Source of the DNA: Candidatus Omnitrophota bacterium
GTDB taxonomy: Bacteria; Omnitrophota; Gorgyraeia; Zapsychrales; Fredricksoniimonadaceae
Length of the DNA stretch: 33,478 nucleotides
Assembly (NCBI GenBank): GCA_903861305.1
Contig: CAIOTT010000046.1
Coordinates: 1-33,478 of the forward strand
Reading direction: 5' to 3'
Below, piece after piece: positions 1 through 33,478 of this stretch (its first letter is position 1; every line of letters begins with the position of its first letter). The position numbers and the translations under genes are program-made. Below the pieces are notes generated by a model, which was not told where the DNA came from, made no database searches, and worked only from the letters and a program-made list of their open reading frames with translations.

Positions 1-590
1 CCCTTTTTAAGGATCGCTTCCGCCTGCTTAAGATGGGTAATATCACTTAGCACGCAACGGCACCCCCGCGCTTCGGCTTCCCCCTCGGCAACCGTTGCCT
101 GTAAATGTGCCCAAAATATCGTTCCATCCTTTTTGACCATCCTGAGTTCCCACGCTTGCGGTTTACCGGTCTCAAAGAGCTGTTTGCGATGCAGATAATA
201 ACTATCCTGATCTTCTTTCAAAATGAAATGGCTGATCGGATTCCTTGCCAGCGTGCCGCGAGGCGATCCCAGCAATGTCGCCGCGGTCAGATTGGCTTCC
301 AAAATCATCCCCGGCTCTGTGATCGTGATATATCCCACCGGCGCCAGATCGTAAAGATCAAAATAACGCGCCCTCGCGGCATCAAGTTCTGCTTGCGCAC
401 GCCGCAATTCTTCATTCTGCATCTCGAGTTCGATCTGGTGCACGCGCAATTCATGGAGCGTCTTTTTAATCCTGTCCAATGACAGAAACTCAATATCATC
501 CGGCGATTGGACGGCATTCTTCAGAGCCGTTTCTTCCGCCCGACGGCGCAACTCAGCGGCGTGTTCTGCGCTATTATCCCTGTTTTCCAT
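1..590 (-). CDS. PAS-domain signalling protein, partial (C-terminus beyond window)
   Basis: The reading frame is open from an ATG at 588-590 to the window edge (about 196 codons). It starts MENRDNSAEHAAELRR, continues with a coiled-coil stretch (VHQIELEMQNEELRRAQAEL) and then a PAS sensor domain (FDLYDLAPVGY, FILKEDQD, WELRMVKKDGTIFW, CVLSDIT). The ribosome site GGAGG lies a few bases upstream, inside the sequence GGAGGCGCACA before ATG. The N-terminal 190 residues are a close paralogue of the next gene upstream in the operon (574-2463), including its leader and ribosome site, so this is a tandem duplication. Its start overlaps that gene's stop by 17 bases, which implies translational coupling. 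The output domain lies outside the window; GGDEF-EAL, histidine kinase or further PAS domains are all possible. The PAS assignment is secure, the function is not. Confidence 0.85.
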   Translation of the reverse strand, partial: MENRDNSAEHAAELRRRAEETALKNAVQSPDDIEFLSLDRIKKTLHELRVHQIELEMQNEELRRAQAELDAARARYFDLYDLAPVGYITITEPGMILEANLTAATLLGSPRGTLARNPISHFILKEDQDSYYLHRKQLFETGKPQAWELRMVKKDGTIFWAHLQATVAEGEAEARGCRCVLSDITHLKQAEAILKK

Positions 591-2463
591 TGTGCGCCTC
601 CATAAACGGGATCACTTCATCCGCCGGCAACGGCTTGCTAAAAAGGTATCCCTGATAATAATCACAGCGGTTGGCCGCCAGTTTCTCCAACTGTATTCCC
701 GTCTCCACACCTTCAGCGACAACCCCCAGTTTCAACTTGTGCGTCAGGTCAATGATCGCTGGTATCATGGCGTTCTCATCACTTTCTTTAGCGATCTCGT
801 TTATAAAAAGACGATCAATCTTCAAATTCTTGATGGGTAATTTCTGTAAATGAACCAGCGATGAATACCCTGTTCCGAAATCATCCAATGAAACCAGAAC
901 ACCAAGCGCGCTGATCGCCTTCAGGATCTCAACAGCGGCATCAAAGGACTCAATACACAAACTCTCGGTCACCTCGATCTCCAGAAGCTCCGGGCGCAGG
1001 CCGTTTTGATCCAAAGCACTTTTGATAATATCCACCAGATTCTTGCGCCGCAATTGAACCACCGATATATTGACCGAGATCACCAGATCTATGAACCCGC
1101 GGTCAACCAGCTGTTTGCCGAACCGGCACGCCTCATCAAGGACCCAGGCGCCAATGGGCACAATGAGTCCTGTCTCCTCGGCCACGGGGATAAACTCATC
1201 AGGGAAAACAAGCCCGCCTCCGGTACGAAACCAGCGCAGCAGCGCCTCAAACCCCCTGACCCGGCCATCCGCCACATTAACAACCGGCTGATAGAACAGG
1301 ACAAACTCTTTCTTGTCCAATGCGCCACGAAGATCGCGTTCCACCTGCATTTTCGTGACGGCATTCTTATTCATTTCAAGATCAAAGAACCGGAACATGT
1401 TCCTGCCGGATTCTTTGGCCGCGTACATAGCCGTATCGGCGTTCTTCAAAAGATCCTCGAGTGAATCGCCGTCATGCGGATAGACCGCGATGCCGATGCT
1501 CGCTGTGATAAAAAGATCATTGCCCGCGATCAGCCGCGGTGCATTAAATTTTTCCCGGATACGTTCAGCAATATATTGAGCCCCCTGCCCGCTTTCCAGA
1601 TCATTCAAAAGAATAAGGAACTCATCCCCGCCGACACGCGCCATCATGTCTGTTTCCCTGATACAGGCGGCAAGACCCAGTGCCGTGTCTTTAAGAAGCT
1701 CATCGCCTACCGAATGCCCCAGCGTATCATTCACACTCTTGAAATGATCAAGATCAACAAACATGACCGCGCATTGCATGCCGGTACGTCTGGCGCGTGC
1801 GATCTCCCGACTGGCTTTCTCAAGAAACGCGGGGCGGTTAAGCGTACGCGTCAGCGTATCAACATGCGCCATGATCACCAACTCACTCTCCAGCATTTTA
1901 CGCGCGGTTACATCGCTCAATGTAATGCGGCATACAGGGGCACCGCCTTCATCTTTCGCGGCCGCGATCTGCAGCTGAACCCAAAATACCGCCCCCTCTT
2001 TCTTCACCATCCGTAATTCCAGCGACTGCGTTTCACCGGTCGCAAAAAGCTGTTTACGTTGCTGACAATACCCATCCTGATCTTCTTTAAGAATAAACCG
2101 GGAGATCGGCTGTCCCGCCAACACACCCCGGATCACACCCAGCAATGTGGCGGCGGTAAGGTTGGCCTCCATGATAAGCCCTTGTTCGTTCAATGTGCAA
2201 TAACCCACGGGTGCAAGATCATAAAGATCAAAATACCGCGCCCGTGCCATATCAAGTTCCAACTGCGCCCGGCGCAATTCCTCATTTTGCATCTCCAGCT
2301 CGATCTGGTGTACATGCAATTCATTGAACGCCTGCCTTACAGCCATGGGCGTCAATTCGTCGGGCTCGAAACGGTCGATCCACGCGTTCGTAGCCTTGGA
2401 CCTTTTCTCGGCTTCCGTGCGTAATACGGCGGCGTGTTCCGCGCTGCTGTCGATGTTTTCCAT
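574..2463 (-). CDS. PAS-GGDEF-EAL cyclic di-GMP synthase/phosphodiesterase
   Basis: 629 aa. Order of domains: coiled coil (about 48-78), PAS (about 79-195), GGDEF diguanylate cyclase (about 200-360), EAL phosphodiesterase (about 375-620). GGDEF is intact at 278-282. An RxxD inhibitory site (R269-D272) lies five residues before it, so the cyclase half could be product-inhibited. The EAL half has EAL at 406-408, VNIS near 464, DDFGTGYSS at 527-535, KID near 548 and EGVE near 584, so both halves look catalytically competent. The protein is probably cytoplasmic, with no membrane segment or signal peptide. The start at 2463 is chosen over an ATG-less extension to 2544 because GGAGG precedes it and because the paralogue at 1-590 starts the same way. 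It begins 16 bases after the CheB-CheR gene's stop. Which activity dominates in the cell cannot be read from sequence. Confidence 0.93.
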   Translation of the reverse strand: MENIDSSAEHAAVLRTEAEKRSKATNAWIDRFEPDELTPMAVRQAFNELHVHQIELEMQNEELRRAQLELDMARARYFDLYDLAPVGYCTLNEQGLIMEANLTAATLLGVIRGVLAGQPISRFILKEDQDGYCQQRKQLFATGETQSLELRMVKKEGAVFWVQLQIAAAKDEGGAPVCRITLSDVTARKMLESELVIMAHVDTLTRTLNRPAFLEKASREIARARRTGMQCAVMFVDLDHFKSVNDTLGHSVGDELLKDTALGLAACIRETDMMARVGGDEFLILLNDLESGQGAQYIAERIREKFNAPRLIAGNDLFITASIGIAVYPHDGDSLEDLLKNADTAMYAAKESGRNMFRFFDLEMNKNAVTKMQVERDLRGALDKKEFVLFYQPVVNVADGRVRGFEALLRWFRTGGGLVFPDEFIPVAEETGLIVPIGAWVLDEACRFGKQLVDRGFIDLVISVNISVVQLRRKNLVDIIKSALDQNGLRPELLEIEVTESLCIESFDAAVEILKAISALGVLVSLDDFGTGYSSLVHLQKLPIKNLKIDRLFINEIAKESDENAMIPAIIDLTHKLKLGVVAEGVETGIQLEKLAANRCDYYQGYLFSKPLPADEVIPFMEAHNGKQG

Positions 2464-2479
2464 GGTGCGCCTCCAGCGT

Positions 2480-5400
2480 TCAACCAGGCTTGCCTTCTCT
2501 CGGTCGTTCCGTTGTTGCGATCGCGTACATTTGCCCGGCCTCATTCATTAAAGCCGTGGATATGATCGAAACCTTCCTAACCGAACCATCTTTGCAAATC
2601 CGCTCGGTCTGATACGATTCCAAGACTTCAGCCTTGCTCAGTAGCACAACCTTGGCTAATGCCTCATCGCGCCGCTCCTCGGGGATCCGATCCCGGATAT
2701 TCATCGCCAGCGCTTCGACTTCACTCCAGCCATACATTCTGACCGCGCCCGGGTTCCAGGCAATGATACGTCCCTCCAGATCCTGCACAGTAATAGCATC
2801 ATGGGCATCGCGGACGACCACGGCCAAACGGAGCATTTCATTGGCTTTGCGCAAGGATTCCTCCGCCTGCTTGCGCTCGGCGATGTCCTCGATCATACAA
2901 AAATGACGCCCATTCTTTTTACCTTCAACCATCATCGGCGCAATTGTCATGCTGATCCAGACAACGGCCCCATCAAGCCGAAGATATCGTTTTTCCATCT
3001 GGAATCCGTTTGTCTTGCCGGCATTCAACAGCGCCATATTATCAAGGTCTTTCTGAACATCCTCTGGATGCGTGATGCTCATCCAGTCAATTTTCATCAT
3101 CTCTTCCCTTGTTCTGCCCGCGATCCTGGCAAACTTCGGATTAACTTCATAGATCTGTCCCGTCAATGAGTCGATCAAGGCAATGCCCAGTGGCGCCTCC
3201 ACGAACAATTTCTTAAACAACTCCTGACTTTCTCGCGCCACTTCACGCGTCTTTACCGTCTCTGTGATATCCACAAACGTGATCACCGCACCTTCGATCA
3301 CATTGTCGAGCGTGCGGTAAGGCTGAATATGCAGGGTGTACCACTGGCCCGCCGTGGTTTGAACTTCCACCTCTTTGAAACCCAGCGTATCGAGCACGGA
3401 CTGTGTATCCGCGACCAATCGGTCATACCCCACCAGATTCGTAAGGATATGGCTCACGGGCCGCCCCATATCAGTCGCGATCAAATTGATGATCGTGCTG
3501 GCGCCGGCGGTAAAACGCAGGATACGCATCTGATGATCTACAAAAATGGTCGCGATCCCTGTTCCAGCGAGAAGATTGTTCATATCGTTATTGGCGCGGG
3601 ACAGATCGAGAACCTTGGTCTGCAATTCCGCATTGACCGTGGCCAATTCCTCATTGACCGACTGCAATTCTTCCTTGGACGTCTCCAGTTCCTCATTGGT
3701 CGATTGCATCTCCTCATTCACGCTCTGCATTTCCTCGTTGAAGGATTTAAGTTCTTCGTTGGAGGTCTCCAGTTCCTCATTAGCAGCTTGAAGGAACTCT
3801 TCCTTGGCCTGAAGTTCCTGATTAAGTGCCGCAATACGAGCATCGGTATCTGACGTATGTTCCGTATCGCCGGGAAGCGGAATGCGACTCACCGGATCTG
3901 TTGCCAGCGCTTCCATCAGAATGACAAGATACGCCGGCGATTCCGGCGTGGCGACGGCCCCGCTCATCACCGGATGAACGCTCATATTGACCAAGGTATA
4001 GTGGCCGTTTGTTTTTACGCGCAAACTTGAAGAGCGAATGGCCTCCTTGGTCCTTACAGCTTTATGCAGGGCATTGGATAATTCATGCTTCAGGCCTTCG
4101 CGCGCCATCTTCAGGATATTGTTGACGCCACTCTCGCCAATCGCTGGTTCAAGGTACATCCCGGAACGGCCATGAAGATAAAGGATATCGCCATGCCCGT
4201 TGACGAGCGCTCCGACCGGCGCAACCTCTTTTAAGATCGCCTGTTCGGTCAACTCGCGCAGAGGCAATTTAACGGGGAAAGTCTTGCTACCGATGGCCCT
4301 GGGAAGCGCAGCATCAACCGCCGTCCCCGGTGACAGGTAACGGCTGAATACCGCACGCGTTGCGCCTTGATGAGTCGCTTTGCCCTGATACACTTTTAAT
4401 TTACGGTCCAGCACAGTGAACAGATCGTTAAACTCACCGATGGTCTCGGACGTGCCTAAAAAGAGCGTCCCCCCGGGATTAAGCGCATAGTGGAACAAAG
4501 GAATAAGTTTCTTCTGTAATTCCCCACCCATGTAGATCATGAGATTACGGCAACTGATAAGCTCAAGCTTTGAGAATGGCGGGTCCTTGATCACATCCTG
4601 CTCGGAAAAAACCAGCATATCGCGGATGCCCTTGTGAATACGGTACGCATTGCCACCGGCCTCAAGCGTGAAAAAACGAGCCAACCGCTCCGGTGAAACG
4701 TCGCTACTGATACTGGCCGGATAAATACCAAGGCGGGCTGTTGCGATCGCCTGACTGTCAATGTCTGTCGCAAATACCTGTATCGAAAAACTCTGCTTCA
4801 TCGTTTCCTGCCGCTCGGCGAGCAGGATAGCCAGGGAATACGCCTCTTCCCCCGTAGAACACCCCGGCGACCACACGCGGATCGAAGCCCCTGCGGATTT
4901 GCCGACAAAAAGTTTAGGGATAACCTGTTCCTCGATCAGTTTGAACGCCTCCGGATCACGAAAGAAATTGGTCATGCCGATCAACAGGTCGCGAAAAAGA
5001 GCCGACACCTCGGTGGGCGTTTGCTGCAAGAACTTGACGTAGCCATCCATGGTATCGATCTGATGGACGACCATCCGGCGTTCAATGCGGCGGTTGATCG
5101 TGCTGGGCTTATAGAGTGAAAAGTCGTGGCCTGTCCGGTCGCGCAGCAAAACAAAGATCTTCTTCAAAGCGCTTTCAGTCTTAGGTGAGGCGACTGTTCC
5201 CAGCTGATGGGGTTTCCCAAAAGCGTGAAGGGCGTAGGCCATCAACTGAGCAGCCATCTCTCCCGGTGGCAGTTCATAATCCACGAGGCCCGTGCCGATC
5301 GCACTGCGCGGCATGCCGTCGTACTCGGTGGATTCAGGATTCTGCGCCATGACCATGCCGCCCTCGCCTTTGATAGCCCTCAAGCCCAGCGTGCCATCAG

Positions 5401-5968
5401 ATCCGGTACCCGACAGCACAATACCGATCGCCCGCTCGTGCTGATCCTGCGCGAGGGATCGGAAAAAGAAATCAATAGGCAGACGCATACCGCGCTGGGC
5501 AGAAGGCTCCAGTAGCTGAAGCGCACCGTTCAGGAAAGCCATATCGCGATTGGGCGGAATAATATAAGTGCAGTTGGGCTGCACCTTCATGCCATCCTCA
5601 ACCTCGAAAACCTCCATGCGGGTGTAACGGCGAATAAGTTCGGTCAGGATACTCTTGTGGTCAGGGGCCAGATGCTGGACCAGCACAAAGGCCATGCCGG
5701 GATCCCGGTCGGTGGGCATACCCGAAAAGAACGCCTCGAATGCCGCCAATCCCCCGGCGGACGCGCCGATACCAACGATTGGGAAAGTGCTTTCGGAAGG
5801 AATGTTCACGGGCATTTCTGTTTCAGCAATTACTCCCGTTCCTGTTAAAGAGGCCGCGACTGTCAGTAGACTCTTTACCGGCTGCTTTGGCTGCACATTG
5901 ACTGCGGCTTTTTCCTTCTTGGGAACCGACATACTCTTCCGCTTGGGGGAAACTTTTGTTCTTTTCAT
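2480..5968 (-). CDS. CheB methylesterase-CheR methyltransferase-PAS fusion protein
   Basis: 1162 aa. A basic N-terminal tail (1-60) is followed by a CheB-type esterase domain with the catalytic triad visible: S70 in GASAGG, H99 in VQHLAPDH, D191 in GTGSDG. A CheR methyltransferase domain follows, with the SAM motif WSPGCSTGEEAYS, then FATDID and ISCRNLMIYM. Next comes a long heptad coiled coil built on repeats of NEEL/NEEM (about 715-800) and three PAS domains (about 800-1150). There is no CheY-like receiver on the CheB part and no kinase or HATPase domain at the end, so it probably acts as a sensory or scaffold protein. Fusions of this kind occur in many bacteria outside classical chemotaxis operons; their physiological substrates are poorly defined. 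It is the first gene of the operon; AAAGGG about 12 bases before the ATG is the likely ribosome site. Cytoplasmic by sequence. Confidence 0.93.
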   Translation of the reverse strand: MKRTKVSPKRKSMSVPKKEKAAVNVQPKQPVKSLLTVAASLTGTGVIAETEMPVNIPSESTFPIVGIGASAGGLAAFEAFFSGMPTDRDPGMAFVLVQHLAPDHKSILTELIRRYTRMEVFEVEDGMKVQPNCTYIIPPNRDMAFLNGALQLLEPSAQRGMRLPIDFFFRSLAQDQHERAIGIVLSGTGSDGTLGLRAIKGEGGMVMAQNPESTEYDGMPRSAIGTGLVDYELPPGEMAAQLMAYALHAFGKPHQLGTVASPKTESALKKIFVLLRDRTGHDFSLYKPSTINRRIERRMVVHQIDTMDGYVKFLQQTPTEVSALFRDLLIGMTNFFRDPEAFKLIEEQVIPKLFVGKSAGASIRVWSPGCSTGEEAYSLAILLAERQETMKQSFSIQVFATDIDSQAIATARLGIYPASISSDVSPERLARFFTLEAGGNAYRIHKGIRDMLVFSEQDVIKDPPFSKLELISCRNLMIYMGGELQKKLIPLFHYALNPGGTLFLGTSETIGEFNDLFTVLDRKLKVYQGKATHQGATRAVFSRYLSPGTAVDAALPRAIGSKTFPVKLPLRELTEQAILKEVAPVGALVNGHGDILYLHGRSGMYLEPAIGESGVNNILKMAREGLKHELSNALHKAVRTKEAIRSSSLRVKTNGHYTLVNMSVHPVMSGAVATPESPAYLVILMEALATDPVSRIPLPGDTEHTSDTDARIAALNQELQAKEEFLQAANEELETSNEELKSFNEEMQSVNEEMQSTNEELETSKEELQSVNEELATVNAELQTKVLDLSRANNDMNNLLAGTGIATIFVDHQMRILRFTAGASTIINLIATDMGRPVSHILTNLVGYDRLVADTQSVLDTLGFKEVEVQTTAGQWYTLHIQPYRTLDNVIEGAVITFVDITETVKTREVARESQELFKKLFVEAPLGIALIDSLTGQIYEVNPKFARIAGRTREEMMKIDWMSITHPEDVQKDLDNMALLNAGKTNGFQMEKRYLRLDGAVVWISMTIAPMMVEGKKNGRHFCMIEDIAERKQAEESLRKANEMLRLAVVVRDAHDAITVQDLEGRIIAWNPGAVRMYGWSEVEALAMNIRDRIPEERRDEALAKVVLLSKAEVLESYQTERICKDGSVRKVSIISTALMNEAGQMYAIATTERPREGKPG

Positions 5969-6184
<216 letters not shown>

Positions 6185-6823
6185 TCAGAATATAATACAA
6201 TATTCCCGATAAATTTTCGGTCTAAGCCCACCGACATCCGGCACAACACCCGGATGCCGCTGACTAAGGCGAGTCAAATGCATCACCGGCACCACCCGGT
6301 CACGGCTTAAGGCCAGAGCCTTTAAATACGCGAGGAACGCGCCTTCGATCTGGCCCTGATGCTCAAGGCTCACCCCCAGATTTTTCCACGCTTCCCATGA
6401 ATGTGGCCCCAACTTGATCGCCCAACGTGACCACTCCTCAGCTTGGATAAAATCCTGCCGATACAGATTGCAGAATCCCAACTTGGTCACGGTCGCAATA
6501 TGCTGGTCCTTTGTCCTGATCGCACAGGCAAGACTGCGGGCAAAATAACCCGTCGCCTTGTCATATTCATAGAACTCCGCGCTCATCTCCCCAGCCAAGA
6601 ACAAAAGGCGCGAACGATGTTCCAACATGTCGGCATCACTGATTACCTCATTGATGACGTTTAGTCCCTCCCAAAAACAGCCTTCTGCGGCACATACCTT
6701 TAATAAGGTCTCCAGCGCGTCGATCTTCGAATCGGCAGTTGTGGCGGATCGTCGAGCTTTTATAGCCCAATCGTGAAGTCCGGCAGGGATGCAGTAAATG
6801 ACACTCTCCCGCAGGATGTCCAT
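6185..6823 (-). CDS. TPR-like repeat protein
   Basis: About 212 aa from the ATG at 6823. Repeated helical hairpins resemble tetratricopeptide repeats, for example LLFLAGEMSAEFYEYDKATG, then LGFCNLYRQDFIQAEEW, WAIKLGPHSWEAWKNLGVS and EHQGQIEGAFLAYLKALA. The last two are good TPR matches (W/L-G-Y-A-F spacing). TPRs mediate protein-protein contacts; no catalytic motif, signal peptide or membrane segment is visible. The frame remains open to a TTG at 6904. I prefer 6823 because GGAAGAG lies six bases upstream and because the TTG sits inside the inverted repeat at 6897-6907. ATGs at 6889, 6868 and 6841 lack a good ribosome site. The gene is transcribed divergently from the DUF2924-recombinase pair, so it could be cassette cargo or simply a neighbour. 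Confidence 0.6.
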   Translation of the reverse strand: MDILRESVIYCIPAGLHDWAIKARRSATTADSKIDALETLLKVCAAEGCFWEGLNVINEVISDADMLEHRSRLLFLAGEMSAEFYEYDKATGYFARSLACAIRTKDQHIATVTKLGFCNLYRQDFIQAEEWSRWAIKLGPHSWEAWKNLGVSLEHQGQIEGAFLAYLKALALSRDRVVPVMHLTRLSQRHPGVVPDVGGLRPKIYREYCIIF

Positions 6824-6896
6824 GTAAAGCTCTTCCTTCATGATAAGTGGCGTCGGCCTCGTCTTCATCATGTGAATATGCCCATACATCTCGAGC

Positions 6897-6949
6897 AATA
6901 GCAAGTCGAAATACCGACGGAAGATATATCTCTGAACGGACTTGCTATT
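6897..6949. repeat. Inverted repeat between divergent TPR and DUF2924 genes
   Basis: AATAGCAAGTC at 6897-6907 is the exact reverse complement of GACTTGCTATT at 6939-6949, with 31 bases between. It lies in the only divergent promoter region of this segment, so a regulatory or recombinase-binding role is possible; no function is shown by sequence alone. Confidence 0.6.
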
Positions 6950-6994
6950 AGCTAAAACCTATGGCTACATTGGACTAACGAAAGGAGCACGCCC

Positions 6995-7468
6995 ATGGCC
7001 CAAGCGCCCGATAACAGCCTTATAACCGAGATCATGACCCTTAAGAATGCCCCGTTGGAGGCTATAAAGGCCAAATACGCCGCACTGTACGGCCAAGACA
7101 GCCCTTCATCCAGCAACAAGATCTTCCTGTGGCGTAAGATCGCCTATCGCCTTCAGGAGCTCGAATACGGCGGTTTGCCTGATGACACCAAGAACAGGAT
7201 CAACGAACTTATCGAGCGCTATGATCCGGTCAATAACAAAACCCTGCGACCCAAAACAGTAATGGAAAGAAATAGCAATAACGGACGAGATAGACGCCTC
7301 CCCATCCCCGGAGCCATCATAAGGAAGGAATACAAGGATCAGCTCATTGAGGTCAAAGTTCTGGAGAATGGATTTGAATATCAGGGGAAAAGTTATAAAA
7401 CACTCTCGGCGGTCGCCACGGCGGTGACCGGAGATCACTTAAATGGATATACTTTTTTCAAGCCATGA
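6995..7468 (+). CDS. DUF2924 family protein, recombinase partner
   Basis: 157 aa with a good ribosome site (AAAGGAG eight bases before the ATG). The N-terminal half (ITEIMTLKNAPLEAIKAKY, NKIFLWRKIAYRLQELEYGGL) and the C-terminal half (RLPIPGAIIRKEY, VLENGFEYQGKSYKTLSAVA, TGDHLNGYTFF) match the pattern of DUF2924 proteins. These are typically encoded immediately upstream of large serine recombinases in mobile elements. The biochemical role is unknown; the C-terminal part resembles small DNA-associated modules found in phage-type loci. The gene overlaps the recombinase start by ATGA (7465-7468), so the two are translationally coupled and probably act together. Confidence 0.85.
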   Translation: MAQAPDNSLITEIMTLKNAPLEAIKAKYAALYGQDSPSSSNKIFLWRKIAYRLQELEYGGLPDDTKNRINELIERYDPVNNKTLRPKTVMERNSNNGRDRRLPIPGAIIRKEYKDQLIEVKVLENGFEYQGKSYKTLSAVATAVTGDHLNGYTFFKP

Positions 7469-9171
7469 CAAACGAACCCGAACAAAAAAGGCATCTTGTA
7501 TGCGCCATTTACACCCGTAAATCCTCATCCGAAGGATTGGATCAGGAGTTCAGCTCTCTTGATAACCAACGCGAATCAGCCGCAAGCTACATCAAAAGCC
7601 AGCAACATGAAGGCTGGACAGCCTCCAGTGAGCTTTACGATGACGGCGGCTTCACGGGAGCCAACGTTGAAAGGCCCGGCCTCCAGAAGCTCTTGAGTCA
7701 TATCAAGGAAGGAAAGATCAATTGCGTGGTGGTCTACAAAGTGGACCGGCTGTCCCGATCACTGCTTGATTTCAGCCAGCTTCTTGAATTCTTTGATAAA
7801 AACAACGTCGTCTTCGTTTCCATTACCCAGCATTTCAATACCAATACGTCCATGGGACGGTTAACCCTCAACATCCTTCTTTCCTTCGCTCAGTTTGAGC
7901 GTGAAATAATCAGCGAACGCACAAAAGACAAACTTAGCGCCGCACGCAAGCGCGGACAATGGCTCGGCGGCCACCCACCGTTCGGCTACATGCGCGACCC
8001 CAAAGAAAATCGCAAGATCATTATCAACCCTGCCGAAGTTGACATGGTGCGCAAAGTCTATGCCCTTTATCTGGAAAAGAATTCCGCACTGGAAGTCGCG
8101 CAAGAGATCACCGCCACCGGCTACCGCACCCCCTCTTGGCCAACCAAGACCGGCAAAACCTTCGGAAACAAGAAGCTCAGCATTTCAAATATTGTTCGCA
8201 TGCTCAAGAACCACACCTACATTGGCAAAGCCAACTATCAAGGAAAAATCTATGACGGCCTTCAATCTGCCATCATCGACGAGGAAACATTCAATAAAGT
8301 CCAAGATCGAATGTCTCATCACCGTTTAGACCGAAAGCCATTCAAGAATAAGGATTGCTCCGGGCTTTTATCCAAGGTCCTCAAATGCAACGCCTGCGGC
8401 AGCGCCATGATCCACACCTACACCCTGAAGAAGAACCGCTTCAAATACCGCTATTACCTGTGCTCGAATGCCCAGAAACGCGGCTACGCTGAATGCCCTG
8501 TCCGCTACGTTAACGCCCAGCTGATGGAGGAACGGATCGAACAGATCCTGCGCGGCGAAGTTAAGACCCTCAAGAATTCACCGCACAAGGCAGAGTCCGA
8601 AGCCATCCTATCGCCCATCTGGGATTCATTGTTCTTCGAAGAGAAACGCAGGATCATCCGCACGCTCATCAAGACAGCTGATTATGATTCAACCGCCAAA
8701 AAGATCGGCATGGTTTTGAACGGAACCACCGAACGAATGGAATTCGATTCAAACATCAAGAAGATCCACGCCAACACCATCAAAGGAAAGCAGCGACAGC
8801 TTGATCATGAACCAGCGATCAGAAAACAGCTTCTTCTGGCCCACCACCTGAACCAGAACCTTTCTGATGGCAACATAAAAGACCTGAATCAGGCCTCCGC
8901 CTGGCTGGGCTTCAGGCAAACAAGTCTAAGTCACATGCTTGGGCTCTTGCATTTATCGCCGTCAATCCAGACGGAGATCATAACTGACAATGCACCGATC
9001 CTCGACGCGATCCCCGAATACAAACTCCGCAACATCTCCTCCGAAGCGGACTGGACCAAACAGGCCGTCCTCTGGCAAGAGATCAAAACCTCTCTCTCCT
9101 TTAAAAGTTCGATATCTGAACTCCTCAAGCCAGACAGCGCCATTCCTAGTAAATGGATTCTACAATCCTGA
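7465..9171 (+). CDS. Large serine recombinase (site-specific integrase/invertase type)
   Basis: 568 aa. The N-terminal resolvase domain (about 10-155) carries the nucleophile in YTRKS (S20), then DDGGFTG, VYKVDRLSR and GRLTLNILLSFAQFERE. The recombinase domain follows (GQWLGGHPPFGYM, IVRMLKNHTYIGK). A zinc ribbon is visible as CNACGSAM and YYLCSNAQKRGYAECP. Residues about 440-520 look like a ParB-type helix-turn-helix (QASAWLGFRQTSLSHMLGLLHLSPSIQTEII), an extension often seen in this subfamily. The enzyme would cut and religate DNA at att-type sites through a covalent serine link. All key residues are present and the frame is intact, so it may be active. No other phage or transfer genes are nearby, which suggests a minimal or relic element. 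Confidence 0.94.
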   Translation: MTNEPEQKRHLVCAIYTRKSSSEGLDQEFSSLDNQRESAASYIKSQQHEGWTASSELYDDGGFTGANVERPGLQKLLSHIKEGKINCVVVYKVDRLSRSLLDFSQLLEFFDKNNVVFVSITQHFNTNTSMGRLTLNILLSFAQFEREIISERTKDKLSAARKRGQWLGGHPPFGYMRDPKENRKIIINPAEVDMVRKVYALYLEKNSALEVAQEITATGYRTPSWPTKTGKTFGNKKLSISNIVRMLKNHTYIGKANYQGKIYDGLQSAIIDEETFNKVQDRMSHHRLDRKPFKNKDCSGLLSKVLKCNACGSAMIHTYTLKKNRFKYRYYLCSNAQKRGYAECPVRYVNAQLMEERIEQILRGEVKTLKNSPHKAESEAILSPIWDSLFFEEKRRIIRTLIKTADYDSTAKKIGMVLNGTTERMEFDSNIKKIHANTIKGKQRQLDHEPAIRKQLLLAHHLNQNLSDGNIKDLNQASAWLGFRQTSLSHMLGLLHLSPSIQTEIITDNAPILDAIPEYKLRNISSEADWTKQAVLWQEIKTSLSFKSSISELLKPDSAIPSKWILQS

Positions 9172-9253
9172 AAAATAGCACCAAATTAGCCCCAAAGCCC
9201 CTTTACCAAACATCCTTTACTAAGCCGCCATTTGGAGATAAAGAGATGCATTC

Positions 9254-9282
9254 TCGACGGACGTCGAAGGTCTCAGACGTCT
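9254..9282. repeat. Small palindrome cluster downstream of the recombinase
   Basis: TCGACG and CGTCGA (9254-9267, two-base centre) are followed by AGACGTCT (9275-9282). Flanking pentamers GCATT (9248-9252) and AATGC (9292-9296) are also inverted. The dyad symmetry and the position just after a serine recombinase make this a candidate recognition or att-like site, but such short palindromes occur by chance. Confidence 0.3.
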
Positions 9283-9360
9283 CTATTGAACAATGCGACA
9301 ACGATCTAAAATTTCAGGAATAAGCAATGCAGTAAGTCTTTGCAACATGCGGACATAGGA

Positions 9361-9393
9361 AAGGCCCTGAACAGTTAACCCGTCCAGGGCCTT
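9361..9393. terminator. Hairpin between convergent recombinase and tRNA-Ser
   Basis: AAGGCCCTG (9361-9369) and CAGGGCCTT (9385-9393) form a 9-bp stem with a 15-base loop. It separates the rightward recombinase from the leftward tRNA-Ser, where a bidirectional terminator would be expected. The T-tract is weak on both strands, so efficiency is uncertain. Confidence 0.5.
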
Positions 9394-9431
9394 ACTTATC
9401 TCTCATCGTTTACCGACGGGAGAATAGAAAA

Positions 9432-9520
9432 CGGAGAGGGAGGGATTCGAACCCTCGGACCAGGTCACCCCAGTCAACTTCTTAGCAGGAAGTTGCAATC
9501 GGCCACTCTGCCACCTCTCC
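9432..9520 (-). tRNA. tRNA-Ser (anticodon GCU)
   Basis: The minus-strand sequence starts GGAGAGGTGGCAGAGTGGCC and ends CCCTCTCCG. The seven-base acceptor stem (GGAGAGG with CCTCTCC) is complete and the discriminator is G, as usual for Ser. The anticodon stem ACTTC/GAAGT encloses the loop CTGCTAA, giving anticodon GCU, which reads AGC and AGU. The long variable arm is that of a class II tRNA, and the T arm is GAGGGTTCGAATCCCTC. CCA is not encoded and must be added enzymatically. Its first five bases belong to the perfect palindrome at 9516-9546. Confidence 0.96.
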
Positions 9521-9546
9521 AAAAATTTCTACGAAATTTTTGGAGA
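9516..9546. repeat. 14-bp perfect hairpin overlapping the 5' end of tRNA-Ser
   Basis: TCTCCAAAAATTTC (9516-9529) and its exact reverse complement (9533-9546) flank a three-base TAC loop. Bases 9516-9520 are the first five bases of tRNA-Ser. In the precursor RNA the leader could therefore fold onto the acceptor strand and compete with the acceptor stem. Confidence 0.9.
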
Positions 9547-9593
9547 CATCGAACGACGACGGCAAACCTACAGTTTGACGCGCCGTTCGATGT
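9546..9593. repeat. Hairpin with 10-bp outer stem, second of three
   Basis: ACATCGAACG (9546-9555) is the reverse complement of 9584-9593. Inside it, CAAAC (9563-9567) and GTTTG (9573-9577) form an inner stem around CTACA. It directly abuts the hairpin at 9516-9546. Confidence 0.85.
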
Positions 9594-9620
9594 TCCTTAA
9601 ACGCTTCGCGAATTTTGGAG

Positions 9621-9668
9621 ACTCAGGTTTGTTGCCACGCCCCTACGGGGCGAGGAACAAACCTGAGT
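9621..9668. repeat. 48-base near-perfect palindrome between tadA and tRNA-Ser
   Basis: ACTCAGGTTTGTT (9621-9633) is the reverse complement of 9656-9668. The interior pairs again as CGCCCC and GGGGCG around a TAC loop at 9644-9646, with one mismatch and one bulge. It lies about 45 bases past the tadA stop on the transcribed strand. No T-tract follows, so it is not a standard terminator; a transcript-processing or palindromic repeat element is more likely. Confidence 0.88.
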
Positions 9669-9711
9669 TCCATAAAAGGATAATCGCTTACTTATATGTC
9701 GCGCCCAACTA

Positions 9712-10170
9712 CTATATTCTTTTTTTCCTGAAGAACTCTTTCATCACCGCGGCGCATTCATCGGCCAGGATACCGCTGTCAACCTCAACTTCATGGTTGA
9801 GCTTCTTGTTCCCGGGAATATCCAGCACCGACCCGCACGCTCCGGTCTTGGGCGACCTGGCGCCAAAAAATATCTTTTTCAAACGCGACAGGACCAGCGC
9901 CCCGGCGCACATCGAACAAGGCTCGATTGTAACATACAGGACACAATCCTGCAACCACTTGGACCCGATAAAATTAGAAGCCTGGGTGATCGCGATCATT
10001 TCCGCGTGAGCCGTGGGATCCTTCAGAAGCTCCACCTGATCATGCGCGCGGGCAATGACCTGCCTGCCGTAGACGATCACAGCCCCCACCGGGACTTCGT
10101 CGGCCGCCGCAGCCTTACGCGCCTCTTTGAGGGCTTCACGCATCATCATCTCATGGAATTGTTGATCCAT
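9712..10170 (-). CDS. tadA: tRNA-specific adenosine deaminase TadA
   Basis: 152 aa, the usual length. TadA converts A34 of tRNA-Arg(ACG) to inosine so that one tRNA reads CGU, CGC and CGA. The zinc-dependent deaminase signature is complete: H55-A-E57 (catalytic glutamate) in DPTAHAEMIAI, and P84-C85-xx-C88 in TIEPCSMCAGALV. The N-terminus (MMMREALKEARKAAAADEVPVGAVIV) aligns well with known TadA proteins, which supports the ATG at 10170 although no strong ribosome site precedes it. The gene for its expected substrate, tRNA-Arg(ACG), lies 29 bases upstream on the same strand, and tRNA-Ser lies downstream. A single tRNA-mRNA-tRNA transcript is therefore plausible. Cytoplasmic homodimer in known cases. 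Confidence 0.96.
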   Translation of the reverse strand: MDQQFHEMMMREALKEARKAAAADEVPVGAVIVYGRQVIARAHDQVELLKDPTAHAEMIAITQASNFIGSKWLQDCVLYVTIEPCSMCAGALVLSRLKKIFFGARSPKTGACGSVLDIPGNKKLNHEVEVDSGILADECAAVMKEFFRKKRI

Positions 10171-10199
10171 AGGGGCAGGAAAAAGACTATAAGAAAAAA

Positions 10200-10273
10200 C
10201 GCGCCCGACAGGAGTCGAACCTGTAACCTTCTGATCCGTAGTCAGATGCTCTATCCAATTGAGCTACGGGCGC
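10200..10273 (-). tRNA. tRNA-Arg (anticodon ACG)
   Basis: The minus-strand sequence starts GCGCCCGTAGCTCAATTGG and ends CGGGCGCG. The acceptor stem GCGCCCG/CGGGCGC is perfect. The anticodon stem TCTGA/TCAGA encloses CTACGGA, giving anticodon ACG. The T arm is ACAGG-TTCGACT-CCTGT. CCA is not encoded. A34 is the site deaminated to inosine by TadA, whose gene follows directly. The first seven bases are shared with the 71-bp repeat unit upstream. Confidence 0.96.
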
Positions 10274-10408
10274 AAAATACCATAATACCTTGTTAGAACA
10301 TTTTTGCGCCAAGTGCCGAGGCGCTACCAGCCGAGGCCGGGCGCAAAATACCACAATACCTTATTAGAACATTTTTGCGCCAGGTGCCGAAGCCCTGCAG
10401 GCTGAGGC
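10267..10408. repeat. Two tandem 71-bp repeats upstream of tRNA-Arg
   Basis: Copy A (10267-10337) and copy B (10338-10408) match at 62 of 71 positions; a third copy begins at 10409 and ends after about 11 bases. Each unit contains GGCGCAAAA and TTTTGCGCC, a 9-bp inverted repeat (10269-10277 with 10302-10310; 10340-10348 with 10373-10381), plus a smaller GC-rich hairpin. Copy A includes the first seven bases of tRNA-Arg. No gene is present between 10274 and 10594. Confidence 0.92.
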
Positions 10409-10460
10409 CGGGCGCAAAACACTACTATGCCGCTCATTCAAATGTCCATCAATTCTACAC

Positions 10461-10483
10461 AAAAAGTCGCTTCTTACAAGCGA
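10461..10483 (-). terminator. Candidate intrinsic terminator downstream of the ATPase gene
   Basis: On the minus strand TCGCTT, a five-base loop and AAGCGA are followed by CTTTTT. The stem is short (6 bp), but it is followed by a T-run and sits about 110 bases past the stop at 10595. Confidence 0.5.
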
Positions 10484-10490
10484 TAAATCA

Positions 10491-10547
10491 TCATTGCGAC
10501 AAAACACCTTGCGTCATCGGCTCCTGCTTGACGTGTCCCCATATATT
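10491..10547 (-). pseudogene. Possible gene remnant resembling the C-terminus of the 11793-12062 protein
   Basis: Read on the minus strand, the last 13 codons before TGA give VKQEPMTQGVLSQ. This lines up without gaps with VRQQPLSQGILPQ, the end of the small protein at 11793-12062, and both end in TGA at the same place. About three quarters of the bases match. A stop codon lies only a few codons upstream (10548-10550), so no intact gene remains. A truncated duplicate or a shared dispersed repeat are both possible. Confidence 0.4.
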
Positions 10548-10594
10548 TCAAGACATGTTTTTAGCCTGACTTCGGAATAAACAAAATATCAGAC

Positions 10595-11740
10595 TTAACC
10601 AAGAAAGGTGTCTACGGCTTGACGCCAGGGAAGAACCATAACATCATGATCAAGTTTGCGTGGATGAATCTCTTTTGAAGATGCGATGAACAATGGCACC
10701 TTGGGGAAGCGTTTGCGAAAGGCGGATCTTGTAGCATCTGATACCGTTTCCAAAGATGTCTTGCACTCAAACGCCATGATCGGCCCGCGAGGCCCGGTCA
10801 CAAGGATATCGATCTCCTGCTTGCCCTCCCGCCAAAAAGAAAATTCATACGGCTTTTCATGATAATCCCGCAGGCGCTTAAGCTCGTTATAAAAAAACGT
10901 TTCAAACAAAAACCCCTTCTCCTGGGGCGTTGGAGGATCTACCAGGCGATTTTGCAAGGATCGGACAACCCCGCAATCAAAGAAATAAAATTTCGGCCGC
11001 GCCTTCTTCCGTTCGCTCCTGTCCCATGGCCAGAGGAAATCACCAAGAAGCGTATCTTCCAGGATCGAGAAATATTCCTTGACCGTGCTCATGGGGACCG
11101 AAGAATCGCGCGCCACAGAAGCGAATTCAATGGTCTCTGCGTTCATTTGAGCCGCCACGCTCAGGAATCTCTGGAAGGCGCTTACATTACGCGTCAACGC
11201 CTCAGCTTGAACCTCTTCTTTGATGTAAATTATGCCGTACGCCTTTAATTGCCGCCTGACATCGTCTTCTTTCCCTTCCAGAAAAGTTGTGACCACGCGT
11301 GGTAATGTTCCATACGCCAGGGCCATTTCAAGGTCAAAGTTCTTGCCGATCTCAACATGGGTCAAAGGGTAAAGCCGCAGATCAAGTGCCCGTCCACCCA
11401 ATAGATTGGCACTGCGGCGCCGTAATTTGCGCGCGCTCGAACCGGAAAGGATAAACTTTAACCCGATCTCCTCGATCCCTTTCTGCACATAATCCAGAAG
11501 AACCGGGACCCGCTGCACTTCATCGACGATCACCAGGTCCTTCTTGTGTAAAGCCTGCAATTTCTCCCAAAAGATCACCGGAGAACGTGAAAAAGAAAGC
11601 TCTGTTTCAGGATCCAACAAGTCAATGAACAAGGCCGGCTGGAGCCGGCGCAATAAGAAAGTCTTCCCTGTCATGCGCGGGCCAAACAAGAACAGGGAGC
11701 CGGAGATCTTTTCTAAATGCAGTTGCCTTTGAAAACTCAT
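10595..11740 (-). CDS. AAA-family ATPase with DUF4143 nuclease-like domain
   Basis: 381 aa. The N-terminal AAA_14-type domain has Walker A GPRMTGKT (about 20-27), Walker B LVIVDEVQRVP and sensor LSGSSARKL. The C-terminal DUF4143 part carries a PD-(D/E)XK-like pattern: LFETFFYNELKRL, EIDILVTG and AFECKTS. Such proteins are common, highly mobile orphan ATPases across bacteria and archaea; their substrate is generally unknown, and DNA or protein-complex remodelling has been suggested. The start at 11740 follows no strong ribosome site. A palindrome lies immediately upstream (11749-11768), which may be an operator. It stands alone between tRNA/tadA and the pilin operon and is probably an independent transcription unit. 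Confidence 0.9.
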   Translation of the reverse strand: MSFQRQLHLEKISGSLFLFGPRMTGKTFLLRRLQPALFIDLLDPETELSFSRSPVIFWEKLQALHKKDLVIVDEVQRVPVLLDYVQKGIEEIGLKFILSGSSARKLRRRSANLLGGRALDLRLYPLTHVEIGKNFDLEMALAYGTLPRVVTTFLEGKEDDVRRQLKAYGIIYIKEEVQAEALTRNVSAFQRFLSVAAQMNAETIEFASVARDSSVPMSTVKEYFSILEDTLLGDFLWPWDRSERKKARPKFYFFDCGVVRSLQNRLVDPPTPQEKGFLFETFFYNELKRLRDYHEKPYEFSFWREGKQEIDILVTGPRGPIMAFECKTSLETVSDATRSAFRKRFPKVPLFIASSKEIHPRKLDHDVMVLPWRQAVDTFLG

Positions 11741-11748
11741 GATATGAG

Positions 11749-11768
11749 AATAACATGTATATGTTATT
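11749..11768. promoter_or_regulatory. Palindrome just upstream of the DUF4143 ATPase
   Basis: AATAACAT (11749-11756) and ATGTTATT (11761-11768) form 8-bp arms with a four-base centre, eight bases from the ATPase start codon. A further copy of the half-site, AATAACAT, occurs at about 11780-11787. The placement fits an operator for local or self-regulation, but no regulator is identified. Confidence 0.45.
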
Positions 11769-11792
11769 TTTCAAACTTAAATAACATTATTA

Positions 11793-12062
11793 TCATTGCG
11801 GCAAAATGCCCTGTGACAGCGGTTGCTGCCTGACCGGACGGACCCGGTGCGTCAGGTGTTCCTGCGCATGGGTCAAGACCCCGACCTTAGGCATCGCATC
11901 CCCTGATGCCATGGACGGTTCGCCACCAACCCCCGCCGCGGCGCCAACAGGTAAATGCGTCGTATCAGCGAACTCCACCGGGACCGACTGCCCCAGCAAA
12001 TACGAGACAAGGAACGAAAGCACCAGAAAAAAAAGACATCCGCCAATGAACCATTTCCACAT
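11793..12062 (-). CDS. Small single-pass membrane protein in pilin operon
   Basis: 89 aa from the ATG at 12062, preceded by a strong AAGGAGGG site; the longer frame to 12098 is rejected because it lacks one. The N-terminus MWKWFIGGCLFFLVLSFLVSYLLG is one hydrophobic helix, and the rest is a Gly/Ala/Pro-rich, probably disordered periplasmic tail ending VRQQPLSQGILPQ. The gene starts one base after the stop of the PilX-like gene, so it is translated from the same mRNA. I do not recognise the family. A pilus accessory role is inferred from position only. A similar 13-residue C-terminal peptide is encoded at 10491-10529 as an apparent remnant. Confidence 0.75.
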   Translation of the reverse strand: MWKWFIGGCLFFLVLSFLVSYLLGQSVPVEFADTTHLPVGAAAGVGGEPSMASGDAMPKVGVLTHAQEHLTHRVRPVRQQPLSQGILPQ

Positions 12063-12063
12063 C

Positions 12064-13782
12064 TTAAAACCCTCCTTGCTGCCAGAACAGCTTGTCATCT
12101 ATGTCATTCGCGAACGCAATGAACGTGTTAGTCGTCGGAAAATATGGCGGCGACATGGACGTCTGCATGCGGCTGTCATAGACAAAATTGCGGCCGTACC
12201 CTGAAACGAATTGCCCGGTGGATGAATTGAAGGTCCCGAACGCGCCGTAATAATTACTGATAACGCCACCCAGCACTGTCACGATCCCCCTTGACCCCCC
12301 TGTGTCATAATTGTCAACCTCGAACTGGCCGGTCTTGGCCATGACGGTCGCATGGATGTCAAGATTGTCCGGCGCGCTCGTCGCGATACGGACATTCCCC
12401 TGCCAGCTCAACAGACCCAGAAGATTGGCATTCGTTGAACCGTTGACCTGATAATCAGCGGTCGGAGGGACATAATTCGCAGCACCCGGCGTGCCAACCT
12501 GCGCCGTGTAGTTTTGATAACGGATATTATTCGAAATGACCAAGTCATTCTTGCACGATATCGTCATCTGATTGTCGCTCTGCACAGTCCCGGATATCGC
12601 CGTGATATTCCCGTTCACGTAAATAACAGTGCCTGCGTTATGCGTCCCGTCAGGCAGCCCGGTGTAGGTCACGGTGCTCCCCCCGGAGGTGACCAGCGTC
12701 TGGTTGGCAGCCCTGTCAATGGTGACCACCTTGGTCGTCGCCCCCCGGACAATGGTCAACGTCTGGCGGTTCGCACCGTCGACCCCCATGGCCAACGTCG
12801 CGTCACCGTACACATAAATGCCGCCTTTCATCGTCGTTCCAGTGACGGGGACATAGATCCCGTTGGATGAATACGTGCTGCCGCCCGAGGCTTCCGAAGC
12901 CATGCTGGTCTCATCCGCACTGGTAGGCATGGCAATGGCCGTCAATCCCCTGTCAAAGCCGACACTGAAACTTGGAACGTCAACGTTCCCGTTGGCATCG
13001 GAGTCCAGCAACACAGGATGTCCGGAATTATAGAACTGTGCCGATTGATCCACCTGCCGCACAAGCCCGTCAAAAATACCGCCGGGATTATAGGCAAAAC
13101 TGAAGTGCGTATCCGTGAAAAGCGGGCCGGTAAAATCAGTCCTGTCCGTGAACCAGACAGTGGTCCCGTTGGACATGGTCTGATGGGCGGTAAACAGTGC
13201 ATAGCGCGCGAAATTATCCCGCTGCACCCGCACAGTGAAATCCCCGTGGAGCGTCGTCTTCTTCTGAAGCCCAGCGACCGTTGCCGTGGTCTGTATCTTA
13301 AAATTAAATGGAAAATCCCACACATTGGTCATCGGCGATGAGGCCGCCGACTTGCGCGTGATGCGGATGGTGTAACTATAACTGCCATTATCGATGGTCG
13401 TGGCCGTCGTGGTATAAACAGCCACAGCGCTGGCGCCGGAGCCGCTCTGGGTCAGGAGCGTCACCCCGTCATTCTTGACGTAAGTTACCAGGAACCCGAT
13501 GCCGTTATCCCCTGCCGCATAACTGGCCGCCTGGGCTGATATCAAACTGGATGGCGTGCCACTCACGGTGTTAAGCAGGTAGAAATTAATGAGATTGTAC
13601 AATGTCAAAAGGCCATCATTGCCACCGGACTCCCCCGCGTACGTCGCTTTCACGGCATTGACCTCGATGCCGGACATGGTCTTTTCCTGAACAGCCCTTG
13701 CCACATAGACCGCCGACAGGGCCGTAACCATCATCATCGAGAACAACGATATCGCCAGGGCCACACCACGGTTCTTTTTCAT
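12064..13782 (-). CDS. PilX-like large minor pilin / pilus assembly protein
   Basis: 572 aa. The N-terminus MKKNRGVALAISLFS leads into a hydrophobic helix (about 6-30), then VQEKTMSGIEVNAVKATYAGESGG. This matches PilX-type pilins, where a short basic leader precedes the transmembrane helix and a conserved Gly/Glu region. The remainder is a long, Thr/Gly/Asn-rich, mainly beta extracellular domain with many Asp-Gly turns and no catalytic motif. PilX-like proteins prime or tip type IV pili and type II secretion pseudopili. The ribosome site AAAGGAGG is strong. It is the third gene in the riboswitch-controlled operon, 11 bases after the PilW-like gene. The large size and low-complexity ectodomain suggest adhesion or surface display. 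Confidence 0.82.
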   Translation of the reverse strand: MKKNRGVALAISLFSMMMVTALSAVYVARAVQEKTMSGIEVNAVKATYAGESGGNDGLLTLYNLINFYLLNTVSGTPSSLISAQAASYAAGDNGIGFLVTYVKNDGVTLLTQSGSGASAVAVYTTTATTIDNGSYSYTIRITRKSAASSPMTNVWDFPFNFKIQTTATVAGLQKKTTLHGDFTVRVQRDNFARYALFTAHQTMSNGTTVWFTDRTDFTGPLFTDTHFSFAYNPGGIFDGLVRQVDQSAQFYNSGHPVLLDSDANGNVDVPSFSVGFDRGLTAIAMPTSADETSMASEASGGSTYSSNGIYVPVTGTTMKGGIYVYGDATLAMGVDGANRQTLTIVRGATTKVVTIDRAANQTLVTSGGSTVTYTGLPDGTHNAGTVIYVNGNITAISGTVQSDNQMTISCKNDLVISNNIRYQNYTAQVGTPGAANYVPPTADYQVNGSTNANLLGLLSWQGNVRIATSAPDNLDIHATVMAKTGQFEVDNYDTGGSRGIVTVLGGVISNYYGAFGTFNSSTGQFVSGYGRNFVYDSRMQTSMSPPYFPTTNTFIAFANDIDDKLFWQQGGF

Positions 13783-13793
13783 AAATGCCTCCT

Positions 13794-14447
13794 TTAATTC
13801 ATCAAGCGGACGCTCCGGCTTGTCGAGGCCGTCAACATCGCCCCCGACATGGACCTTTTCTGTCCGCTGAGAGTAAATGTCAGCTCGGTTCCTGCCACGG
13901 AAAAATGCATGTTCGTCATGCTGTCCGCTATGGTTGCGCTGGCAACAACATTCAACGCCGGACTAAGCACACTGCGCACAATAGCCCCGCTCGCGTTAAG
14001 GGCATACTGGATATACTTGTATTCCACGGTCGAGCATACCCCGTTGGCGTCAGTACAACCCACAACATTGGTCGTCCTGCTGTCACACCCCCATGTCAGC
14101 TGCGCCCCCCAATGAGCAGGATAACTGGTTGCATCAAGGAAAGTCGAGGTAGCATCGCACATCACGGGGACGGAAAAACGGATGATATCCGAACCGTTGA
14201 CCCCGGTCCCGGCCGTGATGACATACTGCGCGGCACCCGTGCCGTCATGACCGGTATGTGAGAGCTCCCAGGCCATTTTCTCGTTAGCGTTCCTGAAATT
14301 GTTCCGCAACTGGATGCCGGCGTCAGCATTGTTGAAGGCGGCCTGCGCCGAAAGTACAAAACCGAAAATAATGGCGGTCAACACCACAAGGATGGCGATG
14401 GAAACAAGCATCTCGACCAATGTAAAACCCTGCCGGCGTCTACCCAT
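13794..14447 (-). CDS. PilW-like prepilin
   Basis: About 217 aa from the ATG at 14447 (ribosome site AGAGG). The prepilin cleavage site is GRRRQG/FTLVEM, with Glu at +5, followed by the hydrophobic helix LVSIAILVVLTAIIFGFVL. The globular part includes four Cys in or near MCDAT, GCDSR, GCTDANGVCS, so disulfides are likely outside the cell. Proteins of this size and layout correspond to minor pilins of the PilW/GspJ class, which initiate pilus or pseudopilus assembly. The start overlaps the stop of the upstream prepilin by eight bases, consistent with translational coupling. An in-frame upstream start at 14471 is rejected because it lacks a ribosome site. Confidence 0.9.
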   Translation of the reverse strand: MGRRRQGFTLVEMLVSIAILVVLTAIIFGFVLSAQAAFNNADAGIQLRNNFRNANEKMAWELSHTGHDGTGAAQYVITAGTGVNGSDIIRFSVPVMCDATSTFLDATSYPAHWGAQLTWGCDSRTTNVVGCTDANGVCSTVEYKYIQYALNASGAIVRSVLSPALNVVASATIADSMTNMHFSVAGTELTFTLSGQKRSMSGAMLTASTSRSVRLMN

Positions 14448-14889
14448 ATATCCTCTCAATGATCTGGACATAAGAATCGATCTGTCCGTTGCCGTTCTTG
14501 TCTTCCCCGTTATTAAGGACCCCGTTCAGGTTCGCGTCTTCGCCGATCACGCGGCCGTCGGAAAGCCTCCAGCAGAACACGACCTTCACCTCAACAAGCT
14601 TCGAGTTCGAATTGTCAACGTAGATCACGCCGATGCCGTTGAGCCCCGTGATCGTGAATGTGTGGTTGTTATAGTTGGTAAAAATATTCTCAAAGGTCGA
14701 GGCCTTGATCTCCTCGACCTTGTTCTTCACGCCCTGGACCGCGATGGTCGAACGCATCCCCATCTGGTTAAGTTCCATGCAGGCGGAAAAACTGGACAGG
14801 ATGCCGGTGGCCGCCACAAGAAAAACTCCCGCGGCAATAAGCACCTCAACAAGGGTCATTCCTGATCTTTTCCGTGAACACTGTGCCAT
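14440..14889 (-). CDS. PilV/GspI-like prepilin with EF-hand-like loops
   Basis: 149 aa from the ATG at 14889; GAGAGG lies at the right distance, whereas ATG 14895 is too close to it and 14952 has no site. The prepilin peptidase motif is SRKRSG/MTLVEVL, with Glu at +5, then the helix LIAAGVFLVAATGILSSFS. A stretch near residue 120-140 (DANLNGVLNNGEDKNGNGQID) has the D-x-N-x-N-G / D-x-N-x-N-G spacing of calcium-binding dockerin or EF-hand-like loops, suggesting calcium-stabilised folding. It is the first gene after the c-di-GMP riboswitch and terminator, so it should show the regulation most directly. Inner-membrane precursor, then assembled into a pilus or pseudopilus. Confidence 0.9.
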   Translation of the reverse strand: MAQCSRKRSGMTLVEVLIAAGVFLVAATGILSSFSACMELNQMGMRSTIAVQGVKNKVEEIKASTFENIFTNYNNHTFTITGLNGIGVIYVDNSNSKLVEVKVVFCWRLSDGRVIGEDANLNGVLNNGEDKNGNGQIDSYVQIIERIYG

Positions 14890-14961
14890 AAACATTCCTC
14901 TCTGACCATCCCTGGTGTTTGACGTATTCTTTGTATTATACGCCACAACCACAAAAGGAAT

Positions 14962-14995
14962 AAAAAAAAGCCTGTCTTGATGGGGACAGGCTTTT
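14962..14995 (-). terminator. Intrinsic terminator of the riboswitch expression platform
   Basis: On the minus strand the 11-bp stem AAAAGCCTGTC/GACAGGCTTTT (14985-14995 with 14966-14976) has an eight-base loop and runs into a tract of eight Ts. It sits between the c-di-GMP aptamer and the first prepilin gene. Its loop and part of its 5' arm (TCCCCATCA) are exactly complementary to aptamer bases at 15059-15067. Confidence 0.92.
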
Positions 14996-15037
14996 GAACA
15001 AACAAAACTATGCGCTTCGGCTCAAACCAAGCGTTCG

Positions 15038-15116
15038 GCCTTTTCGGCAACCCGGCTATCCCCATCATAAGGACCCGTGGCTTTGCGTCCCGCCATTACT
15101 GACGGTTTGCGGTATC
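15038..15116 (-). promoter_or_regulatory. Cyclic di-GMP-I riboswitch aptamer (GEMM)
   Basis: The minus strand carries the hallmarks of the GEMM-I aptamer: GCAAACC (15110-15104), the core GGGACGCAAAGCC (15091-15079) and the 3' element ATAGCCGGGTTGCCG. The helix CCGTCA/TGGCGG is closed by GTAA, a GNRA tetraloop as expected for docking into the tetraloop receptor. A possible promoter lies upstream, and an intrinsic terminator lies about 45 bases downstream, followed by three pilin-like genes. This class binds c-di-GMP and is known in other bacteria to control pili, motility and surface genes. The ON or OFF polarity must be measured. Boundaries are approximate. Confidence 0.92.
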
Positions 15117-15138
15117 GAGGCCGCTTTCAACCACTTAT

Positions 15139-15144
15139 AGTATA
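15139..15144 (-). promoter_or_regulatory. Candidate -10 box for the riboswitch transcript
   Basis: TATACT on the minus strand, about 25 bases before the aptamer. No good -35 sits at the standard distance. It lies in the six-base-arm palindrome TTATAG...CTATAA (15135-15152). It would give the pilin operon its own start after the cpaF gene, though read-through from cpaF is also possible. Confidence 0.45.
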
Positions 15145-15184
15145 CCCTATAAACTCTCAAAAACATACACGCGGCCCGACAACA

Positions 15185-16546
15185 TCAAAGCTTATCGACT
15201 TCTTTAAGCAGTGTCTTGCGGTTAAGGCCGATGCGGTTCATGGCATCCGCGGGGTCATGGCGGTAGGCGCGACAGAAGTTCGTCACATCCTTGAGGGTAT
15301 GCACCCCTTTGCCGTGAAGTTCTTTCAGAACAATGGCGCGGACAAATGTTTCATTGATAACGTCCCGCGGCTTGATGCCGGCTTCGCGGGCGAGCCTGTC
15401 GCGGTAGATCGTGCTCGGCGACATCATCAGGATCCTGTTCTGCTCGTAATTATATTTATAGACAGGCGACAACAATATCTTCTTCTGCTCCATCCCGCCG
15501 GTCTCGCTCACTTCATCGACGACGCGAAAAACCTTGTCTTCGATATGAAAGCGTTTCAGGACAACAAAAACATCAATGAGGTTCACCAGCGTCTCAGGGA
15601 TGTTCATGGGGTCGTTCTGCAGGCGGATGATGGCCTCGCGTGCCGTCAACGCATGGATGGTGCACATGCAGTATTTGCCCACGTTCATGGCCGTGATCAT
15701 GTCGCGGGCCTCGATACCGCGCACCTCGCCGACAACAATGCGTTCCGGGCGCATGCGCAGGCTGTTGCGGACAAGGTCGGCCAACGAGAGCTTGTCATCG
15801 CTCTCAAGGCGGGAAACCGTATCCAGCAGGAACGTGTTCAGCTCAAGCGTGTCCTCAATGATGATCGTGTGCTCCTTTTCGGAAAAGAAACTGAAAAGGG
15901 CGTTCAATAATGTTGTTTTTCCGGTCCCCGGCCCGCCGGCCAGGAGGATGTTCGCGGGACGGATGGAAAACCCGTCCACGTAGATCCACAACTGCGCCGC
16001 GACCTCATAGCTCAGGCTTCCCCAGGCGATAAGGTCGAGGATGCTGACGGGATCGACCTTTGCCTTGGTGATGGTGATCTGCGCGCCGAACGGCGAACTG
16101 ATGATGTTGGCGCGGCCGCCCATGTTGGCCAGCTCCAGGTCAATGATCCGGTCCATGCTGTCACGATTGGCGAACACCAGAAGTTTCTTGATGAACAGGT
16201 CAAGATCGCGGGCATGTTCGAACTTCTTCTCCGTGGAAACAAACCCCCTTGCCGCGTGATGCATATAAATGGGCTGAAGGCCGTGGATAACGATATCCTC
16301 AACATCACTGTCGCACAGAAGGGGTTCAATGATGCCGTAGGAAAGGAATTCACGCACAAAGGAACTCTTGGCCTCCGGCGTCCTGAACTCGCTGGAGAAC
16401 ATGCGCGTTTTGTCATTGGCCAGAACACTGTCGAGCGCGGCCAGGGCGAGCTCTTCGCGGTCACGGTCGACCTGCAGGACCTGCAAACGGCCTTTGAGCC
16501 TGTCGAGAAGCTGTTCTTCGAGTTCCAGGGAAATATTTTTATTCAT
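15185..16546 (-). CDS. CpaF/TadA-type secretion ATPase
   Basis: 453 aa. A type II/IV secretion system ATPase: Walker A GGPGTGKTT (204-212), Asp box IIIEDTLEL (228-236), Walker B RIVVGEVRG (269-277) and His box CTIHAL (295-300). The N-terminal part has the CpaF-like region GIIEPLLCDSDVEDIVIHG. These ring ATPases power pilus extension or secretion in Tad/Flp, type II or type IV systems. The likely target here is the pilin-like operon just downstream, although no Tad platform (TadB/TadC) or secretin is visible. The C-terminal 100 residues (after about 350) extend beyond the ATPase core. The gene lies 52 bases after the M16 peptidase gene and has no strong ribosome site. Confidence 0.93.
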   Translation of the reverse strand: MNKNISLELEEQLLDRLKGRLQVLQVDRDREELALAALDSVLANDKTRMFSSEFRTPEAKSSFVREFLSYGIIEPLLCDSDVEDIVIHGLQPIYMHHAARGFVSTEKKFEHARDLDLFIKKLLVFANRDSMDRIIDLELANMGGRANIISSPFGAQITITKAKVDPVSILDLIAWGSLSYEVAAQLWIYVDGFSIRPANILLAGGPGTGKTTLLNALFSFFSEKEHTIIIEDTLELNTFLLDTVSRLESDDKLSLADLVRNSLRMRPERIVVGEVRGIEARDMITAMNVGKYCMCTIHALTAREAIIRLQNDPMNIPETLVNLIDVFVVLKRFHIEDKVFRVVDEVSETGGMEQKKILLSPVYKYNYEQNRILMMSPSTIYRDRLAREAGIKPRDVINETFVRAIVLKELHGKGVHTLKDVTNFCRAYRHDPADAMNRIGLNRKTLLKEVDKL

Positions 16547-16598
16547 AGAGATCTCTAATGTATCGTATGATTTTACACTGAAAAAGCACCGTGTAAAC

Positions 16599-19187
16599 CT
16601 ATTCTCCCGTCTTTTTAACCCGGGGACGTGTCAGCACAACCGCCGCGTGCGCGGTGTCAAGGTACTTGAGCGCCGCCTGCCGCACATCTTCGCGCGTCAC
16701 AGCGTTAATGCGCGACGGATAGTCATCCACATTCAAATACCCAAGCCCCAGCAGCTCATCTCCCGCGCGCTCACCAGCCTGCGCGCCGGTCGTCTGCAGG
16801 GCCCTGGCCATGCCGCTGACAAGGTATATCCTGACATCCGCCAGTTCTTCGTCGGTAATAAGCTGCGCGCGGACCTTGGCGAACTCCTCTTCAAAGATCG
16901 CGCGAACCTTCGGCAGGCCTTCTGCCGTCGTTAGGGCAATGAAACTGATGGTCCCCGCGTCGACACCCGGCGAAACCCCGCCGCTCACCGCGTAAGCATT
17001 TCCAAGCTCATCACGGACACGCTTGAACAACCGCCCGCCTAATGAAGAACTCAGGACATTGACCAGCACCTCGGCCGCGTAACGGTCCTTGTCGCTCATC
17101 AAGGGGCCGCGGAAAGCGAACAATACGGCCGCCTGCTCCTTATCCATCGTCAATTCAGTGAGCCGCGCGGCTTCGGGCCGCTCTTCAGCAAAAGTTGTGA
17201 TCACTGGTTTACCGGGCTTCAATTTGCCCAAACGCTGCTGCAGCTGCGCGCGAACGCTCTTGGTGTCAATGTCACCGAATACGGCTACCACCCCGTTATC
17301 CGGATGGATATACCGCTGGAAACAGGCCACAATATCCTGGCGCTGGATCCGCTTGAGCGTGACATCGCTTCCCAGAGGGTCGCGGCGCACCGGATGCGTC
17401 TTGAAAAGGGTCTGCATGAGAGCCAGCGACGACACCTGCACGACACTGTCCTTGCGTGCCGCCAGCGACGTGCGCATCTCTTCCTTGTCGCGCGCTATCT
17501 CGTCTTCAGGGAACACGGGGACCGTAAGGAATTTCTCCAGATGATCGAACATGAAAGAACTGTCCTCGGAAAGGAAGGACATGCCCAGACCGATCGTGTT
17601 GCCGCCAGAGGAACTCCAGACAGACGCGCCGCGCGATTCGGTGAGACGGGCAATATCATCCGCGGACTCGCCGGGCAGGCCCTTCGTCCATACTGAACCT
17701 GTCAACGCCGACAAACCGTTCAATTCGGCCGGGTCCTGCTCCATCCCCCCCCGAAAATCAGCACTGACAGACACAAGGGGCAGCGAGTGGTCTTCCTTCA
17801 GGAGCAGGACAAGCCCGTTGGGAAGGACCGTTTTTTCGATCGCTGATGAAGCCGGCGCTTGTTTCACAGAAGCCGCTGCCGTTTTCTTGGGCACCAAAAG
17901 GACCGTGCTCAAACGCTGGTCAACGAGGTAACGCCGGACCACGCGTTTAATATCCTCCTGCGTGACCGCGCGTATCCCGTCAAGGTACCTGTCCGAGAAT
18001 TCAGGGTCACCGGTATAACCTTCATCCGCCGCCGCCTTGTCGGCCATGCCTTCCGCCGTCTGGCGCTCCAGGATGTTTTCCACCATCACCTGGCGTTTCA
18101 CCTTGGCGAGTTCATCCACTCCCAATCCCTTGTCCGCGACATCCGCGATCATGGCCTTGACCGCGGCAACGACCTTGTCCGGGTCCTGGTCTTTGATCAG
18201 GCAGGAAACCTCGAAATACCCGCGATCCTGCGGCGTGTAATCCCCGGCGGAAACACTCTCGAGCAAATGCTGCTTTTTATAAAGCTCGACATAAAAACGT
18301 GAACTCTCCCCCTGCCCGAGCGCCATGGCCAGCACATCCAGCGCGTAAAGGTCAGGGTCCAGCAGGGCCACTCCCTGCCAGGCCATGCTCAGGCGTGTCA
18401 GGTCCGTCGCGTACGACTCTTCCGCGCGCCGGGGAAAGATCTGCACTTGTTCCTGGGGAACGTTGCGCAGGACAAAAGAACGGGCGCCGAAAGCCTTGAA
18501 CTTCTCTTTGGCAATGGCCAGCACTTCTTCAGCCTTGACCCCGCCCGCCACGGAAAGGATCATGTTGTTGGGCACGTAGTACATATTATGATACGCGACA
18601 AGATCATCGCGCGTGAGACGGCGAAACACATCTTCGCGCCCGATGATGCTGTACTGGTAAGGATGGCTGTGATACACCGTCCGGGAAACCAGGTCGTCGA
18701 GCCTGCGGGCCGGCTTATCGTTGATCATGTGCATTTCCTTGACGATGACCTCGCGCTCGCGCTCCATTTCCGCGGGATCGAAGGAGGGGCTCACGACCAT
18801 GTCGGCAAGAAGGTCAACAGCTTTGGACAGATTCTCTTTCGGGACGCTCAGGACATAGGCGGTCTGGTCATGGCCGGTCGAGGCGTTGATGGAACCTCCC
18901 ATGGCCCTGGCCTCCTGCGGGATGATGCCCGCGCCGCGCCGGGCCGTGCCCTTGAAAAGCATGTGTTCGATAAAATGAGTGATCCCGCTGGCCATCCACC
19001 GGCCTTCGTTCGCGGATCCCGTCCTGACCCAGAGGTTAACGGCCGCCACAGGCGAGGAGGGCATCTCGGTCACCAAAACCGTCAGACCATTATCAAGGAC
19101 AAACTTGCGGGGCGCCGCAAAGGCAGGTCCCGACAGCGTCCCGATGAAAATAAAACACATGACGCACAGCCACACCGTTCGTTTCAT
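16599..19187 (-). CDS. Two-module M16 zinc peptidase, exported
   Basis: 862 aa. A signal peptide (about 1-25, WLCVMCFIFIGTLSGPAFA) precedes two M16 halves. The first half has the inverted zinc motif H71-F-I-E74-H75 and a downstream Glu region EREREVIVKE (about 143-151), so it is the catalytic half. The second half (from about 420, KTVLPNGLVLLLKEDHSLP) lacks the HxxEH motif, as in PqqL/pitrilysin-like enzymes where that half only helps to enclose the substrate. It probably degrades small peptides or unfolded proteins in the periplasm. It starts eight bases after the hypothetical gene (GGGGG ribosome site) and is followed by cpaF, so the three form one operon. A link to pilin processing or turnover is possible but not shown. 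Confidence 0.94.
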   Translation of the reverse strand: MKRTVWLCVMCFIFIGTLSGPAFAAPRKFVLDNGLTVLVTEMPSSPVAAVNLWVRTGSANEGRWMASGITHFIEHMLFKGTARRGAGIIPQEARAMGGSINASTGHDQTAYVLSVPKENLSKAVDLLADMVVSPSFDPAEMEREREVIVKEMHMINDKPARRLDDLVSRTVYHSHPYQYSIIGREDVFRRLTRDDLVAYHNMYYVPNNMILSVAGGVKAEEVLAIAKEKFKAFGARSFVLRNVPQEQVQIFPRRAEESYATDLTRLSMAWQGVALLDPDLYALDVLAMALGQGESSRFYVELYKKQHLLESVSAGDYTPQDRGYFEVSCLIKDQDPDKVVAAVKAMIADVADKGLGVDELAKVKRQVMVENILERQTAEGMADKAAADEGYTGDPEFSDRYLDGIRAVTQEDIKRVVRRYLVDQRLSTVLLVPKKTAAASVKQAPASSAIEKTVLPNGLVLLLKEDHSLPLVSVSADFRGGMEQDPAELNGLSALTGSVWTKGLPGESADDIARLTESRGASVWSSSGGNTIGLGMSFLSEDSSFMFDHLEKFLTVPVFPEDEIARDKEEMRTSLAARKDSVVQVSSLALMQTLFKTHPVRRDPLGSDVTLKRIQRQDIVACFQRYIHPDNGVVAVFGDIDTKSVRAQLQQRLGKLKPGKPVITTFAEERPEAARLTELTMDKEQAAVLFAFRGPLMSDKDRYAAEVLVNVLSSSLGGRLFKRVRDELGNAYAVSGGVSPGVDAGTISFIALTTAEGLPKVRAIFEEEFAKVRAQLITDEELADVRIYLVSGMARALQTTGAQAGERAGDELLGLGYLNVDDYPSRINAVTREDVRQAALKYLDTAHAAVVLTRPRVKKTGE

Positions 19188-19195
19188 AAGACCCC

Positions 19196-19732
19196 CTAAT
19201 TAAGCTCCCGACGGTGATATTCATCCATCAGGCGCCTGATATCCACATTGGAATTGCGCGCGATCTGCGAGCAAATAAAGATAAGGACCGAGAACTGCCA
19301 TATCTCCTCATGGCCGGCCACCAGGCCGCAGGCAACATCCTCTTCGCGTTCCAGCTGATTGGCAAAAAAAGACACGGCCTTGTCAACGCCGCCCTCGAAT
19401 ACATCCAGAGAGAAGGTCTTGTTGTTGTATTTCATGGACGGCACATTGATGCCGCGGACCAGCAAAAAGTTGATGACGGAGCCCGGATCAGCGCCTTCAG
19501 CCTGGTCGAACTCGAAGCCCTCAAAACGCGGGATATTGGGAGGCAGGATAAGGGAAGGTTTTTGCACCACGACCTCCCCCTTGCGCACGACCGTATCGCC
19601 CTCATTGATCAAGGACGGGGCCACGAACACGTAAGGCACCCGGGTGTCGTCGAAGGTGTGCAGCAGCGACACGCGGCCGCGGATGATCTCGGTCTCTTTG
19701 AGCGCCCGTTCCCAGGCTTGTTGAAAATCCAT
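19196..19732 (-). CDS. Conserved-looking hypothetical protein, first gene of the M16-cpaF operon
   Basis: 178 aa from the ATG at 19732, preceded by AGAGGGG; the longer frame to 19804 has no site and reaches into the divergent promoter. The sequence begins MDFQQAWERALKETEI. It has no signal peptide or membrane helix and contains an acidic, mixed alpha/beta C-terminus (ANQLEREEDVACGLVAGHEE). I do not recognise the family. Codon use and a well-placed start say it is real. It sits eight bases before the M16 peptidase gene. Confidence 0.8.
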   Translation of the reverse strand: MDFQQAWERALKETEIIRGRVSLLHTFDDTRVPYVFVAPSLINEGDTVVRKGEVVVQKPSLILPPNIPRFEGFEFDQAEGADPGSVINFLLVRGINVPSMKYNNKTFSLDVFEGGVDKAVSFFANQLEREEDVACGLVAGHEEIWQFSVLIFICSQIARNSNVDIRRLMDEYHRRELN

Positions 19733-19837
19733 GACCCCTCTTATACCACGAAACAGGAAACTTTTATTCCTCTTTTTTTCAATTGTGCTATCATAATTAA
19801 TCAATTTTCAAATCCCAAAAAAATCACAGAGGTTTTT
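19733..19837. other. Divergent promoter region
   Basis: 105 bases, AT-rich, between the hypothetical gene (leftward) and the OmpA-LysM gene (rightward). Promoters for both should lie here; I see no clean consensus pair and no strong hairpin. Confidence 0.5.
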
Positions 19838-20848
19838 ATGAACAACACCGCAGTTTTATCAAAGAACATCCTGCACATGACCATAACGGCCATGGCCCTG
19901 ACCTTCGCCATGCCGGCCACGGCCCATGCCCAGTATATCGACAAAGCCACACGCGAAGCCCGGCGTGAACAGGAGACGAAAGACCTCCAGCAGCGTTTCA
20001 GCTGGTGGCCGACGGACGCGAAACCCGCGCCGGTCAAGGACGAACGGGGCGGTTACTGGTGGTGGCCCGATGCTCCCGGTTCTGTTACAAAAGACTGGGG
20101 CAACCGCGGTTATGTCTACGTCCTCAAGGTGATCTACGACTACAAGGCTTCGGACGAACAGAACAACCAGGCGCCCGCACCTGTCAAGGAAGAGCCAAAA
20201 GCGCCGAAAGCGTCGCTGTTGATCAAGAAGATCATCCGCAACGTGAAGATCTACTTTGACTACAACAAGTCAGCCCTGAGGGACGATCACATCCCCATCC
20301 TCCAGAAGGCGGTCAAGTCGTTGGAAAAGAACCCCACCGCGTCCCTGCTTATCACGGGCAACTGTGACGCGCGCGGGACCGATGAATACAACATGAAGCT
20401 CGGTGGCAAGCGCAGCGACGCGGTCAAGAAATACATGCTGGAGAACGGCATTCCCGAATCCCGCATCAAGATCGTTTCGCGCGGCAAGCTCGACGCCGTC
20501 GCCCCGGTCAAGGACATCGCCGGCATGCAGAAAGACCGCAACGCCCAGTTCATGGTCGCCGAAGTCGAGGAATTCAACGTCCCGGCTGACCAGATCCCCC
20601 AGGATGCAACCGTCCAGAAAACGGATGATGGCAAATATATCCAGGAACAGAAAGAAAGCGAAGAGTCAGCACCCAAGGCGTCGACCCGCGAATACACGGT
20701 CCAGGCCAATGATTCGCTGTGGAAGATCGCCCAGCACGAGATGGGCAACGGCAACCGCTGGAAGAATCTTTACGAGATCAACAAGGACCGCATCAAGAAT
20801 CCCAACAAGCTGAAAAAGGGAACGGTCATCATCATCCCGATCGAATAA
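19838..20848 (+). CDS. Periplasmic OmpA-C domain and LysM peptidoglycan-binding protein
   Basis: 336 aa from the ATG at 19838 (site AGAGG). A signal peptide ends near ATAHA/QY (31-32), and there is no lipobox Cys. After a Trp-rich linker (SWWPTD, GGYWWWPDAP), an OmpA/Pal-like domain spans about 137-243 (KIYFDYNKSALRDD, ITGNCDARGTDEYNMKLGGKR, then RDRNAQF-like NAQF) and a LysM domain about 285-335 (EYTVQANDSLWKIAQ, NRWKNLYEIN, KLKKGTVIIIP). Both domains bind peptidoglycan, so it likely tethers or organises the wall. The longer upstream frame to 19214 is antisense to the hypothetical gene and is not used. It is a single gene ended by the hairpin at 20865-20895. Confidence 0.93.
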   Translation: MNNTAVLSKNILHMTITAMALTFAMPATAHAQYIDKATREARREQETKDLQQRFSWWPTDAKPAPVKDERGGYWWWPDAPGSVTKDWGNRGYVYVLKVIYDYKASDEQNNQAPAPVKEEPKAPKASLLIKKIIRNVKIYFDYNKSALRDDHIPILQKAVKSLEKNPTASLLITGNCDARGTDEYNMKLGGKRSDAVKKYMLENGIPESRIKIVSRGKLDAVAPVKDIAGMQKDRNAQFMVAEVEEFNVPADQIPQDATVQKTDDGKYIQEQKESEESAPKASTREYTVQANDSLWKIAQHEMGNGNRWKNLYEINKDRIKNPNKLKKGTVIIIPIE

Positions 20849-20864
20849 GGTCGCCTCACACTGC

Positions 20865-20895
20865 AAAAAAAGGGAGCCATTCGGCTCCCTTTTTT
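20865..20895. terminator. Bidirectional intrinsic terminator
   Basis: AGGGAGCC (20871-20878), loop ATTC, and GGCTCCCT (20883-20890), extended by A-runs and T-runs on both sides. It serves the rightward OmpA-LysM gene and the leftward 917-aa gene, whose stop is at 20919. Confidence 0.92.
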
Positions 20896-20918
20896 ATTTC
20901 AACATCATTTTCTATACT

Positions 20919-23672
20919 TTAAAGACCGGCCCCCTCTGATCCTTGTGAACGGGCCGAAAGAGTTATCCCTTTCAACAATACCCCCTGCACAGGGACAATA
21001 GAACGGATCAAAGGGGTAAATCCTTCGATCATGCCGTCAGGGATATTGACGCCGTCCACATTGATCAGGCTTCCCTGCCCCGAAACTTTTAATCCGTCCT
21101 CAACGCTACGCACATCAATACCGCCGTTCACCTGAGCCTTATCTTTAGAGGGAAACATATCGTTCATGGCAGCCAGGGTCGATCCTTTCTCCTTGGAAAG
21201 GCAATAATTGGCCGTTTCAACAGCGTCCAGCAGCCAGATGAACTTGAAAAGCTCTTCCTTCATGCCAAATTCCTGGTCCTCCTTGGGCTTGTAATTGACT
21301 TTATGCTCAAGATCATGAAGGATGGTGCCGCGCAGGGTTTTTAACTGAACTTCTATCGTCCAGAGGCCATCACCAAGCATGAAAAGATAATGGACCGCCT
21401 TATACCAGCGTTCGTGCCCTAGCCCAATACCGAAAGCATTCGTCATTCTTACCACCATGCGCTTCTTATGCTTGAAATCATTTTTTTCCTGGTCCAGGAT
21501 CTTCAGACGATGATCAATAGCAGCCCGTTTATTGGCACTTTTTTCAAACTTTTTCTTGGCGAGCCAATAATTGATCTTTTCCTGAACCTTGTCTTCGTAT
21601 TCACCAAGGTCTATCTTGTTAGCATCAATATCATCAACAAGTTTGGCAAGCTCTGCCAGGTTATCAACCGCAAGGCGCCCCGCAAGCAGGTCCTGTAAGG
21701 TATAATATGGCCTATCAGACGCTTTAACTGCCGCACTCTCCTCACCCTTAACACGCAAAAACATTAAATTGCTGGTGTCACTCACCGTTTGTTGGACGAT
21801 CGTTTCAAGGAACTGGTACCCCATGCTGAATTTCTTCCTTATCTCAATCAGTTTTTCCATCAGCCAAATCCTTGTATGTTGATCAGCCTCCGGATTTCTC
21901 CAATTTTCTTCACGCAGTTTATACAGAACATCGAGATCATTGGATTCAGGCTTTAAGAAGATATTGTCTTTAACGCCTGGCGCTTTGACGGCGGGAAGCT
22001 CAAGGATCTTGTCATAAAATTCCTTATAACGACTTTCCTTCTTGCCGATCGATCTCAAAGCTCTTTTAAAGAACGGGGCAAGCTCCGCATCCAAACCAAG
22101 ACTGTCAAGCACTTCATCCCACGGGACGGGCTTACTCCGATGTGCGAACATCGCAAGCCCCCTGAAAAGCTTGAACACATTCATGGTGTACGTCCCGCTG
22201 GTAAGCAAAGACCTTAATCCAGCCTCATCTCCGTCGAGGATATCATCAAGGACGATCGCAAGTTCTTCCTGATGCTCCTCTCCTTCCATATACTTGCTGA
22301 ACGCGGTCCTGAGCGCTGCTCGCAACTCTGCTTTCTGCTTTCGCAGTTCAGCCCTTTTGGCAAAGACAGGATATTCTTCATAAGGCTGCAGCTTGTGGAT
22401 CGCCGCAGTAAGCTCCTTGATACGGTCGATACCGGGGATCTCATCCGTCTGCGCCTGCCTACCTCCCCTCGGAAGCCTGGCTTTATAGCGAGGGTCCTCC
22501 TTTTGTGCGGCATCGACAAGATCTATAACGATCTTGAAATTGTTTTTGCTGGCAGCAGTACGGATCAGGTGCTCTTCAGCGAGATCGACCGCCCCGCTGG
22601 TCACTACAAGCCTCTGCGAAAAATCCGCTTCGGTGAACCCGCCCGAGAAATACTTACGCGGAATAACTTCGCCGCTGTAACGGTCGACCTCATCCTTGAT
22701 ATAACTGAAAGCACCTTTGCGGAAAGCCTCAACATACTGGGCGTAGATCCGCAGATTCTCCGCCGGGTCACGCTGCTGGACCCCCTTGACCTTGCTCTGG
22801 TCAACGTAAGCTTTACCCAGGAAGCTGGCGCGCATGGTCTTTTTATACCAGGCCGCGAGGATCAACGCGTTATAGATCTGCCTTAAACGAAAGAAATTCT
22901 TCCCTTCATTGACCTCTTTCTCAAGCGCCGGGATAATGACAGCGCGCATCACATCCCTGGCGATACGGTGGGACTCATTGTTGTCGGCAGGGCGCTCGAC
23001 CAGGCTTCCCTGCATGGCTGTATAATCCGCTTCCATCAGGACTTTAAGCCGATGCCTGACCACCACGGCCGTCGTGCCTTGCTGGTAAACTTCCGCCGTG
23101 TCAGGCATGATCCAGACCTTGTTGAAGGTATCCACAGGGATATCGGTCGTCCCGAACTTCTCCTGCGCCCTGCGATAGACTTCCGCCCAGAAATCCCTGC
23201 CGATATTCTCTTCGGGATACAACAACGCCGCCGTGATCTGCTTCAACAGATAGTCTTGTGCCAGAAGGTCCCGGCCCATTCCTGTCAGGCCAAAACGCTC
23301 GTCAATGATACGGTCTTTCTCGTAGGGAGAAAGGTTGACCCACAACTGGTTCTCGGGGATGGTCAGGGCTGTGAGGAAATCCTTGATAAGAAGGCGGTAT
23401 TGTTCCTGGCGCGATGCATCATTCGGATCGCTGCCCGGCAAGATATCCTGGCCTTCATTAACAAAAAAATCGAACCGCAAAGGATCATTGGGGTCTACGG
23501 TGACAGCATTCAGGGCCGTTGGCTCAAAGGCCCGGCTTAAGGCCACCTTCTGGCCAACAGGAGGCAGAAGGACAGCCTGGGCATGTGCTGACACGGGCGG
23601 CAACGCCAACGCCAGAACCAACACCCCGGCCACAGATCGCCTTAAAATATGCTTAAAACCACTGAAAAACAT
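20919..23672 (-). CDS. Large exported protein with C-terminal RelA/SpoT-like domain
   Basis: 917 aa, ribosome site GGGG before the ATG. Signal peptide (about 1-32, RRSVAGVLVLALALPPVSAHAQ) with no other membrane helix. Residues 35-600 are helical and unlike any family I recognise. Residues about 620-800 show the motif order of a RelA/SpoT synthetase fold: RVKGEES (about 640), LQDLLAGRLAV (D661, G665, R666), HERWYKAVHYLF (Y757), IEVQLKT (E774, the position of the catalytic Glu in EVQIRT) and ILHDLEHKVNYK (786-795). In known enzymes this fold makes (p)ppGpp or related nucleotides from ATP in the cytoplasm. An exported version is unexpected, so a changed role, or a mispredicted signal, should be considered. 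It is flanked by a strong terminator and its own probable promoter. Confidence 0.8.
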   Translation of the reverse strand: MFFSGFKHILRRSVAGVLVLALALPPVSAHAQAVLLPPVGQKVALSRAFEPTALNAVTVDPNDPLRFDFFVNEGQDILPGSDPNDASRQEQYRLLIKDFLTALTIPENQLWVNLSPYEKDRIIDERFGLTGMGRDLLAQDYLLKQITAALLYPEENIGRDFWAEVYRRAQEKFGTTDIPVDTFNKVWIMPDTAEVYQQGTTAVVVRHRLKVLMEADYTAMQGSLVERPADNNESHRIARDVMRAVIIPALEKEVNEGKNFFRLRQIYNALILAAWYKKTMRASFLGKAYVDQSKVKGVQQRDPAENLRIYAQYVEAFRKGAFSYIKDEVDRYSGEVIPRKYFSGGFTEADFSQRLVVTSGAVDLAEEHLIRTAASKNNFKIVIDLVDAAQKEDPRYKARLPRGGRQAQTDEIPGIDRIKELTAAIHKLQPYEEYPVFAKRAELRKQKAELRAALRTAFSKYMEGEEHQEELAIVLDDILDGDEAGLRSLLTSGTYTMNVFKLFRGLAMFAHRSKPVPWDEVLDSLGLDAELAPFFKRALRSIGKKESRYKEFYDKILELPAVKAPGVKDNIFLKPESNDLDVLYKLREENWRNPEADQHTRIWLMEKLIEIRKKFSMGYQFLETIVQQTVSDTSNLMFLRVKGEESAAVKASDRPYYTLQDLLAGRLAVDNLAELAKLVDDIDANKIDLGEYEDKVQEKINYWLAKKKFEKSANKRAAIDHRLKILDQEKNDFKHKKRMVVRMTNAFGIGLGHERWYKAVHYLFMLGDGLWTIEVQLKTLRGTILHDLEHKVNYKPKEDQEFGMKEELFKFIWLLDAVETANYCLSKEKGSTLAAMNDMFPSKDKAQVNGGIDVRSVEDGLKVSGQGSLINVDGVNIPDGMIEGFTPLIRSIVPVQGVLLKGITLSARSQGSEGAGL

Positions 23673-23694
23673 AGTGTCCCCCCAGACAATACTA

Positions 23695-23724
23695 AGTTTA
23701 CACTATATATTAAGAGAAAGACAA
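23695..23724 (-). promoter_or_regulatory. Candidate promoter of the 917-aa exported protein
   Basis: On the minus strand TTGTCT (23724-23719), an 18-base spacer and TAAACT (23700-23695). The spacing is right but both boxes are imperfect; TATAGT inside the spacer is an alternative -10. Confidence 0.45.
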
Positions 23725-23752
23725 GGCAGGGACTAAAGTAATGGCTTGCGGA

Positions 23753-25717
23753 TCAGACCCTGATGGGAAGGACAACGAACGGGATACCGCTCTGGTAGAA
23801 TTTCCTCTGGAGGGCAAAGGCCGTGTCGTTATGAAGCCAGCGGGTCCAGATGGTCTCGTTCGGGAAAACAAGCTGGCCGCCGAATATGACCGCGTGCGAA
23901 AAACGCCGGGAAACGACCTCCACGACCTTATCGGCTTCTTCAAGGACATCCACGCCCATATACGCCAGCCCTTCAGCATAAAAACCCTGGCGCTGCATGA
24001 ATTCCACATAACGGGCAAGGTCTTTCTTGACCTGGGCGTCAAGGTTCACGACCTCAGCCGCTCCCTTGAAATTCCCCGCATCTATCACGCCGATCTGGAC
24101 GAAAATAAAATTCCTGAACTCTTTCCCGAAGAATCGCGACACATTGAACAGCGTGTGAAGACCGAGGCCGTTGTACCCGCCCACCAGAATGACCGCCGTG
24201 CGGGATTTGGGGTCGAACGCCGTCTGAAGTTCCTTCACAACAGGTGAGATCGCCGCCGCCTGGACAAGCGTATTCAGCCGGTGCAGTATCTTGGTCACTT
24301 CATAATAGTGGCGTTTTATGAAGATCGAGATAACGATAAGCGTGCCCGTAATGAACAGGGTGATCCAGCCGCCTTCATTGAACTTCAGGACAACGACCGA
24401 TATCAGGATGACGAGCGTAAGGATAAGGCCGGACCCGCTCACCAGGATCCTCCTTTTCCAGTGCTGATCCTTCTCAAAACGGGTGCTCCACCAGTGACGG
24501 ACCATCCCCAGTTGGGACAAAAAGAACGTGATGAACACGTTGATACTGTAAAAAATAACAAGCAGCTGGACCTTGCCGTGCGCCAGGACCAGCGTGGCAA
24601 GGGCGGCCGCGCCCATGATCAGTATGCCGTTCTGAGTCACCAGCCGGTCGCTGAGGTTGGCGAACTTGTTCGGGAACCAGCGGTCGATCGCCATGTTGGC
24701 AATGACCCTCGGCCCCCCCAGGAACCCGGTCTGGGCCGCAACGAACAGCAGGAATGTTTCGGAAAGCAGCGTGGTCACAACAAACCACTGGCCCCACGAT
24801 CCCCATCCCTGGGTCATGTTCTCGAAAAGCACGGCATTGAGGGTCTTGCCGGGCTGCGGAATGACATGGAACAAAAGGTACGCGATCATCAGCCCGAAGA
24901 CCGTGAACGCCAGCGACCAGGACATATAACTCATCGTGCGCTTGCCGGTCTGGACCCGGGGTTCGCGCAGGATATTCAAACCGTTGCTCACGGCCTCAAT
25001 ACCGGTGTACGTACCCGCGCCGAGACTGTAAGAGCGGAAGATCAGCATGAGCATCCCGACCACCCCGACCTGGGAAGAAGCAGCCTGAGCGTCCAGCCTG
25101 GCGTCAGCAACGATCACCGGAAGCTGCCCGGCGCGCGTGATGAAGGCGTAACAAATGATAAAAATATGGGTCAGGACAAAAATGAGGAATATCGGGATAA
25201 GCGGTTCGACGCTCTCGCGCACGCCGCGCATGTTCAGGATGATCAGCAAAATGATGATGGCCGCCGCGACTTCGAGCTTGAGCGCAAGCCATTCCGGTGG
25301 GAGAAAACTGAACAGTGCGTCAACGCCGCTCGCCACGGAAAGGGCGATGGTCAGCACATAATCGATCAGCAGCGCACAGCCGGAGATCATGCCCACTGTC
25401 GGGTTGAGGAGCTTGCTCGCCACGAGGTAACCGCCGCCGCCCGAAGGAAAAAGTTCGATGATCTGGGAATAACTGGCGCTGATCAGGAACACCGTCACAA
25501 CAGTGGCGATCGCGACGAATATGCTGAGATAGGTGTGCCCCTGCAAAGCAACGAACGCAGCCTCGGGACCGTAACAGGATGACGAAAGCCCGTCAGCGCC
25601 AAGCCCGATCCACGCCAGGAACGCGATCAAGGACATCTTATGAAAAACATCCGTGTCCAGCGGGCTTTTGGCCTGGCCGATGAATATGTTCTTTATATTC
25701 CTGACAAATGATCGCAT
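23753..25717 (-). CDS. APC-superfamily amino acid permease with cytoplasmic C-terminal domain
   Basis: 654 aa. About twelve hydrophobic helices in the first 500 residues, starting with the APC-type LAWIGLGADGLSSSCYGPEAA and SGGGGYLVASKL (the glycine-rich substrate loop). The tail after about 500 (AVILVGGYNGLGLHTLFNVSRFFG, FVQIGVIDAG, GVDVLEEADKVVEVVSRRF, HAVIFGGQLVF) resembles the soluble USP-like domain often fused to these carriers. The substrate cannot be read from sequence; an amino acid or related organic cation driven by proton or sodium symport is likely. It starts nine bases after the sdhB stop without a clear ribosome site, so it may be the last gene of the succinate operon. Confidence 0.9.
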   Translation of the reverse strand: MRSFVRNIKNIFIGQAKSPLDTDVFHKMSLIAFLAWIGLGADGLSSSCYGPEAAFVALQGHTYLSIFVAIATVVTVFLISASYSQIIELFPSGGGGYLVASKLLNPTVGMISGCALLIDYVLTIALSVASGVDALFSFLPPEWLALKLEVAAAIIILLIILNMRGVRESVEPLIPIFLIFVLTHIFIICYAFITRAGQLPVIVADARLDAQAASSQVGVVGMLMLIFRSYSLGAGTYTGIEAVSNGLNILREPRVQTGKRTMSYMSWSLAFTVFGLMIAYLLFHVIPQPGKTLNAVLFENMTQGWGSWGQWFVVTTLLSETFLLFVAAQTGFLGGPRVIANMAIDRWFPNKFANLSDRLVTQNGILIMGAAALATLVLAHGKVQLLVIFYSINVFITFFLSQLGMVRHWWSTRFEKDQHWKRRILVSGSGLILTLVILISVVVLKFNEGGWITLFITGTLIVISIFIKRHYYEVTKILHRLNTLVQAAAISPVVKELQTAFDPKSRTAVILVGGYNGLGLHTLFNVSRFFGKEFRNFIFVQIGVIDAGNFKGAAEVVNLDAQVKKDLARYVEFMQRQGFYAEGLAYMGVDVLEEADKVVEVVSRRFSHAVIFGGQLVFPNETIWTRWLHNDTAFALQRKFYQSGIPFVVLPIRV

Positions 25718-25726
25718 AAGGGCAGG

Positions 25727-26479
25727 TCAATCGTGGAACAACCGGAACAAACTCCGGGTGATCTGACGGTTCATCTCGGCGAGGGAATCCACCAGAGGAA
25801 TATGCTTGGGACACGAGCGGACGCAATTTTGGGCATTGCCGCAATCTTCAATGCCGCCATCCTCGACCAGGGCCCGCAGCCTTTTGACAGCGTCAGGTTT
25901 CCCAAGGGGATGGTCATTAAAAAGCCTGGCCTGGTTCACCGGCATGGCACCAATAAAATTCGAACGCTCATTGACCTGAGGGCATGCTTCCAGGCACGAA
26001 CCGCATGAAAAGCACGTTGACAGCACATAGTCCTTTTGCTGCTGCTGCGGCGTAATGTGCGGACCAGGCCCGATATCTTTCGCACTGTTGAAAGGGATCC
26101 ACGCGCGGACGCGCTTGAGGCTCGCAAAAAGCCGGGAACGGTCGACCACAAGGTCGCGCACGATCGGGAACTTGGTCATCGGTTCCAGGGTGATCTCATC
26201 CCCCAGTTCATCGACCAGCGCGGAACACGCCTGACGCACCTTGCCGTTGACAAGCATCGTGCAGACGCCGCAGACCTCTTCCAGGCAGCCGCATTCCCAT
26301 ACCACCGGGGTCGTCAGCTTGCCGTCAGAGGTGCGGGGATCTTTCTGGATCTCGCGCAGGCAAATGACGATATTCATGTAAGGCCGGTAAGGCATGTGGA
26401 ATTCTTCCCAGCGGGGTTTGGCCTGCGGGCATTCCTGACGCTTCACCTTCAGCTTGATGATCCTGTTTCCCGTCGTCAT
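25727..26479 (-). CDS. sdhB: Succinate dehydrogenase/fumarate reductase iron-sulfur subunit
   Basis: 250 aa. The N-terminal ferredoxin half carries the 2Fe-2S cysteines in ECGCLEEVCGVC and QAC. The C-terminal half has CFSCGSCLEACP and CVRSCP for the 4Fe-4S and 3Fe-4S clusters. It passes electrons between the flavin of SdhA and the heme/quinone site of SdhC. The start codon shares one base with the sdhA stop (TGATG), so the pair is coupled. The length and cluster pattern fit the Bacillus/epsilonproteobacterial-type enzyme with a single heme membrane subunit. Direction (succinate oxidation or fumarate reduction) cannot be told from sequence. Confidence 0.95.
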   Translation of the reverse strand: MTTGNRIIKLKVKRQECPQAKPRWEEFHMPYRPYMNIVICLREIQKDPRTSDGKLTTPVVWECGCLEEVCGVCTMLVNGKVRQACSALVDELGDEITLEPMTKFPIVRDLVVDRSRLFASLKRVRAWIPFNSAKDIGPGPHITPQQQQKDYVLSTCFSCGSCLEACPQVNERSNFIGAMPVNQARLFNDHPLGKPDAVKRLRALVEDGGIEDCGNAQNCVRSCPKHIPLVDSLAEMNRQITRSLFRLFHD

Positions 26480-28212
26480 CAGTATTTCCGTTCCCTTGGC
26501 TTCAACAGCGATGTGTCAACCGCCTCATAAGAAAACTCAGGCCCGTTGGGCGTATATTTAGCCACGGTCGTTTTAAGCCAGTTGGCATCATCGCGGTCCG
26601 GAAATTCCGGCTTGTAATGCCCCCCGCGGCTTTCATTGCGCGCCAGAGCGCCCAGGGTGATGACCCGTGCGATATCGATCATATGGAAGAACTGGCGCGC
26701 GAACACCGCGCTCTGGTTCGTCCAGGTGGAAAGATCACCGACATTGATATCTTTGGCGCGGCGGGCGATATCCTGGATCTTCACATCGGCTGCGGCGAGG
26801 TCCTTGTTATAACGGACAACCGTCACATGGGCGGTCATGACATCGCCCAATTCCTGCCATAACTGATAAAGGTTCTCTTTGCCGTTCATCTTCAGTATTT
26901 CCGAACGGCGGGAAGTTTCCGCTTTGACCCGGTCATCAAAAATGGAAGCGTTCACGTCGGCGGCCGTGCGGTCGAGCCCCTGCACATATTGCCCCGCGGA
27001 ACACGCCGCGGAAAAACCGCCCTGCAGGCACGATAACAGCGAATTCGCACCCAGGCGGTTAGCCCCGTGATACTGGTATTCGCATTCACCGGCCGCAAGG
27101 ATGCCGGGAATATTGGTCATCTGCCTGGAGTCGATATAGAGCCCGCCCATCGAATAATGGACCGACGGGAATACACGCATCGGGACCTTGCTCGGGTCCT
27201 CGTTCATGAATTTCTCATAGATCTCGAGTATGCCGCCGAGTTTCTCCTGGAGGGTCTTACGGTCAACGTGTGAAATATCAAGATAAACAACATCCTTGCC
27301 GTCCACACCAAGGCCGAGTTCCCTGACCGCCTTGAAGATCGCGCGGGACGCGATATCGCGGGGTACAAGATTCTTATACTTGGGATACCATTCCTCGAGA
27401 AAATACCAGCGCTGACCGTCCTTATACGTCCACAACCTTCCGCCTTCACCGCGGACAGCCTCGGAAATAAGGCGGTTCTTATCCTCACCGGCAACCGCGG
27501 TCGGATGCACCTGGATGAACTCGCCGTTGGCGTACCACACGCCCTGGCGGAACAACGAAGCCGCTGCCGCTCCCGTCGAGATAGCCGACATGGTCGAACG
27601 GCCGAAGATCATCCCGCACCCGCCTGTCGCCATGACCGCAGCATCCCCGCGGAACGCGCGGATCTCGGAACTCGTCAAATTCTGCGCGACAATACCGCGT
27701 GCCACGCCCCTCGCGTCGATCACCGCGGAAAGGAATTCCCACCCCTCAAAGCGCGTGACAAGGCCTTCAACCTCGTAACGGCGCACCTGCTCGTCCAGCG
27801 CGTAAAGCATCTGCTGTCCCGTCGTTGACCCGGCGAAGGCTGTGCGATGGAACTGGGTGCCGCCGAAACGCCTGAAATCAATAAGCCCCTCGGGAGTCCG
27901 GTTGAACTGCACCCCCATGCGGTCAAGCATATAAACAAAACCTGGGGCATTCTGGCACATCTCCAAAACCATCGGCTGGTTGGCCAGAAAATCACCACCC
28001 AGGATAGTCTCTTCAAAATGGATCTGGGGAGAATCGCCTTCCCCCTTTGTATTGACGGAGGCGTTGATCCCGCCCTGGGCACAGACAGAATGCGACCTTT
28101 TGCAGGGCACCAACGAGAAGAGGTCAACAGAAAAGCCCGCTTCCGCCAGTTTTATGGTGGTCATAAGACCACCCAGACCGCCGCCAATGACCAGTATCTT
28201 GTTCTTTGCCAT
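26479..28212 (-). CDS. sdhA: Succinate dehydrogenase/fumarate reductase flavoprotein subunit
   Basis: 577 aa. The Rossmann start is KILVIGGGLGGLMTTIKLAEAG; the covalent FAD region is SHSVCAQGGINAS, with His before Ser. Active-site segments RFGGTQFHRTAFAG, HPTAV and GGRLWTYKDG, plus the C-terminal NESRGGHYKPEFP, are all present. It carries out the two-electron interconversion of succinate and fumarate on the cytoplasmic face of the membrane. It lies nine bases after the sdhC stop, with AGAGAG as ribosome site, and overlaps sdhB by one base. It belongs to the Bacillus-like subgroup, judging by the adjoining cytochrome b558-type subunit. Confidence 0.96.
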   Translation of the reverse strand: MAKNKILVIGGGLGGLMTTIKLAEAGFSVDLFSLVPCKRSHSVCAQGGINASVNTKGEGDSPQIHFEETILGGDFLANQPMVLEMCQNAPGFVYMLDRMGVQFNRTPEGLIDFRRFGGTQFHRTAFAGSTTGQQMLYALDEQVRRYEVEGLVTRFEGWEFLSAVIDARGVARGIVAQNLTSSEIRAFRGDAAVMATGGCGMIFGRSTMSAISTGAAAASLFRQGVWYANGEFIQVHPTAVAGEDKNRLISEAVRGEGGRLWTYKDGQRWYFLEEWYPKYKNLVPRDIASRAIFKAVRELGLGVDGKDVVYLDISHVDRKTLQEKLGGILEIYEKFMNEDPSKVPMRVFPSVHYSMGGLYIDSRQMTNIPGILAAGECEYQYHGANRLGANSLLSCLQGGFSAACSAGQYVQGLDRTAADVNASIFDDRVKAETSRRSEILKMNGKENLYQLWQELGDVMTAHVTVVRYNKDLAAADVKIQDIARRAKDINVGDLSTWTNQSAVFARQFFHMIDIARVITLGALARNESRGGHYKPEFPDRDDANWLKTTVAKYTPNGPEFSYEAVDTSLLKPRERKY

Positions 28213-28221
28213 GGGTCTCTC

Positions 28222-28839
28222 TTATTTAGCCAGTGTGAGCAAAGCGCTCACACCCATCACGTAAAGCGTCAATCCCGCCAATCCGCATATCCAACCCGCT
28301 ATCCTGCGGCCCGCGGGAGCTGTCACAGCACCCCAGCCGATCAGCACACCCCACAAACCGTTAGCAAAATGGAACATGACAGCCGTTACGCTGATCAGGT
28401 AAAACCAAAGGAACCCCGGAACATGCATGATCTCGGCCATGCGCGCGTAGTTGACCTCTTTCCCGTACAGGAACTCTGACCCCTTTGTCTGATAAAGGTG
28501 AAAAAGGATGTAGACGAACGTCAATATCCCGGTCCAGCGCTGGAAGGAATAAAACCAGTTCTGCCGGTAAGGGTACCAGGAAGCATTATCCTTTCCCGTC
28601 AGGACAATATAAAACCCATACCCTGCGTGATAGAGGATGGGCAAGGCGATCAGTCCTATTTCCATGAACGTGACAAAAGGAAGATTGGAAAGCAATTCGA
28701 TCCGGGCATTATACGCCTCGGGCCCGCGCAGGATATAAAAATTCGAGATCATGTGCTCAATGAGAAAAGCAGCGATCGGAAGGAATCCGGTGATGGAATG
28801 CAGCCTTTTCAGGATAAAGGACAGAGGGATCTTCGTCAC
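28222..28839 (-). CDS. sdhC: Succinate dehydrogenase cytochrome b558-type membrane subunit
   Basis: 205 aa with five hydrophobic helices. Candidate heme-ligand His residues occur in [28 protein letters not shown] and [10 protein letters not shown], which matches the di-heme, single-subunit anchor of Bacillus subtilis-type enzymes. It anchors SdhAB and exchanges electrons with the quinone pool. The start is GTG at 28839, overlapping the sucD stop as GTGA (28836-28839). No separate sdhD is present, as expected for this class. Confidence 0.93.
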
Positions 28840-29708
28840 TTTTTCGCCAAAGCCTCTTTCACGATCCGCGGGATTTCGCTGGTTGTTTCAGCGACAATAA
28901 CACCCGCCTCACGCCAGGCCTTCATTTTGGAGTCCGCCGTCCCCTTCCCACCGGTGATAATGGCACCCGCATGCCCCATGCGTTTGCCCGCGGGTGCCGT
29001 GCGGCCCGATATAAATCCGATCACAGGCTTGGACATTTTCCTGATCAAAGGCGCCGCCTCTTCTTCAGCAACACCGCCGATCTCACCGATCAGGATGACC
29101 GCCTCGGTCTGGGGATCTTTATCAAAAAGCGGAAGGATATCAATGAACTGTGTTCCCAGGATCGGGTCGCCGCCAAGGCCGACACATGTCGATTGCCCTA
29201 TCCCGGCGTGCGTGAGCGCATTGACGATCTCATACGTGAGCGTGCCGCTGCGCGACGCCAGCCCGATGTTGCCCTTGAGAAAAATATTGCCGGGAATGAT
29301 CCCAAGCTTGGCCTCACCCGCCGTGGCGATACCCGGGCAGTTCGGCCCGATCAAGCGGGCGCCCTTGCTTTGGACCAGATGCGCCGCCACGACCATGTCC
29401 TGGATCGGTATCCCCTCAGTGATACAAAGGATAAGCTTGATGCCCGCCTCGGCCGCTTCACAAATAGCATCTTTCGCGAAGCGGGCCGGAACAAAAATAA
29501 TACTGGCCTCGGCCTGTGTCGCGGCAACTGCCTCGCGGACCGTATCAAAGACCGGCGCCCCGCTGACAACCTCGCCTTTTTTACCGGGCGTCACGCCACC
29601 AACAACCTTGGTGCCGTAAGCCACCATCTGCTCGGTATGAAAACTTCCCTCGCGGCCGGTGATGCCCTGGACAATGACCCGCGTCTGACGATCAGCAAGG
29701 ATCCCCAT
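28836..29708 (-). CDS. sucD: Succinyl-CoA synthetase alpha subunit
   Basis: 290 aa, the normal length. The CoA-binding start [18 protein letters not shown] and the phosphohistidine loop [17 protein letters not shown] are intact. With SucC it interconverts succinyl-CoA and succinate, making ATP or GTP. The start follows GGGAGG by the usual distance and overlaps the sucC stop by one base. The placement directly before sdhCAB puts two consecutive TCA-cycle steps on one mRNA. Confidence 0.97.
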
Positions 29709-30844
29709 TATTTGCCTCCCTTCCTGATCAATTCAACGATCTTGCGTGCACCTTCCTGCATGGAAGAAGCGGGAATAAGGCTGGTCTTGCCGATCAAGGC
29801 CTGCCCTTCCTGCACCCGCGTCCCCTCAAGTCGAATGACCATGGGGATGCGGATCTGCACTTTTTCGGACGCTTCAATGATGCCGCGGGCCACCTCGTCA
29901 CAACGCGTGATCCCGCCAAAAATGTTGATGAATATCCCCTTCACATTAGGGTCCATCAAAAGAAGTTCAAGTGAATTACGGACAAGCTCGGCCTTGGCCC
30001 CGCCGCCGACATCCAGGAAATTGGCCGGCGTCCCGCCCGCGCGACCCACCTCATCCATGGTCCCCATGACAAGGCCCGCGCCATTACCGATGATCCCGAC
30101 CTCGCCCCCCAGCCTCACGTACGCGATCTTGCGGCGATGGGCTTCTTTCTCGATATCGTCTGTCTCGCTTTCTTCCATCAATGCCGCCATGGCTGGCTGA
30201 CGGAAGAGTGCGTTATCGTCCACATTGATCTTCGCGTCAAGGACTTTATAGGTCTGAGCTGCGGTCCAGGCCAGCGGATTGATCTCCGCCAGTTCAGCGT
30301 CCATTCCCCTGTAGATCTTTTCTAGTTCAAATATGATCTTCTTAAGGCCAACGGGGTCAGGCACATTCCTGTTCTTTAAAAAACCATCGACATCCGCATC
30401 GGACAGGAACCTGACAGGATCCAGATATAGCTTCCCGATAGCGTCCGGATTTGTGACAGCAAGCTCCTCGATCTCAACACCGCCCTCCGTGCTGAAAAGC
30501 AAAACATTCTTCTTGTGCTGGCGATCGACCGCGATCCCCAGATAAAACTCACGTTCGATCTTGCTCTGCTCCTCGACCAGCACTTTCTCGACAATAAGGC
30601 CCTTTAAAGGCTTGCCAAGCAAATGAGTCGCCATATCACGGGCCTGTTCAGGTGTGGCTGCAAGCAGAATACCCCCTGCTTTGCCGCGGCCGCCCACATG
30701 GACCTGGGCTTTCACGACAACAGGTTTGCCTACCTTGCGGGCGACCTCAAAAACCTTTTCGGGAGAATCAGCGACCTGGCCCGACAGGACCGGCATCCCG
30801 CGGCTTCCCAGAATTTCTTTTGCCTGATATTCGTGTATTTTCAC
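29708..30844 (-). CDS. sucC: Succinyl-CoA synthetase beta subunit
   Basis: 378 aa. The ATP-grasp N-terminal half starts with [18 protein letters not shown], followed by [16 protein letters not shown]. The C-terminal part has [15 protein letters not shown] and [10 protein letters not shown], diagnostic for SucC. It binds the nucleotide and the succinate carboxylate. The start is GTG at 30844, preceded by AAAGGG. It is the first gene of the sucCD-sdhCAB operon, behind an extended -10 box at 30869-30874. Confidence 0.97.
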
Positions 30845-30868
30845 GGTTTGGCCCTTTCAATATCGAAC

Positions 30869-30877
30869 AGTATATCA
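30869..30877 (-). promoter_or_regulatory. Extended -10 promoter of the sucC-sdhB operon
   Basis: TGATATACT on the minus strand, an extended -10 (TG-N-TATACT) with no obvious -35 needed. It lies 25 bases before the sucC start and after the PilZ gene's stop. Confidence 0.6.
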
Positions 30878-30917
30878 AAACAATCCAAAGGGAATATCAA
30901 AAAAAGAATTAAAATAA

Positions 30918-31235
30918 TTATTTAAGAATAGCTTTCAAGCGGGCTTCAGAAGAATGGTTCATCTTCGTGAAATAAAAAGCGAACCCCTCACCTCCGGCGA
31001 TACGGGAAATGCGCGCCAGGCCTTCAATAACATGGCCTGCGCTGCCGGGACACTGGATGGAAAATCCGATCTCATCATTAAGCTTGAGATAAACACTCGC
31101 CTTGATCACAATAAAGGCGCTTTTGGAAGAAATATCCTTTAATTTCCCCAGAAGGGTCAATTGCGACCCGATGCTGATGTGGACGGGGATATCGCTGGTA
31201 ACACGTTTTTCCTGGCGCTGTTCATTGAAATTCAT
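30918..31235 (-). CDS. PilZ-domain protein, probable c-di-GMP receptor
   Basis: 105 aa. The N-terminal RxxxR is R7-Q-E-K-R11, followed by VPVHIS-type strands (DIPVHISIG), then D34-I-S36-S-K-S39, which corresponds to the (D/N)xSxxG motif with Ser in place of Gly. The rest is a small beta barrel. PilZ domains bind c-di-GMP through these two motifs; the substituted Gly may lower affinity or abolish binding. It overlaps the SPFH gene by four bases (ATGA), so the two are coupled. With the riboswitch and GGDEF-EAL protein it makes a third c-di-GMP-related gene in the window. Confidence 0.8.
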   Translation of the reverse strand: MNFNEQRQEKRVTSDIPVHISIGSQLTLLGKLKDISSKSAFIVIKASVYLKLNDEIGFSIQCPGSAGHVIEGLARISRIAGGEGFAFYFTKMNHSSEARLKAILK

Positions 31236-32137
31236 TTGGAATTCCCGTCATTGATCACTCTTACCAGCGGAATGCCGTTATCTCCTGAAGGAATATAGAC
31301 CGTCGTATGCGTGGGGCTGTTGGCCATCATCATCTGGGCCTTGATGGCCTCATGCTGCAGGTACGCCTGGGTCAGTGTCTTGTTGATGATCCCCTGGGCT
31401 TCCGCAATACCCTTGGCCTCGATGACCTTGCGATCCGCCTCCTGGCTTTCCTTGGTCAGCACGAATTTCATCTGTTCGCTTTCCTGTTCCGCCTTGAGCT
31501 TCTGCTCGATCGCGGCCGAAACCGTCGTAGGCAACTGGACAGCCCTCAGCAGGACCTTTTCAAGAATAACCCCCCGCTCCGAAAGCATTTTCTCAAGGTC
31601 GCTGAAGATCTTGTTGGTGATCTCATCCCGGCTGGAAGTGTAAAGCGCCTTGGCCTCATAAAAAACCGTCGCTTCCCGGACTGCCGTACGAAACTGCGGA
31701 ACAACGACCACCTCATCATAATCCCTGCCGATGGTCTTGTAGATCAGGCTGGCCTTATCCGGGCTCAGGCGGTAAAGAATGGAGATATCCACGGACATGG
31801 TCAACCCTTCCTTGGAAGGGACCTGCATGGTCTCTTTCAATTCCTGGGTCTGAACGTCCATGATAACAAGATTGACAAAGGGATTGACCAGATTGACACC
31901 TGACTTCCTGGCCAGATCATCAACATTGCCCCACAGGTCGACCACCCCGACATTACCGGCCGGGACGACCCTCACTAAACTGAAAACCCCAAGGACAAGG
32001 GCCACAAGAATACCGACGATACCAAAGTTCCTGGCGCTAAGGGAATAATCATACCCTTCGTGCTTGTTGACAAAGTTCCCGCTCAACCCTGCCAATAAAA
32101 GGCCTACCACCAGGAGCATCAAAGCAAACAGGAACAT
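31232..32137 (-). CDS. SPFH/prohibitin-like membrane protein
   Basis: 301 aa with a strong AAGGAGG site. Two N-terminal hydrophobic helices (about 1-20 and 38-60) are followed by an SPFH/Band 7 domain (VPAGNVGVVDLWGNVDDL to LLRAVQLPTTV). A long coiled coil follows (AIEQKLKAEQESEQMKFVLTKES, EADRKVIEAKG, AEAQGI). Prohibitin homologues form large membrane rings that scaffold microdomains and FtsH-like proteases. No protease gene is adjacent. The TG-A-TATAAA extended -10 just upstream (32167-32175) suggests its own promoter, and the overlap with PilZ suggests the pair works together. Confidence 0.92.
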   Translation of the reverse strand: MFLFALMLLVVGLLLAGLSGNFVNKHEGYDYSLSARNFGIVGILVALVLGVFSLVRVVPAGNVGVVDLWGNVDDLARKSGVNLVNPFVNLVIMDVQTQELKETMQVPSKEGLTMSVDISILYRLSPDKASLIYKTIGRDYDEVVVVPQFRTAVREATVFYEAKALYTSSRDEITNKIFSDLEKMLSERGVILEKVLLRAVQLPTTVSAAIEQKLKAEQESEQMKFVLTKESQEADRKVIEAKGIAEAQGIINKTLTQAYLQHEAIKAQMMMANSPTHTTVYIPSGDNGIPLVRVINDGNSK

Positions 32138-32267
32138 ACTACCCTCCTTGGATCCACAGGGATCATTTTATATCAAGATTCCTCAAAAAAAACCATTTTA
32201 ACGATCATTTCGCTGAACTACAGTTCCTTTTTCAGAAAGATCCCCCAACGTAACACAAAGATACAGA
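32138..32267. other. Intergenic region with extended -10 for the SPFH-PilZ operon
   Basis: 130 bases between the partial membrane protein gene and SPFH. TGATATAAA on the minus strand (32175-32167) is an extended -10 box about 30 bases before the SPFH start. A short hairpin GAACT/AGTTC near 32215-32226 has no T-run. No gene is seen. Confidence 0.5.
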
Positions 32268-33478
32268 TCATTTCTTATTCTCCTGACTGGCCCAGAATGC
32301 CTTGACCTGCATTAGTACCTGCTCATGCGTAGGTGCACTGAAAAAACGATACCTGTCATCCTGCGCCCCCCATACATGATCCCAATGAGCCACACCTTTA
32401 GGGCGTCCCTGCGGTAAAGCTTGGCAACTATCTACATTCAAAGCATTCGAGCTGTGCGTCAAAACCATCTGACGGTATTGAAGCCATCCGGCAACATTTA
32501 TGTTCGTATAAATGTACGTGCGATACGCATTATAAGACAACCACACAGCCAACACAAGGAAAGAGCCTGCACGAAGGATCCTTATAAACCTGTCATTTCT
32601 CAGAGACCCCAGGCAAGCGACCAAGCCTGCCCCAGGCTCAAAAGCATACACAGCTGCACTGATACATAAAAGACAGAGGCATCGCACACGCCAATGTGCC
32701 GCTCCTTGAAAAAAAGCATTGATATATAAAAAGATCCCGGCGCCAAAAGCAATAAAAAGGAGCAGTCGAAAATCTTGAGCCAACATGTTCCTGAAATTCC
32801 TGTCGAGTTTTACGAACAAGATCATCAAAAAGACAGGCGTCCCATCTTTGATCAGTACAAGAAGTGTTTTTGTTCCGGTCAAAACAGCTTCAAAAAAGTG
32901 GGGCCAATTGAGCAATGAAAAAAACAGCCCGGGAGTTGACGCACGCTCATCAAGGAATTTCGACGCGCCCCCCCTCGTATAAAAAGCGAGCGCCATGACA
33001 CAACCAAGAAAAATACTGAGATTAACGTTGAAAAAGCTGCGCTCAACCAAACCGCCATTCTTACGCATAGATAAAACCGCGTCAAACAAAAAATAAACCG
33101 CTACGCAAGCGAAGGCAATGAGCCACACCTCATGCCATGATGCTGCAATGAAAGTGGCACAAAAAAGCACTGCTCCTTTCCATACAGAATCTGCGCACCT
33201 GAATTTAGTATAGAGAGAATACCATATAATAACCCAGGTGACCGAAACTGTATAAATACTGGCTGCGCCGTTCCACGGGCCTATATGGCCCAAATAGGGA
33301 AAACCCAGCACCCCGAGCAATGTCAACACCCCGCGCGTCATGACCGATTCATGAGCAAGCATGATCCAAAACAAGCGCGTCGAAATAATGGCAGTAAGAA
33401 AGGTATACGGCTTAAAAAGAGAGAAAGGATTCGCGGGGAAATAGTATAACCCGTTAAAACAATAACGTATTTGTTGCC
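32268..33478 (-). CDS. Polytopic membrane protein, partial (N-terminus beyond window), DUF6056-like
   Basis: The frame is open to the window edge (403 codons). The internal TTG at 33374 is not the true start, because in-frame residues upstream (FNGLYYFPANPFSLFKPYT) continue without a stop. About eight to nine hydrophobic segments are visible, for example AVLFCATFIAASWHEVWLIA, NVNLSIFLGCVMALAFYT and LLLFIAFGAGIFLYINAF. The layout with periplasmic loops resembles DUF6056/GT-C-like membrane proteins involved in glycan assembly. No DDxD-type catalytic motif is seen in this part, so that assignment is tentative. Confidence 0.7.
   Translation of the reverse strand, partial: QQIRYCFNGLYYFPANPFSLFKPYTFLTAIISTRLFWIMLAHESVMTRGVLTLLGVLGFPYLGHIGPWNGAASIYTVSVTWVIIWYSLYTKFRCADSVWKGAVLFCATFIAASWHEVWLIAFACVAVYFLFDAVLSMRKNGGLVERSFFNVNLSIFLGCVMALAFYTRGGASKFLDERASTPGLFFSLLNWPHFFEAVLTGTKTLLVLIKDGTPVFLMILFVKLDRNFRNMLAQDFRLLLFIAFGAGIFLYINAFFQGAAHWRVRCLCLLCISAAVYAFEPGAGLVACLGSLRNDRFIRILRAGSFLVLAVWLSYNAYRTYIYTNINVAGWLQYRQMVLTHSSNALNVDSCQALPQGRPKGVAHWDHVWGAQDDRYRFFSAPTHEQVLMQVKAFWASQENKK

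Follow-up and report, generated by a model that had tools for sequence, protein, structure and literature searches.

The prepilin locus and its leader

The window, a stretch of 33,478 nucleotides from a Candidatus Omnitrophota genome (contig CAIOTT010000046.1), carries on its minus strand a proposed operon of four genes, the first of which starts with an ATG at 14889 (Table 1). An earlier note on this DNA had described the first three genes as PilV-, PilW- and PilX-like prepilin genes, and this description is borne out by the PF07963 matches in the first two and by the DUF4900 domain of the PilX-like protein. NCBIfam models give generic prepilin or sub-threshold GspI/ComG matches alone for the operon genes, which fits type IV minor pilins or type II secretion pseudopilins. 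The GGDEF-EAL enzyme and the PilZ protein also reported for the window are found at 574-2544 and 30918-31235, respectively.

A riboswitch-type aptamer lies between a T2SSE-type ATPase gene (16546-15185) and the prepilin-like genes on the minus strand. Relatives of this ATPase gene in named genomes, at 49-94% identity, all come from Candidatus Omnitrophota/Omnitrophica, confirming the suspected host phylum. The encoded ATPase is closer to the FlaI/TadA type than to PilB or GspE, with a FlaI score of 218 bits that is below the cut-off of 550, and a tRNA follows the gene in most relatives. Elsewhere in the window, the region 6995-9520 has the appearance of the end of an integrated element: it encodes a large serine recombinase (7465-9171, plus strand) and a DUF2924 protein beside a tRNA (9520-9432, minus strand). 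Two plus-strand matches to plastid RNAs, at 9432 and 10199, were set aside as antisense to tRNAs.

Downstream of the aptamer, the leader contains an intrinsic terminator at exactly the place given in the earlier note, with the arms AAAAGCCUGUC-loop-GACAGGCUUUUUUUU read from 14995 to 14962, followed by a likely ribosome-binding site. No strong promoter was found upstream of the aptamer, where the hexamer TATACT could serve as a -10 element. Of 100 hits, 59% have a TATAAT-like hexamer in the 45 nt preceding the aptamer, compared to 30% of shuffled sequences, and these hexamers are loosely positioned. The fold of the whole leader is more stable than shuffled versions with a z of -1.7, and because this gain is mild, no claim is built on it.

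Table 1. Positions of the proposed operon genes and leader elements in the window, with the support for each.
Feature	Positions	Strand	Support
Possible -10 element, TATACT, 23 nt upstream of the aptamer	15139-15144	-	Moderate; standard spacing gives no good -35 hexamer
c-di-GMP-I-type riboswitch aptamer (P1, P2 with GUAA loop, P3)	15042-15121	-	RF03167 59.0 bits and RF01051 63.2 bits; conserved in L033/L115, L083 and L084
J1/2, CGAUACCG; G20-equivalent base is C (15111); one base shorter than consensus	15110-15117	-	Alignments, orthologue comparison
P2 hairpin, CCGUCA-GUAA-UGGCGG	15090-15105	-	Sequence; third pair G-C changed to C-G in L084
Proposed antiterminator strand, UGAUGGGGAUAG, made up of the P3 loop and 3′ strand	15056-15067	-	Pairs with the 5′ side of the terminator over 12 bp, -19.9 kcal/mol
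Intrinsic terminator, 11-bp stem and U run	14962-14995	-	Sequence and fold; about -15 kcal/mol
Terminator 5′ arm and loop, CUGUCCCCAUCA, complement of the P3 strand	14978-14989	-	Complementarity, folding
AGAGGA, likely ribosome-binding site for the PilV-like gene	14896-14901	-	Sequence
PilV-like prepilin, 149 aa	14440-14889	-	PF07963, E 2e-5; orthologues 83% (L033/L115), 66% (L083)
PilW-like prepilin, 225 aa	13794-14471	-	PF07963, E 1e-8; 76% (L033/L115), 56% (L083)
PilX-like protein with DUF4900, 572 aa	12064-13782	-	PF16241, E 8e-11; 82% (L033/L115), 62% (L083)
Final gene of the proposed operon; small protein, 101 aa	11793-12098	-	59% identical and in the same place in L033/L115; no family match

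The aptamer and its conservation

The covariance-model search of the window with RF01051 (c-di-GMP-I), which had been proposed as a check, gave a match of 63.2 bits at 15121-15043 on the minus strand, well over the cut-off of 35. With cmscan, RF03167 (c-di-GMP-I-GGC) matched 15120-15042 on the same strand with 59.0 bits, exactly its cut-off of 59, at an E value of 1.2e-11. The GEMM-I aptamer that the earlier note had placed at 15038-15116 is therefore real, with coordinates that were off by about 4-5 nt. Both of the elements on which its identification was based, the core GGGACGCAAAGCC and a GTAA tetraloop, are present; the GUAA at 15099-15096 caps a 6-bp P2 as a GNRA-type tetraloop, P2 carries a compensatory change in L084, and P3 folds. 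Equivalents of A47 and C92, as well as the G21-C46 and C22-G45 pairs, are also present in the aptamer, their positions being assigned via Vc2 numbering.

The same aptamer and terminator precede the homologous operon in three other species of the genus, namely G131 (L033/L115), G116 (L083), and G384 (L084), in the last of which the operon is more diverged, at about 25% protein identity. The segments GCAAAC, GACGCAAAG, and UGCCG are invariant across the four species, and the RF03167 scores of the four orthologues (window, 59.0; L083, 59.1; L084, 60.0; L115, 58.7 bits) lie around the cut-off of 59. RF01051 had no match in any of 14 control genomes, and this result, together with retention of the aptamer in the three species just named, indicates that the match is not due to chance. 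Adjacency of the T2SSE ATPase gene and the switch is confined to the window and G131. In G116 and G384 the gene was not seen in the flank of about 0.6 kb preceding the switch, and its counterparts in other genera have a tRNA or various other genes downstream and no switch. The switch thus belongs to, and travels with, the pilin operon, and the possibility that the terminator is merely the end of the upstream T2SSE gene was rejected on these observations.

The aptamer, the terminator, the complementarity between them described below, their conservation and the operon are established by computation, and we can conclude that the window RNA is a real, conserved riboswitch and a variant member of a well-known kind. 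It is probably functional, and we infer its ligand, its switching and its effect on pili from the sequence.

The missing G20 and the candidate ligand

In Vc2 numbering, J1/2 ends with ...A18 N19 G20 G21 C22 A23 A24 A25. The window reads A-C-C-G-C-A-A-A, in which a C precedes G21, a departure that the earlier note did not contain. At the G20 column of the Rfam alignment there is a mismatch in the window and a gap in L083, L084, and L115, and CGAUACCGCAAACC is identical in all four species; the equivalent of G20, which contacts the G-alpha of the ligand, is thus missing, as a C or a gap, in the window and its orthologues. Among 100 Omnitrophota hits, a sample composed of fetched family hits and the best-scoring hits of the phylum, the base at position 20 is G in 84, A in nine, C in six, and U in one, so that G20 is a preferred, not a universal, feature of RF01051 aptamers. 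About a dozen further C20 aptamers were found by a pattern scan of 384 genomes, in unrelated families and before varied genes.

The main conserved bases in contact with the ligand are G20, A47, A48, and C92 (PMC3764141). Mutation of G20 in Vc2 causes a 30,000-fold loss of binding (PMC4744006), whereas changing the same base to A or C in Cd1 has no large effect (PMC9262584). As for the enzymes that could supply a ligand, the three GGDEF domains found in the genome, which is 68% complete, have the GHxxGD of c-di-GMP synthases, and the GS of Hypr enzymes is absent from all three. Since the G20 equivalent is missing, c-di-GMP is a candidate and not an established ligand. The divergent G20 data of Vc2 and Cd1, the spread of C20, and the GHxxGD domains keep it the likeliest one, which we hold with reasonable though far from complete confidence, and allow for a changed ligand.

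The main alternative to c-di-GMP retains the same switch and the same OFF logic with a pocket that, having lost G20, has shifted to 3′,3′-cGAMP, another dinucleotide, or a different nucleotide. This is suggested by the invariance of C20 and the short J1/2 in four species despite operon proteins at 56-66% and about 25% identity, and by the precedent of G20A as a known route to cGAMP (PMC6274999). Aptamers with the canonical G20 are also present in genomes of the same genus, for example L062 and L079 in G116, so two specificities could coexist. On the other hand, 3′,3′-cGAMP riboswitches (GEMM-Ib) have A at position 20 and the window has C, the A47 and C92 equivalents are retained, and the C20 aptamers found in the rest of the phylum occur sporadically before varied genes, as drift or affinity tuning predicts. 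No Hypr-type GGDEF is among the three domains found in the 68% complete genome, and cGAMP sensing through such an enzyme was set aside for this reason. We regard a shifted ligand as unlikely, albeit worth serious attention. It is similarly doubtful, but conceivable, that the genus-specific aptamer with C20 and a short J1/2 is a natural specificity variant by which a signal other than c-di-GMP turns off the minor-pilin operon, with canonical c-di-GMP-I switches operating alongside.

Pairing between P3 and the terminator

The second feature absent from the earlier note is that the loop and 3′ strand of P3 are complementary to the 5′ arm and loop of the terminator. The resulting helix of the window is unmatched by any swapped partner taken from dissimilar terminators. 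In L083 the pairing is ACGGGGACAG/CUGUCCCCGU, in which U-A is replaced by C-G through changes on both sides, and in L084 the 3′ arm of the terminator is changed and the P3/5′-arm pairing is retained. Several other genera form this pairing with different sequences, GGAAUAGG/CCUAUUCC in L082, L092, and L098 and GAAGAAAUAGG/CCUAUUUCUUC in L094, and many other Omnitrophota switches have no strong antiterminator of this kind. For the best contiguous helices in 55 Omnitrophota aptamer/terminator pairs, the mean energy was -7.87 kcal/mol with the own partner versus -5.70 (sd 0.37) kcal/mol with swapped partners; none of 5000 permutations was as good, a figure that is not a strict probability because the test pools related sequences. 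Contiguous helices were used instead of aptamer-terminator duplex energies with internal loops, which were noisy (8 of 60 below 0.05).

Imposed-state folding of the four orthologues showed that, when the 5′ arm alone has emerged, the antiterminator is better than or approximately equal to P3 (-56.9 versus -49.2 in the window), and that once the 3′ arm is made, P3 together with the terminator is approximately equal or better. A point against switching by this pairing is that the full-length free RNA is predicted to fold with the terminator already formed, which would require the switch to act kinetically. As in Cd1, the terminator is accompanied by a mutually exclusive antiterminator that breaks the aptamer, as indicated by the helix, its covariation, and the permutation test.

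A mechanism can be proposed from these pairings. Ligand binding would lock P3, the 5′ arm of the terminator would remain available to its 3′ partner, and transcription would stop (OFF). When ligand is not bound, the emerging 5′ arm would invade P3 through the P3 loop and form the 12-bp antiterminator with UGAUGGGGAUAG, permitting read-through to the pilin operon (ON). An intact P3 is required by the bound ligand and a disrupted one by the antiterminator, which gives OFF as the predicted sign. We therefore favor, with a probability of roughly 0.6, a transcription-terminating c-di-GMP-I (GEMM-I) switch in the 5′ leader of a minor-pilin operon, which would be turned OFF by a ligand, most likely c-di-GMP, bound in a pocket that has no G20.

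An aptamer whose fold survives with binding lost or very weak, followed by a terminator that acts as a fixed attenuator or as the end of the upstream gene, would account for the loss of one ligand contact and for a terminator that is strong by itself, and nonfunctional class I switches do exist in C. difficile 630 (PMC6200980). Such decay is nevertheless improbable given the near-invariant core in four species, the compensatory changes in both P2 and the antiterminator helix, and a switch that stays with the pilin operon, not with the upstream gene. An ON switch, in which the ligand favors read-through as in the GEMM-I-type aptamer before the pilM pilus genes of Geobacter (PMC9262584), is more improbable still, because the aptamer and terminator of the window can coexist, unlike those of pilM, which are mutually exclusive, and the sole strong competitor of the terminator needs P3 broken.

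Comparison with known riboswitches

The favored OFF switch is most similar to Cd1, in which the aptamer and terminator coexist and an antiterminator competes (PMC9262584). The two share P1, P2, and P3, the GNRA loop on P2, the A47 and C92 equivalents, the coexisting terminator and competing antiterminator, and OFF control, which is predicted for the window. In contrast to Cd1 and the RF01051 consensus, the window aptamer has no G20 equivalent and a J1/2 shorter by one base, and its host phylum and controlled genes differ. The antiterminators also differ: that of the window uses the P3 loop and 3′ strand, whereas that of Cd1 reaches the binding-pocket bases near the 3′ end of the aptamer. Orthologue scores of 58.7-60.0 bits around the cut-off of 59 bring the aptamer close to c-di-GMP-I-GGC (RF03167), but the bases at the GGC of that model read CGC in the window, and RF01051 gives slightly more bits.

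The earlier note had invoked GEMM control of pili in clostridia as an established precedent. This does not hold, since the precedent, Cdi-2-4 before pilA1, is a class II ON switch and not GEMM-I, and the class I switches of C. difficile uniformly act as OFF switches (PMC6200980). Cdi-2-4 has in common with the window the control of type IV pilin transcription by c-di-GMP, predicted in the case of the window, through an unrelated aptamer class and with the ON sign. The closest GEMM-I-type precedent for an aptamer before pilus genes is the pilM switch of Geobacter metallireducens, a cGAMP-sensing ON switch (PMC9262584). The window aptamer belongs to the same superfamily as pilM and GEMM-Ib and likewise precedes pilus genes; those aptamers have A20 and pilM is ON, whereas the window has C and is predicted to be OFF.

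Distribution in Omnitrophota

The occurrence of a GEMM aptamer in Omnitrophota had been presented as an extension of the class, which is true, but it is not a matter of one locus: RF01051 matches at E <= 0.001 are present in 338 of 384 sampled genomes of the phylum (329 over the cut-off), and in the family to which the window belongs 27 of 32 genomes have a match. A prepilin gene lies within 1.5 kb downstream of 11 of 70 family aptamer hits compared to none of 55 control stretches, the controls being stretches upstream of aptamer hits on the opposite strand with family and phylum loci pooled, which suggests that control of prepilin genes by such aptamers is common here and not a single oddity. 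In another genus of the family, the aptamers L087 and L091 (G264:C22 and G270:C45) have the canonical G20 and a different P3 type and stand before PilV-like genes, after which a PilX-like protein with weak similarity to that of the window (23-24%) is encoded; such canonical aptamers before PilV/PilX-like operons count in favor of c-di-GMP control.

Several other arrangements were observed. In one genus, L085, L090, and L092 (G264, G270, and G386) have A at the G20 position, conserved before response-regulator genes, and related response-regulator genes in L077, L078, and L075 are preceded by G20 aptamers; the A20 aptamers are possible cGAMP-type or relaxed switches. In each of L077 (G355:C77) and L078 (G393:C110), a response-regulator gene is flanked by a convergent pair of c-di-GMP-I aptamers separated by about 1.3-1.6 kb, and L030 (G318:C4:24542-24783) has tandem c-di-GMP-I aptamers 67 nt apart. 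A second, very conserved c-di-GMP-I-type RNA is found in the window's own genome (L002:1147-1408, on G000:C44) and in L015, L026, L027, L072, L107-L112, and L114. Its enlarged P3 reaches about 100 nt in the family, a strong terminator is close by, and a downstream strand, CCUUUAUCGGC, is complementary to the 5′ strand of its own aptamer, GCCGAUAAAGG. The genes downstream vary, including those for a small Cys-rich protein and a GH1 glycosidase, so this RNA may stand alone or act as a switch by a different logic.

No paper joining Omnitrophota with a riboswitch or with c-di-GMP was found in a partial literature collection. The window offers a concrete predicted mechanism by which a pilin operon would be turned OFF, whereas the c-di-GMP-II switch of pilA1 and the cGAMP switch of pilM have the opposite sign. 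The conserved loss of G20 is a natural test of the role of this base in ligand choice, on which the data from Vc2 and Cd1 disagree. More broadly, the distribution of these aptamers suggests that the sensing of cyclic dinucleotides by RNA is a general regulatory layer in the mostly uncultured Omnitrophota.
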